A stretch of 64,000 bases of DNA, taken from positions 1-64,000 of the forward strand of contig LMAJ01000004.1 of NCBI GenBank assembly GCA_001507425.1, in the 5' to 3' direction. A program made the position numbers and the translations under genes. Shown here one piece after another: positions 1 to 64,000 of the stretch; position 1 is the stretch's first letter; every line of letters begins with the position of its first letter. A model generated the notes under the pieces. It was given only the letters and a program-made list of their open reading frames with translations. It was not told the origin of the DNA and made no database searches. The DNA comes from Flavobacteriaceae bacterium CRH (GTDB taxonomy: Bacteria; Bacteroidota; Bacteroidia; Flavobacteriales; Flavobacteriaceae).

Positions 1-211
1 TCAGGATGACATAAAATGAGAATAAAAATCTATTTAAAATAACCACAATCTTGTCATCCTGACGGAGGAAGGATCACACTCGTAAATCGACACAGATTGG
101 CGATTATTCTTGCGGAGTTTCTATTGTGATCCTTCGTTTCTCAGGATGACATAAAATAAGAATAAAATCTATTTAAAATAACCACAATCTTGTGATCCTT
201 CGTTTCTCATA
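1..211. repeat. dispersed inverted-repeat element with flanking direct repeats
   Basis: Positions 53-150 form a unit with inverted arms: GTCATCCTGACG at the left and a right arm ending CAGGATGAC, with GGATCAC/GTGATCC inside the arms. About 50 bp at 1-53 are repeated almost exactly at 141-193, so the unit sits between direct repeats. Related units lie at 13453-13548 and 20877-20971. No gene is seen in this stretch. The element is non-coding and could act as a transcript-end hairpin or a miniature mobile repeat. That role is inference. Confidence 0.7.
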
Positions 212-264
212 ATGACAAACAAAAAAAAAGGTTCAACTTTTTCAAGTCAAACCTCTCTTATAAA

Positions 265-891
265 TTATTTTTTCTTTTTAGCTTTTGCCTTTTTCTTAGA
301 CTTCACTTTCTTTTTTGCAATTTTTTTAGCTTTAGCCTTATCCTTTGCTTTTTTAGCTTTCTCTTTTTTCTTAGCTGCAGCTTTTAGTTTCGCTTTTTTT
401 GCTTTTTCTTTCTTTTTGTCTTCTTTAGCTTTGTCTTTTTTCTTCGCTAATTTCTTTTTCTCTTTGTCCTTGTCCTTGTCTTTCACTTTTTTGGCTTTTT
501 TATTAGATTTATCTTTAGTAGTTTTTTCTTTTTTAACTACTTCCTTTGTATTTTCTTCTTTAGATTCTGTACCTGCAATTTTTTCCTCTTCTGTTTTAAC
601 AGCAGGAGTTAATACTTTTTTCGCAGGTGTTCTGCGGACAGTTGGCTTTGGTGTGGTTGTTGCCGCTGTTTTTACAGTAGGTTTTGCCGGAGCTTTTACC
701 GTTGTAGGTTTTGCAGTCGTTGAAGCAACAGGTTTTGCAGCTGTAGGAGCTTTTACTGGTGCAACTTTAGAAACTGGCGTTTTTGCAGGTGCTGTATTTT
801 CAACTTTTGTATCTTCTGCAGCTGGCTGCGGTGTGTTTGGTGTTGTGGAATCGATTTTCTCAGGGGTAATTTCTTCGTTGTTGTTTTCCAT
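265..891 (-). CDS. lysine/alanine/proline-rich histone H1-like protein
   Basis: A 208-residue low-complexity protein. Residues 1-20 are acidic. Residues about 20-95 are rich in Ala, Pro, Thr and Val with repeated APVKAPTA/TAKP-type units and an RRTPAKK stretch. Residues about 100-208 are almost entirely Lys, Ala, Asp and Glu and end in a run of lysines. This composition matches the C-terminal tails of eukaryotic H1 and bacterial H1-like DNA-binding proteins, so nucleoid or polyanion binding is plausible but unproven. No catalytic motif or signal peptide is seen. The opposite strand is also open over the same region, but that reading is a Phe/Leu-rich shadow of the lysine codons. Confidence 0.75.
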   Translation of the reverse strand: MENNNEEITPEKIDSTTPNTPQPAAEDTKVENTAPAKTPVSKVAPVKAPTAAKPVASTTAKPTTVKAPAKPTVKTAATTTPKPTVRRTPAKKVLTPAVKTEEEKIAGTESKEENTKEVVKKEKTTKDKSNKKAKKVKDKDKDKEKKKLAKKKDKAKEDKKKEKAKKAKLKAAAKKKEKAKKAKDKAKAKKIAKKKVKSKKKAKAKKKK

Positions 892-1156
892 ATTATTGCG
901 CTTTTAAATGAGAATATTATTAACAATGTAAACAAATTGTTAATTTACAGTTAAGTAAAGATAATTATAAAACAAGTTCGCCAATGTTAAGCTTTTCATT
1001 AATTTGAATAATTAATTTACTGATTATTAATTATTTAGTTTTTTATTGGAAAATAAAAAATGAAATCTCTTAACAATTCTACATGAAAAATGAAGTAAAT
1101 TACTGTATAATTAAAAATGCGGAAACGCTTTTGTTATAGAATTGGTTTTTAAAAAC
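892..1156. other. AT-rich intergenic region, no gene seen
   Basis: The gap between the lysine-rich gene and the rubredoxin-tailed gene is 386 bp long in total. This part is very AT-rich and has no open frame of note. It must hold the promoter of the leftward lysine-rich gene. I could not identify a convincing -33/-7 pair. Confidence 0.5.
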
Positions 1157-1252
1157 GAGTATCCTAGCCCCGATGGGAGGGAAAATCCTTTTGTGCGGTC
1201 CCGAGGCTTCGGGAGGCACAAAAGATTTGGAAGGACAGCGGGATTAGCTCCT
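1157..1252. repeat. structured dispersed repeat (CCTAGCCCCGAT type)
   Basis: The unit begins ATCCTAGCCCCGAT and ends AGCGGGATTAGCTCC, so its outer ends are largely complementary. An inner hairpin has GTGC and GCAC arms around a TCCCGAGGC/TTCGGGA stem, and CCTTTTGTG pairs with CACAAAAG. A related unit lies at 25381-25463. From general knowledge, elements of this form are common between genes in Flavobacterium. It could act as a transcript-end hairpin, but it has no strong U-tract. Confidence 0.65.
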
Positions 1253-1277
1253 AAAAATTATTCTGATAAATATTGAT

Positions 1278-2708
1278 TTAACTGACTACAACTTCCAACA
1301 CCTTAAAATTACTTTTAGGGCCATCACACAACGAACAACAATAGGTTTCGGCCAAATCTGTAAATAAAATTCCTTTTGGAATTCCCTGAGATTCATCACC
1401 ATATTCAGGATTATAAAGCGTTAAGCATTCCTGACATTGATAAATATCTAATTGTGGTTTTTCTTTTTTCTGTTGATTTTCTGTTGGTTCAGATGTGGAA
1501 TTTCCGAGTTCATCGAAATATCTTCTGCTTAATTCAATTAAAATTGTAGGCAGTTCGAGTTTGTCAATATCTTGCGAATGCACAATATATTCTCGTGTAT
1601 TGGCATCGAAATTCTTCGCAAATAAAACATTGTAAGTTTCGCGTATTTTAATAGATTCGAGAGCTGCCGGCAGTTCATTTTTTTCAATGACAATTGAAGT
1701 AAAATAATGGCCATCGCGATTGTATTCAGACAAACCAAATGTTAGCCCATAAGTGCTGATGTCAAATTGATCGAGTGTACGAACCAGAAAAGTTTTCAGG
1801 TTCAAAGCCCATTCCATAGCAACGGGCAAATGCCAGTTTAATTCTAAAAGAGAATGACGAACGTTGATTCCTTTTTTGCCGAGAAATTTCTCCCATTCGA
1901 GTTTTCGATCTTTTGGAATTCCTTTTATAATAAAGGATTTCCAGGGCGTGATACATATTTTTCCGATTTTGCAATCAAAACACAAATCGCACATTTCTTT
2001 CAGGAATTCTAAATCGTATAAATTATTTCTCCAATACAACCCCAGCCAGTATTGGTCAATTCCCATTCGGTTCATGCCTTCGTAATAGGGAAATGGATAA
2101 AACGGAACATTCAAAGGTTTATCGATGGTTCTGTTATTGGTGTCTAAAACTTCGCTGATAAGACTGAAAAGCATCTCAATTCCGTATGATTCATCTGCTA
2201 TTATTTTTTCGATTTCATAATAAAAAGTAGCAATGTCCCAACTGTAAATCAAAACCGGATACACTTCCATGCGTTGCCAATTTGGTAAACGAATGTAGAG
2301 ATACCAATAATCTTCGTGTTCTGAAGCTATAAAATTTAAATGCCCGGTAAACAACGGAACCAATTGCTGTTTGGGATCTGTGATGTTAACTTTGAGTTTT
2401 GGCTGATCCTTAAATTGCTCTAAAATGTACAGAAATTTATTTCCGGTAAGCCAATTGGTATTTCTGAAAATATCTGTAGAAACATAAGAGGAAACGATAT
2501 TATTGCCGCTTTTTTCATTTGGAAGCACAAAATGATGTTTTCCTATTTTTTCTTTATCTAAAGATTTTAAGCCTTTCGGAAAAATAATATCCTGCCTTGA
2601 ACCAAATGAAATAGAATCTAAACCTTGATTCAATGCAATATTAACAACTTCTCGAAGTTCTCCTGGGGAGATTACGCCTCCTTTTACTATAAGTCTTGTT
2701 AGTTCCAT
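1278..2708 (-). CDS. rubredoxin-tailed nitrite/sulfite reductase-like protein
   Basis: A 476-residue protein. The N-terminal part (about 1-400) resembles the ferredoxin-like half-domain fold of nitrite/sulfite reductases, including a start of the type VKGGVISPGELREV. The usual siroheme pattern (C-x5-C plus C-x3-C) is not present. Only a CDLCFDC group is seen near residue 240. The last 55 residues form a rubredoxin-type iron site (CQEC, then CSLC about 29 residues later). It follows the nitrate reductase gene on the same strand, with about 360 bp of repeat sequence between. A role as electron carrier or accessory factor to nitrate/nitrite reduction is inferred from this context. The exact reaction is unknown. 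Confidence 0.7.
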   Translation of the reverse strand: MELTRLIVKGGVISPGELREVVNIALNQGLDSISFGSRQDIIFPKGLKSLDKEKIGKHHFVLPNEKSGNNIVSSYVSTDIFRNTNWLTGNKFLYILEQFKDQPKLKVNITDPKQQLVPLFTGHLNFIASEHEDYWYLYIRLPNWQRMEVYPVLIYSWDIATFYYEIEKIIADESYGIEMLFSLISEVLDTNNRTIDKPLNVPFYPFPYYEGMNRMGIDQYWLGLYWRNNLYDLEFLKEMCDLCFDCKIGKICITPWKSFIIKGIPKDRKLEWEKFLGKKGINVRHSLLELNWHLPVAMEWALNLKTFLVRTLDQFDISTYGLTFGLSEYNRDGHYFTSIVIEKNELPAALESIKIRETYNVLFAKNFDANTREYIVHSQDIDKLELPTILIELSRRYFDELGNSTSEPTENQQKKEKPQLDIYQCQECLTLYNPEYGDESQGIPKGILFTDLAETYCCSLCDGPKSNFKVLEVVVS

Positions 2709-3069
2709 CGTTTTTTTGTTTTTTTAGTTTCAGGTTTTTTTTTGTTTCAGGTTTCAAGTTGTTGGATTGTGTAATCTAACCGAAGGTCACAAAGTTTTTT
2801 CGCAAAGTTTTTTAAGTTTTATATTCTTTGTGTAAAATGTTTCGATCGAAAAAGTTCACAAAGCCATGCGCTAAAATTTATCTCTAAAGCTTTTTCCACT
2901 TTGCAGTAAAATTTATTTTCAACGCTTTGTGAACTTTGGCCACTTATTAAACCTGCATTAAAAAATATTTGCGAAACTTTGCGAAAATCCTTTGCGCCCT
3001 CTGCGGTAAAATCTATGTTCAAAGTAAAATAACCTGAAACCTGAAACAAATAAAACCTAAAACAAATAT
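2709..3069. repeat. intergenic repeat region (CGCAAAG/CTTTGCG type)
   Basis: This 361-bp gap is filled with repeated direct and inverted copies of short phrases such as CACAAAG, CGCAAAG, TTTGTGAA and TTTGCGCC, and with three copies of a GAAACCTGAAAC-like unit near both ends. A 76-codon open frame at 2819-3049 is a translation of this repeat, not a gene. Confidence 0.6.
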
Positions 3070-6000
3070 TTAAACTTTACACTTCGCTAAAATCTCTTTT
3101 ACTTCCGTTTTACAGCTTCCACAACCCAATCCTGCGCCTGTATTTTTACATAAATCAGTAAAATTGTTTACGCCGCTTTTTATGGTTTCTTCGATGTTTC
3201 CAGCTCCGACCTGACTGCAGGAACATACTAATTTTCCAAGAACAGGTTTTGCATTTGAGCTTCCCCTAAGCAATAAATTTCGTTTGTCTGATAATTCGAT
3301 TTTGCTTTCGATCATGGTTTTAAATTCGGCAAACTCATTTTTGTCGCCCATTAAGATTGCACCAACGAGCAAATCATCTTTTACGATGCATTTTTTGTAA
3401 TAACGTTTTTTCAAATCAGCGAAAATAATTTCTTCGTAAGAATCATCATTTTCAGGAATTTCAATATCGCCAATACTACATAAATTGATGTCTTCTAATT
3501 TCAGGATATTCATTAAAATAGAACCTTTGTAAAAACTGCTGATATCGCCCGCTAAAAAGTTAGCCAGAATATCGGCTTGCTCTTCGGCAGCAGAAGTGAT
3601 TCCGAATAATCGATTATTGAATTCAGCAATTTCTCCAATCGCATAAATATCAGGATTAGACGATTGCAAATACTGATTTACTTTTACACCACGTCCGCAA
3701 GCCAAACCGCTTTCTCTGGCAATTTCGATATTCGGAATTGTACCAATAGTGTAGACAATTGCATTTGCTGTAATGATTTTGCCGCTTTTTAAAGCAATTT
3801 CAAGTTCGTTTTCATTATCAGTTTCAAAAACGGTACTAACTTCATTGTCAAAATAAATCTGAATATCACGAAGCTGAACTTCTTCGGCCAGTAGTTTACT
3901 CGAAATTCGGTCTAATTGGCGTTCCATCAATCGGGAAGCCCTTTGAACAATGGTGGTTTTTACTTTTTTATGTTTTAAGGCAGCAGCTAATTCTAATCCC
4001 AATAAACCACCGCCAATAATAACGACGTGTTGCTCTTCGGGAGGTAAATTTGTGCTGTCAAGATGTTTTTTTAAACGATCTGCATCTTCTTTTCTTCTCA
4101 CCGTAAAACGTCCCGGAAGATGTAGCTGTGCATTTTCAGGAACAAACGGACGGCTTCCGGTGGCTATAATCAAAGAGTCAAAAGTATGCGTTTGCCCTAA
4201 ATTGTCTTTTATAGTTTTTTCGGCAGTATTAATTTTATCAATTGCTACCCCTGCTTTCATGGTAATATTTAGCTTGTTTAAAGCTTCACCATCTTTTACC
4301 TTTAAAAGTTGTTCCCAAGTAAATTCGCCCGTCATATATTCCGGAAGTAAAACGCGGTTGTAAAACGGATTTACTTCATTCGAAAACACAATGATTTCAT
4401 CGGTAGAATTGAACTCGCGATAGTTTTGAATAAATCGGAAAGACGCTGCTCCGGCACCAATAATGGCAATTTTTTGAAAAGGCTTTACATATTTTGTAAT
4501 CGAAACAGTTGTGTATTTAAAATCAGGTTCTTTTGAAACGGGATCAACAACGGTATTCGTTAAATTATTGGTTCTGTTTAAATCATTTTCTAGCTGTTTT
4601 CCCCAATGCATGGGCAGGAAAAGCACTTTTTCCCGAATGGTATCTGTTACTTTTGCTTTTACCCTAACTTCACCTTTTTTGCTGGTAACAGTTACTATAT
4701 CACCATTTTTAATTTCATTTTTATACGCATCAATTGGGTTTATTTCTAAAACCGGACTTGGGGTATGCGTCATTAAACGGGATACTTTTCCGGTTTTGGT
4801 CATCGTATGCCATTGATCCCGAACACGTCCTGTTGTTAGAATAAAAGGGAATTGCGGTGTTGGTTGTTCCGATGTATTTTCAATGTGTGTTGGTAAATTG
4901 AAAATGGCTTTTTGAGATGGTGTATAGAATTTTTTATCCGTAAAAAGGCGGGGCGTTCCCGGATGTCCGTAATCTGGAACCGGCCATTGAAAAGTGCCTT
5001 CGGTTTTTAAACGATGATAATTTAAAAATGAAATATCAATATTCGTGTTTTTGGTGAGCGCACAATGTTCTTTGTAAATTTCCTCGGCACTATTATAATT
5101 AAAACCATTAAAATTCATTTTTTTTGCAAACCGAATTAGGATTTCAATATCTGAAAGTGCTTCTCCGGGCGCATTGATTCCTTTTGGTAAATACGAAATA
5201 CGACGTTCAGAGTTGGTCATTGTACCTTCTTTTTCTAACCAACCGGCGGCTGGTAGTAATAAGTCGGCATATTTTGAAGTGTCTGCATTATGCGAAATAT
5301 CCTGAACGACTACAAATTTGGCATTTTGTAATGCCTTTTCAATTCTACGGGAATCGGGTAAACTCACTAACGGATTGGTACAGATTATCCAAACCGCTTT
5401 CATTTTTCCGGACTCGAGAGCTTCAAACATCTCAGTTGCGGTTAAACCCGGCTTGTCTGAAATTTCATCAACGCCCCAAAAATCAGCCACTTCTTTTCGA
5501 TGCTGCGGATTTGCAATGTCTTTGTGGGCGGCTAAAAGCGTTGCCATTCCGCCAACTTCACGTCCGCCCATTGCGTTGGGTTGTCCGGTTAAAGAAAACG
5601 GACCAGAACCCGGTTTTCCAATTTGTCCTGTTAATAAGGATAAATTTAGCAAAGCCGTATTTTTATCAACTCCCACGGCACTTTGATTAAGTCCCATTGC
5701 CCAAAGCGAAATAAATCCTTTTGCTTTTCCGATAATATCGGCGGCAAGTTTAATGTCGTTTACAGAAATTCCGCAAAGTTTAGAAGCCTTTTCTAAAGAC
5801 GTACTTAAAACTAAGTCTTTATACTGTTTAAAGTTTTCTGCATTATTTTTTACAAAATCATGATCTACATGTCCTTTTTCGATAATGCGTTTGGCAATGG
5901 CATGGTATAAAATAATATCAGATCCGGGAATAATCTGCAAATGCAAATCGGCGAAAGCTGCTGTATCTGTTCGCCTCGGATCTATAACAATAATTTTTAT

Positions 6001-6588
6001 TTTTGGATTTTTCTCTTTGTGTTTTTCAATTCTTCTGAATAAAATGGGATGGCACCAAGCTGGGTTTGCGCCTGTAATCAGGAAAGTATCGGCCAATTCA
6101 ATATCGTCGTAAGCTATTGGTACAGAATCTTCTCCGAAAGTTTTTTTATAACCGACAACAGCAGAACTCATACAAAGTCTGGAATTGGTATCGATATTAT
6201 TGGTCTTCAAAAAACCTTTTACCAGTTTATTTACGAGATAATATTCTTCGGTTAAACATTGGCCTGAAATATAAAAACCAACGCTGTCTGGTCCGTGTTT
6301 TTTTATAATAGAAGTAAAAACGGCTGCAGCGCGATCAAGAGCCGTATCCCAACTCACACGTTTGAGTGGATAGGATTTGCTGCCACGCATTTCAGGATAT
6401 AAAATCCGGTCTGAAGTATCATTCACTACGTAATGCAAATTCATTCCCTTCGAGCACAACATTCCTTTGTTGACAGGATGATCTTTGTCGCCCGTTACCA
6501 TTACAACATTTTTAGCATCGTTGGTAACAATGATACCGCAGCCAACGCCACAATACGAACAGGTAGTTTTGATTTTGGTATTTTGCAT
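3070..6588 (-). CDS. nasA: assimilatory nitrate reductase fused to flavoprotein and BFD modules
   Basis: A 1172-residue molybdenum enzyme that should reduce nitrate to nitrite in the cytoplasm. Residues 10-45 hold the N-terminal [4Fe-4S] motif C-x2-C-x3-C-x27-C. The molybdopterin oxidoreductase and dinucleotide-binding domains run to about 690. A second module from about 700 has an FAD motif IIGAGAAS and, near 850, an NAD(P) motif VVIIGGGLLGLEL. This is the architecture of the flavoprotein part of NirB. The C-terminus has a BFD-like [2Fe-2S] site (CSC, then CGSC). Nitrate reductases usually receive electrons from a separate subunit, but here the NAD(P)H-to-Mo path appears to be in one chain. 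The promoter carries a TACGTAT-AA-ATACGTA site, see 6659-6690. Confidence 0.9.
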   Translation of the reverse strand: MQNTKIKTTCSYCGVGCGIIVTNDAKNVVMVTGDKDHPVNKGMLCSKGMNLHYVVNDTSDRILYPEMRGSKSYPLKRVSWDTALDRAAAVFTSIIKKHGPDSVGFYISGQCLTEEYYLVNKLVKGFLKTNNIDTNSRLCMSSAVVGYKKTFGEDSVPIAYDDIELADTFLITGANPAWCHPILFRRIEKHKEKNPKIKIIVIDPRRTDTAAFADLHLQIIPGSDIILYHAIAKRIIEKGHVDHDFVKNNAENFKQYKDLVLSTSLEKASKLCGISVNDIKLAADIIGKAKGFISLWAMGLNQSAVGVDKNTALLNLSLLTGQIGKPGSGPFSLTGQPNAMGGREVGGMATLLAAHKDIANPQHRKEVADFWGVDEISDKPGLTATEMFEALESGKMKAVWIICTNPLVSLPDSRRIEKALQNAKFVVVQDISHNADTSKYADLLLPAAGWLEKEGTMTNSERRISYLPKGINAPGEALSDIEILIRFAKKMNFNGFNYNSAEEIYKEHCALTKNTNIDISFLNYHRLKTEGTFQWPVPDYGHPGTPRLFTDKKFYTPSQKAIFNLPTHIENTSEQPTPQFPFILTTGRVRDQWHTMTKTGKVSRLMTHTPSPVLEINPIDAYKNEIKNGDIVTVTSKKGEVRVKAKVTDTIREKVLFLPMHWGKQLENDLNRTNNLTNTVVDPVSKEPDFKYTTVSITKYVKPFQKIAIIGAGAASFRFIQNYREFNSTDEIIVFSNEVNPFYNRVLLPEYMTGEFTWEQLLKVKDGEALNKLNITMKAGVAIDKINTAEKTIKDNLGQTHTFDSLIIATGSRPFVPENAQLHLPGRFTVRRKEDADRLKKHLDSTNLPPEEQHVVIIGGGLLGLELAAALKHKKVKTTIVQRASRLMERQLDRISSKLLAEEVQLRDIQIYFDNEVSTVFETDNENELEIALKSGKIITANAIVYTIGTIPNIEIARESGLACGRGVKVNQYLQSSNPDIYAIGEIAEFNNRLFGITSAAEEQADILANFLAGDISSFYKGSILMNILKLEDINLCSIGDIEIPENDDSYEEIIFADLKKRYYKKCIVKDDLLVGAILMGDKNEFAEFKTMIESKIELSDKRNLLLRGSSNAKPVLGKLVCSCSQVGAGNIEETIKSGVNNFTDLCKNTGAGLGCGSCKTEVKEILAKCKV

Positions 6589-6658
6589 TAGAACTCGTTT
6601 TTGAATACTATTAAAATGAATTTCTTAGTCTAAGATAATTCACGTATAATGATGTAAA

Positions 6659-6690
6659 CAAAAATAAGTATTTTTACGTATAAATACGTA
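6659..6690 (-). promoter_or_regulatory. nitrate-type composite promoter of the nitrate reductase gene
   Basis: Read on the minus strand this is TACGTATTTATACGTA, 8 bp ending in TACT, then TATTTTTG, which fits the Bacteroidota -7 box TANNTTTG. The 16-bp block is a perfect inverted repeat of two heptamers spaced by 2 bp, the same 7-2-7 layout as E. coli NarL/NarP sites. The narK (12476-12507) and nirB (19255-19288) promoters share the plan. No -33 TTTG box is seen, which suits activator dependence. Binding by the local response regulator is inferred. Confidence 0.65.
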
Positions 6691-6773
6691 ATTTTTTGAA
6701 TTTAATTTTGATATCAAAAAGGATTGAAGAAACAGCGAATATTTAAAGTATTTTTTTTAAATAATATTTTTGT

Positions 6774-6797
6774 AGAGACGCACAGCAGTGCGTCTCT
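6774..6797. repeat. short hairpin AGAGACGCAC/GTGCGTCTCT
   Basis: A perfect 10-bp stem with a 4-base AGCA loop lies just after the methyltransferase stop codon. On the minus strand it is followed by TACAAAAATATT rather than a clean U-tract, so it is at best a weak terminator. It may also be a dispersed hairpin repeat. Confidence 0.5.
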
Positions 6798-6810
6798 AAG
6801 TCGGGTAAAT

Positions 6811-7431
6811 TTATTTTTTCTTTCCAATAAATCGAATTACAGAACCTTTTCCGTTATGGAATAAACCTTCGTTTAGTTCGATTTCTTTTTCTTCTAATTG
6901 AATGATTTCATAATTAGAAAAGTCAGACTGAATTTCTTCAACAGAAAATAAAGATTCAATGTCTTTTGGCCCGCCCACTTTATCGTTTATGGCCAGATAT
7001 TCGAGGTGTTTTTTACTGAAAGCTTCAAAAATGATGATTCCATTTTTACGTAAATATTTGTCAAGTGTTTTATGTATCGAAGATTTAATTTCAGCAGGAA
7101 AGTGAGCATAAATTAAAGCAATAGCATCAAATTGTTCGGGTTGATAATGTAGCGATTCTAATTCTCCAACCTGATAATCGATTGAAACATTGTTGACTTC
7201 TGCCAGTTTTAAGGCTTTGTTTTTTCCTTCGGCACTAATATCAAAAGCAGCAACTTTCCAACCTAATTTTGCTGCAAAAACCGCATTTCGGCCTTCGCCT
7301 TCGGCAGGAAAAAGAATAGATCCGGGGTTTAATTTTTCGATTTGCTCTTTGAAATAATTATTGGGTTCTTCGCCATATGCAAATTCTTCATTGCTGTAGC
7401 GATCGTCCCATCTTTGAGTCCAATTGTTCAT
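6811..7431 (-). CDS. class I SAM-dependent methyltransferase
   Basis: A 206-residue protein that starts [23 protein letters not shown], as in small TehB/thiopurine-type methyltransferases. The SAM-binding region is [18 protein letters not shown] at about residues 38-55. The glycine-rich motif I is in the variant form PAEGEGRN. An acidic motif AAFDIS follows and then a C-terminal substrate region. The substrate is not known. The gene follows the endonuclease/phosphatase gene with only a few bases between, so they are probably co-transcribed. Confidence 0.75.
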
Positions 7432-7434
7432 GGT

Positions 7435-8148
7435 TTATATATTAAATGTAATGATTAAAGGTTTGTGGTCACTGTGTAAAGTCCAATCTTGATAAGTGCC
7501 AACTTCGACGCTTTCTAAAGTTTCGATAAAATCATTTGAGGCAAAACAATAATCAAGATGATAAGGTTTGTTTTCGTGACGATACATGTATAAAGTTGGA
7601 TGTTCTTCTTTACCTTGTATCTGATTAAAATATTTATGATAAGTACTAAAAATATTCTTTTCACCTAATTTATTTACCACAGTTGTATGATTTCCTTCAC
7701 GACGTGGTTTGTCCCAAATAGTATTGCTGTTGAAATCGCCAATTAATATCGTTCTGTTTTCTGAAAGTAAATCTTCATAATAATTGATAGCTTTCCAAAC
7801 CTGAGTTACGTATGCGCCATCTTTATCTGCCGGATTATTGGCCCAAACGGCAAACAAAGTAAAATCTACTTTTCCGCCCGTTACGGCAATTGGTAAAATA
7901 TTTTTGAAATCAGGATTATGACAATCCAACAATTGAAAGCGATAATCGCTGTAAGAGAAAACGCCAACTCCCTTATTCGGATTTGTTCCGTACCAAAGAA
8001 TATCTGATGGCGTCTTTATATTGGTTGGAAAAATAAGTTTCTCAGGATTTTCACATTCTGAAATTACGGCAATATCAGGATTATGAGCCAGAATGAATCC
8101 GGCTTTTTTTCTAAATGCCATATTGCAATTCCAGGCTATGATTTTCAT
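7435..8148 (-). CDS. endonuclease/exonuclease/phosphatase family protein
   Basis: A 237-residue EEP-fold metal-dependent phosphoesterase. Family landmarks are the N-terminal IIAWNCNMAFR, an acidic ISECENPE metal-ligand region, the central LIGDFNSN (Asp/Asn catalytic pair), and the C-terminal SDHKPLIITF (Asp-His catalytic end). There is no signal peptide, so it is probably cytoplasmic. The natural substrate (DNA repair intermediate, lipid or other phosphodiester) cannot be told from sequence. It directly precedes the methyltransferase gene. Confidence 0.85.
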   Translation of the reverse strand: MKIIAWNCNMAFRKKAGFILAHNPDIAVISECENPEKLIFPTNIKTPSDILWYGTNPNKGVGVFSYSDYRFQLLDCHNPDFKNILPIAVTGGKVDFTLFAVWANNPADKDGAYVTQVWKAINYYEDLLSENRTILIGDFNSNTIWDKPRREGNHTTVVNKLGEKNIFSTYHKYFNQIQGKEEHPTLYMYRHENKPYHLDYCFASNDFIETLESVEVGTYQDWTLHSDHKPLIITFNI

Positions 8149-8187
8149 TTAGTGAAGGGTTTTATTTTTTTTAAAATTAATTTTTGG

Positions 8188-8967
8188 TTAAATTTTTATT
8201 CCTATAAATTTCCAAAAATTAAATTTTCTTTTTTTACCACTCTCTTCGGGTTTATATTCTTTAATTTCTACCTTTTCACGATCTCTGACTACAATCCCAA
8301 AATGATTTCCAAAATTTGAATTTATCCGCTCAAATTTCCCAAGTGAAAGCATTTTATCATTTATTTGTTTTCCATCTGCATGATCTTCATAAATCTTGAC
8401 AGATAAAGGTTTATAATCAGATGTTGATTTTATAAAATTAGTAAAAAAGTATGGATCTAAATCTCCAAATTCAAGACTGAAAACAAGTGGAACTTCAATC
8501 ATTTGTCCGGTTTCTTTATTTTCAAACCCACAATGAAAACCATGAAAAAAGTATCTCCATTCTTTAAATTTTCCAGTTTGTTTGTTGTTTCTTAAGTACT
8601 GATTAAATGTTATCCACGGACAATCTGAATCTATCGTAACTTTAAGTTGTTCAGCGAGTCCGAAAATTAACTTTTTACCTAATTCTCTATAATCCTTAGC
8701 GCAATTCTCAAAAAATAATTGATGTTCTTCAATTTCTTGATCTGTAATTAATTTTGCAATATTAATTTCTGGGTTTAAATGATGAATTCCAATTTGAAAA
8801 CCCTGCAATTCTTTTTTTAAATTTTCACCAATAGATTCTCGTTGACTTTGAACTGAATTTTGAAAAATAATTTTTAAGGTTTGGGTTCTGGGTATTTTTC
8901 TAATTTCTTCTAATGAAGGAATTTTATCAATTGAATCTATTGTTATTATTTCTGTTGTTCTTTTCAA
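8188..8967 (-). CDS. uncharacterised protein, possibly DUF6896-like
   Basis: A 259-residue soluble protein. The central part, WRYFFHGFHCGFENKETG then PLVFSLEFGDLDPYFF, looks like a compact conserved domain that I tentatively associate with DUF6896. The C-terminus is basic (GKKRKFNFWKF). No catalytic residues are recognisable. It is not obviously part of the nitrate region around it. Function is unknown. Confidence 0.55.
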   Translation of the reverse strand: MKRTTEIITIDSIDKIPSLEEIRKIPRTQTLKIIFQNSVQSQRESIGENLKKELQGFQIGIHHLNPEINIAKLITDQEIEEHQLFFENCAKDYRELGKKLIFGLAEQLKVTIDSDCPWITFNQYLRNNKQTGKFKEWRYFFHGFHCGFENKETGQMIEVPLVFSLEFGDLDPYFFTNFIKSTSDYKPLSVKIYEDHADGKQINDKMLSLGKFERINSNFGNHFGIVVRDREKVEIKEYKPEESGKKRKFNFWKFIGIKI

Positions 8968-9042
8968 TATATCAGTTTAAATGATAAAAATAATTTCAAT
9001 CAAATATAGTAAAAGAATATTCCAAAATATTCAAAAAAAATA

Positions 9043-9067
9043 CCCTTTTCCAAAACTGAAAAAAGGG
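9043..9067 (-). terminator. probable terminator of the 121-residue gene
   Basis: Arms CCCTTTTC and GAAAAAAGGG with a short loop. On the minus strand the hairpin is followed by a run of T. It lies about 50 bp past the stop codon at 9116. Confidence 0.6.
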
Positions 9068-9115
9068 CAAATTATAAATGTATATTTTAGAAAAATCTAT
9101 TCCTTAAAAGTAATC

Positions 9116-9481
9116 TTATCCAACAAGTTTAGTTAAACCACTATTGATGTCAATTTCTGCAAAATTATGTTTTCCCATTACAATAAGTAATTTGTCTGCA
9201 TTATATCCTACATATCTTATTTGTGGTTCTCCACGTTTTGGTTGTCCACAAACAGAAATTACATTGGTTTGCCATTTCAATTTATTGCTTTTATAGGCAG
9301 ATATTGTTTGTAAATCATTTTCAACATAGTAAATAATGTTGTTTTTTTTAATTCCCCTTTTTTGTGTTTTTGCAAAATTTATTTCTGATTCTTTTGAAAT
9401 CAAGGCATCATTGTATTTTTGAGGAATACCAGTTTGAGTTACAATAAAAGTAAGCATCGATAATTTTAAAAATGGTTTCAT
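9116..9481 (-). CDS. small uncharacterised protein
   Basis: A 121-residue protein. The first 16 residues (MKPFLKLSMLTFIVTQ) may be a weak signal peptide. The rest has beta-rich phrases such as NIIYYVENDLQTISAYK and YVGYNADKLLIVMGKHNFAEID that suggest a PQQ/WD-like strand repeat. No family is recognised. It has its own terminator at 9043-9067 and is separated from the upstream porin gene by another, so it is probably a single-gene unit. Confidence 0.5.
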   Translation of the reverse strand: MKPFLKLSMLTFIVTQTGIPQKYNDALISKESEINFAKTQKRGIKKNNIIYYVENDLQTISAYKSNKLKWQTNVISVCGQPKRGEPQIRYVGYNADKLLIVMGKHNFAEIDINSGLTKLVG

Positions 9482-9561
9482 AGGATAGAATTTGGGGTTC
9501 GTAATCGATTCAAATATAACTAATTAAAGTGTATAACAATTTTTTAGGAAGACAAAAAAAA

Positions 9562-9590
9562 TACCCTTTTCACGAAATATGAAAAGGGTA
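9562..9590 (-). terminator. terminator of the outer-membrane barrel gene
   Basis: Arms TACCCTTTT and AAAAGGGTA with an 11-base loop, followed on the minus strand by ATTTTTTTT. It lies 29 bp past the stop codon at 9619. It resembles the hairpin at 9043-9067. Confidence 0.75.
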
Positions 9591-9618
9591 AAATATAGAT
9601 GTTAATTTTAAAGAAAAA

Positions 9619-10878
9619 CTATTTTTTCAATGTAAAAATTCTAGGATTTACAGAAATCATCAACCAAGCCCAATTGTTGGTATGACTGGCATCTCCGCCT
9701 TTTATGAATTCTAAAGTTTTAGACCCGAACATTTGTGAATATCCTCCTGTTAATGTAATTTCTTTTTTGAAATTAAAGCCGGCAGTAAAGTCAACTTCAG
9801 TTCCTAAATAGGAATCAAGTTTCTCTACAGGCGTAATTACATCAGCAGCAGATAAGAATATATGTGGCATTAAAGCAAATTGCCATTTGTTTACGTTGTA
9901 GTTTAGTTTTATAAAGGCATCCTGTAAACCAACATTGTTTAAATGGCCTCCGCCTACATAAAAATAATCCATATAACCATTAAAAGCATGGTTCGTTCCA
10001 AAAATTGGATTGAATGATTTAATAACATTGCTTGCGTCATTGGTGTTTTTTCCTGATAAGAATTCATACCCTAAACCAGCTTTAAACGATTCTGTTATAT
10101 TGTATCCAAAATTTGCGGCGATATTCCACGCACTTACTTGTCGGTCTGTACTTTTTCCGGTTTGTCCGTACACCCAAAAATTACTGTCTATTTTGGCAGT
10201 TTTATAGGTTAAATAAGGTCCGAAATTTTGTTTGTAATCTACTAATAATTTTTTATCAATATTGGCATATTCATAGCCCGTATTCAACAATAAAAAACTC
10301 AGTCCAAATTTGTCTAAATTAGCATGATACCATGCATATTGCATTGCTTTATAGTTCGCTATAGTGTATGGAGTTTGAAAAGTATTTTCAGCATCAGAAT
10401 TATAAGCTACACCTAAATCTAATTTTTGTTTTTCAGTATGAAATGAAACAGTCAATGCATCATGACTTTGCGCTTGTTGCGCCCAGTCTTGTTCACCTAA
10501 AATACGCTGATTATCGTATGAAAGTACTTGGCGCCCCATTCTGGCACTCCATTTTTCTGTTAAATCATATTGTGCCCACGCTTCAAAAACAGCAACACCA
10601 TTTTTATCTGCGGTAGCGGTAGGTGTCACGTCTCCCCAGGTTCTGGTATTTTGAAAAGTCAATTTTACCGTGAATTGATCTTGTTTGTAATTGAAATTCA
10701 ACCTTGAACGTTGCGAAATTTGAGAAGTTCCTTCCTGACCTTCCTGTATGAGGGTTTTATATCCGTTTCGGTATTCGAAAAGAGGTCTAATTTGTAAGTT
10801 TACATCTAACTCCTGTGCCTGAATATCAGCACTAATTGCGCCTAATATTAGTAGGATGACCATTCTTAGTTTTTTCAT
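9619..10878 (-). CDS. alginate-export/porin-like outer-membrane barrel protein
   Basis: A 419-residue protein with a signal peptide (KKLRMVILLILGAISADIQAQ, cleavage likely after AQA or AQ), then alternating aromatic/polar strands of a beta-barrel. The phrase KWSARMGRQVLSYDNQRILGEQDW is typical of the alginate-export (AlgE-like) family in Bacteroidota. The C-terminus ends in a strand, as expected for Bam-inserted barrels. It lies 98 bp after narK on the same strand, so a role in letting nitrate across the outer membrane is plausible. This is inference from position only. Confidence 0.8.
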   Translation of the reverse strand: MKKLRMVILLILGAISADIQAQELDVNLQIRPLFEYRNGYKTLIQEGQEGTSQISQRSRLNFNYKQDQFTVKLTFQNTRTWGDVTPTATADKNGVAVFEAWAQYDLTEKWSARMGRQVLSYDNQRILGEQDWAQQAQSHDALTVSFHTEKQKLDLGVAYNSDAENTFQTPYTIANYKAMQYAWYHANLDKFGLSFLLLNTGYEYANIDKKLLVDYKQNFGPYLTYKTAKIDSNFWVYGQTGKSTDRQVSAWNIAANFGYNITESFKAGLGYEFLSGKNTNDASNVIKSFNPIFGTNHAFNGYMDYFYVGGGHLNNVGLQDAFIKLNYNVNKWQFALMPHIFLSAADVITPVEKLDSYLGTEVDFTAGFNFKKEITLTGGYSQMFGSKTLEFIKGGDASHTNNWAWLMISVNPRIFTLKK

Positions 10879-10976
10879 AACTGATTTTTTAATTACGAGG
10901 CAAATGTATAAGATTATTATGTTTTATTTTGTGATAAAAATCATACAAGTTGTTCTTTTTTGAAATTTATACCAAG

Positions 10977-12455
10977 TTATTGTCTATCAATTACTTTTGA
11001 TAAAACAGGTTGCTTTTCGTTCATGATTTTGGTAATAGTGTAGTGCATCCAAATCAAACAAATTGTAGAAAATACCAGAATAAAAATCCATGAACTTGAC
11101 CAAATTCCGGTTGAAGTCAATAAATAACTAAAAATTATCGGACCAAAAAAACCTCCTAAACCGCCAATCATTCCAACCATTCCGCCAACTACACCAACAT
11201 CTTTAGGGAAATATTCGGGAATATGTTTGTAAACGGCAGCTTTTCCAATTCCCCATGAAATTCCAATCAAAATCACTAAAATCAAGAATACCCACATATT
11301 AGCATCAAATTTTATTACCGTTATTCCTCTTGCAAGAAGTTCCTTTTTCTTAACTGTTTGATTTTGATTAACAACGACTTGCTGCCACGAAGTTCTGGTT
11401 GGGAAAATATTATTTTCAGTTTCAGATTCTTTTTTCTGAGCTACAGGAAAATCAGTATCTCCAATTTTTACATTTTCATTTGAAACCGAAGTGATAATTC
11501 CCTTTTTTGAAGCTAAAACTCCCGGACCTGTTGTGGTTATTTCCATTTTCGGAATCATTAAAAGAGCGCTCAAAATTACAGAAGAACTCAAAACCCAATA
11601 CATCACTTTTCGAGCACCAAATTTATCTGATAAATAGCCTCCAAAAGCCCTGATTACTCCCGAAGGCAAGCTGAAAAGTGTTGCAAATAAACCGCCCATA
11701 ACCAAACTGGTTTGATAAACGTTCATAAAATTGGGTAAAAGCCATTGTGAGTAAGCAACGAAGCAGCCAAAAACTAAAAAGTAATAAGCTCCAAATCGCC
11801 AAACACGTGCGCTTTTTAAAGATTGAAGCATTTCTGAAACGGTTCTGGTATCATTTTCCAGTTTTCTGTTTGTAGCAAAAATTAAAAAAGCTATTCCTAT
11901 AATAACCAAAGCGGTAGCATAAATTACCGGAAGTATTTTCCAGCCGTTTTGAGGATCTTCTATAGAAAAATGATTGAGTAGTGAAGGTGCCAAAAAAGTC
12001 GTGATCGCGGCTCCGGCATTTCCTATTCCGAAAATTCCCAAAGCTCTTCCTTGCCATTCTTTTGGATACCAGATTGAAGTATAACCAATTCCGACTGCAA
12101 AGCTAGTTCCAACCATTCCAAATAGAAAACTTAATAAAGCAAACAGAAAAAAACTATCTGCAAAAGGCAATAAAAATAAAGGAATGGAGCAGAGGAGAAG
12201 TAATAACGAAAAAACATATTTACCGCCAAATTTGTCCGTAAGTATTCCTATGGGCAAACGCATGATCGAACCGGTCAAAATAGGTATTCCGAGAAGCCAG
12301 CCAACTTGTACGACGCTCCAGTGAAAAATGCCATTATCTACCAGAAAAGTAACCAATACACCGTTTAATGTCCAACAAGCAAAACAGACGGTGAATGCTA
12401 AAGTATTCAAAAATAAAATCTTGTGTGGTTGCGATAAAGAGTTTGTATTTTTCAT
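10977..12455 (-). CDS. narK: NarK-type nitrate/nitrite transporter with an inserted soluble domain
   Basis: A 492-residue major-facilitator protein of the nitrate/nitrite porter family. It has about 12 membrane segments and both nitrate signature regions: GIGNAGAAITTF near 143-154 and GMIGGLGGFFGP near 428-439. Residues about 302-386, between membrane segments 8 and 9, form a hydrophilic insertion. The insertion contains GIITSVSN and VVVNQNQTVKKKELLARG, which resembles a barrel-sandwich (lipoyl/biotinyl-like) fold. The usual loop there is short. It should import nitrate and/or export nitrite across the inner membrane. It shares a nitrate-type promoter with the nitrate reductase and nirB genes. 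Confidence 0.9.
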   Translation of the reverse strand: MKNTNSLSQPHKILFLNTLAFTVCFACWTLNGVLVTFLVDNGIFHWSVVQVGWLLGIPILTGSIMRLPIGILTDKFGGKYVFSLLLLLCSIPLFLLPFADSFFLFALLSFLFGMVGTSFAVGIGYTSIWYPKEWQGRALGIFGIGNAGAAITTFLAPSLLNHFSIEDPQNGWKILPVIYATALVIIGIAFLIFATNRKLENDTRTVSEMLQSLKSARVWRFGAYYFLVFGCFVAYSQWLLPNFMNVYQTSLVMGGLFATLFSLPSGVIRAFGGYLSDKFGARKVMYWVLSSSVILSALLMIPKMEITTTGPGVLASKKGIITSVSNENVKIGDTDFPVAQKKESETENNIFPTRTSWQQVVVNQNQTVKKKELLARGITVIKFDANMWVFLILVILIGISWGIGKAAVYKHIPEYFPKDVGVVGGMVGMIGGLGGFFGPIIFSYLLTSTGIWSSSWIFILVFSTICLIWMHYTITKIMNEKQPVLSKVIDRQ

Positions 12456-12475
12456 AGTACTTAGATTTGTTTGAT

Positions 12476-12507
12476 CAAATTTAAGTATATGTAAGTATTA
12501 ATACGTA
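12476..12507 (-). promoter_or_regulatory. nitrate-type composite promoter of narK
   Basis: On the minus strand the order is TACGTATTAATACTTA (7-2-7 inverted heptamers, one mismatch), 8 bp ending in TACT, then TAAATTTG as -7 box. The -7 box ends 21 bp from the ATG. Extra TAAGTAT half-sites lie at 12482-12488 and 12516-12522. The plan is the same as at 6659-6690 and 19255-19288. Confidence 0.65.
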
Positions 12508-12621
12508 TTTTTCGCTAAGTATTTTTTATTGATTGAATAGATTTGTCAAGATGTTAAAATTGATTCACTATTTTGATTAAATACTATTTTTACTGGCTCA
12601 TTTTTATCTTTTAAGTAGAAT

Positions 12622-13281
12622 TTACAAAAGTGAATATTCAGTAGCCTTATTAGAAAGTTCTATTAAATTCTTAACCTTGAGTTTCTTCATTAAATTAAAA
12701 CGATGCACTTCAGCCGTTCTTTTGCTGATTTCAAGTGCTTCGGCGATTTCTTTGTTTCCTTTTCCGGATAATAAAAGTGTCAGGATTTCTTTCTCTCTTT
12801 TTGTAATCATCATTTCTTCACCGAAATTTTGTTTTGGTTCTAATGATGTTGACGAATTAGTCAACTGACTGATTAATATAGACGAAATATCTCCGCTAAA
12901 ATATTTTCCGCCCGCCGCAACGGTATGCAAAGCTTTCAAAAATTCTTCTTTACTAGAGCCTTTCAATAAATATCCATCGGCTCCGGCTTTTATAGATTTG
13001 AGAACATATTCTTCAGATTCGTGCATCGAAAGCATAATAATTTTTACCGTATTATTCTCGTTTCTAAGTTTTTCTACTACCTCAATACCGGTTAAATTCG
13101 GCATACGAATGTCTACTATAAGTAAGTCTGGTTTGTTAGCTTGAACCACTTCAAGGGCATCGGCTCCGTCAACCGCTTCGCCTACAACCTCAATGTTTGC
13201 TTCGTTTTCCAAGAGAGATTTTATTCCATCTCGCACAAATACATGATCATCTGCCAGAACTACTCTAATATTATTATTCAT
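12622..13281 (-). CDS. NarL/FixJ-type response regulator
   Basis: A 219-residue two-component response regulator. The receiver domain (5-122) has the acidic pair DD at 11-12, phosphoacceptor Asp57 in LLIVDIRMP, and Lys in LLKGSS near 110. A LuxR-type helix-turn-helix covers about 152-215 (LTKREKEIL-like start, NKEIAEALEISKRTAEVHR). It lies between narK and the P-box histidine kinase and is the likely partner of that kinase. It is the best candidate to bind the heptamer repeats in the three nitrate promoters. Its own upstream region has scattered TACGTAT half-sites but no composite promoter. Confidence 0.9.
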   Translation of the reverse strand: MNNNIRVVLADDHVFVRDGIKSLLENEANIEVVGEAVDGADALEVVQANKPDLLIVDIRMPNLTGIEVVEKLRNENNTVKIIMLSMHESEEYVLKSIKAGADGYLLKGSSKEEFLKALHTVAAGGKYFSGDISSILISQLTNSSTSLEPKQNFGEEMMITKREKEILTLLLSGKGNKEIAEALEISKRTAEVHRFNLMKKLKVKNLIELSNKATEYSLL

Positions 13282-13405
13282 GATTTACTTAATTTTGATT
13301 CTGAATTTTACGTATATTCATCTATAAATATGAGGCTAAGATACGTAATTACTTAAAGAAATTTCAATTGCATGTCAAAAAATCAATTGCAATAATTAGT
13401 TTCAA

Positions 13406-13438
13406 ATCTTTGTCAAAGTTTAAAACTTTGACAAAGAT
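13406..13438. repeat. 33-bp hairpin (ATCTTTGTCAAAGTTT type)
   Basis: The arms ATCTTTGTCAAAGTTT and AAACTTTGACAAAGAT are perfectly complementary around one base. The same core, TTTGTCAAAGTT with AACTTTGACAAA, recurs at 25585-25617. It is therefore a dispersed hairpin rather than a gene-specific terminator. Confidence 0.7.
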
Positions 13439-13452
13439 ATTCTCGTAATCTT

Positions 13453-13548
13453 GTCATGTCGACGCAGGAGAGATCACACTCGGGATTCGACAAAGATGGT
13501 TGGTTTTGATTGTGGAGTTTCTTGATTTGATTTCTCTTTAGAGATGAC
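13453..13548. repeat. dispersed inverted-repeat element, second copy
   Basis: Begins GTCATGTCGACGCAGGAGAG and ends GAGATGAC. It shares the GATCACACTCG phrase, an internal CGACAAAGAT segment and the GGAGTTTCT phrase with the copies at 53-150 and 20877-20971. It is more diverged in its right arm. Confidence 0.65.
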
Positions 13549-13597
13549 AAAAATGTCCGGGTAAACTTGAAACATGAAACAAAAAACTTGAAACTAT

Positions 13598-15400
13598 TTA
13601 TATCGGAATATTAAAAGTAATCCTCGTTCCTTCACCGGGAATCGATTTGAAGAAAACACGTCCGTTGATGTACTGAATTCTTTCTTTCATGAACAACATT
13701 CCCATTCCGGATTCGCTGTTTCTTTTTTTGTCTACAGCGCTAATATCAAAACCTTTACCGTTGTCGTCTACAATAATACTTAGTAAAGTACTGCTGTGCG
13801 AAAGCTGCACAATAATATGCGATGATTCAGCATATTTTATGGCGTTGTTAATGGCTTCCTGCGTTAGACGGTAAATGTTAATTTCGATTAATGAATCCAG
13901 GCGTTGGTTAAAATCGGTTTTGTTGTAGAACAGGATTTCCTTTCCTGTCAATTTCGAAAGTTCCTGTGTGAGTTTTGCGAGCGAAGAAACAATGCCGTGA
14001 TCACTTAATTCCGGTGGCATTAAGTTGAAAGTTGCCGTGCGGACACCTTTGATAATATCAAGTGAAAGTTTCTTTAAATATTCTATTTTTTGAGCCGATT
14101 TTTCTCTATCATCCAGATTAATGCTTTCTAAACTAAATTTTAAACCCGTCAGCATTTGCCCAATTCCGTCGTGAATTTCTTTGGCGATTCGGTTTTGTTC
14201 GTTTTCCTGATTTTCTACAATTTTACTGGATATAATCTTTTGCTGATTGATTTTTTCAGTACTGTTTTCAATATTCAAACGTTCGACTTCGCGCTGCGCT
14301 TTTTTACGTTCGGTAATGTTGAAACAAACAATCAAAAGCTCTAATTCGTCTTTTTTAATCGTTACCGGAACCATCGATAAATCTAACCAAATCGTCTGGT
14401 TTTCTTTATTGATAATTTTAATTTCGCCTTGCCAGCCGCTTCGGTGTTTTTCAAAAATAATGCGATCAATGTTAAGTTGTTCTTTTTCATCTGTAGTTAA
14501 AACTTCAGAGAATTTTTTGTTAGATGAAAACTTGGTATAATTGATAAGTTTGGCGAATTTTTCTCCAATATGAATAATCGAGCCATCGGGCGCAATGCGA
14601 CAATACAGCAATGTGTTTTCCATCGCATAATTCAGCGACTTTAATTCTTTTACCGAGTTTTCTTTTATTTCGCTGATGATTTCAGTGTCGTAAGCGAGTT
14701 TCAAAGCTTTCTTTTCAGAAGCTAAAAGCCTTGTAATTAATCGCTCTATTTTTTTATTTGTTGGTTTAAAAATAAAGAAGAATTCTAAAAGAAGTACCAG
14801 TAAAGTAAAACCGAAAATCCAATATTCTATTTTGCGTTGTTCAGTAACTTTTTCATGCGCTTCAAGATCGTATTGTGTTACAATCTGATTCATTTTAGAA
14901 AGAAAAGCGCCTTCGTTTTCTAAAATAGTATTTACGAATTTTTGATTTTCATCCGATTGTTTTTTTTGCTTTAAATTCAACAGAAATGAATCGGTTGTTT
15001 GGGCAATTTTATAGAAAATGGGATTTATTTCCTGATATAATTTATAAAGTGTTTCTGATTTCTCTTTCGGAAACGCCAAACTATCATTGCCGTTTTCGAG
15101 TGCATTTTGGTTTTTTTTCCAAAGCCATAATACACTTTTTAAATGTGAGATTTGTTTAGAAGAAGCGGTATCAGAAACATAATGTAGGATCAAAACTTCT
15201 TTTACAATCTTCTGGCTCAACATTCTTTGTTTACCCGAAAAATTGATGATTTTAGAATCGCTTAATTGCTGGTTCAGATTGTATTGAACCAGAATTTGGC
15301 TTACAATTATAGTGAAAGCAATAGTGAGAAGCGCAAAAAAATACAAACGGCGTAAATTTTTGAATGTGATTTTGTCTTTTTCCTGATTGCTTTTTTTCAT
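13598..15400 (-). CDS. nitrate-sensor-like histidine kinase with P-box, PAS and HisKA_3 domains
   Basis: A 600-residue membrane kinase. TM1 is at about 17-38. The periplasmic domain starts with SKIINFSGKQRMLSQKIVKE (about 49-68), which matches the P-box of NarX/NarQ and the related PilJ-type N-terminal domain, including the conserved Arg59. TM2 is near 193-212. A PAS domain at about 255-375 ends in ITERKKAQ. The HisKA_3 dimerisation region has the phospho-acceptor His in RIAKEIHDGIGQML, and a HATPase follows (N-box TQEAINNAIKYA, G-boxes DDNGKGF and GMGMLFM). Nitrate sensing is inferred from the P-box and the location between nirBD and narK. The stop-to-start gap after the DUF4202 gene is 7 bp. 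Confidence 0.88.
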   Translation of the reverse strand: MKKSNQEKDKITFKNLRRLYFFALLTIAFTIIVSQILVQYNLNQQLSDSKIINFSGKQRMLSQKIVKEVLILHYVSDTASSKQISHLKSVLWLWKKNQNALENGNDSLAFPKEKSETLYKLYQEINPIFYKIAQTTDSFLLNLKQKKQSDENQKFVNTILENEGAFLSKMNQIVTQYDLEAHEKVTEQRKIEYWIFGFTLLVLLLEFFFIFKPTNKKIERLITRLLASEKKALKLAYDTEIISEIKENSVKELKSLNYAMENTLLYCRIAPDGSIIHIGEKFAKLINYTKFSSNKKFSEVLTTDEKEQLNIDRIIFEKHRSGWQGEIKIINKENQTIWLDLSMVPVTIKKDELELLIVCFNITERKKAQREVERLNIENSTEKINQQKIISSKIVENQENEQNRIAKEIHDGIGQMLTGLKFSLESINLDDREKSAQKIEYLKKLSLDIIKGVRTATFNLMPPELSDHGIVSSLAKLTQELSKLTGKEILFYNKTDFNQRLDSLIEINIYRLTQEAINNAIKYAESSHIIVQLSHSSTLLSIIVDDNGKGFDISAVDKKRNSESGMGMLFMKERIQYINGRVFFKSIPGEGTRITFNIPI

Positions 15401-15407
15401 ATAATAA

Positions 15408-15992
15408 TTACAATCCTAAAGAAGCTTTTATAAGATTTAAATTTTCTTCAGTATAACTGATTTTCAAGGCTTCCTGATGTCCTTTGTCAGACATTTTATC
15501 CCAGGTTTTTTTGATGATGTTTTTTAGTTTTTCTTCATCATGTTTTTCAACAAATGGTTCCAGATAATAATCTAAAAAAACCAGACAAATTACATCTTCT
15601 AATAATTGCGTTTCAGCATCTTTTTTAAGTAATTTCTTTTCAATTAAAAAAGAAACGCGATCTATAAAACTCTGATCGTAACCTGCTTTTTCCAGAATTT
15701 CGGCGGTCGTTTTTGCATGAAATTTTTTAAGATCTTCTCTCCATCTTAAATAACCCACACGATCCATTGGGTACGATTCGCGCGCTACTTTCCATCGGCA
15801 AATATGCTGCGCTTTTGAGGCAATCTGAACTTCTTCAGATACTTCAGGCTCAAACTGTAAAAGCTTTGCATACATTCTGTTAGAATATAATAATTCCTTT
15901 GGATATTCTGTATTTTGGTCGATTTCGATATTTGGATCCTGAGCATTTTCGGCATCAATCCACTCGCTTGCTTTTTGAAAAGGTGTAGTCAT
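15408..15992 (-). CDS. DUF4202 family protein
   Basis: A 194-residue soluble protein recognised by phrases such as FQKASEWIDAENAQDPN, SKAQHICRWKVARESYPMDRVGYLRWREDLKKFHA and CLVFLDYYLEPF. I know the family as DUF4202, usually found beside nitrite reductase genes. Several conserved His and Asp residues (HICRW, KFHA, VFLDYY) suggest an HD-like metal site, but no activity is known to me. It sits between nirD and the histidine kinase and ends 7 bp before the kinase, so it is probably translated with it. Confidence 0.8.
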   Translation of the reverse strand: MTTPFQKASEWIDAENAQDPNIEIDQNTEYPKELLYSNRMYAKLLQFEPEVSEEVQIASKAQHICRWKVARESYPMDRVGYLRWREDLKKFHAKTTAEILEKAGYDQSFIDRVSFLIEKKLLKKDAETQLLEDVICLVFLDYYLEPFVEKHDEEKLKNIIKKTWDKMSDKGHQEALKISYTEENLNLIKASLGL

Positions 15993-16275
15993 TGTTGGTA
16001 AGATAATAGATTTTCAAATATACGGAATTAAGTTTTTTTTGCCACGAATTTCACGAATTAGCACGAATTATTATTTTATTTTTCGCCACAGATTAAAGGA
16101 TTTTCTGGATTAGATCGGCATTGACATGACTATTATAAAGTTTTATTATTTCTATTCAAAGATATTCAGTTAAGTTTTCAGTCGCGAACTTAACGAATTA
16201 AATTAGTGGAATTAGTGAAATTCGTGGCAAAAGAAAGTATAATCCATTTAATCTGTGAAATCTGTGGCTTATTAT
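15993..16275. repeat. long imperfect inverted repeat (GCCACGAATTTCAC type)
   Basis: GCCACGAATTTCACGAATTA near 16041 is complementary to GTGAAATTCGTGGC near 16220. Inside is a second pair based on GCCACAGATTAAAGGATT and its complement near 16240-16270. The whole gap between nirD and the DUF4202 gene can fold into one long hairpin. A related segment lies at 22441-22562. Confidence 0.6.
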
Positions 16276-16653
16276 TTAATCTATAAACCCAACAAATACT
16301 TCGTCTTCAATAACCTTAATTGGATATGTAGCAATTTTAAAATCATCACCATTTAAATTGCTTCCATCTACTAATGAAAACGTTTTTTTATGCATCGGAC
16401 ATGCAATTTTCGGAATATCATCTGCAGAACCCGTCATACCTCTTGCAAGGACCATTTCCATTTTATGCGGGCAGGCATTTTGGCAAGCATACCATTCGTT
16501 GCGACGTGTGAAATTAAAAATAGCAATTTGCTTGTTTTTATATTTGATACAGCCACCTCGATTGGTAGGGAAATCCTCAACTTTACCAGCTTTGAACCAA
16601 ATTGTAGCATCGTTTGGATGCACTGTTTCATATTGATTTAAGATTTCTTCCAT
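16276..16653 (-). CDS. nirD: nitrite reductase small subunit
   Basis: A 125-residue Rieske-fold small subunit of NAD(P)H nitrite reductase. Both halves of a Rieske [2Fe-2S] site are present: C-P-H in CQNACPHKMEM and C-P-M-H in IACPMHKKTFSL. Enterobacterial NirD lacks these ligands, so this one may carry its own cluster. It lies 61 bp after nirB on the same strand. It should assist NirB in reducing nitrite to ammonium in the cytoplasm. Confidence 0.93.
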   Translation of the reverse strand: MEEILNQYETVHPNDATIWFKAGKVEDFPTNRGGCIKYKNKQIAIFNFTRRNEWYACQNACPHKMEMVLARGMTGSADDIPKIACPMHKKTFSLVDGSNLNGDDFKIATYPIKVIEDEVFVGFID

Positions 16654-16679
16654 TTTGATATTTTTTTTATTTTTTAATT

Positions 16680-16700
16680 CTATGTTTCTATGTGTTTAAA
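16680..16700. repeat. 21-bp repeat shared with 25502-25522 and 25687-25707
   Basis: The sequence starting CTATGTTTCTATGTG in the nirB-nirD gap is identical to one arm of the long inverted repeat at 25502-25707. It is a single arm here. Confidence 0.6.
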
Positions 16701-16714
16701 AATTATTTATAAAG

Positions 16715-19228
16715 TTAAGACCAGGCTTTTGGCATTTTTTGATCTCTTAAAGGCACAAAAACAACATTGTCATCTTTCTCTTCAGAGTTTATAAAATGGT
16801 TAAAGCGTTTTAATAACCTTGGTTTTTCTAACACTTGTTTCCATTCGCATTCAAAAGTATTTACGAGGGTTTGCATTTCGGCTTCAAGCGTTTCGCAGAT
16901 TCCTAAACTGTCTTCGATAATTACTTCTTTCAAATACTCTAAACCGCCATCTAGTTTTTCTAACCAGGTTGAAGTTCGAATTAACGGACCAGCCGTGCGT
17001 ATGTAATACATTAAAAAACGATCCATGTATTTGATAACCGTTTCTTTATCGATTTTTTCGGCTAATAAAACGGCGTGTTTTGGGTTGGCGCCACCATTTC
17101 CGGCGATGTATAAATTCCAGCCGCCTTCAACCGCAATTAATCCGAAATCTTTTCCTCGGGCTTCGGCACATTCGCGAATACAGGCCGAAACGCCGCCTTT
17201 TAATTTATGTGGGGAACGAATTCCTTTATATCTGTTTTCAAGTTCGATGGCAAATCCGGCGCTGTCGTCCATTCCGTAACGGCACCATGCATTTCCAACG
17301 CAGCTTTTTACGGCTCGAAGCGATTTTCCGTAAGCGTGACCACTTTCAAAACCATTGTCAATTAAGATTTTCCAGATTTTAGGCAAATCACTCAAATGCG
17401 CTCCAAATAAGTCAACTCTTTGGGCGCCTGTTATTTTGGTGTATAAATCGAATTGTTTGGCAACTTCACCAATAACAATTAATTTCTCGGCCGTAATTTC
17501 TCCACCTGCAACTCTCGGCACTACAGAATAGGTTCCGTTTCGTTGAATGTTGGCCAAAAATCTATCGTTTGTATCTTGTGTTGTAACGTGTTTGTTTGCC
17601 GTATCATTGTAAATACTAGAGAATATTGAAGCTACAACTGGTTTGCAGACTTCGCAGCCGTCGCCTTTTCCGTGATGATCAATTACATCATAAAAGTTCT
17701 CGTATTTATTAATTTTTACCAAATCGAATAATTCCTGACGGTTATAACTAAAATGCTCGCAAATAACCTCTTTAACTTCTTTTCCAAGAGATTTTTGGGT
17801 TGCTTTAACCAAGTCTGAAACCATTGGTTTACAGCCGCCACAGCCAGAAGTTGCTTTGGTATGTTTGACAACGTCTGAAAAGCTAGAACAGGTTTCATCT
17901 AAAAGCGAACAGCAAATGGAATCTTTTGTAACATTTTCGCAAGAACAAATTACGGCGGTGTCCGGTAAATCCATTACACTTCCCAAACTAGAACCTTCAG
18001 ATCCGTCTCTTGAACCTAAAATTAGATCTTCGGGATTTTTTGGTAAAGCCATTGCGTTACTAAAAATCTGAAAAAGAGAATTATAATCGCTTGAATCTCC
18101 AACTAAAATTCCGCCTAATAAGGTTTTAGAATCTTTAGTAACGTTGATTCTTTTATAGATTCCACTTAATTTATTTTCATAAATAATAGCCGTTACATCA
18201 TTATTTTCAAGAAAAGGATCACCAAAACTCGCCACTTCAACGCCAATTAATTTTAATTGTGTCGACATATCGATGGTTTCTCTCATGGTTTTAGAACCCT
18301 TTAAGATTTGTTCGGCAGCGACATCGGCCATTTCGTAACCTGGAGCAACAAGTCCGTAAATGTTTTGATTGTAAAGCGCTACTTCTCCAATGGCATAAAT
18401 AAAAGGATCTGATGTCTGCATTTTATTGTTTACCACAACGCCGCCTCGTAAACCGACCTCAAGTTGCGAAACCCGAGCTAATTCGTCGCGAGGTTTAATT
18501 CCGGCAGAAATAACCAACATGTCTACTTTTAACAATTCGTCATCGGCAAACATCATTCCCGTTATGCATGCTTCACCGTCTATATATTGAGTGGCTTTGT
18601 TAAGATGAATGCCAATATTTAGTTCTTCAATTTTTGATTGCAGCATATCGCTTGCGCCTTTGTCTAATTGCCTCGGCATCAAACGCGGTGCAAATTCTAC
18701 AACATGCGGGTTTAATCCTAAATCTCTAACGGCTTTTGCAGCTTCAAGACCTAGTAATCCACCGCCAAGAACGGCAGCTTCGGTTGCACCTTTTTGTTTT
18801 ATTTTTTTGGCGTAGGCCATAATCGCGTCAAGATCTTCTATAGTTCTGTATACAAAAATACCTTCTTTTTCGACTCCTTCAATTGGAGGAACAAAAGCCG
18901 AAGATCCTGTGGCAAGAACTAAGTAATCGTACGTGTGCGTTTTTTCTAAATGTGTATGTATTGTTTTTTCTGAACGATTAATGTCTGTAATTAATTCTGA
19001 GGTGTTTAGAATAATATTGTTTTGAGTGTACCAATCACTTGTTGACAATGATAGATCATCTGCAGTTTTACCTCCAAAGTATTCACTTAAGTGAACACGG
19101 TCGTAAGCACGTCTTGGTTCTTCACCAAAAACGGTAATCTGATACTTTTCCTGTCCTGATTTTGCAATGAATTTTTCGCAAAATTTATAACCAACCATGC
19201 CGTTTCCAACTACTATTACTCTAATCAT
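16715..19228 (-). CDS. nirB: nitrite reductase [NAD(P)H] large subunit
   Basis: An 837-residue siroheme enzyme that reduces nitrite to ammonium with NAD(P)H. The N-terminal FAD motif is VIVVGNGMVGYKF (4-16), and the NAD(P) motif VLGGGLLGLEAAKAV is near 150. A BFD-like [2Fe-2S] region at about 425-480 has CSC and SGCGGCKP, followed by a second Cys pair GDGCEVCKP near 530. A ferredoxin-like half-domain is followed by the siroheme/[4Fe-4S] site C-x5-C (CVGNAWC) and C-x3-C (CIREC). Length is normal for the family. It is first in the nirB-nirD-DUF4202-kinase series and has the nitrate-type promoter. Confidence 0.95.
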   Translation of the reverse strand: MIRVIVVGNGMVGYKFCEKFIAKSGQEKYQITVFGEEPRRAYDRVHLSEYFGGKTADDLSLSTSDWYTQNNIILNTSELITDINRSEKTIHTHLEKTHTYDYLVLATGSSAFVPPIEGVEKEGIFVYRTIEDLDAIMAYAKKIKQKGATEAAVLGGGLLGLEAAKAVRDLGLNPHVVEFAPRLMPRQLDKGASDMLQSKIEELNIGIHLNKATQYIDGEACITGMMFADDELLKVDMLVISAGIKPRDELARVSQLEVGLRGGVVVNNKMQTSDPFIYAIGEVALYNQNIYGLVAPGYEMADVAAEQILKGSKTMRETIDMSTQLKLIGVEVASFGDPFLENNDVTAIIYENKLSGIYKRINVTKDSKTLLGGILVGDSSDYNSLFQIFSNAMALPKNPEDLILGSRDGSEGSSLGSVMDLPDTAVICSCENVTKDSICCSLLDETCSSFSDVVKHTKATSGCGGCKPMVSDLVKATQKSLGKEVKEVICEHFSYNRQELFDLVKINKYENFYDVIDHHGKGDGCEVCKPVVASIFSSIYNDTANKHVTTQDTNDRFLANIQRNGTYSVVPRVAGGEITAEKLIVIGEVAKQFDLYTKITGAQRVDLFGAHLSDLPKIWKILIDNGFESGHAYGKSLRAVKSCVGNAWCRYGMDDSAGFAIELENRYKGIRSPHKLKGGVSACIRECAEARGKDFGLIAVEGGWNLYIAGNGGANPKHAVLLAEKIDKETVIKYMDRFLMYYIRTAGPLIRTSTWLEKLDGGLEYLKEVIIEDSLGICETLEAEMQTLVNTFECEWKQVLEKPRLLKRFNHFINSEEKDDNVVFVPLRDQKMPKAWS

Positions 19229-19254
19229 GATTTCTTTAATTAAGTATTACTACG

Positions 19255-19288
19255 CAAATATAAGTATTAATACTTATTTAAATACGTA
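19255..19288 (-). promoter_or_regulatory. nitrate-type composite promoter of nirB
   Basis: On the minus strand the order is TACGTATTTAAATAAGTA (two inverted heptamers, spacing 4), 8 bp ending in TACT, then TATATTTG as -7 box. A second, overlapping perfect 16-bp palindrome, TAAGTATTAATACTTA, occupies 19261-19276 and covers the -7 region. A further TAAGTAT lies at 19241-19247. The distance from heptamer block to -7 box equals that at narK and the nitrate reductase gene. Confidence 0.65.
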
Positions 19289-19492
19289 TTTTGTTTTATT
19301 TTTGAACAAAACAGTTTCTACTTAATACATCTTTTATCCTGATCTTCTGTGTTGTATGAGTTTAAAGCGAAATGTAAGGGTGATAATTATTTTAAATTTG
19401 AAAAGATTCTAAATAATAAATTCAAAATAATGTCGTAAATTCATAAGAATTTTACTTGTATTATTAAAAGATCATCTTTCAAATAAAGCGTT

Positions 19493-20272
19493 ATGAAAAA
19501 ATTACTATCACTATTGCTTTTACTTTCTTTAATGGTAAGTTGCAAATCTACAGCAGACAAAACTTCTAATGCGCAAACTACTTCTGAATATGGATCTCAG
19601 GAAGATGAGATGAAGTATTATTTTACAGCAACCGGAAACGAACCATTTTGGAGCTTAAAAATGGGAAATGAAAATATTGTTTTTAGTTCATTGATCCCGG
19701 GAAAAGAAAAGCTGATTTTCCCTACAGTTGAAGCGGTAAAAGCGATGGATGCTAATGTTAAGATGTATAAAGTTAGTAATGAAACTTCAGCAGCAACAAT
19801 TACAATTCAGCAGGTAGATTGCCAGAATTCGATGTCTGGCGTAATTTCACCTTATAAAGTTTCGATCGAAATTAAAAATAATGCCGAATTGGAGACTAAA
19901 AAAATCGATGGCTGCGGAAAATATAACACCGATTATCGGTTGCATGATATTTGGGTTCTCGAAGAACTAAACGGTTTTAAAGTTTTTGTAACCGATTTTC
20001 AAAGGGAATTACCACGAATAGAAATCAATTCAGCCGAAAATAAATTTATGGGCTATGGAGGTTGTAATGCCATTAGCGGAACTATTTTTTATGAAAAAGA
20101 TTTGCTGAGATTTTCTAAAGTTATTTCAACTTTAATGGCATGCGGACCAGGAAATAAGGAAGCTGATTTTAGTAAAGCACTTCAAAGTACAACAACTTAT
20201 AATATTGAAAATAACAGATTAACGTTGTCGAATTCTTCTGCTAAGCTTTTAGTTTTTAGAAAGGTAGATTAA
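19493..20272 (+). CDS. META-domain lipoprotein
   Basis: A 259-residue lipoprotein. The signal sequence ends in the lipobox LMVSC, with the lipidated Cys at residue 17. A first domain (about 40-150, YYFTATGNEPFWSLKMG) is of the membrane-bound lysozyme-inhibitor/COG3650-like type. A C-terminal META/HslJ domain (about 155-258) has WVLEELNG, GYGGCNAISG and LMACG. It is probably anchored to the outer membrane or the periplasmic face. HslJ-type domains are linked to stress or antibiotic tolerance. No enzymatic function is claimed. It is divergent from nirB and followed by a second META lipoprotein. Confidence 0.82.
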   Translation: MKKLLSLLLLLSLMVSCKSTADKTSNAQTTSEYGSQEDEMKYYFTATGNEPFWSLKMGNENIVFSSLIPGKEKLIFPTVEAVKAMDANVKMYKVSNETSAATITIQQVDCQNSMSGVISPYKVSIEIKNNAELETKKIDGCGKYNTDYRLHDIWVLEELNGFKVFVTDFQRELPRIEINSAENKFMGYGGCNAISGTIFYEKDLLRFSKVISTLMACGPGNKEADFSKALQSTTTYNIENNRLTLSNSSAKLLVFRKVD

Positions 20273-20383
20273 AATTCTGTTTTTAAAAATGTCTTATAGT
20301 GGTTTAAAAATGACGTTTACTAAATAAGGATGCGTTAAAGCTGTAATATTTTTGTAAAATAAAACTTATATTATTTATTTTAC

Positions 20384-20815
20384 ATGAAAAAGATTTTAAT
20401 GTTATTTATTGCAGTCTCATTAGCTTACAGCTGCAAATCAAGTAAAACTACAAATTCAGTCGCTGCAAGTAGTGAAAACGCAATTGAAAAGAAATTACAG
20501 CAAACCTGGATTTTAGAGAATTTAAACGGAAAAGTAGTTACGGAAAAAGATTTTTCAAGCTCACCAAAAATCGAAATGAGTTCATCAAGCTTTTCTGGTT
20601 CAACAGGATGTAATGGTATTAAAGGAAGTTTAGTATCAGATGGCGCAGGAAAACTTAAGTTCCCAAACCTTACTTCAGAAACCAAAAAATGCGATACAAA
20701 AAAGGAGGGTGAATTTGTACAGTTATTAAGAACAACCTCAGGTTATTCTATTGAAAATAACAAGCTTTACCTTTCTAATCAGTTTGGACTTACAATGTCT
20801 TTCAAAAAAGGTTAA
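20384..20815 (+). CDS. small META-domain lipoprotein (HslJ-like)
   Basis: A 143-residue lipoprotein with lipobox SLAYSC (Cys at 17) and one META domain: TWILENLNGKVV, then STGCNGIKGS, and a C-terminal LSNQFGLTMSFKK. It is a shorter paralogue of the C-terminal half of the preceding gene, which suggests a tandem duplication. A TATTTTTG box at 20347-20354 fits TANNTTTG and may give it its own promoter, though no -33 TTTG is seen. Confidence 0.82.
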   Translation: MKKILMLFIAVSLAYSCKSSKTTNSVAASSENAIEKKLQQTWILENLNGKVVTEKDFSSSPKIEMSSSSFSGSTGCNGIKGSLVSDGAGKLKFPNLTSETKKCDTKKEGEFVQLLRTTSGYSIENNKLYLSNQFGLTMSFKKG

Positions 20816-20836
20816 TTCAAAAAGGGAATTATTGCA

Positions 20837-20867
20837 AAAGGCTTCGATTGATTTCGAAGCCTTTTTT
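20837..20867 (+). terminator. terminator after the META-domain gene
   Basis: Arms AAAGGCTTCGA and TCGAAGCCTTT with a short loop, followed by TTTTATTTTTTT on the plus strand. It lies 22 bp past the stop codon. Confidence 0.85.
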
Positions 20868-20876
20868 ATTTTTTTA

Positions 20877-20971
20877 ATCCTGACGTAGGAAGGATCACAC
20901 TAATAATTCTTCAAAGAAAGCCGCCAATCTTTGTCGAGTTTCGAGTGTGATCCTTCCTTCGTCAGGATGAC
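20877..20971. repeat. dispersed inverted-repeat element, third copy
   Basis: Arms ATCCTGACGTAGGAAGGATC and GATCCTTCCTTCGTCAGGAT are nearly perfect complements around about 55 bp. The inner part contains CGCCAATCTTTGTCGAGTTTC, matching the inverted phrase in the copy at 53-150. This is the cleanest of the three copies. Confidence 0.75.
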
Positions 20972-21059
20972 AAATAGTATGTTTATTTTGAATAAATTAA
21001 TCCATTCGATAATCTAACAAATATAAAAATCCGTTTAATCCGCGTTCCATTTCACATTG

Positions 21060-22340
21060 TTATTCCAACAATTCTTTAGGATCTTCATTATCATCTTCAA
21101 TAAAATCCAATTCTAAAGCTCTTACGGTTTGTACCGCATTTCCGGCAATACCACGAATCGAGCCGTACATTCCTAAAGTATTGTGAACGACTTTTTCGAT
21201 TTGTTTTTCACGTTGTTTCCAGATGCGCTGCATGGCTCTTTTTTCGGCATCAAGATCGCCTTGCATTTGCGTAAAGCCTTCAACAATACCTTCAATTTGC
21301 AAACGAAATTCATTGCTGGTTAAAAAATCATATAACATCGACATTTTATCGCCTTTGTTTTCCTGAGCCTGAACTGCCTGACTTACCTGAATTAAAGATT
21401 GGCGCAAAACAGCACTTAAACCTTTAAACTCTTCATACGTACAAATCCAGATTCCGTCGCGCATTCCCATTCGGTCCATTCCGGCCGGCATAACTTCGGT
21501 AACTAAAACACCAATGTTAGCTCTTTTCGTTCTAATATCATTTTTAAATTTCTCAATCCAAGCGGGTTGAAATGCTTTTGTACGTTTGCTTTCGTAATAA
21601 ATAGAACCGCAGTTTTGAAGTTCGCGCGTATTTACAATCTGAAGACAATCGGCACCATTTGCACCTTTTTTAACTTCATCAATACTATCAAGCGGAAAAT
21701 TATTGGCAAGCCATTCTTCGATCGCTAATTCCATTACTTCGCCTTGCAATTGCATAGAACCTTGTTCCTGCTTGCGTTTCATTTCCTCAATCAGCTTTTT
21801 CTGATCGTCAGATTGTTTTTGGTATTCTTTTATTTTTAGCTCGTTTTTTTCTTCTTCCTGTTTGCGGATTTTGTCGCGTTCCAGAACTAAAGTTGCATTT
21901 AATTGCTTTTGCGCTTCGGCTTCGATGGCTTCTTTCATCTCCAGTTTTTCACGTTGAAGTTTCGCAATTTCGCCTGTCATTTTATTTAATTCACGAAGTT
22001 TTTCTGATTTTTCTGAAAGCTCTTTTTCCATCAAAAGCATGCGGTCTTTATTTTCTTCGTCGAGTTTGTTTTTTACTTTTTCTGTGATTTCTTTTTCGGC
22101 TGTTTTTTTCTCACGCTCTAAACGTTCAGCAAAAAGTTCGTTTTCCTGTTTCTTTTTGGCTTCAAATTCGGCTTTTGCTTTTTCAAATTGTTCATTTCTA
22201 AGTTCCAATTCTTGTTTTTGAGCATTGGCTTTTTGTTGATATTCTTTACGGATACTATCTTCCAATTGATGTTTTAGAATATCATTTACATCGATATTAG
22301 TTCCGCAATTTGGACACTGAATTGAAGATTGCTCTGCCAT
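21060..22340 (-). CDS. DUF2130 domain protein with zinc motif and coiled coil
   Basis: A 426-residue protein. Residues 9-13 (CPNCG) form half of a zinc ribbon. Residues about 30-215 form a long charged coiled coil rich in Glu, Lys and Gln. The C-terminal domain (about 215-400) matches DUF2130, with EWLANNFP, a YESKRTK phrase typical of a PD-(D/E)xK nuclease-like core, and GVLVTEVMP. The end is acidic. DNA binding or nuclease activity is suggested by the fold, not shown. It appears to be a single-gene unit. Confidence 0.85.
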   Translation of the reverse strand: MAEQSSIQCPNCGTNIDVNDILKHQLEDSIRKEYQQKANAQKQELELRNEQFEKAKAEFEAKKKQENELFAERLEREKKTAEKEITEKVKNKLDEENKDRMLLMEKELSEKSEKLRELNKMTGEIAKLQREKLEMKEAIEAEAQKQLNATLVLERDKIRKQEEEKNELKIKEYQKQSDDQKKLIEEMKRKQEQGSMQLQGEVMELAIEEWLANNFPLDSIDEVKKGANGADCLQIVNTRELQNCGSIYYESKRTKAFQPAWIEKFKNDIRTKRANIGVLVTEVMPAGMDRMGMRDGIWICTYEEFKGLSAVLRQSLIQVSQAVQAQENKGDKMSMLYDFLTSNEFRLQIEGIVEGFTQMQGDLDAEKRAMQRIWKQREKQIEKVVHNTLGMYGSIRGIAGNAVQTVRALELDFIEDDNEDPKELLE

Positions 22341-22440
22341 TTTTGTTGATTTTATTGAGTAGAATTATAATCTGCTAAGATATTTAAAAGTTATGTTTTA
22401 AGCTTGAAATAAGGTGTGATAAATTGTAACGATTTTTTTT

Positions 22441-22562
22441 AGCCACGAATTTCACAAATTTGCACTAATTCTTCTACTTGTTATAGTCTGCAATTTAAAT
22501 CCATTTTGAATTTAATTTTTACGGATTACCGTAGTTTAATTAATTCGTTAAAATTTGTGGCA
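22441..22562. repeat. inverted repeat of the GCCACGAATTTCAC family
   Basis: GCCACGAATTTCACAAATTTG at the left and a matching AAATTTGTGGCA at the right enclose about 90 bp. It is the same family as 16041-16270. It lies between the DUF2130 start and the LysR stop codon. Confidence 0.55.
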
Positions 22563-22569
22563 AACTTTT

Positions 22570-23454
22570 TTATTTTTTAGAAAAATTCAATAAAAAATCA
22601 ACTGCTGCTTTTGTGATTTCTGAATCGTCTTCTTTTGAAGTAATTAACGAAACATCAGTGCGTAAATTCACTTTTTTCAATTCAATAAACCCAATTTCAG
22701 TATCCTGATTGTTTTTTGCAATATTAGAGGGAACGATCGAAATTCCTAAACCGTTTTTTACCAATTGTACAATCGAATTGATATTGTTGGCTTCGTGAAT
22801 AATCTTTGGCGTGAAACTATAAAATGCACATAATTCCAGTAAAACTTCGTGATAATGAGGTGCGTAATCTTTATTGAAAAACACAAAAGTTTCATCTTTT
22901 AAGTTTGGAACTTCCTTTTCAGAATTAATTTGGATTAAACTTTTATTATAAACAACTGAAAACCCATCCTGAAACCATAACTGCGATTTGATTTTAGGAG
23001 ATTTTATTGGAGAACGAATAATTCCCAACTCAATTTTTCCTTGTTCTAAAGCGTCAATTTGTTTGGTTGTAGAAACTTCAAAAAGCTTGAAACTCACGTA
23101 TGGAAATTGCTCCTTTAGATGTTTTATCAAATCTGAGATTACAGCCGAATAAATCGAACTTATGTAAGCGATTCTGAATTCGCCGGAAACATTCTCTGCA
23201 ATTTTTTTCGTTTTCACAGAAATTCGTTCCAGATTCTGAAATAGTGCTGTAACTTCTTTTTGAAAATAATTTCCGGCTTCTGTCAATTCGACTTTTTTGT
23301 TGTTTCGAATGAAAAGTTTTGCCTGAATTTCATTTTCAAGTTCAATAATCTGCCTGCTTAGCGGAGGCTGGGAAATAAAAAGTTTTTCTGCGGCTTTGGT
23401 AAAGTTCAATTCTTCGGCTACAGCCAAAAAATATTTTAAGTGACGTAATTCCAT
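22570..23454 (-). CDS. LysR-family transcriptional regulator
   Basis: A 294-residue LysR regulator. The N-terminal helix-turn-helix is MELRHLKYFLAVAEELNFTKAAEKLFISQPPLSRQI (1-36), followed by the linker helix. The effector domain (about 90-290) contains GEFRIAYISS and LVKNGLGISIVPSN. The effector and target are unknown. The neighbouring divergent gene is a methyltransferase about 200 bp away. Upstream on the minus strand is TACTTATTTTG, one base short of the TACT-TANNTTTG found in the nitrate promoters. Confidence 0.9.
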   Translation of the reverse strand: MELRHLKYFLAVAEELNFTKAAEKLFISQPPLSRQIIELENEIQAKLFIRNNKKVELTEAGNYFQKEVTALFQNLERISVKTKKIAENVSGEFRIAYISSIYSAVISDLIKHLKEQFPYVSFKLFEVSTTKQIDALEQGKIELGIIRSPIKSPKIKSQLWFQDGFSVVYNKSLIQINSEKEVPNLKDETFVFFNKDYAPHYHEVLLELCAFYSFTPKIIHEANNINSIVQLVKNGLGISIVPSNIAKNNQDTEIGFIELKKVNLRTDVSLITSKEDDSEITKAAVDFLLNFSKK

Positions 23455-23530
23455 AAATACCTATTAAGTATTGATAATTAACAAAATAAGTATTTTTAAA
23501 GTATATATGAAAGTAATAGTTTTGATAAAA

Positions 23531-23650
23531 AATTGTTTCACGCAGATTTGGCAGATTTAAGCGGATAAGCGCAGATTTTATTTGATATTTTATAAAAAAG
23601 AAAATCATTTTTAAATCTGCTTAAATTTTTTAAATCTGCGTGAAAATCTT
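23531..23650. repeat. inverted repeat of the CACGCAGATTT family
   Basis: TTTCACGCAGATTTGGCAGATTTAAGC is complementary, with gaps, to GCTTAAATTTTTTAAATCTGCGTGAAA about 80 bp further on. The hairpin ends about 10 bp before the start codon of the methyltransferase at 23663. Confidence 0.55.
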
Positions 23651-23662
23651 AAAACAAAAACT

Positions 23663-24370
23663 ATGAAAAAATCAACTATTACAGAAATCAAGGAAAGATT
23701 TGACAATGATGTCGAACGATTTTCTAATTTAGAAACGGGTCAGGTTGCGACAATTGACGCTAAAATTTCATTAGAATTAATTACGGAATCTTGTAAAAGA
23801 ATTGTTCCGAATGCGAAGAATGTTTTGGATATTGGTTGTGGCGCAGGAAATTATACGTTAATGATGCTTTCAAAGATTCCTGATTTGAATTGCACTTTGG
23901 TCGATTTGAGTTTACCAATGTTAGATAGAGCTTTTGAAAGAGTTTCAGTAGAAACGAACGGAAGGGTAGAAGTGAAGCAAGGTGATATTCGGGAAGTTGA
24001 TTTACAGGAAAATCATTTTGATATTATTTTGGCTGGCGCGGTTTTGCATCATTTGAGAGATGATCAGGATTGGGAAACTACTTTTGATAAAATTTTTAAA
24101 TTATTGAAACCCGGTGGATGTTTTATGATTTCAGACTTGATTACGCAGGATACTGAATTGTTAAATGAATATACCTGGCAGTGTTACGGAGAATATTTAG
24201 AAGGTATTGGCGGTGCCGAATATCGTCAGAAAGTGCTTGATTACATTGAAAAAGAAGATACGCCAAGATCTATGAATTATCAATTAGATTTAATGAAAAA
24301 AGTTGGTTTTTCAAGCGTTGAAATTTTGCATAAAAACATGTGTTTTGGTGCTTTTGGCGGGATTAAATAA
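23663..24370 (+). CDS. class I SAM-dependent methyltransferase
   Basis: A 235-residue protein. Motif I is VLDIGCGAGNYTLMML (about 55-70), then an acidic LVDLSLPML, then GDIREVDL and the motif IV region DIILAGAVLHHL. A LKPGGCFMISDL motif follows. This is the UbiE/Methyltransf_25-type layout, and the substrate cannot be assigned. The tail GFSSVEILHKNMCFGAFGG is typical of small-molecule methyltransferases. Confidence 0.85.
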   Translation: MKKSTITEIKERFDNDVERFSNLETGQVATIDAKISLELITESCKRIVPNAKNVLDIGCGAGNYTLMMLSKIPDLNCTLVDLSLPMLDRAFERVSVETNGRVEVKQGDIREVDLQENHFDIILAGAVLHHLRDDQDWETTFDKIFKLLKPGGCFMISDLITQDTELLNEYTWQCYGEYLEGIGGAEYRQKVLDYIEKEDTPRSMNYQLDLMKKVGFSSVEILHKNMCFGAFGGIK

Positions 24371-24417
24371 TTTTTAAAAAGTTGCCGTAAATTGCAGAAA
24401 TTTTCACGAATAGTTTA

Positions 24418-24447
24418 CTCCTGCAAGGTTTTTGAAACCTTGCAGGA
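24418..24447. terminator. hairpin TCCTGCAAGGTTT/AAACCTTGCAGGA
   Basis: A perfect 13-bp stem lies between the convergent methyltransferase and monooxygenase genes. Only short A/T stretches flank it. It could end transcription from either side. The form is also a common dispersed hairpin in flavobacteria, by general knowledge. Confidence 0.55.
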
Positions 24448-24462
24448 ATTATTAAACTTATT

Positions 24463-24741
24463 TTATAAGGATTGTACAGTTTTATAAACCTGAATTGGTG
24501 CTGAAACAAAAGATTCGCTTTTAGCAATGAAATCTTGCAGATACGGCTGATTATTATGAATATCAAGTCCGGCCTGGTCTTTCCATTCTTCCCAAATGAT
24601 GAAAACATTTTCGGTTGTATGAAGATCGTAACGCACGCAGGCTTCTTCTTTTCTGGTTTGTTGAACCAAATTGTGAATTATAGTACGAACTTCTTCAATA
24701 TTTTCCTGTTTACTTTTGATAATTGCAGTTATGGATATCAT
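24463..24741 (-). CDS. ABM-domain putative quinol monooxygenase
   Basis: A 92-residue protein of the antibiotic-biosynthesis-monooxygenase (dimeric alpha+beta barrel) type: AIIKSKQENIEEVRTII, then EACVRYDLHTTE, FIIWEEWKDQAGLDIH and a C-terminal PIQVYKT. Family members such as YgiN act on quinols. The gene starts 3 bp after the stop of an MdaB-like quinone reductase. YgiN and MdaB form a quinone redox pair in E. coli, which supports the call. Confidence 0.85.
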   Translation of the reverse strand: MISITAIIKSKQENIEEVRTIIHNLVQQTRKEEACVRYDLHTTENVFIIWEEWKDQAGLDIHNNQPYLQDFIAKSESFVSAPIQVYKTVQSL

Positions 24742-24743
24742 GA

Positions 24744-25346
24744 TTATAAAGTTTTAAAAATTTGTTCTAAATGATTTTTATAATTTTTCTCAAAGATGCT
24801 GATGTTTTCGGCAGTTGCACCTTTTTCAACGTCATGAAAATGGAAACCATCTAATTTTTCCATACCTACAAATTTATTCATTTTATGGAAACCAAACATC
24901 ACTCCGTCATCTACAGACTTTTCTTCGAAAAATTCTCCCGGAAGTGTAAAAGCGGTTGCAGGCGCATTCCAGCTTGTGGTTAACATGTACTTGCGGCCGT
25001 GCAAAAGTCCGCCGGTTCCGTAATTAATGTCCGGATTTGTTCTGGTTCTTCCGTCACTTTTGTATAATCCTTTATTGTGTCCGGCTGTTAAAACATCATC
25101 AAGATATTTTTTGAAACCATTTGGTAATTGAAACCACCAAATTGGTGTGTGATAAATAATAACATCTGCCCAAATGAATTTTTCGACTTCTTTTTCCAGA
25201 TCAATTTCTTCTTTAATGCTGGTTGTTTTTATTTCGTAATTTTTACTTTTTAAGTATTCAATGGTCCAGTCGTTAACGGTTTGGTTGAATTTTCCGCCTG
25301 AGTGTGCGAAATTTTGTCCGCCGTTGATAATAAATATTTTCTTCAT
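24744..25346 (-). CDS. mdaB: MdaB-like NAD(P)H quinone reductase
   Basis: A 200-residue flavodoxin-fold oxidoreductase starting MKKIFIINGGQNFAHSGGKFN. The start at 25346 is preferred over an upstream in-frame Met at 25460, because the extra 38 residues are translated from a dispersed repeat. Family marks are NGGQNFAHSGG, WADVIIYHTPIWWFQLPNGFKKYLD and TTSWNAPATAF. It should reduce quinones by two electrons with NAD(P)H. It is paired with the ABM-domain gene. Confidence 0.9.
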   Translation of the reverse strand: MKKIFIINGGQNFAHSGGKFNQTVNDWTIEYLKSKNYEIKTTSIKEEIDLEKEVEKFIWADVIIYHTPIWWFQLPNGFKKYLDDVLTAGHNKGLYKSDGRTRTNPDINYGTGGLLHGRKYMLTTSWNAPATAFTLPGEFFEEKSVDDGVMFGFHKMNKFVGMEKLDGFHFHDVEKGATAENISIFEKNYKNHLEQIFKTL

Positions 25347-25380
25347 ATTGTAAATGTTATTTCTTGTGAAAATGATTGTG

Positions 25381-25463
25381 TGAGGGATAGAGGCGGTATC
25401 CTTTTGTGAAGTGAAACGGAACAAAAGATATAGCCGAAAGCCCGGCCCGGAGGGACACACCCA
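25381..25463. repeat. structured dispersed repeat (GAGGGATAGAGGCGG type)
   Basis: Contains GGATAGAGGCGGTATCCTTTTGTG and a right half ACAAAAGATATAGCCGAAAGCCCGG. It is related to 1157-1252 by the shared ATCCTTTTGTG / CACAAAAGAT pairing. The inner loop differs between copies. It lies just upstream of the mdaB start. Confidence 0.6.
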
Positions 25464-25501
25464 AATTCTTATTTATTATTTTTTAATTTGTTGCGTAGAA
25501 T

Positions 25502-25707
25502 TTTAAACACATAGAAACATAGTTTTTTTGTTTGCTTTTAAAAGAATGCAAAAAGAAACTAGTTTCTAACACATAGCGGTGTCAAGCTTTGTCAAAGTTC
25601 AAAACTTTGACAAAGCTCATAACAGGCTTTTCGTTACAGCTATGTGAATTTTGACTAAGTGAAACGCCTTTTTAGATTGCTATTGGCTATGTTTCTATGT
25701 GTTTAAA
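25502..25707. repeat. 206-bp inverted repeat with 21-bp perfect arms
   Basis: The arms at 25502-25522 and 25687-25707 are exact reverse complements. A third identical copy of the arm lies at 16680-16700. The middle holds the 25585-25617 hairpin and AACACATAGCGGTGTC. Two copies of an arm in opposite orientation could mark a miniature element. Confidence 0.6.
25585..25617. repeat. 33-bp hairpin (AGCTTTGTCAAAGTT type)
   Basis: Perfect 15-bp arms AGCTTTGTCAAAGTT and AACTTTGACAAAGCT with a 3-base loop. The core is shared with 13406-13438. Confidence 0.7.
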
Positions 25708-25723
25708 TGTTTTAAGAATACTA

Positions 25724-26710
25724 TTATTTAACTTTAGCAATTGCCTGATTAATAAAATCTAATTCAGAATCAGATAAATCGAAATCCATTGTTTTAGCGT
25801 TTGAAATAGCTTGTTCTGCATTTCTTGCTCCGGCTAAAACAATTGTGATTCCTTTTTGTAAAGTTGTCCATCGCAGCACTAATTGCGCGATAGAAATGTG
25901 TTTTGCATTGGCAAGTGAGCTCAGTTCTTCGACTAAAGTTTTTACTTTTTGAAGATCGAACTGACTGAAATACCCGTTTCTATGATCATTATCTTTTAAT
26001 TTGCTGTCTGTAAAATATTTTCCGGTCAACAAACCTCTTTCCATCGGACTGTAAGCAATAATTCCGATGTTTTCCTTTAGCGTAAGCGGAATCAAATCAG
26101 TTTCGATTTTGCGGTTCAACATACTAAACGGAACTTGATTTGAAGCTAATTGAATTGTTTTTTGAGCTTCCTGAATTTGTTCAGCATTATAATTACTAAC
26201 TCCGGCAGCTCTGATTTTTCCTTGTTGAATTAAGGTTTCAAGCGCTTCCATAGTTTCCTGAATTGGAGTAGTGGAGTCTGGCCAGTGAATTTGCAATAAA
26301 TCGATATAATCTGTTTGAAGTCGTTTTAAACTTTCTTCGACTTCTTTGATAATATTATTTTTTGAAGCGTATTTATAAATTGGGATTTTCTTTCCGTTGT
26401 CTTCAGCATCAAAAAAGAAATCGCCTTTTCCGTTATTGCTTCCGTCCCAAACCAAACCAAATTTGGTTAACAATTGTACTTTTGAGCGGTCTTGTGTTTG
26501 TAAAGCTTCGCCAATCATTTCTTCGCTTAAACCGAAACCGTAAAAAGGTGCGGTGTCAATTGTGGTAACGCCGTGGTCGATTGAGGCGTGAATAGAATCG
26601 ATTGAATCTTTCTTTTCGTTTCCGCCCCACATGTTTCCGCCAATGGCAAATGCCCCGTATGTAATAGTTGATAATTCAAGCTTAGTGTTACCTAATTTTC
26701 TATATTCCAT
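25724..26710 (-). CDS. aldo/keto reductase
   Basis: A 328-residue NAD(P)H-dependent aldo/keto reductase. The start MEYRKLGNTKLELSTITYG is typical. The catalytic tetrad is present: Asp and Tyr in IDTAPFYGFGLSEEMIG, Lys in LLTKFGL, and His in LLQIHWPD. The NADP region is LVLRWTTLQKGITIVLAGARNAEQ. The substrate is not known. The AraC regulator gene starts divergently 121 bp away and probably controls it. Confidence 0.92.
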   Translation of the reverse strand: MEYRKLGNTKLELSTITYGAFAIGGNMWGGNEKKDSIDSIHASIDHGVTTIDTAPFYGFGLSEEMIGEALQTQDRSKVQLLTKFGLVWDGSNNGKGDFFFDAEDNGKKIPIYKYASKNNIIKEVEESLKRLQTDYIDLLQIHWPDSTTPIQETMEALETLIQQGKIRAAGVSNYNAEQIQEAQKTIQLASNQVPFSMLNRKIETDLIPLTLKENIGIIAYSPMERGLLTGKYFTDSKLKDNDHRNGYFSQFDLQKVKTLVEELSSLANAKHISIAQLVLRWTTLQKGITIVLAGARNAEQAISNAKTMDFDLSDSELDFINQAIAKVK

Positions 26711-26830
26711 AATATTATATTTTTACCCTTTAAATTTGTTTGACAAAATTATACCATTTTTAAGACTATTCATTTGTATATATTTGTGTTTTTTAGGTAT
26801 ATTTGCAGACTCAAATTTATTAAATGTAAA

Positions 26831-27676
26831 ATGAAAAAAGAAAATTTATACGAACCGTTTACTGTTTCTTTTGAAACGCTGGATGAATATCCTGATGTTG
26901 GAGACCGTCATAATTTTTTTGAATTGGTTTATATTTTAGGCGGAACCGGAAGGCAATGTATCAACAAAAATGTTTTTGAATATGATGCCGGACATATGTT
27001 TTTATTAACGCCTGAAGATTGTCATAATTTTACGATTGAAACTGAAACAAAGTTTTTCTTTTTAAGATTCAACGATATTTATTTGAAGAATTCAAGTTTG
27101 CAGAATGAAAATATTCAGCGTTTAGAATATATTTTGCAAAATGCAAACCATCAGCCGGGTTGTATTTTAAAAAATCAAGCCGATAAATGCCTTGTTAAAG
27201 TAATGGTTGAAGCGATTATTAGGGAACATCAGGATAAAGATGTTTATAATAAAGAGTTGATTCAGCAATTGGTAAATACGTTGATTATTGTAGTTGCCAG
27301 AAATATTGCGAAGTATTTGCCGGAGCAGGTAAATATTGGTTGTGAGGCCAAAGCAATGGATATTCTTCAATATATTCAGAACAATATTTATTATCCGGAA
27401 AGAATTAAAGCAGAATCGATTAGCGATTATTTTGGAATCTCGAATACGTATTTAGGCCGTTATTTTAAAAAACATGCTAATGAAACGATGCAACAATATA
27501 TTAGTAATTATAAAACGAAATTGATTGAACATCGTTTGCAATTCAGCGAAAAACGAATCAACGAAATTGCGTACGAATTTGGTTTTACGGATGAAAGTCA
27601 CTTTAATAAATTCTTTAAAAAACAAAGAGGGAATAGTCCTTCGGAGTTTAGGAAAACGATTCGGATAAGTGCGTGA
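26831..27676 (+). CDS. AraC-family transcriptional regulator
   Basis: A 281-residue regulator. The start at 26831 (MKKENLYEPFTVSF) is chosen because the upstream extension to 26774 is a low-complexity leader. An N-terminal cupin-like sensor domain (FFELVYILGGTGRQCIN) is followed by a C-terminal double helix-turn-helix at about 180-278 (NTYLGRYFKKHANETMQQYI, then RINEIAYEFGFTDESHFNKFFKKQRGNSPSEFR). It is divergent from the aldo/keto reductase gene, its likely target. Confidence 0.9.
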   Translation: MKKENLYEPFTVSFETLDEYPDVGDRHNFFELVYILGGTGRQCINKNVFEYDAGHMFLLTPEDCHNFTIETETKFFFLRFNDIYLKNSSLQNENIQRLEYILQNANHQPGCILKNQADKCLVKVMVEAIIREHQDKDVYNKELIQQLVNTLIIVVARNIAKYLPEQVNIGCEAKAMDILQYIQNNIYYPERIKAESISDYFGISNTYLGRYFKKHANETMQQYISNYKTKLIEHRLQFSEKRINEIAYEFGFTDESHFNKFFKKQRGNSPSEFRKTIRISA

Positions 27677-27754
27677 TATTGGAATGCGGATGACACAGAT
27701 TTGCAAGCGAAAACACGGATTATCGCGGATTTTTTGTTTTAGATTGAACGATTT

Positions 27755-28813
27755 TTATTCTTGGTTTTCTTTGCCGGTTATAAAATCGAAATGCTCAGTT
27801 TTACCGGTTTTTAAGTTTTTGATTTCATTTTGAATCAATTCTTCTAATGAGTCAGCAACAATATTTCGTTCCCAGGATTCATTTTGGAGTTCGATGATTT
27901 GGCCGAATTTTCCTTTTTCAGCGGGATCTGCGTCGAATAATAAATAATCGCCATTTCTTCCTGTAGCAAACGGAATCCATTTAGGATTAGCGTAATTGTT
28001 GGTTTGAATTTTTTCCAAATCTATTTCTAATTCCGGAAGGTCATCTTCATCAAATTGTAAATCTTGTATCGAATTCCACTCCTCTCTAATATCTTCAAAC
28101 GGAATAAGATCGTATGTCCAATCGCTTATTAAAAACTGAAAAGCTGAAGTTACGGCATCATATTCGACATTCTGAATTTTGTAGAAATTTTGAAGCGCTT
28201 TTGGAATTGTGATTTCTTCTTCAAGTATTGAATGCTGTTCTAAATCTTCTGCAGAAATGCCTTCTGTGAGATTGTAATAACGATTATCTATCGCAACAAT
28301 TTTATTAATTTCTGTAATCCATTCTTGCCATAAGACCTCAAATACTTTAAACTCTTCATCAATTGGTAAACGAGGTTTTTTTATTTTTTCCTCATAAGCA
28401 GAAATGTCTAAAGCTGTAATTTTATCATCCTCCTTGTTGAACCACACACTAATTCCGTTAAGGATAAAAGCACCGCTGTCATCTCCTTTAAAAAGTTTTA
28501 CGAGTTGGTTTTTATTTGTTTTATAAAATTCAAATAAATCCTGTTCATCAAAAAGAAAGTTGCCTGAAAATGGTTTTTCAGGACAATAATCGTAATTTCC
28601 ATAATTAAGATCAATAAGCAAATTTTCGGCTTTTATTCCATCTTTAGAGAATGCTATAACACCGTCGTTATCCCAAGTGTAAGTATGATTACTTTTTTTC
28701 TTTAAATGTCGATAATCTCCTAAAGCCTTTTTTAAGCTATCTATATCAATCGGAAATTGAATTTTAACGTCATTAATTGTAAAATCTGTTTTAGAAAGGG
28801 AGAGCTTTGTCAC
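27755..28813 (-). CDS. SMI1/KNR4-type two-domain protein
   Basis: A 352-residue acidic soluble protein. Residues 1-150 form an N-terminal domain (FTINDVKIQFPIDIDSLKKALGDY, YTWDNDGVIAFSKDGIKAENLLIDLNY). Residues about 155-340 look like an SMI1/KNR4 (SUKH) domain: IPKALQNFYKIQN, LIPFEDIREEW, NPKWIPFATGRNGDYLLFDADP. SUKH domains are often immunity proteins against toxins. No toxin gene is adjacent, so this is only a possibility. It lies 18 bp after the C40 peptidase gene on the same strand. Confidence 0.7.
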   Translation of the reverse strand: MTKLSLSKTDFTINDVKIQFPIDIDSLKKALGDYRHLKKKSNHTYTWDNDGVIAFSKDGIKAENLLIDLNYGNYDYCPEKPFSGNFLFDEQDLFEFYKTNKNQLVKLFKGDDSGAFILNGISVWFNKEDDKITALDISAYEEKIKKPRLPIDEEFKVFEVLWQEWITEINKIVAIDNRYYNLTEGISAEDLEQHSILEEEITIPKALQNFYKIQNVEYDAVTSAFQFLISDWTYDLIPFEDIREEWNSIQDLQFDEDDLPELEIDLEKIQTNNYANPKWIPFATGRNGDYLLFDADPAEKGKFGQIIELQNESWERNIVADSLEELIQNEIKNLKTGKTEHFDFITGKENQE

Positions 28814-28831
28814 GATAGTTTATTTGAAATA

Positions 28832-29593
28832 TTAAATAATCTTTTTAATTACACGAAGGTTATGTGTGTGTTTATTCAGTTCAGCATTGTAAATTCCTAA
28901 ATGGTCTAAACGATCGATGCGGACTTTTCCACTTCCGTGAATGATGTAATTATTGTCCATAATAATTCCGACATGAATGATATTTCCTTCTTCATTGTCA
29001 AAAAAGGCTAAATCACCAGCTTCGCTTTCTTCAATAAAACTTAAAGGTTCACCTTCGAGCGCTTGTTGTGAAGCATCACGATGAATTTTGTATCCGTTTA
29101 GTTTGTAAACCATTTGTGTGAAACCCGAACAATCGATTCCGAAAGGTGTTTTTCCGCCCCAAAGATAGGGCGCGTTTAAATACATAAAAGCAGTATTTAT
29201 AAGTGCGCTTTTAGGTTTTATGCCGCTGGTTTTTGTTCCTTCAAAATCAAAATTAGAAGTATTGATTTCGCTATTATTCAAAAATGATAATGAAGCGCCA
29301 AGCGGAATAGGTAATAATAAATTATTTGGAGAGGTAATGTAATCAATCAGATCAGCATTAAGAATAATAGCTTCTTTGCTTAATTGATTATAATTGGCTT
29401 CAGAAATAACCTGGTATTGTTTAGAATCTACCCAACCTTCATAATCATCAAACTGAATTTTTATTCGTGCCCATTGATTTTGGCGTTCTAAGATTTCAAT
29501 GTGTTCGCCAAACAAGAGTTGTGTAACGATTTCACTTCTGTCACTTGGCTCAGATCGAACGGGTACTATGGCTAGATTGCAAATTCCGAACAT
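28832..29593 (-). CDS. NlpC/P60 (C40) cysteine peptidase with SH3 domain
   Basis: A 253-residue cell-wall peptidase. Residues about 3-60 form a bacterial SH3-like domain (PVRSEPSDRSEIVTQLLFGE, QFDDYEGWVDSKQY). The C-terminal NlpC/P60 domain has catalytic Cys155 in GIDCSGFTQMVYKL, His207 in NIIHVGIIMD and a polar residue, His219, in IIHGSGKVRID. Such enzymes cleave gamma-D-Glu to diamino acid bonds in peptidoglycan stem peptides. No signal peptide is seen, so it may recycle muropeptides in the cytoplasm. It resembles YkfC-type enzymes. Confidence 0.88.
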   Translation of the reverse strand: MFGICNLAIVPVRSEPSDRSEIVTQLLFGEHIEILERQNQWARIKIQFDDYEGWVDSKQYQVISEANYNQLSKEAIILNADLIDYITSPNNLLLPIPLGASLSFLNNSEINTSNFDFEGTKTSGIKPKSALINTAFMYLNAPYLWGGKTPFGIDCSGFTQMVYKLNGYKIHRDASQQALEGEPLSFIEESEAGDLAFFDNEEGNIIHVGIIMDNNYIIHGSGKVRIDRLDHLGIYNAELNKHTHNLRVIKKII

Positions 29594-29613
29594 TTAGGGT
29601 AATTTATAAGTTA

Positions 29614-29654
29614 AAAATCAGGAGTTATTTATTTTTTTTATAACTCCTGATTTT
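29614..29654 (-). terminator. terminator of the thiolase gene
   Basis: Arms AAAATCAGGAGTTAT and ATAACTCCTGATTTT around an 11-base loop, 13 bp past the stop codon at 29667. Confidence 0.8.
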
Positions 29655-29666
29655 ATATAATATTAT

Positions 29667-30845
29667 TTAAGCTCTTTCGATAACAATTGCTGATGCGCCA
29701 CCACCACCATTGCAAATTGCTGCAGCTCCGGTTTTGGCATTATTTTGTTCTAAAACATTTAATAAAGTTACGATAATTCTGGCTCCTGAACAACCAAGAG
29801 GATGTCCTAATGAAACAGCGCCGCCATTTACATTTATTTTATCATTATCTAAATTAAGGATTTTTGCATTGGCAAGACCAACAACTGAAAAAGCTTCGTT
29901 GAATTCGAAATAATCTACATCGCCAATTGCAATTCCTGCTTTGTCTAAAGCTTTTGGTAATGCCTTTGCCGGACTTGTAGTAAACCATTTTGGTTCTTGT
30001 GCAGCATCAGCATACCCTTTGATGTATGCTAAAGGTTTTATTCCTAAAGCAATTGCTTTTTCTTCAGACATTAAAACTAAAGCAGCTGCACCGTCATTAA
30101 TGGTTGAAGCATTTGCGGCAGTTACAGTTCCGTCTTTGGTAAAAACAGCACTTAGTGATGGGATTTTATCCAATTTTACATTGGTATATTCTTCATCTTT
30201 TGAAAATATGATTGGTTCTCCGCGTCTTTGTGGAACTTCAACGGGAACAACTTCATTGTCGAATTTTCCGGCATCCCAGGCTTTTGCGCTTCTTTCATAA
30301 GACTGAATAGCAAAATTATCCTGTTCTTCACGGCTGATGTTGTATTCAGTTGCACATAAATCAGCGCAAACTCCCATTGCGTTGTTATCGTAAGCATCTG
30401 TCAAACCATCTTTTTGCATTCCGTCAAGCATTGTAGCGGGGCCAAATTTGTTTCCTGCACGCATTTGCACGTAGTGTGGAATCAAACTCATGCTTTCCAT
30501 TCCTCCGGCAACTACTATTTCAGCGTCACCACAAGCGATAGCCTGTGCGGCAAACATAACAGCTTTCATTCCTGAAGCGCAGACTTTGTTTACTGTTGTA
30601 GCAGCAACTTCTTCAGATAATCCGGCGAAAAGTGCAGCCTGACGGGCCGGAGCCTGTCCAACGCCTGCCTGGATTACATTCCCCATGAAAACTTCATCAA
30701 CTAATTTTGGGTCAAGGTTAATTTTTGAAAGGGCTCCTTTTATAGCGGCAGCGCCTAATTTTGGTGCGGGTACGGTAGATAAACCTCCCATGAAACTTCC
30801 GATAGGTGTTCTAACGGCAGAAACGATAACAACTCTTTTGTTCAT
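29667..30845 (-). CDS. acetyl-CoA C-acyltransferase (thiolase)
   Basis: A 392-residue thiolase. The catalytic Cys89 is in NKVCASGMKAVMFAAQ. The C-terminal catalytic His is in NGGAVSLGHPLGCSGARI and the second Cys in AAICNGGGGASA. It condenses two acetyl-CoA or cleaves 3-ketoacyl-CoA. The AtoB-like form suggests acetoacetyl-CoA. It lies alone with its own terminator. GC content looks slightly higher than in its neighbours, as often seen for highly expressed genes. Confidence 0.93.
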   Translation of the reverse strand: MNKRVVIVSAVRTPIGSFMGGLSTVPAPKLGAAAIKGALSKINLDPKLVDEVFMGNVIQAGVGQAPARQAALFAGLSEEVAATTVNKVCASGMKAVMFAAQAIACGDAEIVVAGGMESMSLIPHYVQMRAGNKFGPATMLDGMQKDGLTDAYDNNAMGVCADLCATEYNISREEQDNFAIQSYERSAKAWDAGKFDNEVVPVEVPQRRGEPIIFSKDEEYTNVKLDKIPSLSAVFTKDGTVTAANASTINDGAAALVLMSEEKAIALGIKPLAYIKGYADAAQEPKWFTTSPAKALPKALDKAGIAIGDVDYFEFNEAFSVVGLANAKILNLDNDKINVNGGAVSLGHPLGCSGARIIVTLLNVLEQNNAKTGAAAICNGGGGASAIVIERA

Positions 30846-31021
30846 TTTCTGTTAATATTAGTTAATCAAGCAAATTTACTCTTTATTTGAATAAATTCAA
30901 ATTTTGAACCAATTCGAATGGATTTTAAATTTAATTTCAATTTTTTGTTAATTCTATTTGTTTGATTGTTAAGTGGTTTAAAAAAAAGATTGAAAAAAGA
31001 TTAAAAAAAGAACAGAAATAG

Positions 31022-31052
31022 TTGTGAGATATGGAATGTTGTCTTACATTTG
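31022..31052 (+). promoter_or_regulatory. promoter of the tRNA cluster
   Basis: TTG at 31022-31024, then a 20-bp spacer, then TACATTTG at 31045-31052. This fits the Bacteroidota -33/-7 promoter with TANNTTTG. The first tRNA starts 33 bp downstream. Confidence 0.6.
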
Positions 31053-31084
31053 CAACCGCAAAACAGAACACGTTTCTTGAGCTT

Positions 31085-31168
31085 GGAGAGGTGCCAGAGC
31101 GGTAATGGAGCAGATTGCTAATCTGTCGACGGGTAACCGTCGCCAGGGTTCGAGTCCCTGTCTCTCCG
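31085..31168 (+). tRNA. tRNA-Ser (GCT)
   Basis: An 84-nt cloverleaf with acceptor GGAGAGG/TCTCTCC, anticodon loop TTGCTAA giving GCT, a long variable arm (GACGGGTAACCGTC) as expected for Ser, and T-arm CAGGG-TTCGAGT-CCCTG. CCA is not encoded. Confidence 0.95.
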
Positions 31169-31185
31169 CATAATGATTTTGCCTT

Positions 31186-31260
31186 CGGGGTGTAGCGTAG
31201 CCCGGTTATCGCGCCTGCTTTGGGAGCAGGAGGCCGCAGGTTCGAATCCTGCCACCCCGA
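31186..31260 (+). tRNA. tRNA-Pro (TGG)
   Basis: A 75-nt cloverleaf with acceptor CGGGGTG/CACCCCG, anticodon stem CCTGC/GCAGG and loop TTTGGGA giving TGG, and T-arm with GTTCGAATC. It lies 17 bp after tRNA-Ser. Confidence 0.95.
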
Positions 31261-31292
31261 CAAAAACTTTTCCATAAAGTTTTAAAACAAAT

Positions 31293-31366
<74 letters not shown>

Positions 31367-31370
31367 CGAA

Positions 31371-31398
31371 AAGCCACTCAATCGAGTGGCTTTTTTGT
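31371..31398 (+). terminator. terminator of the tRNA cluster
   Basis: Arms AAGCCACTC and GAGTGGCTT with loop AATC, followed by TTTTGTTTT. It starts 5 bp after tRNA-Arg. Confidence 0.9.
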
Positions 31399-31680
31399 TT
31401 TCTATAATTTCACTGTTTTTAAAAACGATGAAAAAAGTGTGGTAAAATCGTGGCAAAACGATTTTTTAAATTACTGAAAACATAAAATAGATGTGAGTTG
31501 CGGCCTATAATTGCAGTCCTTCTGGGATCACTTAAACTGATTTTAAAATTGGTTGAAAACGCCGAAAAACTGGCATCAATACAAGATGCGAGTTTTTTTA
31601 TTCTTCATTTTTAGTTTCACAACGCTCATTATTGCACGAAATTTAATGGCTGATTTGTGGCATTTTACGCTGTCAAAAAA
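31399..31680. other. non-coding stretch after the tRNA cluster, possible old integration scar
   Basis: No gene is seen here. At 31516-31530 the sequence TCCTTCTGGGATCAC resembles the 3' end of tRNA-Arg and its flank (TCCTTCTGCGTTCAC). A degraded attachment site is possible. No integrase gene is present in the window. Confidence 0.3.
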
Positions 31681-31710
31681 AATGCCTGTTTATAAAACAG
31701 GCATTTTTTA
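31681..31710. terminator. bidirectional terminator
   Basis: Arms AATGCCTGTTT and AAACAGGCATT with a 2-base loop, flanked by A-tract on the left and TTTTT on the right. It lies about 20 bp past the stop codon of the leftward esterase gene at 31725. Confidence 0.85.
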
Positions 31711-31724
31711 AATCAGTTATGATA

Positions 31725-32465
31725 TTAGTTGGCAAGATTGGTTTTCAGCCAAAGATTTACATCATCAAACATTTGTTTATTAATGGTATGTCCTTCGTCA
31801 TATTGATGAAAATCCGGTTTAATGCCTCTGGATTGAAGATAAGCAACAGCATCTGTAGCGAAAGGAAAATGAAGCACAGCATCCTGTCTTCCATGCGAGA
31901 TGAATACTTTTAATTTGTCAAGACGTTTTTCATCTGCAATCAGAGGTTTTACTTCTGGTAGGAGCCTACCGCTCATCACAGCAATTCCTTTGATTTTTTC
32001 AGGTTCGGTAAGAGCTGCACTGTAGCTCATGATTCCTCCCTGGCTGAAACCCATTAAATAAACTTGCTTGTCATCAAAATCATGTTCGTCTTTCAGGGCT
32101 TCAATAAAATCTAAAATAGTTACCCTTGCAGCTTCAGCCTGCTGTTCGTTAATCTGTGGATGACCGCCGGTAAAGTTTACCTGAAACCATGCAAAACTGT
32201 CCGGTCCAAGTGTAAGTGGTCCGCGTGCAGAAATTACTAAAAAATTGTCAGGCAGATCGCTGGCAAAAGAAAATAAGTTTTTCTCATTTCCTCCAACACC
32301 GTGAAGCATTAAAAGAAGTGGCGGTTTTGCTGTTTTTGTTTTTGGCTGTCTTACCAGATAATGCAGCGCAGTTTTTTCTTTACTTGAATTCATAATGGTA
32401 AAGCTAAAGGTTGAAATTATAATTAGTATGCCAAAGCATATCCATAAATGTTTTTTTAAAATCAT
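31725..32465 (-). CDS. alpha/beta-hydrolase, phospholipase/carboxylesterase type
   Basis: A 246-residue esterase with an N-terminal membrane anchor or signal (about 5-25, LWICFGILIIISTFSFTIM). The catalytic triad is recognisable: nucleophile Ser in MGFSQGGIMS, Asp in SHGRQDAVLHFP, and His in DEGHTINKQM. It overlaps the upstream dioxygenase gene by 4 bp (ATGA), so the two are translationally coupled. The substrate is unknown. Co-operation with the dioxygenase in breakdown of an aromatic ester is possible. Confidence 0.85.
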   Translation of the reverse strand: MILKKHLWICFGILIIISTFSFTIMNSSKEKTALHYLVRQPKTKTAKPPLLLMLHGVGGNEKNLFSFASDLPDNFLVISARGPLTLGPDSFAWFQVNFTGGHPQINEQQAEAARVTILDFIEALKDEHDFDDKQVYLMGFSQGGIMSYSAALTEPEKIKGIAVMSGRLLPEVKPLIADEKRLDKLKVFISHGRQDAVLHFPFATDAVAYLQSRGIKPDFHQYDEGHTINKQMFDDVNLWLKTNLAN

Positions 32466-33352
32466 GCTTTGTCAATTTTTATGGACAGCATGTTGAGCGA
32501 TCCGGCTACTAAAGCATCATTAAATACAGTAGCTTTTTCGTCTTTTTCCTTAAGTGCCAAAGTGTATAGCATCGGAATATAGTGTTCAGGAGTTGGCACG
32601 GCCAGCTCGAATTCCCGACCCTGTTTGTCAAAATTAATAAGGGACTGATGGTCATCTTCCAAAATCATCTTTTTCATTTTTTCATTGGCAGTATGAGCCC
32701 AGTCAAATGCGTATCCGGGAACCATCATTTTGTCCCATGCCGCAAGCCTAAGGTTATGCACGGTGTTTCCGCTGCCCACAATAAGTACTCCCTTACGTCG
32801 TAAGGCTGCAAGTTCTTTTCCTAATTCGTAATGATAGGAAGCGGGCTTAGTATAATCGATACTCATTTCTACTATAGGAATATCTGCATTGGGATAAAGA
32901 AATTTTATTACCGACCAGCACCCATGATCAAGTCCCCAGTCATTACTAAGTCCAACCGGTATTGAAGTAATAAGTTTCTGGGTTTCAAGTGCAAGTTCCG
33001 GGCTTCCCGGAGCAGGATATTGAAGGTCAAAAAGAGCTTGTGGAAAGCCGCCGAAATCATGTATAGTTTCGGGTTTTTGCATTGCAGTAACAAATGTACC
33101 TTTAGTTTCCCAATGGGCAGAGATACAAAGTATGGCTCTGGGTTTTGGAAGTGTTTTGGCCATCTGCTGGAAACCTTGTGTGAAATTATTATCCGCCAAA
33201 GCATTCATCGGATTGCCATGTCCAAGAAAAAGCACAGGCATGCGTTCGGTTGCAGCAAAAGCATCAGTAGCAGTTTTAAGGGAGCTGAGCTGCATGGCTG
33301 CAGCTCCCAATGGTAAAATGGCCATAGTTTTAAGAAAATCTTTTCTATCCAT
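32462..33352 (-). CDS. ygiD: YgiD-like 4,5-DOPA extradiol dioxygenase family protein
   Basis: A 296-residue class III extradiol ring-cleavage family protein. The N-terminus (MDRKDFLKTMAILPLGAAAM) is a signal-like leader with a Tat-like RK-x-FLK start, which is unusual for cytoplasmic YgiD. Metal ligands appear as His in FLGHGNPM and His in CISAHWETKG, with a further LDHGCWSVIKFLYP motif and a C-terminal PTPEHYIPMLY. These proteins use Zn or Fe and open catechol rings. It is second in a leftward series after a SnoaL-like gene. Confidence 0.87.
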   Translation of the reverse strand: MDRKDFLKTMAILPLGAAAMQLSSLKTATDAFAATERMPVLFLGHGNPMNALADNNFTQGFQQMAKTLPKPRAILCISAHWETKGTFVTAMQKPETIHDFGGFPQALFDLQYPAPGSPELALETQKLITSIPVGLSNDWGLDHGCWSVIKFLYPNADIPIVEMSIDYTKPASYHYELGKELAALRRKGVLIVGSGNTVHNLRLAAWDKMMVPGYAFDWAHTANEKMKKMILEDDHQSLINFDKQGREFELAVPTPEHYIPMLYTLALKEKDEKATVFNDALVAGSLNMLSIKIDKA

Positions 33353-33365
33353 TTTTTTTACTTTT

Positions 33366-33926
33366 TTATTTACCTAATATTTGGTTCATATAAGACTGGT
33401 TGTCCCAGAATAAATATTCTTCCTTCATTGTTCCATTCTCCCAAACTCCAATAGTTGCCATTGGCAGTTTGAATTTTTTACCGGTCGGCTGTATAAAAGT
33501 ACCATCTCCTGCGGGCATAGGCTGCGTAAAAGTACCTTCCATATAACCCATTACGGCAGTAAGATTGCCGGAACCAATTTTAAAAGGGTGCTCTTTAATA
33601 CGGGTGTCGGGAGCATATACAAACATAGCATCAAGAGTTTTGATATGCTGCTCCAGACCAACCTCAGTATGACCGTCAGGAAAATGTACTTTAATGTTTT
33701 TAGCATGGCTTTCGTGCAGACGTGACCAGTCGCGATTACTAAAAACGGTATAATCTAAAGTGTCAAAAGTTTCCAGATTTTTAGCTATCTGTGCATTGGC
33801 AGCAGCAAGTTCTTTAATCTGTTTTACCATATCTGCTTTATCTTCTTTTTTCTGAGCAGTTACTGTAGTGCTTAAGGCGAAAACAAGAACCGCCGCGGTT
33901 ACTTGTCCTAAAATTGAATTTTTCAT
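33366..33926 (-). CDS. secreted SnoaL-like (NTF2-fold) protein
   Basis: A 186-residue protein using the Met at 33926, because the sequence from there (MKNSILGQVTAAVLVFALSTTVTAQ) is a clean signal peptide. The mature part has the ester-cyclase/SnoaL-type pattern NRDWSRLHESHAKNIKVHFPDGHTEVGLEQHIKTLDAMF and ends in EYLFWDNQSYMNQILG. Such proteins are often found with polyketide or aromatic-degrading enzymes. The reaction is not known. It probably heads the leftward SnoaL-dioxygenase-esterase operon. Confidence 0.8.
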   Translation of the reverse strand: MKNSILGQVTAAVLVFALSTTVTAQKKEDKADMVKQIKELAAANAQIAKNLETFDTLDYTVFSNRDWSRLHESHAKNIKVHFPDGHTEVGLEQHIKTLDAMFVYAPDTRIKEHPFKIGSGNLTAVMGYMEGTFTQPMPAGDGTFIQPTGKKFKLPMATIGVWENGTMKEEYLFWDNQSYMNQILGK

Positions 33927-34006
33927 AAGTATCATTTTTTATTGATACAAAGTTGCGGCTAAATGCCAGGGCAGGGGTAACGCTTTTCGGAAGAATAGTT
34001 GTGTTT

Positions 34007-34837
34007 TTAGGAAAGCAGTTTCTGCATTTCATCCCTAAATTCAGTAGGAGTAAGACCTGCCTTGCGTTTAAAGGCATGGGTAAAATAGGTTTTTTCATTG
34101 AATCCCAACTCGTAACCTATTTCGGCAATGTTTTTATCAGTGGTCATCAAAAGGTTTTTTGCCTCGGTCAGTTTTCGTGTTTCGATAATTTCAGAAACGC
34201 TTTGCTGCAGTACATTCTGGCAGATCAGATTTAAGTTTCGTGCAGTCATGAAAAGTTTATCGGCATAAAAATTTACATCTTTGGATTCTTTATAATGCTC
34301 TTCCAAAAGTCTTAGGAAATTTTTAAAAGTAGTGCCTTGTATTTTTTTTGACTCGTCATTATTTAGATTTAGTTTGCGTCGTTCGGACTCAATTATGGTA
34401 AAAAGGGCGCTTAACAATTGTCGGATTACAGCCAGATCAGAAGCTTCCTGATTATATTCCTCATAAATTAATTTGCACATCACATCTAATCTTTCAAAAC
34501 AGGCATTACTCTGCATATTAATGTTCGCTTTTTCATGAAAAGAGGCATAAAGGCTGAAAATCGTTTCTGCTATAAATTCACTTTTAAACCTAAGTACCCA
34601 CATATCGCTTTGGCCTTCTTTAATAAGGGGTTGTGCACGGTGGATTTTTCCTCTGCTGACAAAACTAATAAAAGGAGCATCAATTAATCGGGATTTAAAA
34701 TCAATAAAATGTTCAAGCTGTCCTTCTCCGCCTATAATTAATTCTTCAAAATCATGGGCATGTGGCTCATTTAAAGTCTGCATAATTTGTTTTGATTCTG
34801 CTGCCGTAATTCTAAATATTTTAAAAATCTCTGTCAT
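34007..34837 (-). CDS. AraC-family transcriptional regulator
   Basis: A 276-residue regulator. The N-terminal cupin-like part has HAHDFEELIIGGEGQLEHFIDF. The C-terminal AraC DNA-binding domain (about 175-272) is LFMTARNLNLICQNVLQQSVSEIIETRK then NIAEIGYELGFNEKTYFTHAFKRKAGLTPTEFRDEM. It lies upstream of the SnoaL-dioxygenase-esterase series on the same strand and divergent from the tautomerase gene, so it may control either. Confidence 0.9.
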   Translation of the reverse strand: MTEIFKIFRITAAESKQIMQTLNEPHAHDFEELIIGGEGQLEHFIDFKSRLIDAPFISFVSRGKIHRAQPLIKEGQSDMWVLRFKSEFIAETIFSLYASFHEKANINMQSNACFERLDVMCKLIYEEYNQEASDLAVIRQLLSALFTIIESERRKLNLNNDESKKIQGTTFKNFLRLLEEHYKESKDVNFYADKLFMTARNLNLICQNVLQQSVSEIIETRKLTEAKNLLMTTDKNIAEIGYELGFNEKTYFTHAFKRKAGLTPTEFRDEMQKLLS

Positions 34838-34972
34838 TAATTAATTTTTAGTAGAGTAAGTTAAAGGTAATTATTTATAATAAAAGCCAGACTGTCCTTT
34901 CTAAGTATTCCTTATATGTTTTGTAAGTCGGACAAATATTTTATAAATTTAGATATTGTCATCTATCCTTAT

Positions 34973-35011
34973 CTTAAACTAGTTTAAGAATTACTATTAA
35001 ACTAAGTTAAG
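34973..35011. promoter_or_regulatory. paired 16-bp palindromic operator upstream of the tautomerase-egt series
   Basis: CTTAAACTAGTTTAAG at 34973-34988 is a perfect 16-bp palindrome. A second, weaker copy, ATTAAACTAAGTTAAG at 34996-35011, lies with its centre 23 bp away, about two helical turns. The pair sits 115-153 bp before the tautomerase start and between divergent genes. The same palindrome recurs at 46038-46053 and, with one mismatch, at 51779-51794. Confidence 0.6.
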
Positions 35012-35125
35012 GGTATTTCTTAAACATGTTTATAAGCAGCAACGGCAGATATGTTGCAATTTTGTACAATAGATTTACTGCTTGAAAATCAGCATAAAAA
35101 TTAATAAACCTTAAATAAAAATAAC

Positions 35126-35347
35126 ATGCCACACGTAAATGTAAAAATGTATCCTGGAACTTCTGAGGAACAAAAAGAAAAAATTGCACAAGAAATTACA
35201 GCTGTAATTATGAAGCACACAGGCAAACCTGAAGCAGCAGTTTCTATCGCCATAGCTGAAGTTGCTGAAGATGTTTGGATGCAGGAAGTTTATGATAAAG
35301 AAATAAAGCCAAATATGGAAAAGCTTTATAAAAAACCCGGGTATTAA
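35126..35347 (+). CDS. 4-oxalocrotonate tautomerase family protein
   Basis: A 73-residue tautomerase. The mature protein begins with the catalytic Pro (MPHVNVKMYPGTSEEQKEKIAQEITAVI), as in 4-OT/PptA enzymes. The C-terminal region (EDVWMQEVYDKEIKPNMEKLYKKPGY) matches PptA-like members. It would interconvert keto and enol forms of ring-cleavage or similar products. It is first gene of a rightward series with a SnoaL-like protein 23 bp downstream. Confidence 0.9.
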   Translation: MPHVNVKMYPGTSEEQKEKIAQEITAVIMKHTGKPEAAVSIAIAEVAEDVWMQEVYDKEIKPNMEKLYKKPGY

Positions 35348-35370
35348 TCCCAAAATTAAATGCTGAAGTA

Positions 35371-35790
35371 ATGAAAAATAATGATTTAAGTTACACAAAA
35401 GAAAAAGAAGCAATTAGTACGTTACTGGGCAATTTTGCCCAGGTACTAAATAATAGAGAAACAGCGGCCATAGCTGACTTTTTTGATCAGGATGCTGTTT
35501 TTATTCCTGATGGTATGAAGAAGATTATTACTGGTAATCAATTAGGAAAAACCAGCAATGGCTATCTTAAACGAGCTGATTTTAAAATCGGGTATACAAT
35601 AAAGGATATCACTATAGAGAATCAATTTGCTTTTGTAGAAGCTGCTGCTGCTACGACAGAGAATCGTATTTCGGATTTAAAGCCTGTACCGAAAAAAAGT
35701 ATTGATTTTTTTGTTCTTAAAAAGAATGACGAAAACTGGAAAATATACCGCTACATATTTAATAATGTAAGGGAGCTGGAACTAATTTAA
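35371..35790 (+). CDS. SnoaL-like/DUF4440 NTF2-fold protein
   Basis: A 139-residue protein of the NTF2 fold: EKEAISTLLGNFAQVLNNRETAAIADFFDQDAVFIPDGMKKIITG, then FAFVEAAAATTE and a C-terminal DFFVLKKNDENWKIYRYIFN. There is no signal peptide. Function is unknown. Position suggests it belongs with the tautomerase and the downstream oxidoreductases. Confidence 0.8.
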   Translation: MKNNDLSYTKEKEAISTLLGNFAQVLNNRETAAIADFFDQDAVFIPDGMKKIITGNQLGKTSNGYLKRADFKIGYTIKDITIENQFAFVEAAAATTENRISDLKPVPKKSIDFFVLKKNDENWKIYRYIFNNVRELELI

Positions 35791-35800
35791 TACCTAAAAA

Positions 35801-36768
35801 ATGAAGGCAGCAATACTGAGAATCGCGGGAGGAGCAGAGAACTTTGCAATTGAAGAGCTTGCTTTGCCAGTTGCTTTGCAAGATCAGGTGCTCATCGAGA
35901 TTAAAGCCTTTGGACTTAACCGTTCTGAGCTTATGACCCGAAAAGGACTATCGCCAGATGTGCATTTTCCCAGAGTACTGGGAATTGAGTGTGTTGGTCT
36001 AGTTATAGATGATCCTTCAGGAAAATTGGCAAAAGGTCAAAAGTCGCTGCTTTTATGGGAGGTATGGGACGTGATTTCGATGGAAGTTATGCCCAATATA
36101 CCGTGGTTCCAAATGATATTGTTATGCCTTTTGAAAGCGAACTTTCCTGGGGAATTTTAGGAGTACTGCCCGAGATGTTCCAGACTGCTTACGGATCACT
36201 TCATCGGGCTCTTAAAATAAAAACTGGAGAAACATTGTTAATCCGCGGTGGTACCTCTTCAGTAGGTCTGCTTGCTTTGCAGCTGGCCAAGCAAACTGGA
36301 CTTTTTGTAATTTCAACCACACGAAGTGAAAATAAAAGAGATTTACTGCTGGCTAACGGAGCTGATGCCGTTTTGATTGACGACGGAAATCTGGAGGAAA
36401 CAATCAAAAATCAAAAACAATTTAAGATTGATAAAGTACTTGAACTTGTAGGTACTGCTACATTACAGGATTCTCTAAAAACTGTTGTAATTGGCGGCAG
36501 TGTCTGTATGACCGGTATGCTTTCTGAACAATGGTCAATTGGCGAATTTGTGCCTATGGATTATATTCCCGCAACAGTCAATCTCACAGTTTATGACAGC
36601 GGACAAATCAGAATTGAAGAAAAATATTTCCAGCAATTTGTTAAGGATATTGAAAAAGGATTAATAAAACCAGCTATAAAACGTATCTTTAATCTATGCG
36701 ATATCGCTGCTGCACACCATTTTATGGAAAGTAGTTCAGGAGGAGGCAAAATTGTAGTACTCCCATAA
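35801..36768 (+). pseudogene. quinone oxidoreductase-like zinc-type dehydrogenase, frameshifted
   Basis: Two overlapping frames together encode one medium-chain dehydrogenase of about 320 residues. The first frame gives the N-terminal catalytic domain (MKAAILRIAGGAENFAIEE to DPSGKLAKGQK). The second gives GGMGRDFDGSYAQYTVVP, the Rossmann motif LIRGGTSSVGLLALQLAK, and the C-terminus GGGKIVVLP. The break is at 36039-36042: a run of four A where five would restore the reading KGQKVAAFMGGMGRD. A single-base deletion in a short A-run may be real or a sequencing error. If real, the enzyme is lost. Confidence 0.8.
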
Positions 36769-36844
36769 ATATAATTTACACATCATTTTAAAGTTTATTT
36801 TTTTCTTTAGGATTAATATGGCTTTTAATAAATAAAATAAAAAA

Positions 36845-37639
36845 ATGGATTTACACTTAAAAGGAAAAATAGCTTTTGTTAGCGGTTCTACAGGTGGTAT
36901 TGGATATGCAATAGCACTTGGGCTGCTTCGTGAAGGAACAAAAGTTTACATAAACGGAAGAACCGAAGAAAGAGTTAACGCGACTATTGAAAAATTAAAA
37001 AAAGAAGTTCCCAATGCACTTGTAGAAGGTATTGCAGCTGATTTTGCAAAGGTAGAAGAAGTTAATAATCTCTTTACTGTACTGCCTGAAATTGATATTT
37101 TAATAAATAATGTGGGCGTATACGGAGATCAGCCTTTTGAAACAACAGGTGATGATGTCTGGCTTCATGATTTTGAGGTAAATGTACTTAGCGGTGTTCG
37201 ACTATCGCGTCATTATGCACCGATTATGAAGGCCAAAAATTGGGGACGCATTATCTTTATATCCAGTGAATCTGCAGTAAATATTCCGGATGATATGATT
37301 CTTTACGGTGTTACAAAAACCGCTTATCTTGCTTTAAGCCGTGGATTGGCAAAGCATTTAAAAGGAACAAATGTTACGGTAAATGCTATTCTTCCCGGTC
37401 CAACTTTAGCTGAGGGAACCGACAAAATGTTTGAGGACATTTCTAAAGAAAAAGGGATAACTATTGCAGAGGCACAAATAGAGTTTATAAAAGAAAAACG
37501 TCCGTCATCAATTATCCAGAGATGGGCAGAGACGGAAGAAGTGGCTAACATGGTGGTATATATTGCAAGTCCATTGTCATCCGCTACATCTGGAGCGGCA
37601 CTGCGAGTTGATGGCGGTGTTGTGGACAGTGCTTTTTAA
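36845..37639 (+). CDS. short-chain dehydrogenase/reductase
   Basis: A 264-residue classical SDR. The cofactor motif is VSGSTGGIGYAIALGLL (13-29), NNVG follows near 90, and the catalytic Ser (FISSES) and Tyr-x3-Lys (YGVTKTAYLALSRG) are intact. The C-terminus ends in GGVVDSAF. The substrate is not known. It lies 76 bp after the frameshifted dehydrogenase and 96 bp before egtD. Confidence 0.92.
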   Translation: MDLHLKGKIAFVSGSTGGIGYAIALGLLREGTKVYINGRTEERVNATIEKLKKEVPNALVEGIAADFAKVEEVNNLFTVLPEIDILINNVGVYGDQPFETTGDDVWLHDFEVNVLSGVRLSRHYAPIMKAKNWGRIIFISSESAVNIPDDMILYGVTKTAYLALSRGLAKHLKGTNVTVNAILPGPTLAEGTDKMFEDISKEKGITIAEAQIEFIKEKRPSSIIQRWAETEEVANMVVYIASPLSSATSGAALRVDGGVVDSAF

Positions 37640-37735
37640 TTAACCAGATACAAAATTACAGACAAGAGTGCATTTGGTTATCCCATTTTAAGCAATACGT
37701 ATTGATAACTGATAAGCAGTATAAATAGCACCAGC

Positions 37736-38728
37736 ATGATAAAAACCGAAAAAACTTTAACCAAAAATATTACAAACCAAAAGAGTGCAATTGAACAGTT
37801 TCGTTTTGATGTGCTTAATGGCCTAAGCAGTACACCAAAAAAACTGCACTCTAAATATTTTTACGATAAAACAGGAGATACGCTATTTCAGCAGATAATG
37901 GCAATGCCGGAATATTACCTGACGAATTGTGAAATGGATATCTTTCAAAATAAAACTTCAGAACTTGCCAGGATTATATTGGAAACTGATGAAGCTTTTG
38001 ATCTAATCGAACTTGGTGCCGGCGACGGAACCAAATCTGCTTTTTTGCTAAAGCATCTTTTAGATCAAAAAGCTGATTTTAATTATATGCCAATCGATAT
38101 ATCGGCTAATATATTGGCTGTTTTAAACAATAAACTAAAGGCTGATCTCCCAACACTTCATATTACTTGTCTGGAAGGAGAATATTTTAAGATGCTAGAA
38201 AAAGCAACCGAATTATCTTCAAGAAGAAAAGTGGTTCTTTTTTTGGGAAGCAATATTGGGAATATGGAGAAAGACGAGGCAGTTGGGTTTTGTAGAGGTC
38301 TTAACAGTTATCTTTCTTCCGGCGATATTGTCCTGATGGGATTTGACCTGAAAAAGAATCCGCAAATTATACTGGATGCCTATAATGATAAAGCAGGAAT
38401 TACCGCAGCATTTAATCTTAATTTGCTAACCCGCATAAACAAAGAACTTAAAGCCAATTTCAATGTAGATAAATTTCAGCATTACCAGACTTACGATCCT
38501 TTAAACGGTGCCTGTAGAAGCTATTTAATCAGTTTGGAGAAACAGGTTATTACTATCGACGGTGAGTCAATTAATTTTGATAAAGATGAGTTGGTGTATA
38601 TGGAACTTTCCCAAAAATATTCGTTAGAAGAAAGCGAAGAATTGGCAAACAGTTCAGGTTTCGAAACAATAAATCATATTATGGATTCCAAAGCGTGGTT
38701 TACAGACGTAGCCTGGCTGGTAGCATAA
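37736..38728 (+). CDS. egtD: L-histidine N-alpha-methyltransferase
   Basis: A 330-residue EgtD-type methyltransferase. It should trimethylate L-histidine with SAM to give hercynine, the first step of ergothioneine synthesis. Family marks are LHSKYFYDKTGDTLFQQIMAMPEYYLTNCE near 45-70, SAM motif LIELGAGDGTKSAFLLKHLL near 95, FLGSNIGNME near 180, and a C-terminal MELSQKYS near 289-296. The last has the Glu-x-Ser-x-Lys pattern that holds histidine in mycobacterial EgtD (E282/S284 there). It opens a tight cluster: egtB follows after 18 bp. Confidence 0.93.
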   Translation: MIKTEKTLTKNITNQKSAIEQFRFDVLNGLSSTPKKLHSKYFYDKTGDTLFQQIMAMPEYYLTNCEMDIFQNKTSELARIILETDEAFDLIELGAGDGTKSAFLLKHLLDQKADFNYMPIDISANILAVLNNKLKADLPTLHITCLEGEYFKMLEKATELSSRRKVVLFLGSNIGNMEKDEAVGFCRGLNSYLSSGDIVLMGFDLKKNPQIILDAYNDKAGITAAFNLNLLTRINKELKANFNVDKFQHYQTYDPLNGACRSYLISLEKQVITIDGESINFDKDELVYMELSQKYSLEESEELANSSGFETINHIMDSKAWFTDVAWLVA

Positions 38729-38746
38729 TATTAAAGGTAAATCATC

Positions 38747-39928
38747 ATGCAATTAAAAGAAGCAGCAGTAAAGCAAGAGTATTTGATACAAAAATACAAT
38801 ACCATCAGATCGCATTCCGAGCATATATGCAAACCTTTAGAAATAGAGGATTATGTTGTACAGCCTATTGCAGATGTCAGTCCGCCCAAATGGCATTTGG
38901 GACATACAACGTGGTTTTTTGAAACTTTTATTCTTAAACCAAATTATAAGGATTACAGCGTTTTTAACGATCAGTATGATTTTGTTTTCAACAGCTATTA
39001 TGAAAGTGTTGGCGCACGAGTTGTACGAACAGACCGTGGCAATTTAAGCCGGCCCTCGGTTACCGATGTTTATTGTTATCGTGCTTATGTAGACCAGCAT
39101 ATGAAAGCTTTTCTGCAAAACAATTCCCTTTCATTAGAATTAACAGAATTACTGGAACTCGGACTTAATCATGAGCAGCAGCATCAGGAACTACTGATCA
39201 GCGATATCAAATATATATTAGGCCATAATCCACTTTTTCCGGTATTTAGTGCTGATACTGTTTTCGATCAAAAAAGCATTTCAAAGAATGAATTCATAAA
39301 GGTTGAATCCGGTATTTATGAAATTGGATATCAGGGTGAAGATTTTTGTTTTGACAATGAACTCGGACGCCACAAAGTATATCTCGACAGTTTTGAAATT
39401 GCCAAATATCCCGTAACTAATGCAGAATACCTTGAGTTTATTGATGATGGAGGTTATACCGATTTTAGATACTGGCACTCGGAAGGCTGGGAATGGGTAA
39501 AAGAAAATACGGCAAAATCACCCTTATATTGGCACTACATCGATCAAAAATGGATGAATTATACCTTTAACGGTTTGAAAGAAATAGATTTAAACGAGCC
39601 CGTATGTCATGTTAATTTTTATGAAGCTTCAGCATTTGCATCCTGGAAAGGCTTGCGTTTGCCAACCGAGGCAGAGTGGGAGGCAGCTTCAATAAATCTA
39701 ACATGGGGACAACGCTGGGAATGGACAGACAGTGCATATCTTCCTTATCCGGGTTTTAAAAAAGCGCCGGGCGCGATAGGAGAATATAACGGTAAATTTA
39801 TGGTCAGCCAGATGGTTTTACGCGGCGCTTCTGTGGCAACTCCTGAGAGGCACAGCCGTGCTACATACCGCAATTTTTTTCATCCCCGCCATCAGTGGCA
39901 GTTTATGGGCATTCGTCTGGCAAAATAA
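38747..39928 (+). CDS. egtB: ergothioneine sulfoxide synthase
   Basis: A 393-residue EgtB-type non-haem iron enzyme that links hercynine to a thiol through C-S bond formation and sulfoxidation. The N-terminal DinB-like domain has the three iron ligands: His in KWHLGHTTWFFETF and two His in LNHEQQHQELLISD. The C-terminal FGE-sulfatase-like domain has SGIYEIGYQGEDFCFDNELGRH, RLPTEAEWEAA and the end NFFHPRHQWQFMGIRLA. Mycobacterial EgtB uses gamma-glutamylcysteine. No egtA or egtC is seen here, so cysteine itself may be the donor, as in some other EgtB types. Confidence 0.92.
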   Translation: MQLKEAAVKQEYLIQKYNTIRSHSEHICKPLEIEDYVVQPIADVSPPKWHLGHTTWFFETFILKPNYKDYSVFNDQYDFVFNSYYESVGARVVRTDRGNLSRPSVTDVYCYRAYVDQHMKAFLQNNSLSLELTELLELGLNHEQQHQELLISDIKYILGHNPLFPVFSADTVFDQKSISKNEFIKVESGIYEIGYQGEDFCFDNELGRHKVYLDSFEIAKYPVTNAEYLEFIDDGGYTDFRYWHSEGWEWVKENTAKSPLYWHYIDQKWMNYTFNGLKEIDLNEPVCHVNFYEASAFASWKGLRLPTEAEWEAASINLTWGQRWEWTDSAYLPYPGFKKAPGAIGEYNGKFMVSQMVLRGASVATPERHSRATYRNFFHPRHQWQFMGIRLAK

Positions 39929-39946
39929 TTAATAGCAGGTTAATAT

Positions 39947-40870
39947 ATGATTACGATTGAGGGAGTTTCCAAAAGTTTCGGTTCAAACAAAGCGGTTGAT
40001 ACGGTTTCGTTTCAGGCCAATGATAAAGAAATTCTGGTACTATTAGGTACTAGTGGCTGTGGGAAGACAACCACTTTAAAAATGATCAATCGGCTTATAG
40101 AACCTGATAGTGGCAACATCTTTATTGACGGTAAAAATATACGGGATCAAAAACCGGAGGAACTTCGAAAAACTATTGGTTTTGTGATGCAGCATGCAGG
40201 GCTTTTTCCTCATTATACTGTAGCTCAAAATATTGCTGTTGTACCCAATTTACTCAAATGGGAAAAGCAGAAAACGGAAAAGAGAACTTTAGAACTTTTA
40301 GAAAAACTGCATCTTACAAAAGATATATTAAGTGTTTTTCCTCACGAACTGAGCGGTGGACAGCAGCAGCGTATTGGAGTTGCCAGAGCCCTCATTACTG
40401 ACACCCCTGTTCTTTTAATGGATGAGCCTTTCGGGGCTTTAGATAACATTACAAAGTCGGCGATTCATAATGAGTTTAAAAATCTTGATGAGCTCAAAAA
40501 CAAAACAACCATTTTAGTAACCCACGATGTAGTAGAAGCCTTTGAACTCGGACATCGAATTTGTCTTATGGATAAAGGAAAGGTGGTACAGATAGGTACG
40601 CCATCAGAAATAATATATCATCCTATAAATAATTTTGTTAAAGATTTCTTTGCCAGTAACCGGTTGATGCTGGAGTATAAAATTGCTCCCATAAAATTAG
40701 TTGAATCTTTTCTTCAAAAACCATTGTCATTAAAGGCGCAACAACAATTAATTAAAGAGGCTAATATTTGGGAAACCCTGCAAATTTTAAGTACTGAAAA
40801 TGTTTATAATGAAGACTATGAGGCACTTTTGCAGGCTTTTAATCAATACCGAAAACTTCAAACCGTATGA
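39947..40870 (+). CDS. egtV: ABC transporter ATPase, EgtV/OpuCA-like
   Basis: A 307-residue ATPase of the betaine/choline/carnitine (OpuCA/ProV) group. Walker A is GTSGCGKTT near 36-44, the signature LSGGQQQRIGVARAL is near 140, Walker B is VLLMDEPFGALD and the H-loop LVTHDV. No CBS domains follow the nucleotide-binding domain, unlike osmotic OpuCA. It starts 18 bp after egtB and overlaps the permease gene by 4 bp (ATGA). It probably powers uptake of ergothioneine or its betaine precursors. The symbol reflects context and is not proven. Confidence 0.85.
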   Translation: MITIEGVSKSFGSNKAVDTVSFQANDKEILVLLGTSGCGKTTTLKMINRLIEPDSGNIFIDGKNIRDQKPEELRKTIGFVMQHAGLFPHYTVAQNIAVVPNLLKWEKQKTEKRTLELLEKLHLTKDILSVFPHELSGGQQQRIGVARALITDTPVLLMDEPFGALDNITKSAIHNEFKNLDELKNKTTILVTHDVVEAFELGHRICLMDKGKVVQIGTPSEIIYHPINNFVKDFFASNRLMLEYKIAPIKLVESFLQKPLSLKAQQQLIKEANIWETLQILSTENVYNEDYEALLQAFNQYRKLQTV

Positions 40871-42435
40871 CACAGGAGCAAACTTTTTGGCAATTTATAG
40901 TGTCACAGCATGAAAAATTATTAATACAGATCGGGCAGCATCTGGGACTTACTTTTTTATCATTGTTACTGGCAATTCTGGTTGGAATTCCGTTAGGAGT
41001 CTTAATATCCCGAAGACGAAAATTATCAGCTCCGGTCTTAGGTACAGCAGGAATATTACAAACGGTTCCCAGTATTGCACTTTTGGGCTTTATGATACCG
41101 ATGTTTGGTATTGGTGCTACGCCCGCCATAATTGCACTTCTTATTTATGCGTTACTTCCCATTATACGAAACACCTATACCGGAATTAGTGGAGTAGATC
41201 CGATAGTTATAGAAGCTGCTACCGCACTTGGAATGAATAAAACCCAGCGTTTGTTTAAAGTTGAATTCCCACTGGCCATGCCGGTTATTATAGCAGGAAT
41301 AAGAACCGCTGCAGTAATTAATGTTGGCGTTGCTACTCTTGCATCATTTGTGGCGGCTGGCGGATTGGGTGAATTTATTTTTGGAGGTATTTCGCTCAAC
41401 AACACCAATATGATTCTGGCGGGAGCCATTCCGGCGGCATTATTGGCTGTTTTATTGGATTTAATTATTGGCTATCTTCAAAAATCTACCTTAAAAACAC
41501 TTCGAATAGCTTTTTACATTATTTGCAGTATTGCAGTTGCAACAGGTGTATATTTTATATTTTCGGCTCAACCGGAGCGCAGGATAATTGCAGGATTTAC
41601 GCCGGAATTTATGGGACGTCAGGATGGCGATTTGGGACTTCGATCTGTGTATGGATTAAAATTGAATCCACTTGTGGTTTCAGATGCTATTATGTACGAA
41701 GCCGCCTATCAGGGAAAACTGGATTTGATTAGCGGTTACTCTACCGATGGAAGAATTAAAGCCTTTGATTTGGTAGTTTTAGAAGATGATAAAACTATAT
41801 TTCCACCTTATTATGCCGCGCCGATAATCAAAAGCCTGACACTGAAAAAATTTCCCGGACTTGAAGAAACCTTAAATCTTCTGGCGGGAAAAATTAATGA
41901 CAGTATTATGACGGATCTTAATTATAAAACCGAACTTTTAAAACAGACTCCCGAAAAAGTTGCGAAAGATTTTTTGGTAAGTCAAGGATTATACAAAAAA
42001 GCAAACCAGGGAAATACTGAAACCATTAGGATTGGTTCAAAGATTTTTGGCGAGCAATATATTTTGGCAGAAATGTATAAAATGCTGATTGAAGGTTATA
42101 CCCGTTATAAAGTGGAAACCAAAACTGGACTTGGCGGAACAAAAATATGTTTTGATGCTTTAATGAATGATGCTATTGATTTTTATCCTGAATATACGGG
42201 AACAGGATTGTTAGTCCTGCTAAAACCTTCTGAACACACTATTAAAGAAGTTTCAAAAGACAGCCAAAAAACGTATGATTTTGTTCAAAGTGAATTTCAA
42301 AAAAAATATCAATTAGAATGGCTCAAACCTATAGGATTTAATAATGCCTATGCGCTGATGATGCGCAGAGCTCAGGCGAAGCAATTACATATTAGTACGA
42401 TTTCACAATTGAGTGACTATTGCGCTAAAAAATAA
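40867..42435 (+). CDS. egtU: EgtU-like permease fused to a permuted betaine-type binding domain
   Basis: A 522-residue fusion. Residues about 25-230 form the BPD permease (LQTVPSIALLGFMIPMFG, EAATALGMNKTQRLFKVEFPLAMPVI as EAA loop). Residues about 238-377 resemble the C-terminal half of an OpuBC/ProX-type binding protein (GFTPEFMGRQDG, GYSTDGRIKAFDLVVLEDDK, PPYYAAP, EKVAKDFL). Residues about 386-520 resemble the N-terminal half (IRIGSKIFGEQYILAEMY, DFYPEYTGTGLL, FNNAYALMM, STISQLSDY). The order of halves is therefore reversed from the usual. EgtU in other bacteria is also a permease-binding-protein fusion. Ergothioneine uptake is inferred from the egtD/egtB/egtV context. Confidence 0.88.
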   Translation: MTQEQTFWQFIVSQHEKLLIQIGQHLGLTFLSLLLAILVGIPLGVLISRRRKLSAPVLGTAGILQTVPSIALLGFMIPMFGIGATPAIIALLIYALLPIIRNTYTGISGVDPIVIEAATALGMNKTQRLFKVEFPLAMPVIIAGIRTAAVINVGVATLASFVAAGGLGEFIFGGISLNNTNMILAGAIPAALLAVLLDLIIGYLQKSTLKTLRIAFYIICSIAVATGVYFIFSAQPERRIIAGFTPEFMGRQDGDLGLRSVYGLKLNPLVVSDAIMYEAAYQGKLDLISGYSTDGRIKAFDLVVLEDDKTIFPPYYAAPIIKSLTLKKFPGLEETLNLLAGKINDSIMTDLNYKTELLKQTPEKVAKDFLVSQGLYKKANQGNTETIRIGSKIFGEQYILAEMYKMLIEGYTRYKVETKTGLGGTKICFDALMNDAIDFYPEYTGTGLLVLLKPSEHTIKEVSKDSQKTYDFVQSEFQKKYQLEWLKPIGFNNAYALMMRRAQAKQLHISTISQLSDYCAKK

Positions 42436-42455
42436 GTTTAAACCAATTTCATATC

Positions 42456-43613
42456 ATGAAATATAATTTTGATAACGTACTATCCCGTAACGATAGCGGT
42501 TCAATTAAATGGGATGAAGCTCCGTTTGGAGAAGTACTCCCGATGTGGATAGCAGACATGGATTTTAAATCGGCACCGGAAATTTTAAGTGCTTTACAGA
42601 AAAGGGTTGATCATGGAATTTTTGGTTATACGGCCATTCCGGATGCATTTTATGATGCCATTATAAGCTGGTGGAAAAGAAGATATGATTTCAATCTTGA
42701 CAAGGAATGGCTGATACCGGTTTCAGGCGTAATTCCTGCGTTGTCAGCAGCCATACAATCACTATCACAAACCGGAGATCATGTTATCATACAATCGCCT
42801 GTTTATAATCATTTTTACAGCAGTATTGAAAACAACGGACGTGTTGCTATCGAGAATAATCTGCTTTATAATAATGGTGAATATACCATAGATTTTAAAG
42901 ATCTGGGGCAAAAGGCTGCTGATCAAAAAGCGAAAATTTTGATTATAAGTAATCCGCATAACCCTGTTGGAAGAGTTTGGAAAAGAGAAGAATTACAAGC
43001 AATTGGAGATATTTGTTTAAAAAATAATGTCGTGGTTATTTCAGATGAAATTCACGCCGATTTAGTATTTAAAAAATACATTCATATTCCGTTTGCTTCT
43101 TTGGGAGAAAAATACAGTCTTAATTCCGTTACGCTGAGTTCGCCTACCAAAAGTTTTAATTTAGCCGGATTACAGGTTGGTTATTTTTTTACCCAAAATG
43201 AGCAATTACGAAAAGCAATTCAATCTTCATTTAAACTGATGGGAATCGAATTGCTGAACTTATTTGGCAGCACAGCCCTTATTGCTGCTTATGAAGAATC
43301 AGAACAATGGCTCGATGCTTTAAAAGATTATCTCTATGATAATTATCTTTTTCTGACCGAATTTATAAACTCAAATCTTCCACAAATAAAAGTTACGCCT
43401 TTAGAGGCAACTTATCTGGTTTGGCTTGATTGTACAGCATTGGGGAAAAGGGCAGATGAATTATCACATCAGCTACTTGAAGAACAAAAGCTCTGGATCA
43501 ATTCAGGTGCAATGTATGGAGCTGTGGGTGAGGGATTTTTGAGAATCAATATTGCAACTCCAAAAGTACAATTACAAACAGGACTTGAAAGGCTTTTAAA
43601 AGGATTGTCCTGA
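42456..43613 (+). CDS. PLP-dependent C-S lyase of the PatB/MalY type, candidate EgtE
   Basis: A 385-residue class I aminotransferase-fold enzyme of the cystathionine beta-lyase PatB/MalY group. It starts YNFDNVLSRNDSGSIKWDE and has LPMWIADMDF, ISNPHNPVGRVWKREEL, VISDEIHADLVF and the PLP-binding Lys in SSPTKSFNLAGLQ near residue 231. PatB-type enzymes cleave C-S bonds of cysteine conjugates. In ergothioneine synthesis the last step is a PLP C-S lyase (EgtE) that acts on hercynylcysteine sulfoxide. Position 20 bp after the transporter makes this a strong candidate for that step. Confidence 0.88.
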   Translation: MKYNFDNVLSRNDSGSIKWDEAPFGEVLPMWIADMDFKSAPEILSALQKRVDHGIFGYTAIPDAFYDAIISWWKRRYDFNLDKEWLIPVSGVIPALSAAIQSLSQTGDHVIIQSPVYNHFYSSIENNGRVAIENNLLYNNGEYTIDFKDLGQKAADQKAKILIISNPHNPVGRVWKREELQAIGDICLKNNVVVISDEIHADLVFKKYIHIPFASLGEKYSLNSVTLSSPTKSFNLAGLQVGYFFTQNEQLRKAIQSSFKLMGIELLNLFGSTALIAAYEESEQWLDALKDYLYDNYLFLTEFINSNLPQIKVTPLEATYLVWLDCTALGKRADELSHQLLEEQKLWINSGAMYGAVGEGFLRINIATPKVQLQTGLERLLKGLS

Positions 43614-43647
43614 ATTGTAGTTAGGTTTTACCAAAATAAAAACAAGT

Positions 43648-43667
43648 AAACTGTCTGGCAGTTTTTT
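43648..43667 (+). terminator. probable terminator of the egt series
   Basis: Arms AAACTG and CAGTTT with loop TCTGG, followed by TTT. It lies 35 bp past the stop codon of the PLP lyase gene. Confidence 0.5.
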
Positions 43668-43757
43668 AGTATTTCTTATCCATAAATAGTATATGATTTT
43701 TTGTTGTCCCTGTTTAATCCGAATCACATTTCTTATATTTACTGTTTAAAGTATACT

Positions 43758-44369
43758 ATGGATACAGATATAAAATTAGCAGATAAAGAATCTCCACTAG
43801 AGCAGTTAATTCATTTTTTTAATGGGTATTTTGCTCTTAATGAAAAGGAATGTGAAGAGGTCATTCGCCTTTTCTCGCAGAGAAATATCAGGCGAAAAGG
43901 ATATATCCAGCAGGAAGGCGATGTTTGCCGGCATTACTTTTTTATTATTTCGGGCTGTTTTAAAATGTTTGCCGTAGATCCGGCAGGTAAAGAACATAAT
44001 CTTCAATTTGCAGCTGAAAACGAGTGGATAAGCGACCTGCACAGTTTTTACTCTCAAGAGCCAAGCCGTATGTACATAGAGGCAATAGAGCCTTCGGTTG
44101 TGCTACAGATCGAACATGACGACCTGTTGTACTTATTTATCAATTACCACAAATTTGACCGTAATTTCAGGATTATTACAGAGCGAAAATATATAAATTT
44201 TCAAAACAGGATTTTGCAGAATATTAGTTCTACGGCAGAGGAGCGTTATGTTAGTTTCACACAGCAATATCCGGCGATGGTCAATAGAATTCCCAATACA
44301 CAAATAGCTTCTTACCTGGGCATTACTCCTGAGTTCCTGAGTAAGATCAGAAAAAAGATTGTTACTTAG
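43758..44369 (+). CDS. Crp/Fnr-family transcriptional regulator
   Basis: A 203-residue regulator. The start at 43758 (MDTDIKLADKESPLEQL) is preferred over 43701, which adds a non-conserved leader. The N-terminal cyclic-nucleotide-binding-like domain (KGYIQQEGDVCRHYFFIISGCFKMFAVDPAGKEH) is followed by a helical region and a C-terminal region (TAEERYVSFTQQYPAMVNRIPNTQIASYLGITPEFLSKIRKK) with a recognition helix. It has no Cys cluster for iron-sulfur sensing. It may bind the shared 16-bp palindrome, which is the right length for a Crp-type dimer. Confidence 0.85.
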   Translation: MDTDIKLADKESPLEQLIHFFNGYFALNEKECEEVIRLFSQRNIRRKGYIQQEGDVCRHYFFIISGCFKMFAVDPAGKEHNLQFAAENEWISDLHSFYSQEPSRMYIEAIEPSVVLQIEHDDLLYLFINYHKFDRNFRIITERKYINFQNRILQNISSTAEERYVSFTQQYPAMVNRIPNTQIASYLGITPEFLSKIRKKIVT

Positions 44370-44404
44370 TCTTGATTTTTATTTTTGGTCATTTAAATAA
44401 TTTC

Positions 44405-45082
44405 TTACTCTTGTTTGACAATTTCGAGATCTTTAAAGAAACCTTCTGTTCCAATGTCTACAAAAAGGCCGACGGCACCTTTAGCTCCTTTTCCTAATTT
44501 AAGATCATTTACAATCAAAGAAGGCTCTTTACGGCCATCCAAATATAGTTTTGCCTGCTGTTCTTTAACTACAATTTTTATGGATATCCATTTGTCAAGT
44601 TCCATTTCCTCATATGATTCATAAACTCCCGGGGCAGTTTTTCTGCTGTCTGTAAATTTAAAATCAGGATAAGCAAAGTATTGTGTCGAGCGGTTTCTGC
44701 GCAGCTGATCCTCTGCCATGGCATTTGCCGGCCTGATATATATTGCTTCAAATTTAGAATTATCCTCATTGATGTGAAAAGCTACACCAATGAATCCGCG
44801 TGCGTGGGAAGGCGCATTTTTTAAGATTTTGCTTAGTACTTTAACTTGGATAATTCCCTGAGTAAATTCAAGATCCCTGATTCTGGCATATGTAGGTTCA
44901 TCATCTAAAACTATAGTTGAATCTTTGACTACCCTTAAGGCTTTACTGCCCTGTATTTTACTTTCGGAAATGTAGCTGCCTATTGCGTTGATATTGTTTT
45001 GGTCAAGCTTGATGTTTTGCCCAAAAAAAATAAGTGGGCTAAATAACAGCATCACAATAGCATATTTAGAAATATTTGTCAT
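44405..45082 (-). CDS. exported concanavalin-like (DUF1080-type) protein
   Basis: A 225-residue protein when started at 45082 (MTNISKYAIVMLLFSPLIFFGQNIK), which gives a clean signal peptide ending near FFGQ. The longer frame from 45139 would run into the hydrolase gene upstream. The mature part has a LamG/concanavalin-like pattern: GIIQVKVLSKI, GFIGVAFHINEDNSKFEAIYIRP, WISIKIVVKEQQAKLYLDGRKEPSLIVNDLKLG. DUF1080 proteins bind or cleave sugars, but catalytic residues are not evident. It lies 11 bp after the alpha/beta-hydrolase gene. Confidence 0.75.
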   Translation of the reverse strand: MTNISKYAIVMLLFSPLIFFGQNIKLDQNNINAIGSYISESKIQGSKALRVVKDSTIVLDDEPTYARIRDLEFTQGIIQVKVLSKILKNAPSHARGFIGVAFHINEDNSKFEAIYIRPANAMAEDQLRRNRSTQYFAYPDFKFTDSRKTAPGVYESYEEMELDKWISIKIVVKEQQAKLYLDGRKEPSLIVNDLKLGKGAKGAVGLFVDIGTEGFFKDLEIVKQE

Positions 45083-45093
45083 CAATCCTGTAT

Positions 45094-45960
45094 TTAATGT
45101 TGTAGAAAATAATTTACTGCTGGCCATGCTACAGACCATTTTTCCAGAAAAGCACCATGACCGGCACCGGGGATAACACTCAGTTGGCCTTTTGGAATAA
45201 ATTTAGCGGCATGATCGGCATGTTCAACAGAAATAAAACTGTCATGATCACCGACCATTACCAGTACCGGACATTTTATGGTAATGAATAGTTTTTTATC
45301 GGCCACAAGTTTGACATTAAATTCTTCCTGAACGCGCGTAAAGAGTTCCTGTAGTCTTTTAGAATCTGGCATTAGAGCGAGCTGCTGATCCCAAAATGGT
45401 TTATCCAGTTCCAGAGCCTGTTTTACAGTAAAAGCATTTCGCTGGTCTCCCGGATGTCTTTCACCCGCGCCTATTACCACTAATTTTTTGACTTTGGATG
45501 AATAAAGACTTGCAAGCATGTAGCCTGTATAACCGCCGTCACTAAAACCTATCACGTCCGCACTATCTTTTGTTACGGCATTTAATACATTGGCTGCATC
45601 TTTAGCTTTTAGCTGATAGGTATGAGGCTGATTTCCCAATTCTGATTTTCCATGTCCTCTTGTAGAGATGGCTATTACCTGATGATTTACCCTTAAGCTG
45701 TCAATGAAATGGTACATTTCAAAAGTAGAACCGAATATTCCTCCATGCAGGACCACAACGGGTGTTCCCTTGCCATAAATTTCATAATAAATCTTTGCAT
45801 CGTCAGATATTAAGTAATGGCCTGCTGCCGCATTGTTACCGTATGGAGTAGTGTTTTGAGGTGCGGCAATTGACTGAAGTGCATAACGCATCGGTTTTGC
45901 CTGCTGTGCGTATAAGGATACGGTGAAAATTATAACTGCCGATAGAAATAAATTTTTCAT
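45094..45960 (-). CDS. exported alpha/beta-hydrolase
   Basis: A 288-residue hydrolase with the start at 45960, where a signal peptide begins (MKNLFLSAVIIFTVSLYAQQ). The oxyanion region is VVLHGGIFGST, the nucleophile Ser is in VIGFSDGGYTGYML, the acid in VMVGDHDSFIS, and the His in PGAGHGAFLEKW. The substrate is unknown. A perfect copy of the shared palindrome lies 78 bp upstream of the start, at 46038-46053. Confidence 0.88.
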   Translation of the reverse strand: MKNLFLSAVIIFTVSLYAQQAKPMRYALQSIAAPQNTTPYGNNAAAGHYLISDDAKIYYEIYGKGTPVVVLHGGIFGSTFEMYHFIDSLRVNHQVIAISTRGHGKSELGNQPHTYQLKAKDAANVLNAVTKDSADVIGFSDGGYTGYMLASLYSSKVKKLVVIGAGERHPGDQRNAFTVKQALELDKPFWDQQLALMPDSKRLQELFTRVQEEFNVKLVADKKLFITIKCPVLVMVGDHDSFISVEHADHAAKFIPKGQLSVIPGAGHGAFLEKWSVAWPAVNYFLQH

Positions 45961-46037
45961 AAAATTGATTTGATAAATATCATGCAAATTTCGCGATCAA
46001 AATACTATCTGAACAATAACATACTTTAATAAAAAAA

Positions 46038-46053
46038 CTTAAACTAGTTTAAG
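46038..46053. promoter_or_regulatory. 16-bp palindrome CTTAAACTAGTTTAAG, second perfect copy
   Basis: Identical to 34973-34988. It lies between the alpha/beta-hydrolase start (45960) and the zwf stop (46120), so it can only control the leftward hydrolase pair among adjacent genes. Confidence 0.6.
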
Positions 46054-46119
46054 AGTATGGCATTTCGCGCTGCAGTGGCAAAAATATCTGCTGCATGTAT
46101 AGTTATTTCTTCTTTGTTT

Positions 46120-47655
46120 TTAAAAATAGTTACCATCTGCTACTTTTTCTTTTACTTCGTTATAGGTGTTTGATATCCATGCATGTCCCTGACGGGCAAG
46201 TAATGCATCTGCTGCCTGCGGGCCCCAGCTTCCGGCCTGATATTTATGCAGGTTTAAAAATTTATCATTTTCCCATGCTTCCTGAATAGTGGTGACCACA
46301 TCCCATGCTTCTTCAACCTGATCCGAACGCATAAATAAGGTAGGATCTCCCAGCAGAGCATCCAAAATAAGCGTTTCATATGCTTCAGGGGATTTGGTAG
46401 AACATGAAAAATAATCAAAAACCATCTCAGCTGGTTTCAGTGATAAGGAAAGTCCAGGTTTTTTGGTCATAAACTGCAGCCTTATATCCATTGCGGGCTG
46501 AATGTTTATAATTAAGCGATTGGGCATTAATCCTTCCTTTCCAAAAGAAAAAGTAGAATGCGGTACCGGTCTGAACTGGATCACTATAGAGGATTGTTTT
46601 TCCTGCATTCTTTTTCCTGTTCTGACATAAAAAGGCACGCCCTGCCATCTCCAGTTATCCAGATAAAATTTCATTGCTACAAATGTTTCGGTAGTGGAGT
46701 TAGCTGCAACTCCGTTTTCCTGCAGGTATCCCTTAACGGTCTTCTCTTTTATGGAACCTTTGTCATACTGCCCCCTCACGGTATAATGTTCCACTTCCTG
46801 CGGTGTAATACGGCGTATGGCTTTTAGAACATCGGCCTTGCGGTTTCGTATTTCATCTGCCTGCAGTGATGTAGGGGCTTCCATGGCAACCATGGTCAAA
46901 ATCTGCATCAGGTGGTTTTGTATCATATCTTTTAATGCCCCGGCATCCTCGTAAAATCCGCCGCGATCTTCAACTCCCACTTCTTCTGCAACGGTAATCT
47001 GTACAGAATCAATGAAGTTGCGGTTCCATAGCGGTTCAAACATGGAATTTCCAAAGCGGAAAGTCAGAATATTCTGTACCGTTTCTTTTCCCAGATAGTG
47101 GTCTATGCGGTATATCTGCTCTTCCTTAAAGGTCTTCGATAATAGCTTATTTAACTGAACGGCTGAACTTTTGTTGTAACCAAAAGGTTTTTCAATAATT
47201 ATACGGTCCTGCTTAGGATTTGCTGCCAGGCCTAATCTGTTGATATTGCCAGAGATTGTTGCAATGAAAGATGGGGCAATGGACAGGTAAAAAAGCCTGT
47301 TGGCACGTTCCCCAAAAGAAATATCGGCAGAATCTATTTCTAACTTTAACGCGTTATACGATTCTTCCTTATCGATATCATTTTGCAGATAAGTGATGTG
47401 CGAAGCAAACTGGTTATAAGCTTCTGCAGAGTCTACTTTATTTCTGGAAAATGCCGTTAGGTTTTCACTCACGTAACTGCGAAACTGTTCATTACTGCTT
47501 TCGGCTCTGCCTAATGCTATGATTTGAAATTTTTCAGGCATACGGCCATCGAGGTAAAGATTGTAAAAAGCAGGGAAAAGCTTTCTTTTTGCCAGATCAC
47601 CCGTTGCCCCAAAAACAAGAATGACAGTTGGCTTTATAGTATTGACGTTATTCAT
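46120..47655 (-). CDS. zwf: glucose-6-phosphate 1-dehydrogenase
   Basis: A 511-residue G6PDH that oxidises glucose 6-phosphate to 6-phosphogluconolactone. The NADP motif is VIFGATGDLAKRKLFPAFYNL-like near 13-32, the active-site signature RIDHYLGKETVQN is near 175-190, and the C-terminal part has LILDALLGDPTLFMRSDQVEEAW. It is last in the AraC-hxlB-hxlA-gnd-zwf series and starts 17 bp after gnd. The base composition of 46-50.4 kb appears richer in G and C than the flanks. Confidence 0.96.
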   Translation of the reverse strand: MNNVNTIKPTVILVFGATGDLAKRKLFPAFYNLYLDGRMPEKFQIIALGRAESSNEQFRSYVSENLTAFSRNKVDSAEAYNQFASHITYLQNDIDKEESYNALKLEIDSADISFGERANRLFYLSIAPSFIATISGNINRLGLAANPKQDRIIIEKPFGYNKSSAVQLNKLLSKTFKEEQIYRIDHYLGKETVQNILTFRFGNSMFEPLWNRNFIDSVQITVAEEVGVEDRGGFYEDAGALKDMIQNHLMQILTMVAMEAPTSLQADEIRNRKADVLKAIRRITPQEVEHYTVRGQYDKGSIKEKTVKGYLQENGVAANSTTETFVAMKFYLDNWRWQGVPFYVRTGKRMQEKQSSIVIQFRPVPHSTFSFGKEGLMPNRLIINIQPAMDIRLQFMTKKPGLSLSLKPAEMVFDYFSCSTKSPEAYETLILDALLGDPTLFMRSDQVEEAWDVVTTIQEAWENDKFLNLHKYQAGSWGPQAADALLARQGHAWISNTYNEVKEKVADGNYF

Positions 47656-47672
47656 TTTGTTTCATTTAAAAT

Positions 47673-49082
47673 TTAGTAATTCCACTCCGTGTGGAATATA
47701 CCCGGACGATCAGTACGTTCGTAAGTATGTGCCCCAAAGTAGTCGCGCTGTCCTTGTATAAGGTTTGTAGGCAGATACTCTGATCTGTAAGCATCGAAAT
47801 ATGCCAATGAGTTCATGAGCCCGGCGACAGGAATGCCTTTTTGAACTGCTGAATGTATGGTATTTCGGATGCTGATTTGATTATCACTCAGGACTTCGGC
47901 TACATTATCATCAAGGAGAATATTTTGAAGCACTGGATTCTCTGTATAGGCCAGCCTGAAATCTTCCAGTACTGCGGCCCGAATAATACAGCCGCCACGC
48001 CAGATTTTTGTAACTGTTTCGAGGTTCAGGTTATAATTATATTCTTCTGAGGCTTTAGACAGCAATGCAAGTCCCTGTGCATAGGTAATTAATATGGAAA
48101 AATGTAAAGCTCCCTTAAGTTCTTCGATCATCAAAGGGAAATCTGTGTTGCTTTTCGGCGTATTCCAAACCAATTTTTGAGAAGCGAGAATTCTTTCCGG
48201 CTTGTTTTTAGACATGTCGCGCATGGCAACGGCAGCATCAATGGTAGGCATGGGTACCTGCATATCCATGGCATTCTGTGAGGTCCATTTTCCGGTTCCT
48301 TTAGATTTAGCCCCATCAGATATTACATTGATAAGCTTCCTTCCGTCAGTATCTGTTTTTTTAAGAATTTCTCCTGTTATCTCAATAAGATAGGATTGAA
48401 GTTCAGTGTCGTTCCAGTCTTCAAATGTTTTTTGGATGGTATCGTCGTCCATGTTGTAGCCACGTTTCATAAGATCGTATAACTCTGAAATAAGCTGCAT
48501 GATGCCGTATTCAATACCGTTATGAGCCATTTTTACGTAGTTCCCTACCGATCCATTGCCTAAATAAGCAACACAGGGCTGCCCATCTACTTTTGCTGCA
48601 ATGGCTTCAAAAATAGGACGAAGCCTTTCATAAGCCTGTTTATCACCGCCGGGCATGAGACTTGGTCCAAATCGTGCCCCTTTTTCACCTCCGGAAATTC
48701 CCATCCCGAAAAAATGAATGCCTTTGGCTGATAATTCTGTAAACCTGCGGTCTGTATCTGTGAAGTAGGTATTTCCGCCGTCGATCAGAATATCTCCTTT
48801 ATCCAGATAGGGCAGAAGGGTCTCAATGGCATTATCCACAGGTTTTCCTGCAGGTAACAGCAGCATGATTGCCCTTGGCTGCTTGATAAGTGCAACAAAT
48901 TCTTTCACTTCTGTTGTGGCCTTAATGCGGTGTTGCTCATTGGCTTGCTCAGTAAGTGACAACACTTTTTCCATATCTAAATCCAAACCTGCTACGGCAA
49001 ATTTCTGATCGGCCATATTTAAGAGCAGGTTGCGGCCCATTACACCCAGGCCAACAATACCAAAATCGAATGTATTTTTCAT
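47673..49082 (-). CDS. gnd: 6-phosphogluconate dehydrogenase, decarboxylating
   Basis: A 469-residue enzyme that converts 6-phosphogluconate to ribulose 5-phosphate and CO2. The NADP motif is GLGVMGRNLLLNMAD near 11-25. Substrate and catalytic motifs are GISGGEKGARFGPSLMPGG near 128-146 and the Lys in KMAHNGIEYGIMQLI near 182. The C-terminus has the usual QGQRDYFGAHTYERTD. Length is normal. It precedes zwf. The ribulose 5-phosphate it releases is the acceptor for formaldehyde in the RuMP reaction encoded upstream. Confidence 0.96.
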   Translation of the reverse strand: MKNTFDFGIVGLGVMGRNLLLNMADQKFAVAGLDLDMEKVLSLTEQANEQHRIKATTEVKEFVALIKQPRAIMLLLPAGKPVDNAIETLLPYLDKGDILIDGGNTYFTDTDRRFTELSAKGIHFFGMGISGGEKGARFGPSLMPGGDKQAYERLRPIFEAIAAKVDGQPCVAYLGNGSVGNYVKMAHNGIEYGIMQLISELYDLMKRGYNMDDDTIQKTFEDWNDTELQSYLIEITGEILKKTDTDGRKLINVISDGAKSKGTGKWTSQNAMDMQVPMPTIDAAVAMRDMSKNKPERILASQKLVWNTPKSNTDFPLMIEELKGALHFSILITYAQGLALLSKASEEYNYNLNLETVTKIWRGGCIIRAAVLEDFRLAYTENPVLQNILLDDNVAEVLSDNQISIRNTIHSAVQKGIPVAGLMNSLAYFDAYRSEYLPTNLIQGQRDYFGAHTYERTDRPGIFHTEWNY

Positions 49083-49120
49083 AATGGTTATAGTATCTAA
49101 ATTTATTATTACAAAAAAAA

Positions 49121-49158
49121 AGTAAGGCTGGACTCTACAAATAAAGTCCAGCCTTACT
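49121..49158 (-). terminator. terminator between hxlA and gnd
   Basis: Arms AGTAAGGCTGGACT and AGTCCAGCCTTACT around a 10-base loop. On the minus strand it is followed directly by TTTTTTTT. It lies 11 bp past the hxlA stop codon and may lower gnd-zwf transcription relative to hxlBA, or gnd has its own promoter. Confidence 0.88.
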
Positions 49159-49168
49159 GAATTAATTA

Positions 49169-49807
49169 TTATGCAGTAACACTGTTGATAGCATCTTTTA
49201 ATGCTTTTGCAGCAGCAGCCGGGTCTTTGGCACCATAAATGGCACCACCTGCTACAGCAACATCTGCACCGGCAGCTACAACATCTTTTATGGTATCGAT
49301 GTTTACTCCACCTGCCACAGAAAAGGGAACTTTTGCTTCTCTTCCTTCACTGATCAGTGTTTGTACAGAATACCCAGGCAATGCCTGCTCGTCAAGACCA
49401 GCGTGTAATTCAACAAAAGCAACGCCAAAAGCAGTTACCTCTTTTGCTCTCTGCACTCTGTCTTTAACACCAATAGTATCTACTACTACTTTTTTGCCAT
49501 ATTTTTTTGCAGCTTCTACAGCACCTTTAATGGTAGCATCATCTACAGCACCCATTACGGTTACCAAATCAGCACCTGCTTTGAATGCCATTTCTGCTTC
49601 TAAAGCACCGGTATCGGCAGTTTTCATGTCTGCAAAAACCAATTTGTCCGGGAATGCTGCTTTCATAGCTGTTACCACACTAAGGCCTTCTGCTTTAATA
49701 AGGGGCGTACCCAATTCTATAATATCTACGTAAGGTGCTACTTTTGCTGCAAGTTCTAATGCTGCTTCTGTAGTAAGTAAATCAATTGCGACTTGTAATT
49801 TTGTCAT
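49169..49807 (-). CDS. hxlA: 3-hexulose-6-phosphate synthase
   Basis: A 212-residue member of the OMP-decarboxylase superfamily. It condenses formaldehyde with ribulose 5-phosphate to D-arabino-3-hexulose 6-phosphate. Marks are LQVAIDLLTTEAALELAAKV, IIELGTPLIKAEG, the metal/catalytic D-x-K-x2-D in FADMKTADTGALE, and SVAGGVNIDTIKDVVAAGADVAVAGGAIYG. It follows hxlB after 39 bp. The gene is Ala-rich and of higher GC than neighbours, as in an expressed or transferred gene. Confidence 0.95.
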   Translation of the reverse strand: MTKLQVAIDLLTTEAALELAAKVAPYVDIIELGTPLIKAEGLSVVTAMKAAFPDKLVFADMKTADTGALEAEMAFKAGADLVTVMGAVDDATIKGAVEAAKKYGKKVVVDTIGVKDRVQRAKEVTAFGVAFVELHAGLDEQALPGYSVQTLISEGREAKVPFSVAGGVNIDTIKDVVAAGADVAVAGGAIYGAKDPAAAAKALKDAINSVTA

Positions 49808-49846
49808 GTCTAAAATGTTTAAAAAAAATTAATTGTAAAAAAAAAG

Positions 49847-50413
49847 TTATTCAAGGTTAGCGTGTTTCGGCCACAGGTCTTCTTTGGTTAAACCAGATTC
49901 CTGCCAAAGGGTCATAAAAACGCTTTCGAGTATAAATAATGTAAATTGTTCAAAAAGGCTTCCTGCATACTGGTCAGAAACCGATACGCCAAAGTCTGTT
50001 TTTGTGGCAGCATTAATCAGTACTATATTTTCTGCTAATTCCGCCAGTGTGCTGTCTGCATCGGCGGTAATGGCTACAACGCCGGCTTTTTGTTTTGTTG
50101 CTTTTTCTACAGCAGATAAAACTGTTGAAGTCGTACCGGATCCTGATGCTACAAGCAGCAGGTCACCTTCAAGGATAGCCGGGGTAACAGTTTCCCCTAC
50201 CACATATACAGTGTAACCCAAATGCATAAAGCGCATTGCGGCCATTTTTAAGGCAAGTCCGCTTCTGCCTGCAGCCATTACAAAGATTCGCTTGGCGGAT
50301 TTAATTTCAGTGACCAGTACATCTATTTGGATGGGATCGATTTGATCTGCCAACTTTAGGTTTTCCTCTAAAATTGTGTGCAGGTTTTTGTTTATCAAAT
50401 TATTGATATTCAT
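49847..50413 (-). CDS. hxlB: 6-phospho-3-hexuloisomerase
   Basis: A 188-residue SIS-domain isomerase that converts hexulose 6-phosphate to fructose 6-phosphate. The sugar-binding motif is VMAAGRSGLALKMAAMRFMHLG near 46-67, with VASGSGTTSTVL near 90-101, and the C-terminal LWPKHANLE is typical of HxlB. Together with hxlA it forms the fixation step of the ribulose monophosphate cycle. A perfect 12-bp palindrome CATTTGCAAATG lies 56-67 bp upstream, at 50469-50480. Confidence 0.95.
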   Translation of the reverse strand: MNINNLINKNLHTILEENLKLADQIDPIQIDVLVTEIKSAKRIFVMAAGRSGLALKMAAMRFMHLGYTVYVVGETVTPAILEGDLLLVASGSGTTSTVLSAVEKATKQKAGVVAITADADSTLAELAENIVLINAATKTDFGVSVSDQYAGSLFEQFTLFILESVFMTLWQESGLTKEDLWPKHANLE

Positions 50414-50468
50414 ATTTTTTTATTTTTAAATAAGCGCATAAGTCGGTAATACCATTTCTATTGTACAC

Positions 50469-50480
50469 CATTTGCAAATG
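50469..50480. promoter_or_regulatory. palindrome CATTTGCAAATG upstream of hxlB
   Basis: A perfect 12-bp palindrome 56-67 bp from the hxlB start. It may be an operator or part of the promoter. No second copy was noticed. Confidence 0.35.
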
Positions 50481-50547
50481 ATAAAAAGAATGATACGGAA
50501 TGTTAATATATGCTGATGAATACTGCCCAATTAAATGCGCGGCTGGT

Positions 50548-50589
50548 TTATCAGTTTTAATTCCTGATCAATAGAATTAAAACTGATAA
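50548..50589. repeat. 16-bp-stem hairpin between AraC gene and hxlB
   Basis: Arms TTATCAGTTTTAATTC and GAATTAAAACTGATAA are perfect complements around a 10-base loop. It has no U-tract on either strand. It may end AraC transcription or act as a leader structure. Confidence 0.55.
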
Positions 50590-50698
50590 CTGACCCGCAG
50601 TTTGTTTAGAGCAATAAGAATTTGTACATCTTTAAATAGTAATATTTACTGATGCAAAGATAAATCAGGGGAAAAGGGAGGATGTTATACAAACAAGA

Positions 50699-51628
50699 CT
50701 ATGCGGTATAAATTTGCGCCAATTCGTTTTGAAGGTCCGTTGGCGTTTCTTTTAGTTTTGCCTTTACAAACTTATTAAGGGCAGAGGGAGAACTGAACCC
50801 AAGATCAAATGCGATTTCTTTATGTGAGAGATGTGAAAACAATAACTGTCTTTTAATTTCGGTAAGGATTCTGTTATGAATGGCATTTATGGCAGTTTCA
50901 CCGCAATGTTTTTTGGTGATCTCATTGAGCTTTTTAGCGCTGATTGCCAGCTGCTGGGCATAATATTGTACGGTACGTTCACTTTTGTAATGCTGATTCA
51001 ATAACTTTTTGAAAGAGATATAAACCTGCTGATTTGCTCCCGGATTTTCGTGATATATAACAGGATGCTGGCCATGAATGGATTCTATGAGCCCAAGCAG
51101 AAAAACTTTGATATAAAAACGTGCCTGTTCTTTTTTAACAAGGCTGGGTGCATTATAAATATCCTGAATATTTTTGATAATTGGTAGCGCCTCGTCAAAT
51201 TCAGGCTTGGAAAGTGCGGTGCAGTTAAGGTTTGCCGCAAGGTTTACATTGTAGACGCTGAGTTCATTTTTTAATATGTCAGAACAGAACAATACTTCTT
51301 CAAACAAAATAATCCTGCCTGAGAGATCATTACCCGGATTTGATAAAAAATGAATTTGTTCGGGGAAAACAATTGAGATTTTTCCGGAGTTCAATGTATA
51401 TATTTTATCCTCGATATGCATGTTGATATTCCCGGATTCTACTAAAATAATACAGAAATGATCTTTTTTATGCGGCTGTAAATAACGGTCAATATTTGCT
51501 GCAGTTAAGTCAAAAACACGAAAAGACAAATTGGTATCTTCTGTTTTTTTGATGTATCTCTTAATTTCCAAACGCACTAAATCCATATGATAATTTGTGT
51601 TGTTAATCCTAAGCTCTAAAGTGTCCAA
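50699..51628 (-). CDS. AraC-family regulator of the hxl cluster
   Basis: A 309-residue regulator. The cupin-like sensor part (HKKDHFCIILVESGNINMHIEDKIYTLNSGKISIVFPEQIHFLSNPG) is followed by a C-terminal AraC domain (about 205-305) with YAQQLAISAKKLNEITKKHCGETAINAI and HKEIAFDLGFSSPSALNKFVKAKLKETPTDLQ. It lies directly upstream of hxlB on the same strand, so control of formaldehyde genes is plausible. A near-perfect copy of the shared palindrome lies about 150 bp upstream. Confidence 0.88.
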   Translation of the reverse strand: MDTLELRINNTNYHMDLVRLEIKRYIKKTEDTNLSFRVFDLTAANIDRYLQPHKKDHFCIILVESGNINMHIEDKIYTLNSGKISIVFPEQIHFLSNPGNDLSGRIILFEEVLFCSDILKNELSVYNVNLAANLNCTALSKPEFDEALPIIKNIQDIYNAPSLVKKEQARFYIKVFLLGLIESIHGQHPVIYHENPGANQQVYISFKKLLNQHYKSERTVQYYAQQLAISAKKLNEITKKHCGETAINAIHNRILTEIKRQLLFSHLSHKEIAFDLGFSSPSALNKFVKAKLKETPTDLQNELAQIYTA

Positions 51629-52005
51629 AGCAGTAGTGGCACGCTATGCTGTAATGGTTTTTATAAATAATTGATTTGCAGTATAAAAAATAAAGCAACG
51701 CCAAATTCAATTAAAAAAGCAAAGCACAAAAGTAAGCTTTTCAGATTTGTAGGGGATTGATCTGGTTTAAGAATTAACCTTAAACTAGATTAAGTATTTT
51801 AAAAGGTTAGTTTAGAAGAGAAAGCTTGTAAAAATTAAAACCCAAAACAGTAAATATTTCGGATTTTAATTTCATGAGGATAGCATACGATATTGACAGC
51901 ATTATAGGTTATGTAAAATATCTAATTGATTATACCTTAGAATTCTTCAACTGTACCTAATTCTATTGGGCAGATTTACTTTTTTACTTTTCGCATAAAA
52001 AATGG
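51629..52005. other. intergenic region with palindromic operator, no gene seen
   Basis: This 377-bp gap separates the AraC gene start from the photolyase stop codon. Apart from the palindrome at 51757-51794 it is AT-rich and has no credible reading frame. It must carry the promoter of the leftward AraC-hxl cluster. Confidence 0.55.
51757..51794. promoter_or_regulatory. paired palindromic operator upstream of the AraC-hxl cluster
   Basis: CTTAAACTAGATTAAG at 51779-51794 differs at one base from the perfect palindromes at 34973 and 46038. A half-site CTGGTTTAAG at 51763-51772 lies just left of it, giving a centre spacing of about 22 bp, close to the 23 bp at 34973-35011. The pair lies about 130-165 bp before the AraC start. 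Confidence 0.55.
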
Positions 52006-53430
52006 CTAGATAGTTTTCTCTTGTTTTTTTCGGATACTCCAAATAGCATCACTGGCATATTTTCTGGTTTCTTCAAGATCCACAATCGGGAACGGATAAT
52101 CTTTTCCAATTTCACATTCGTATAACTGCTGATCAATTAAACCTAATTTCCAGGGTTCATGAAGTAAGTGAGACGGAATATTGGACAATTCCGGAACCCA
52201 TTTTTTAATAAAAATTCCTTCACTATCGTGCTCTTCTGAATTTTTAATGGGATTATAAATTCTAATAGTTCCAGTTCCGGTTACGCCCGCCTGCATTTGT
52301 AATTGCGGATAATGAATTCCGGGCTCATAATCCAGAAACTGCCTTGCCAGAAAGTGAAGATCACGCCAGTCCTGCCAGAGATTAAAAACAAAAAAGGAAA
52401 CAACCAAAGCGCGCATTCTGAAATTGATAAAACCAGTTTGTGCTAAACACCGCATACAAGCATCAACAATAGGAACGCCAGTTTTTCCTTCCTGCCAGGC
52501 TTTAATATAATTTTTATTTTTAGGTTTTATAAGTGCATCAAAGCTGTGGTCTATATTTTCAAATTCAATACGGCAGTCACTTTCAAATTTTTGCATAAAA
52601 TGGCAGTGCCAATGAAGTCTGGAAACAAAATTTAGCATCGCTTTTTGGTTTGGTGATGCTTCATAAAACTGATTGGTGTAATGATAAACCATTCGCATAC
52701 TGATGTTTCCATAAGTCAGATAAGGCGAAAGCCTGCTGCAGCTTTTTCGGCTTAAACTCGGTTTAGAAATATGTTTGCTGTAATTAACATGTCTTTCTTC
52801 TGCAAAACTTTTTAAATAACGCCAGGCCCAATATTCGCCGCCTTGCTGAAAGTTTTCATTGTGATTCGTAATTTCTTTAGAAAGTATTTTCCCTTTTAGG
52901 TTTTGATAAAAATCAACATGTAAACTTTCAAAATTAATGGTATTTAAATCAATCATTTTAGGAGCTGCCCGCATTACTTTTTCCCATCGCTCATCCCAGC
53001 TTTGTCTTGATTTCAGTTTTCTGATTACGCCGTGCAGCTGTGATTGTTTCCACAATATTTTATGATCGTCAAAAAAAGACTGCATGGCAATATCGCGGTC
53101 AAAGGTGATTTTAGTGCCAACTTCCTGATGTGAAAAAACGGTTTTAATTTCGTAAATGCTGCATAACTGCTCAAAAACAGGCTGAACTTCATTATGAAAA
53201 TAATAAAGCTGCGCTCCAATTGATTTTAATTTAGACTGCATTTCTTTTAAGGATTCATACACAAACCGCCAGTGACGAACATCAGAATCATCGTGTGACA
53301 TTATAGAAGGCTCAAAAAAGTAAACCAAAAGCAAGGGAATATTTTCTTGCTGAGCCATAAAAAGAGGTTCGTGATCTGTAAAACGCAGATCACGCTTGAA
53401 CCACATAATATTTACTTTTTTCTTATTCAA
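52006..53430 (-). CDS. cryptochrome/deoxyribodipyrimidine photolyase family protein
   Basis: A 474-residue flavoprotein. The N-terminal antenna domain is VNIMWFKRDLRFTDHEPL onward. The C-terminal FAD domain has SRKSCSRLSPYLTYGNISMRMVYHY, WHCHFMQKFESDCRIEFE, and GVPIVDACMRCLAQTGFINFRMRALVVSF. It uses blue light to split pyrimidine dimers or acts as a light sensor. Which of these applies cannot be told. It overlaps the flavin reductase gene by 4 bp, so the three leftward genes at 52.0-54.4 kb form one coupled operon. Confidence 0.92.
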   Translation of the reverse strand: MNKKKVNIMWFKRDLRFTDHEPLFMAQQENIPLLLVYFFEPSIMSHDDSDVRHWRFVYESLKEMQSKLKSIGAQLYYFHNEVQPVFEQLCSIYEIKTVFSHQEVGTKITFDRDIAMQSFFDDHKILWKQSQLHGVIRKLKSRQSWDERWEKVMRAAPKMIDLNTINFESLHVDFYQNLKGKILSKEITNHNENFQQGGEYWAWRYLKSFAEERHVNYSKHISKPSLSRKSCSRLSPYLTYGNISMRMVYHYTNQFYEASPNQKAMLNFVSRLHWHCHFMQKFESDCRIEFENIDHSFDALIKPKNKNYIKAWQEGKTGVPIVDACMRCLAQTGFINFRMRALVVSFFVFNLWQDWRDLHFLARQFLDYEPGIHYPQLQMQAGVTGTGTIRIYNPIKNSEEHDSEGIFIKKWVPELSNIPSHLLHEPWKLGLIDQQLYECEIGKDYPFPIVDLEETRKYASDAIWSIRKKQEKTI

Positions 53431-54074
53431 TTTTCAATTAATGATGTAATTTCTTTATCCGGTTTTGCATACGATAATCGGTCAAGTTGTATCGTTTTGT
53501 GGTAACTGTCTAAACCCGAACAAGTAATTGTATTGGCTTTTTCAAGATCAATAAATCCATCTGGCGATATGCAATCTTCTGGAATGTAGATTTGAACAAT
53601 TTCGCCAATAACCATAGTGGTATTATTAATTGAAATGTCAATCTTTTCTCTAAATTCTATTCCAATTTGTATGTTGCTTTCTTTTACAAACGGAGCTTCA
53701 AAATCATTTTTGAATTCAGAAGTTAATCCCACAATTTCAAATTCAGATATAGCGGTATCATATCGTGCAGAAGTTTGGTGTGCCTTTTTATAAATAGATT
53801 CATTAATATGATTAATAGTGTAAAAACCAGATTCTAAAATATTGTTTAAAGTATCGCGCTCCGGTGGACTAGGTCTGAAAATGAGTGCAATTAAGGCAGG
53901 ATTGGGTCCAAGATGAAATATGGAACTAAAAACAGACAAATTTGTATTTCCTGACTGGCTTTTTGTACCAATAAGCGAAACACTTTTAAAGCCACCAAGA
54001 CTGTTTATTAAATGAACTCTTTTGCGACTATCCAACAAATCAATGTCTTGTGAATGTAGAAATTTTCTTTTCAT
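53427..54074 (-). CDS. flavin reductase-like FMN-binding protein
   Basis: A 215-residue protein of the flavin reductase-like split-barrel type: FKSVSLIGTKSQSGNTNLSVFSSIFHLGPNPALIALIFRPSPPERDTLNNIL, then FYTINHINESIYKKAHQTSARY. It binds FMN and could supply reduced flavin. It overlaps its neighbours by 4 bp at both ends. In Bacteroidota such genes commonly sit with photolyases, by general knowledge. Confidence 0.88.
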   Translation of the reverse strand: MKRKFLHSQDIDLLDSRKRVHLINSLGGFKSVSLIGTKSQSGNTNLSVFSSIFHLGPNPALIALIFRPSPPERDTLNNILESGFYTINHINESIYKKAHQTSARYDTAISEFEIVGLTSEFKNDFEAPFVKESNIQIGIEFREKIDISINNTTMVIGEIVQIYIPEDCISPDGFIDLEKANTITCSGLDSYHKTIQLDRLSYAKPDKEITSLIEN

Positions 54075-54361
54075 CTTCGTTTTGAAATTTTATTGTTTGA
54101 GATCGCGCGTTGTCTGCTGCATTTAAACCGATCGATTTCTGCAGAACGTTTCGCTGCATGTTTGGTGTTGCAGTTCTCAACACGTTTGCGCCATAATTTA
54201 TAACTGCTAAATTTCAATTCTTTTTTCATTAAAGCCTTTACATCAGCTTCTGATAAATTAAACTGAAATTTTATAGCATCAAAAGTGGTTCTGTCTTCCC
54301 ATGCCATTTCAATTATACGATCCAGTTCAAGGACGGAAAAGTTATTTGGTTTTGTGTTCAT
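54071..54361 (-). CDS. DUF2805/TIGR03643 family protein
   Basis: A 96-residue basic protein: VLELDRIIEMAWEDRTTFDAIKFQFNLSEADVKALMKKELKFSSYKLWRKRV. I recognise this as the DUF2805/TIGR03643 family, which often accompanies photolyase genes in marine and soil Bacteroidota. A helix-turn-helix-like central part and basic C-terminus suggest nucleic acid binding. The molecular function is not known. It is first gene of the operon. Confidence 0.85.
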   Translation of the reverse strand: MNTKPNNFSVLELDRIIEMAWEDRTTFDAIKFQFNLSEADVKALMKKELKFSSYKLWRKRVENCNTKHAAKRSAEIDRFKCSRQRAISNNKISKRR

Positions 54362-54427
54362 ATCAACATGCTTTTTAGACTAACATTTTTATTTGCAATA
54401 GTGCTAAGGTAATTAATTAGATTTATT

Positions 54428-54459
54428 TTGTTTAATGTTATTTGATAAAAGTTAAACAA
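54428..54459. promoter_or_regulatory. inverted repeat TTGTTTAA-N16-TTAAACAA in the divergent photolyase promoter
   Basis: Perfect 8-bp arms at 54428-54435 and 54452-54459 lie between the divergent DUF2805-flavin reductase-photolyase operon and the SDR-DUF2867 genes. The placement suits a shared operator for a light- or stress-responsive repressor such as a MerR/LitR-type protein. No such regulator gene is in the window. Confidence 0.45.
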
Positions 54460-54538
54460 TAGCTATCTTTATACTTTAAATCAAACTTCTTGTAAGTTGA
54501 TACTACAAATGCAATACAATAATTTAAATTTTAGGGTA

Positions 54539-55222
54539 ATGGAAAAAATACTAGTTATTGGAGGCAGCAAAGGAATTGGCAGCGCAATATTGCTGCAGCA
54601 ATTAGAAACCAAGCAGGTTTATAACATTAGCAGGACAGCTCCTGAAATTTCTCATCCCAATTTAATCCATTATTCGGCAGATGTTTTAAATGATAGTCTT
54701 CCTGAAATTGAAAGTATCGATGCTCTTATTTATTGTCCGGGATCTATAAACCTGAAACCTATTTTAAGTTTGAGTGTTGCTGATTTTAGAAACGATTTCG
54801 AAATTAACGTTATTGGCGCGGTAAAAGTTATACAGCATTATTTGCCAGCTTTAAAAAGAGGAACAAACCCGTCGATTGTGCTTTTTAGTACGGTTGCCGT
54901 AAAATTAGGAATGCCATTTCATGCGAGTATTGCTGTTGCAAAAGGCGGAATAGAAGGGCTTGTAAAATCATTGGGCGCAGAGTTGGCCCCAACAATTCGC
55001 ATTAATGCTATTGCGCCAACGATTACCGAAACTTCATTATCTGCTTCTATTTTACGAAATGACCGCATGAAAGAAAATATGATTGAACGTCATCCGCTTA
55101 AAAATTATTTAAAACCTCAGGAAGTGGCGCAAATGGCAGATTATCTGATTTGTAAGTCAGCAGGATCAATTTCCGGGCAGATTTTTCAAATGGATTACGG
55201 CTTGGTTAGTTTTAAAATATAA
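54539..55222 (+). CDS. SDR-fold protein lacking the usual catalytic Tyr
   Basis: A 227-residue SDR started at 54539 (MEKILVIGGSKGIGSAIL). The extension to 54497 is not conserved in character. The cofactor motif GGSKGIG and the Ser of LFSTVA (Ser117) are present. The Tyr-x3-Lys position reads IAVAK, with Ile131 in place of Tyr, so normal SDR chemistry is doubtful. It starts divergently from the photolyase operon and runs 11 bp into a DUF2867 reductase gene. Confidence 0.82.
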   Translation: MEKILVIGGSKGIGSAILLQQLETKQVYNISRTAPEISHPNLIHYSADVLNDSLPEIESIDALIYCPGSINLKPILSLSVADFRNDFEINVIGAVKVIQHYLPALKRGTNPSIVLFSTVAVKLGMPFHASIAVAKGGIEGLVKSLGAELAPTIRINAIAPTITETSLSASILRNDRMKENMIERHPLKNYLKPQEVAQMADYLICKSAGSISGQIFQMDYGLVSFKI

Positions 55223-55233
55223 TCTGTAAAAAC

Positions 55234-56649
55234 ATGAAAATTCTATTAACAGGCGCAACAGGATATATTGGCAAAAGACTTTTGCCTTTATTGCTTGATC
55301 AGGGTCATGAAGTAATTTGCTGTGTAAGAGATCAGAATAGATTTTATTATCCTCAAAAAGACGCAAAAAATATTCAGCTCATTGAAGTTGATTTTTTAGA
55401 TCCGAAAACTGTAGAAAATATTCCTGATGATATTGATGCGGCTTATTATCTCATTCATTCTATGTCTGGCGCGGTAAATTACGATGAACTCGAAAGTATT
55501 TCTGCTAATTATTTCAAAGAGAAAATAAACAAAACAAATGCAAAGCAAATTATTTACTTAAGCGGAATTGTCAACGACAAATCACTATCGAAACATTTAT
55601 CATCAAGAAAAGCCGTAGAAGAAATTTTAAAGAACGGAAAAACGCCAACTACCACTTTACGAGCCGGAATTATTGTAGGATCCGGAAGTGCTTCTTTTGA
55701 AATTATACGCGATTTGGTTCATAAACTTCCGGTTATGATTACCCCAAAATGGCTTAATACAAAATGCCAGCCTATCGCCATTGCCGATGTTTTAGAATTT
55801 TTAATCCGATCATTACTAAATCCGAACACGTACAACGAGAGTTTCGATATAGGCGGGCCGGATATTCTTACTTATAAAGAAATGTTGCTCAAGTTTGCAG
55901 AAGCAAAAAAACTAAAAAGATATATTTATACACTGCCGGTTATGACGCCAAAATTGTCATCGTACTGGCTTTATTTTATTACTTCTACTTCTTTTAAACT
56001 CGCTTCGGCTTTAGTAAGCAGTATGAAAGTAGAAGTCGTTTGCAGTGATACCAGAATTAATTATTTATTAAGTGTTAAGCCAATGAATTATGAGATGGCG
56101 CTGCAGAGGGCACTCACAAAGATTAACGAAGATGCAGTGGCTTCGAGCTGGAAAGATTCACAAATTAGCGGACGGTTTAAAGGAAGTGTTGCTTATTATC
56201 TCAAAGTTCCTAAAAAGGATTGTTTTATTGACCGAAGAAAAAGAAAAATCATTGACAGAGAATCTACCATTGCCAAAATTTGGTCTATTGGCGGAGAAAC
56301 CGGATGGTATTATGGAGACTGGTTATGGAGTTTGCGTGGTTTTATTGATAAGATTTTTGGAGGTGTAGGCGCCAGACGCGGAAGAACGAGCAAACATGAA
56401 ATTCATGCAGGAGATGTTCTGGATTTTTGGCGTGTTGTTTATGCAAATAAAGAAGAGGGAAAATTAATTTTATATGCCGAAATGAAATTGCCCGGCGAAG
56501 CATGGCTTGAATTTAAAATTTTTAATAATACATTATACCAGGCGGCGACCTTCAGACCAAAAGGACTATTTGGAAAACTATATTGGTATTCTGTTTTACC
56601 TTTTCATGGTTTTATTTTTAACGGAATGATTAATGAATTAACAAGTTAA
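55234..56649 (+). CDS. NAD(P)-binding SDR fused to DUF2867
   Basis: A 471-residue protein. The N-terminal extended-SDR/NmrA-like part starts MKILLTGATGYIGKRLLPLLLDQGHEVICCVRD and includes IDAAYYLIHSM and LRAGIIVGSGSASFE. The C-terminal part (about 320-470) is a DUF2867/SRPBCC-like domain with GGETGWYYGDWLWSLRGFIDKIFGGVGARRGR and WYSVLPFHGFIFNGMI. Proteins of this form occur near photolyase and carotenoid genes. Substrate is unknown, perhaps a lipid or isoprenoid. Confidence 0.87.
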   Translation: MKILLTGATGYIGKRLLPLLLDQGHEVICCVRDQNRFYYPQKDAKNIQLIEVDFLDPKTVENIPDDIDAAYYLIHSMSGAVNYDELESISANYFKEKINKTNAKQIIYLSGIVNDKSLSKHLSSRKAVEEILKNGKTPTTTLRAGIIVGSGSASFEIIRDLVHKLPVMITPKWLNTKCQPIAIADVLEFLIRSLLNPNTYNESFDIGGPDILTYKEMLLKFAEAKKLKRYIYTLPVMTPKLSSYWLYFITSTSFKLASALVSSMKVEVVCSDTRINYLLSVKPMNYEMALQRALTKINEDAVASSWKDSQISGRFKGSVAYYLKVPKKDCFIDRRKRKIIDRESTIAKIWSIGGETGWYYGDWLWSLRGFIDKIFGGVGARRGRTSKHEIHAGDVLDFWRVVYANKEEGKLILYAEMKLPGEAWLEFKIFNNTLYQAATFRPKGLFGKLYWYSVLPFHGFIFNGMINELTS

Positions 56650-56691
56650 ATACATTTAATCAAGGCATTATATAAACAGTTCTTTTTTGAA

Positions 56692-57930
56692 TTAATATAT
56701 TGCCTGTGCAAAGTCTTCCAGTAAATCCTGACGATCTTCAATTCCAACTGATAATCGAATTAAGGAGTCTTCAATGCCCATTTCTTTTCTGCGTTCTGGT
56801 CCAAGTTCGTGAAAAATAGTTTTTGCTACCGGAATTGCAAGAGTTCGCGTATCGCCTAAGTTACTCGATTTAATCACCACTTTTAGGCGGTTCAAAAAGA
56901 GTAAACTGTCAACTTTATCACTCAATTCAAAGCTCATTAAACCTCCATATCCCTTAAATAATTCAGAAGCAATTTTATGTTGAGGATGAATTTCTAAACC
57001 AGGATAATTAACTTTTTTTACTAATTCGTGTTCGTGTAGAAAATTTGCAAGCAGCAAGGCATTGCTGCTGGTTCTTTCTAATCGTAAAGCTAAAGTTTCA
57101 GCACCTACAGCTATAGTGTGCGCTGCTTCCGGAGATAAAGTTCCACCTCCATCGCGTAATCCTCTTTTTCTGATCTGAGTAATTCCAAGTAAAGCAGGTG
57201 CAATCTGATCTCGCAAAATAGGAGCTATATTAGGGAAATTAGCCCAGTCATACAGTCCGGTGTCGGTAATACTGCCACCAAGTGCGTCACCATGACCGCC
57301 TATATATTTTGTTAAGGAATTAATAACCAGACTTGCTTTTACATTAACTGGTTTAAACAGATAAGGAGAAGTCATCGTATTGTCTACAACATAAATTAGT
57401 TTATGCTCTGTGCAAAAATCACCAATTTTATCAAGCTGAGCTATTTGAGTTCCCGGATTGGCAATTGTTTCAACAAAAACCATTCGGGTATTTGGCTGAT
57501 ACGCTTTTTCTATATTTTCAATATTGGTTGCATCTACAAAAGATATCTGAATGCCAATTTCGGTTAAGGTTTGCATAATGCTCCTTGAGTTTCCAAAGAG
57601 ATAGGAACTGGCAATTATATGATCGTCTTTTTTTAGAAGGGCTAAAAAAGCAGCAGTTATGGCAGCCATTCCCGTTGAAAAAGCAACAGTAGAAAGACCA
57701 TTTTCCATCTGCGTTATTTTATGCTCTAAAGCCGTTACAGTTGGATTTCCTTGTCTGGAATAAGCATAACCTTTTTTTTTGTTTTGAAAAACATCAATAA
57801 GTCCGTTTACATCTTCAAATCCCCATGTTACCGAAGTGTGAACAGGCTGATGCAATGCACCAAATTCAGGTTGTAATAGACGATCTGAGTGTAATATGGT
57901 TGTTGTAAATCCTTTTTTTATATCGCTCAT
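56692..57930 (-). CDS. Cys/Met-metabolism PLP enzyme (O-acetylhomoserine sulfhydrylase or methionine gamma-lyase type)
   Basis: A 412-residue enzyme of the cystathionine gamma-synthase family. Marks are GYAYSRQGNPTVTALEHKI, FSTGMAAITAAF, VVDNTMTSPYLFKPV, and the PLP Lys in INSLTKYIGGHGDALGG near 205-222. The C-terminal RLSVGIEDRQDLLEDF is standard. Which reaction it performs (sulfhydrylation or gamma-elimination) cannot be decided from motifs alone. It stands alone between the DUF2867 gene and an AraC regulator. Confidence 0.88.
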   Translation of the reverse strand: MSDIKKGFTTTILHSDRLLQPEFGALHQPVHTSVTWGFEDVNGLIDVFQNKKKGYAYSRQGNPTVTALEHKITQMENGLSTVAFSTGMAAITAAFLALLKKDDHIIASSYLFGNSRSIMQTLTEIGIQISFVDATNIENIEKAYQPNTRMVFVETIANPGTQIAQLDKIGDFCTEHKLIYVVDNTMTSPYLFKPVNVKASLVINSLTKYIGGHGDALGGSITDTGLYDWANFPNIAPILRDQIAPALLGITQIRKRGLRDGGGTLSPEAAHTIAVGAETLALRLERTSSNALLLANFLHEHELVKKVNYPGLEIHPQHKIASELFKGYGGLMSFELSDKVDSLLFLNRLKVVIKSSNLGDTRTLAIPVAKTIFHELGPERRKEMGIEDSLIRLSVGIEDRQDLLEDFAQAIY

Positions 57931-58146
57931 TTATATTTTTGATGTCTATATTAAACTTAAACAATCCAAGACTTTCTCTTATGACAGGTCTTGTTCATGC
58001 ACTTTTGCAAATATATTATTTTCTTTGCAATGATTTAGCGGTAATCGCTGTGTTATTAACCATTCATTTAAATTTAAAAGCTACTAAATTGCTGTCTTTA
58101 CTGTTTTTTTGGATCAAAATTTAAAAGATATAAATTCATATTTGTG

Positions 58147-59040
58147 CTATATTCTAAAAGCTGATGGCGGGTGCCCGGTTTGCTTTTTAAAAAAATGACC
58201 AAAATGTGTAGGATCATCAAATCCCAGGCTATAACTTATTTCAGTGATATTATAATGACTGTGTTTTAATAAAACTTTTGCCTCATTGACGATACGTGCC
58301 GCAATAAGAACTGTTGTAGTTTTACCAGTTGTTACTTTCAATGCATGATTGAGATGATTGACATGAATGTATAATTTATCTGCATAATCACGTGGTGATC
58401 GCATTTCTAACCTATTAGATTCAGGTTCTATAGGGAATTGAAGATCTAAAAGCTGATTAAAAACGGATGTAATTCTAACATTAGCATCAATTTGTTCATA
58501 AAAGGTATGTGCAGGCTGTAATTTTTGTGCAAAGTGAATTATTTCTGAAATGTGATTTCGTATTAAGTCATGTTTAAATTTATACTCAGAAACCAATTCC
58601 TTTTGCATTTTATTAAAAATATGGATTATCTTTTTTTCCTGAACTTTGTTTAAAACATAAACAGGCTTAAAACCCGGCATAAAAATAGGCAGTTCTTTTA
58701 TATCCTGCCTGTAGTGTTCATTAAAATAAGGTGCCCTAAAAATAAAATATTGTCCCTGAAGCGTATTGTCCGGCATTTCTATTGTGTAAGGTACTTCAGG
58801 ACTAAAAAAAGCCAGAGTTGTACCGTTTACTTCTAAACTTTTATCACCATAGTGTATAATGCTTTTGCCTTTTAAAAAAGTTATTTTATAAAAATCCCTA
58901 CGGCGGTATTTTATTACCAACGGATCAGTACAATCCTGAAAAGAAAAGAGATTAAACTGTTTATTATCATTATCTAAGTAAGTAGATTCTTTTCCTAATA
59001 TATCTTTATAAAAGCGTTCTAAAGTTTCTTCCTTTTCCAT
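58147..59040 (-). CDS. AraC-family transcriptional regulator
   Basis: A 297-residue regulator of the Bacteroidota type. The N-terminal cupin-like part has YKITFLKGKSIIHYGDKSLEVNGTTLAFFSPEVPYTIE. The C-terminal AraC domain (about 195-295) contains DYADKLYIHVNHLNHALKVTTGKTTTVLI and NITEISYSLGFDDPTHFGHFFKKQTGHPPSAFR. It lies 101 bp after the SDR at 59142 on the same strand and may regulate it. Confidence 0.9.
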   Translation of the reverse strand: MEKEETLERFYKDILGKESTYLDNDNKQFNLFSFQDCTDPLVIKYRRRDFYKITFLKGKSIIHYGDKSLEVNGTTLAFFSPEVPYTIEMPDNTLQGQYFIFRAPYFNEHYRQDIKELPIFMPGFKPVYVLNKVQEKKIIHIFNKMQKELVSEYKFKHDLIRNHISEIIHFAQKLQPAHTFYEQIDANVRITSVFNQLLDLQFPIEPESNRLEMRSPRDYADKLYIHVNHLNHALKVTTGKTTTVLIAARIVNEAKVLLKHSHYNITEISYSLGFDDPTHFGHFFKKQTGHPPSAFRI

Positions 59041-59088
59041 ACAGTAAATATAAAAATTTAAAAAGAGGCTGGCAAATCAATACTTTAA

Positions 59089-59123
59089 GTACAGGAATTA
59101 GTTATTTAAATCAATTCCTGTAC
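59089..59123. terminator. possible terminator hairpin after the SDR gene
   Basis: Arms GTACAGGAATT and AATTCCTGTAC around 13 bp, 18 bp past the SDR stop codon at 59142. No clear U-tract follows on the minus strand. Confidence 0.45.
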
Positions 59124-59141
59124 AAAATAAAAACAGATAGC

Positions 59142-59960
59142 TTAGTTTTTTGGCACATAAGTATCCTTCATGAATTTGAGGTAAGCTGCATCGGTATTAT
59201 TTTCTCTTTGTTCGATTACCATTGCAGCATCTTCGCCCGCAACATAACGAAGTTGTGTTGTTCCATCAGTAGCGGCATTGTAAATTATTTCTGCAACTTG
59301 TTCTGCTGTTGACGGATTGGTATGTAAAGACGACCACTGCGTTAAAAAGCCATCAACAAAATTATCATACACTTTAATTTCCGGATGTGATGTAAAAATC
59401 GCTGCAGAATCAAATCCTGTGGATACAACACCTGGTTCCACTAATTTAACGATTATGTTTTGAGTTGCTAGCTCATAAGATAATGATTCTGAAAAACCTT
59501 CTATAGCAAATTTTGAAGCATGGTAAAGACTTATAGCAGGAAATGCAACACGACCTCCTTTTGATGAAATATTTATAATTGTTCCTGCCTGATTTTTTCT
59601 AAAATGAGGAAGAATCGCTTTAACCGTATTCATAACACCAAATACGTTGACTTCAAATTGTTTGCGCATTTGATCTTCTGATGATAATTCGAAAATGCCA
59701 TAAACACCAAAGCCGGCATTATTAATTAAGGTATCGATTTGTCCGAATTTTTCAATACCCAACTCAATTGCATTTTTTATAGATGCTTTGTCCTCAACAT
59801 CAAGTTTTGCCAATAAAACATTTTCAAGTAAATTTAGTTCGGTTTCCTTTTCAGGAGATCTCATAGTTGCAATTACATTCCAGCCTAATGAGGCAAATTT
59901 TTTAGCAGCTGCTTTTCCCAGTCCTGTAGATGCTCCAGTAATTAAGACGGTTTTTTTCAT
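59142..59960 (-). CDS. short-chain dehydrogenase/reductase
   Basis: A 272-residue classical SDR. Cofactor motif LITGASTGLGKAAAKKFASLGWNV (5-28), NNAG near 87, catalytic Ser in INISSKGG, and Tyr-x3-Lys in LYHASKFAIEGFSESLSYEL, all intact. The substrate is unknown. The long AG-rich C-terminus is typical of YdfG-like and oxidoreductase members. Confidence 0.92.
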   Translation of the reverse strand: MKKTVLITGASTGLGKAAAKKFASLGWNVIATMRSPEKETELNLLENVLLAKLDVEDKASIKNAIELGIEKFGQIDTLINNAGFGVYGIFELSSEDQMRKQFEVNVFGVMNTVKAILPHFRKNQAGTIINISSKGGRVAFPAISLYHASKFAIEGFSESLSYELATQNIIVKLVEPGVVSTGFDSAAIFTSHPEIKVYDNFVDGFLTQWSSLHTNPSTAEQVAEIIYNAATDGTTQLRYVAGEDAAMVIEQRENNTDAAYLKFMKDTYVPKN

Positions 59961-60314
59961 GATTTAATTTTTATAAGTGATTATAATCGTGTCGAAGTTT
60001 TATCCTTAGATTATATTGACAAAATTATAGCCTATACTTCAGGTAATTATGGCACATTCAAACAATAACATGTATAATTCAAATAATTGCCTGGATTAGG
60101 ATTTCAAATACATTTATTTCTGAAAACCTTTATAATGCTGCATCAAATGGATGCAACAAAAGCATGTTCTTTTTTAAGATGTGACAAATGTCAATTCTAT
60201 TTTGTGTCATTTGACTTCGCTGCGAGAGAGGGTTTGTAGCCAACTTTGTAAAAGAAAAATCAACGAAAAAAGTTGATCTTATTTACAAAAAAATAACCTT
60301 TAAAAATAGAAAAG
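59961..60314. other. intergenic region with two dyads, no gene seen
   Basis: The gap between the divergent SDR and amidase genes is 354 bp, AT-rich and without a credible frame. It holds the two dyads described at 60182-60215. Confidence 0.5.
60182..60215. promoter_or_regulatory. paired dyads upstream of the amidase gene
   Basis: TGACAAATGTCA at 60182-60193 and GTCATTTGAC at 60206-60215 are two short dyads whose centres are 23 bp apart. They lie about 100-130 bp before the amidase start. Crp/Fnr-family binding is possible, since a Crp/Fnr gene lies at 61831. Confidence 0.4.
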
Positions 60315-61730
60315 ATGAAAAATCAATCCACCACAAAAGACCCTGTTTATTATCAGGAAGCAGGAAAACTTGCAGAGATGATCCGCACAAAAGAAATCTC
60401 TTCAGTAGAAGTAGTGCAGGCGCATTTGGATCGTATCGCTGAGGTTAATCCAAAAGTTAATGGCATTGTTACTTTAATGAGCGAACAAGCGCTTAAGTCA
60501 GCAGACCTTGCAGATAAGGCGGTAAGAAACGGCGATCAATTAGGTCCATTACACGGTGTGCCTTTTTCGATTAAGGATGTTATTGACACTGCCGGAATTG
60601 CAACAAAACGAGGTTCTAAGATTTTCGAAAATTATATTCCTGAAAAAGATGCCACAGCAGTTTCGCGTATGAAAAATGCGGGAGCAATTCCGCTTATAAA
60701 ATCTAATGTTCCTGAATTTTCGACACATTTAGAATCTGATAATCTTGTTACGGGACGCTCTAATAATCCGTGGAATCTTAACTATACTCCGGGTGGTTCA
60801 AGCGGTGGTGAGGCCGCAGTAATTGCTGCAGGTTTTTCTCCTATTGGACTTGGCAGTGATGTTGCAATTTCTTTACGTGGACCTGCTGCCTTTACAGGTA
60901 TTGCAGCCTTAAAAGCAACACATGGCCGAGTTCCTTACACGGGGCACTTTCCGCAGGCATTAAGCAGATTCTGGCATATTGGGGCAATGGCACGTACGGT
61001 TCGCGATGTTGCATTGGGATATTCAATTATAAATGGTGCCGATGGTATTGACGGTTATAGCATTTTTGCAAAAGATGCAGCACCTGCGATTTTTAGAATT
61101 CCTGGGAAAAAGATGCGCGTAGGATGGTCAACAAACCTGGCTTACGGAAAAACAGATCCTGAAATAGCGGCAGCAGTTGAGGCGACAGCAAAACAGCTCG
61201 AAACACTTGGCTATGAAGTAGAGCAGGTAAGGCTTCCTTTTATGGAAAATGAAGACGCGCTGGATTCTTATTTTAACCTTATTTACGGAGAATTGGTTCC
61301 ATATATGGAGCAGTTTACAAAAGGCCGAGAATCAGAATTGCATGTTACGGGTAAAAACTTAATTAATTATCCGCTTCTAAAAGCAAACGATTATGCCAAA
61401 GCTCTGACAAATATCGAAAAACTGAAAAGCAGCTTTGCTAATTATTTTTTAAATTATGATGTCTTGCTTTGTCCTGTAAATCCTATGACAGCTACTGAAC
61501 ATGGCTTAATTAACGAAAAAGACTTTACAGCAAATCAGGTTATGGCTGCAACAGCTCCATTTAATATGACAGGCCTTCCGGCGCTTTCAGTTCCTGCACG
61601 TATAAGTTCTAAGGGATTACCAATAAATATTCAGCTCGTTTCAAGATGGTTTGATGAAGCAACAATACTGGAACTTGGTGATAAAATACAAACCGGAAGT
61701 GAAGCTTATGGTTTGCATCCTGTTCTATAA
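60315..61730 (+). CDS. amidase-signature family amidohydrolase
   Basis: A 471-residue amidase-signature enzyme. The Ser-cisSer-Lys triad is present: Lys87 in PFSIKDVI, Ser162 in GGSSGGEAA, and nucleophile Ser186 in GSDVAISLRGPAAF. The last motif is VAISLRGP where many members have GGSIRxPA. There is no signal peptide. The substrate cannot be assigned; gatA is unlikely because gatB/gatC are absent here. It is followed by a bidirectional terminator. Confidence 0.9.
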   Translation: MKNQSTTKDPVYYQEAGKLAEMIRTKEISSVEVVQAHLDRIAEVNPKVNGIVTLMSEQALKSADLADKAVRNGDQLGPLHGVPFSIKDVIDTAGIATKRGSKIFENYIPEKDATAVSRMKNAGAIPLIKSNVPEFSTHLESDNLVTGRSNNPWNLNYTPGGSSGGEAAVIAAGFSPIGLGSDVAISLRGPAAFTGIAALKATHGRVPYTGHFPQALSRFWHIGAMARTVRDVALGYSIINGADGIDGYSIFAKDAAPAIFRIPGKKMRVGWSTNLAYGKTDPEIAAAVEATAKQLETLGYEVEQVRLPFMENEDALDSYFNLIYGELVPYMEQFTKGRESELHVTGKNLINYPLLKANDYAKALTNIEKLKSSFANYFLNYDVLLCPVNPMTATEHGLINEKDFTANQVMAATAPFNMTGLPALSVPARISSKGLPINIQLVSRWFDEATILELGDKIQTGSEAYGLHPVL

Positions 61731-61784
61731 CTAAAAATGGAATGTTTGTTAAATCATGCACAATTTTAAGAGCTAAAAAAGTAC

Positions 61785-61812
61785 AACCACACTGTAAATA
61801 GTGTGGTTTTTT
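61785..61812. terminator. bidirectional terminator between amidase and Crp/Fnr genes
   Basis: Arms AACCACACT and AGTGTGGTT with a 6-base loop, followed by TTTT on the plus strand and preceded by AAAAAA. Confidence 0.85.
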
Positions 61813-61830
61813 GCGGTATAATTTAAACTA

Positions 61831-62409
61831 TCAGCGATTAACGGCTTCCCGTCTTATACGGCTTAAAGTTTCTCTTGAAATTCCCAGATAAGAAGCCAGC
61901 ATATGTAATGGGATGCTATTAAAAAGATCAGGATATATTTTTTGAAATTCTAAATATCTTTCAGAAGCAGTATAACTTATTAAAGAAAAAATTCTTCGCT
62001 GGCTGGTTTCATAAGCTCTTGCCAAAAGCTGTTCGTTAAATTTTCTCAGCGATGGACAGCTTTCCAGAAGTTCTTCCCATTTTTCTTTCGTCCAGACAAT
62101 AGCTGTACTTGCCACTAAAGCTTCTATGTTATATTCTGATGGTTTTTGGTGATTGTAGCTTTCCTGATCAGTAATCCACCAATTTTCTATGCCAAATCTG
62201 GCAGTATGGTCATTGCCGTCCTTATCAAATCGGTATAATCTAAAGCATCCGGAAGCTATGAAACAATTGATCGACCATATTTCACCTTCGTGCAATATCG
62301 ACTGGTTTTTACGTATTTTTCGTAAAATGGAGCCTGCACGTATTTTATCCAGTTCTTCTTCAGAAATAGTTACTTTCTGTTTTATGTACTTTTCGAAAAC
62401 TTCAAACAT
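61831..62409 (-). CDS. Crp/Fnr-family transcriptional regulator
   Basis: A 192-residue regulator. The N-terminal cyclic-nucleotide-binding-like domain has RKNQSILHEGEIWSINCFIASGCFRLYRFDKDGNDHTARFG. The C-terminal region TASERYLEFQKIYPDLFNSIPLHMLASYLGISRETLSRIRRE carries the recognition helix. It is similar in plan to the regulator at 43758-44369. It is convergent with the amidase gene. Confidence 0.88.
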   Translation of the reverse strand: MFEVFEKYIKQKVTISEEELDKIRAGSILRKIRKNQSILHEGEIWSINCFIASGCFRLYRFDKDGNDHTARFGIENWWITDQESYNHQKPSEYNIEALVASTAIVWTKEKWEELLESCPSLRKFNEQLLARAYETSQRRIFSLISYTASERYLEFQKIYPDLFNSIPLHMLASYLGISRETLSRIRREAVNR

Positions 62410-62608
62410 GGTTAAAAAGGTATAAGAATTTCTGATATTGGTCTTTCAAAAATACAGTTTTCCTTTATAGCTTTTACTAATTCTTTAGTGCTGATTTTGG
62501 CAGATGTTTAACGGTTTATAAAATAGGCAAAGAACAATTAGTGTATTGCGATATTTGAAGAAAAAACACGAGCTTAAACAATCAATTTAAATAAGTTTTC
62601 CTGAAAAA

Positions 62609-62893
62609 TTAATTCCAAAGTATAGTATTATTTATTTTCATTAGACCTTTTATAGTTATTATACTTTCATCAGTATCTGAATTAAGAAAAATATAACCTT
62701 CATAATTCAGTAGCATTAAAAAATCCATGAGTTTTGCTTGATTTTCCCTTTCAGCAGCCATAGTATCATTAAATTTCGAAACATTAGAAACTGATGTTAC
62801 AAGCTTTGCCAACTCTTCTACACTGTAGCTCATGTTGTATTTATCAGCAAGTACGTGAAGAATTTTTGTAAAAAAGATAGATGATGGTTCCAT
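62609..62893 (-). CDS. small uncharacterised protein
   Basis: A 94-residue soluble protein, MEPSSIFFTKILHVLADKYNMSYSVEEL at the start, mostly helical by composition. No family recognised. It lies about 50 bp after the VOC gene on the same strand. Composition is consistent with a real gene, though short. Confidence 0.5.
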   Translation of the reverse strand: MEPSSIFFTKILHVLADKYNMSYSVEELAKLVTSVSNVSKFNDTMAAERENQAKLMDFLMLLNYEGYIFLNSDTDESIITIKGLMKINNTILWN

Positions 62894-62945
62894 AATATAA
62901 TTGCTTTAATTATATATACGAAGATTGATCCTTTTTAGATTATTC

Positions 62946-63326
62946 CTATTCTTTTTTTCTTTTTTTGAGTTGAAATACATTGCCTTCCGGGTCAATTCCG
63001 TCACAAAGCCAAAAGTTATAATTGTCAAAGGTTTTTAGCTCTCGCATAGGAATATTTTTTTCAATAAACTCTTTTCTAATCAGTTCTAAGTTTTCGTCAA
63101 TCTCAAAAACGATTTTAGTATTATTGTCAAATTTATGATTGAAGTCAATTTGTTTCATGTATTTTTCCCCAATTTTATGAAAGGCAATATTTAAATTCCC
63201 TGCGTTGAGCAAAACCCAAATTTCATCTTCTTCAACAACTTTCAAATTGAAGTTTTCGACATAGAATTTTTTAAGAACTTGAATGTTTTTTACATATAAA
63301 ATTATTGTGTCAAGTTTTGCATTCAT
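62946..63326 (-). CDS. VOC-family (glyoxalase/bleomycin-resistance-like) protein
   Basis: A 126-residue vicinal-oxygen-chelate protein: LDTIILYVKNIQVLKKFYVENFNLKVVEEDE, then ETKIVFEID-like strand and WLCDGIDPEGNVFQLKKR. The C-terminal metal-ligand Glu-type DPEGNVFQ motif is present. Substrate unknown. Confidence 0.85.
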   Translation of the reverse strand: MNAKLDTIILYVKNIQVLKKFYVENFNLKVVEEDEIWVLLNAGNLNIAFHKIGEKYMKQIDFNHKFDNNTKIVFEIDENLELIRKEFIEKNIPMRELKTFDNYNFWLCDGIDPEGNVFQLKKRKKE

Positions 63327-63376
63327 TTTGTTATTGAATTTGTCGTTGTCTTTAATTTTATATTTACAGCTTGTTT

Positions 63377-63544
63377 TTACTTTGCATTTTTAATTTTTAG
63401 ACTATAAGTTGTGACTTCGGTTAAACTGATTTTGCACTTCTTACTTGAATAATATTTTTTTGTGATGTTTAATTCAAAACCTGCACAAAACATTGTAATT
63501 ATTAAAGTCAAAATTAGCACTGTTTTTATTTCTTTATATTCCAT
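63377..63544 (-). CDS. possible small membrane protein, 55 residues
   Basis: A 55-codon open frame runs from an ATG at 63544 to TAA at 63377. The protein begins MEYKEIKTVLILTLIITMF, a charged start plus a hydrophobic segment, then CAGFELNITKKYYSSKKC. It lies in a same-strand gap between the GyrI-like gene and the VOC gene with normal spacing on both sides. No family known; no strong proof that it is translated. Confidence 0.35.
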   Translation of the reverse strand: MEYKEIKTVLILTLIITMFCAGFELNITKKYYSSKKCKISLTEVTTYSLKIKNAK

Positions 63545-63559
63545 TTTAAGAAGTTTTAA

Positions 63560-64000
63560 TTATTCAATTGGAATACAAAAATCTACGATGCTGATTTTTT
63601 CCGGATGCTCATTGAAATCATTATAATAAATTTCATATGGATTTCGATTAGCTTTTTTATATCCATTTTCGCTCATCCAAATAAAAAGACCACTCCATGA
63701 TTTTTCAAATTCATTTATTCCAATTTCAAAATGTCCAACAATAAATTTACCTTTCTCAATTGTAGTTAATCCAATTTCACCATCAACCTGAACTTTTTCT
63801 TTTAGTGAAATACAAGCACTCATTCTGACTTTATCATGTTCTGTAATTTTAAAACTGTCGTGATAAATAGTAATTATTTTTACGTCTTCATTTTCAAAAA
63901 GTCCTTTTGGAGTTGCCCACTTAATTAATTTTGAATATGCATTTTGCATTCCGTTAAGCCCAATTTGTGTAATATACGCAAGATCTAATTTTGGCATTTC
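63560..64000 (-). CDS. GyrI-like ligand-binding domain protein, cut by window edge
   Basis: At least 146 residues of a GyrI-like domain: MPKLDLAYITQIGLNGMQNAYSKLIKWA, then ACISLKEKVQVDGEIGLTTIEKGKFIVGHFEIG and the C-terminal FNEHPEKISIVDFCIPIE. The first Met is at 63997, but the frame is open to the edge with a Glu codon before it. In Bacteroidota this domain is often the C-terminus of an AraC-family regulator, and the phrase E-MPKLDLAY fits the domain junction. A full regulator probably continues beyond the window. Confidence 0.75.
   Translation of the reverse strand, partial: EMPKLDLAYITQIGLNGMQNAYSKLIKWATPKGLFENEDVKIITIYHDSFKITEHDKVRMSACISLKEKVQVDGEIGLTTIEKGKFIVGHFEIGINEFEKSWSGLFIWMSENGYKKANRNPYEIYYNDFNEHPEKISIVDFCIPIE

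Follow-up and report, generated by a model that had tools for sequence, protein, structure and literature searches.

A permease-fused binding domain with its halves in reversed order beside ergothioneine synthesis genes in Flavobacteriaceae bacterium CRH

Gene content of the locus

The analysed DNA, here called the window, is a stretch of 64,000 nucleotides of Flavobacteriaceae bacterium CRH. One of its open frames, 522 codons long, encodes a permease and a substrate-binding domain in a single chain (Table 1). The genes assigned to EgtD, EgtB and an ABC ATPase all lie upstream of this fusion and a C-S lyase gene lies downstream; the lyase possibly carries out the EgtE step. The ATPase scores below the NCBIfam cut-off for proV. 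Its Pfam matches, at a threshold of E 0.01, include no CBS domain. A model of the full-length fusion protein (pLDDT 78, pTM 0.57), which is too weak for domain orientation, places a helix at residues 209-233, in the region of the anchor. Of the best 80 among 565 relatives from named genomes, F. psychroterrae has the binding domain nearest to that of the window, at 92% identity. A scan of the locus for promoters and terminators gave signals no more frequent than chance. Further upstream, two overlapping open frames (35801-36160 and 36055-36768) look like the parts of a single gene for a zinc-free alcohol dehydrogenase/quinone oxidoreductase that is interrupted by a frame change.

Table 1. Features of the fusion gene and its neighbours in the window
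Feature	Position	Strand	Evidence or remark
EgtD, histidine methyltransferase of ergothioneine synthesis	37736..38728	+	TIGR03438, 294.6 bits (cut-off 290.9)
EgtB, sulfoxide synthase of ergothioneine synthesis	38747..39928	+	TIGR03440, 547.6 bits (cut-off 360)
ProV-type ABC ATPase, 307 aa, likely partner	39947..40870	+	4-base overlap with the fusion gene
Permease/binding-domain fusion	40867..42435	+	Order permease-C half-N half
Permease part, about residues 1-212	40867..41502	+	Pfam BPD_transp_1 at residues 40-207
Additional hydrophobic helix (residues 214-232), interpreted as the membrane anchor leading into the binding domain	41506..41562	+	Hydropathy
Binding domain, former C half, residues 237-378	41575..42000	+	Most of lobe D2 and C-terminal part of D1
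Junction linker, residues 379-384, old C-terminus to old N-terminus	42001..42018	+	
Binding domain, former N half, residues 385-520	42019..42426	+	N-terminal part of D1 and start of D2
PatB-family C-S lyase	42456..43613	+	TIGR04350, 468 bits (cut-off 340)

Order of the halves in the binding domain

The Pfam profile OpuAC (PF04069) matches the binding domain in two pieces that run against the order of the profile: 41590-41976 corresponds to profile positions 117-255 (E 3.9e-24), and 42022-42426, the second piece along the gene, corresponds to positions 2-113 (E 7.5e-25). The same reversal appears against solved structures, as phmmer aligned residues 237-378 with residues 136-277 of the EgtUC chain 9egi (132.1 bits) and residues 385-516 with residues 6-133 (67.2 bits), and the alignments to 9o5f, 7txl and 9egh are reversed likewise. 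Compared with a single copy of Streptococcus pneumoniae EgtUC (7txl), the domain reached a local score of 353 (142 aa, 49% identity), whereas the same sequence written twice gave 538 and joined both halves in one alignment (residues 237-515, 269 aa, 43% identity). The maximum for 200 letter shuffles written twice was 97. The score rose on doubling for five of the five standard-order homologues tried, while EgtU of Enterococcus faecalis, itself in the standard order, scored 870 against 7txl whether this was written once or twice. The reversed OpuAC pieces, the matches of the halves to EgtUC and the doubling test together confirm the proposal of the preliminary description that the binding domain is circularly permuted, and the ranges it gave for the two parts (238-377 and 386-520) are correct to within a few residues.

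That description also proposed that the old C-terminus had been joined to the old N-terminus, which is supported by the short linker and by the position of the new ends. Across 103 homologous open frames the gap between the matched halves is 4-16 residues, with a median of 7. The cut lies between the equivalents of EgtU residues 362 and 365, within lobe D2 by the limits stated for EgtU in PMC9732360 (D1 233-331 and 445-506, D2 341-432). A cut at this place makes lobe D1 a single stretch and divides D2 into two parts, and the anchor now leads into D2 where it formerly led into D1. In the window protein, the alignment with EgtUC puts the continuous D1 at about residues 317-485 and the two parts of D2 at about 237-304 and 495-520. 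An assembly fault, a frameshift or a chance resemblance can be dismissed as the source of the reversed order: the score of 538 stands against a shuffle maximum of 97, and the same order recurs in 22 of the 53 genomes with a match among 395 sampled from the phylum and in the loci of seven named genera, which argues against a fault in the assembly of this genome.

Predicted fold and relation to Bacillus subtilis OpuAC

AlphaFold2, run on an alignment of 21 permuted domains, predicted one two-lobed domain with high confidence (pLDDT 91.1, pTM 0.88), so that in the model the two halves form a single binding-protein domain, contrary to the kind of fold that the preliminary description named as speaking against the permutation. 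Judged by this prediction and by residue conservation, the rearranged chain seemingly keeps the two-lobed fold with its pocket residues in register. In a Foldseek search with the model, the top rank was taken by OpuAC of B. subtilis (about 300 columns, TM 0.62, 14% identity), while EgtUC chains aligned over 139 columns (2.1-2.3 Å, 49% identity) and the single whole-length EgtUC row (7txk_B) fitted badly, at 9.7 Å. VIA-align superposed residues 10-290 of the predicted model on residues 12-272 of OpuAC (243 residues, 3.0 Å) with a Z score of 20.9. The next unrelated row had a Z score of 9.8 and EgtUC in a collinear alignment 8.8, so that OpuAC alone stands out among the families in that list. 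The predicted permuted domain thus follows the chain order of the OpuAC fold from end to end.

This likeness raises the question of whether the permutation is a new event. Descent from a permuted ancestor shared with B. subtilis OpuAC would account for the common topology, for both ends being in register and for the Z score of 20.9. However, identity to OpuAC is 14-16%, compared with 43-49% to unpermuted EgtUC, and no OpuAC sequence appeared in the phmmer list at E 0.01, so that structural likeness is not matched by kinship in sequence. We therefore regard a common permuted ancestor as very unlikely. The combination of an OpuAC chain order with an EgtU/ProX-type sequence suggests that the OpuAC topology was reached a second time, independently, a reading that relies on the contrast of identities, the trees described below being built without OpuAC rows.

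Permeases of this class probably act as dimers, and the model was predicted for a single chain without a partner. Both points would be compatible with a three-dimensional domain swap, in which the halves pair between two transporter subunits and no chain holds a whole binding domain. Against this, a single chain with a short junction already reaches the confident prediction given above, and the single-chain model is collinear with the OpuAC structures. We consider such a swap very unlikely and retain the reading of one complete, permuted domain per chain.

Distribution of three architectures

In the phylum sample of 395 genomes, 53 had matches at E 1e-6: 22 were collinear with the permuted domain, 29 matched in two pieces in the standard order, and two (G295 and G416) matched the C half only. 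A survey of homologues in Bacteroidota, suggested in the preliminary description, thus shows the permuted order well beyond the window. When wider flanks were considered, all 29 two-piece cases proved to be N-C-permease fusions, and the 11 permuted cases fetched, out of 22, were permease-C-N without exception. The class sample held 20 collinear cases among 395 genomes and one in the standard order (G203), and the family of G139 (92 genomes) held five collinear and 13 standard ones. Within the genus group of the window, the gene is present in one of 36 other genomes (G008). No genome carrying both orders was found in the phylum, class and G139-family samples.

Among the named genomes, the best 80 of 565 relatives are all Bacteroidota by title and come from Flavobacterium, Chryseobacterium, Epilithonimonas, Sphingobacterium, Pedobacter, Mucilaginibacter, Chitinophaga and other Bacteroidetes. 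Together with 23 others including the window, they make up the 103 open frames that were split into halves. All 103 are permease-C-N; they had been picked for a collinear match, and the permease of one (L103) is visible at a looser threshold only. The named and the numbered genomes may overlap in part. In the same genome as the window (G000, C2:37080-38402; L003, L020), a weak separate OpuAC match of 23.2 bits adjoins a separate permease-like frame.

Plasmid records contain permease-N-C fusions in Bacillota, a fusobacterium and Qipengyuania, and an N-C-permease fusion in Gemmatirosa (L184), which joins the 29 Bacteroidota loci (L147-L175) of that architecture. The permuted form was not found on plasmids in the top 30 of 388 matching records or in 60 rows spread across them; the top 30 all matched in two or three pieces, as did the spread rows covering at least 75%. 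One plasmid row from Ketogulonicigenium (H72) gave a one-piece match across the junction (query 106-292) and was rejected, as it showed the standard order once split into halves. In a Leuconostoc plasmid (L188, 3293-4830), the permease and binding-domain parts are read in two overlapping frames of different phase.

Trees and possible origin

In a tree of the binding domain computed by a quick method, with the halves written in the order N+C (78 rows), the 35 permuted rows lie on one side of a branch with SH-aLRT 93. In a permease tree of 76 rows, the permuted rows group with six of the seven permease-N-C rows (SH-aLRT 92), apart from the N-C-permease rows. On this tree the permuted rows need two changes instead of one, because a very long haloarchaeal row sits in the open fork. 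The binding-domain tree, in contrast, places the permease-N-C rows of Bacillota with the N-C-permease rows (SH-aLRT 81-83), away from the permuted ones. On the position of these Bacillota proteins the trees are in conflict, and they do not settle the origin.

The most likely origin, in our view, is duplication followed by loss. An ancestral permease-N-C fusion would have gained a second binding domain in tandem by duplication, and loss of the N half nearest the permease and of the C half at the far end would then have left permease-C-N. No tandem-domain intermediate was present among the open frames split into halves. As a DNA trace of duplication, only one 13-base repeat in two copies was found in 41500-42480, and it was taken for chance.

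Gene company, binding pocket and cargo

The neighbours of the permuted fusion point to ergothioneine metabolism. Among the best 80 named loci, 78 contain egtB and/or egtD on the same strand and 74 contain both; egtB is matched in 77, egtD in 75, the ATPase in 77 and a PatB-like lyase in eight, while two loci (L080 and L084) have neither egtB nor egtD. Within this set, the loci of Flavobacterium, Epilithonimonas and Sphingobacterium, and almost every Chryseobacterium locus, have the order egtD-egtB-ATPase-fusion; most loci of Pedobacter and Mucilaginibacter have ATPase-fusion-egtB-egtD. In more distant permuted loci, egtD was present in five of 11 fetched stretches and six lacked both egtB and egtD; for standard-order loci the count of egtD was six of 29. 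Some of the stretches fetched for either count end at contig ends. Counted by genome, EgtD occurs in all 22 permuted carriers, in 30 of 31 other carriers and in 84 of 342 non-carriers (Fisher p 2e-11 or smaller, a value that ignores relatedness and is not to be read as a probability).

The pocket itself was compared across 35 permuted rows. The equivalents of EgtU residues K242, T275, T296, N339, Y341, E375, R379 and Y443 are kept in all of them and that of Y419 in 34, which implies a pocket in use. With Y at position 293 in every row, the aromatic cage of cluster F-III is present (Y293, Y341 and Y443 in 35, Y419 in 34), as is N339. The position of T274 is occupied by G in all 35 rows and that of I243 varies. 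PMC9732360 describes G244, F293 and Y337 as marks of EgtU and the opposite residues as those of AfProX-type glycine-betaine binders. In the permuted rows, position 244 is F (31 rows) or Q (four rows), and 293 and 337 are Y and F throughout. The N-C-permease rows have F244, Y293 and F337 in 30 of 30, and the permease-N-C rows show the EgtU triad in six of eight and lack it in two. Since the contacts are kept and the signature is replaced, the pocket appears complete across the swap without being the published EgtU pocket. The label EgtU-like, used in the preliminary description, therefore fits the sequence of the domain, given its 43-49% identity to EgtUC, but does not extend to the ergothioneine-specificity signature.

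The replaced signature (F or Q at 244, Y293, F337) and the six of 11 distant permuted loci without nearby egtB or egtD matches would suit an importer of the same permuted build whose cargo is an ordinary osmolyte, such as glycine betaine, choline or a similar compound, with the proximity of the egt genes being incidental or stress-related. The same-strand egtB and/or egtD genes in 78 of the best 80 named loci speak against this, as does the presence of EgtD in 52 of the 53 genomes that carry one or the other fusion, compared with 84 of 342 that carry none (relatedness ignored). Moreover, E375, the imidazole contact of EgtU, is kept in all 35 permuted rows, although glycine-betaine binders may keep it as well. 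An osmolyte cargo is thus a possibility of some weight, although not the one that we expect. The association with egtD and egtB favours a cargo from the ergothioneine pathway in permuted and standard-order fusions alike, although the signature argues otherwise, and the most likely candidate is ergothioneine or its precursor hercynine, which would be retrieved by a producer. A working quaternary-amine importer of ergothioneine metabolism is, in our opinion, the best reading of the fusion and its gene company.

Standard-order free binding proteins were also seen beside annotated histidine/aromatic amino acid ammonia-lyase genes in Martelella and Halocatena (L182 and L189), where they perhaps serve uptake for the breakdown of histidine betaines.

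Proposed function and comparison with known systems

Taken together, we consider it probable that the binding domain of the fusion arose in nature by circular permutation of a domain of the EgtU/ProX type (cluster F-III) and belongs to a self-contained ABC importer, with the duplication-loss origin and the ergothioneine or hercynine cargo proposed above. The importer could be self-contained, as an ATPase is encoded just upstream of the fusion. The tethered domain would capture a quaternary-amine betaine, close and dock on the permease, and ATP would then drive import.

The nearest described system is EgtU of S. pneumoniae (EgtUC, PDB 7TXL), which likewise combines permease and binding domain in one chain, has a partner ATPase and a cluster F-III-like binding domain, and shares most of the ergothioneine-contact residues and the overall sequence once the order of the halves is allowed for. 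The permuted fusion differs in the reversed halves, in the replaced G244/F293/Y337 and in usually adjoining ergothioneine synthesis genes, in Bacteroidota. The N-C-permease fusions have the same three parts and the same F244, Y293 and F337, but keep the standard order of halves and have the permease behind the binding domain. B. subtilis OpuAC (PDB 2B4L/2B4M), which is not known to be fused to a permease, shares the chain order of the fold with the ends in register and differs in its low sequence identity. Betaine-binding proteins seem to have undergone this topology change on two occasions, with the cut at an equivalent site; a circular permutation among 2B4L, 1R9L and 1SW1 is reported in the CPSARST paper (PMC2395249). 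Another natural, membrane-tethered and circularly permuted binding protein, TpMglB-2 of Treponema pallidum, has been solved (PMC4990184); by the description in that paper it binds sugar, belongs to cluster B (type Ic) with a permuted N lobe and has no permease fusion. Permuted binding proteins are already known, and we found no report in the open-access literature of a permease-fused one or of this Bacteroidota group. Domain annotation reads this transporter of Bacteroidota ergothioneine operons as an ordinary OpuAC fusion.

The authors of the TpMglB-2 study suggest tethering as the reason for its permutation, without proof (PMC4990184), and the preliminary description offered the same reason for the fusion in the window. 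Our data lend no support to it. The anchor between the permease match and the binding-domain match is 30-51 residues long in six permease-N-C fusions and 25-34 in seven permuted ones. Unpermuted fusions are thus tethered by a comparable anchor, and permutation is no prerequisite for tethering. What the cut does shift is the lobe that is tethered to the membrane, D2 taking the place of D1. We speculate that this shift, by a single permutation in Bacteroidota that left D1 continuous, changes how the domain swings, closes and docks, and that these importers form a second uptake system of the ergothioneine pathway, one which reads its cargo without G244, F293 and Y337 in organisms that make ergothioneine; this combined proposal is tentative and, in our estimate, somewhat unlikely to hold in full. 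Permease-N-C, N-C-permease and permease-C-N are three natural architectures of one transporter that can be compared directly, and the importance of which lobe is tethered thereby becomes testable. Among the N-C-permease fusions, a hydrophobic N-terminal segment was present in four of the five inspected.
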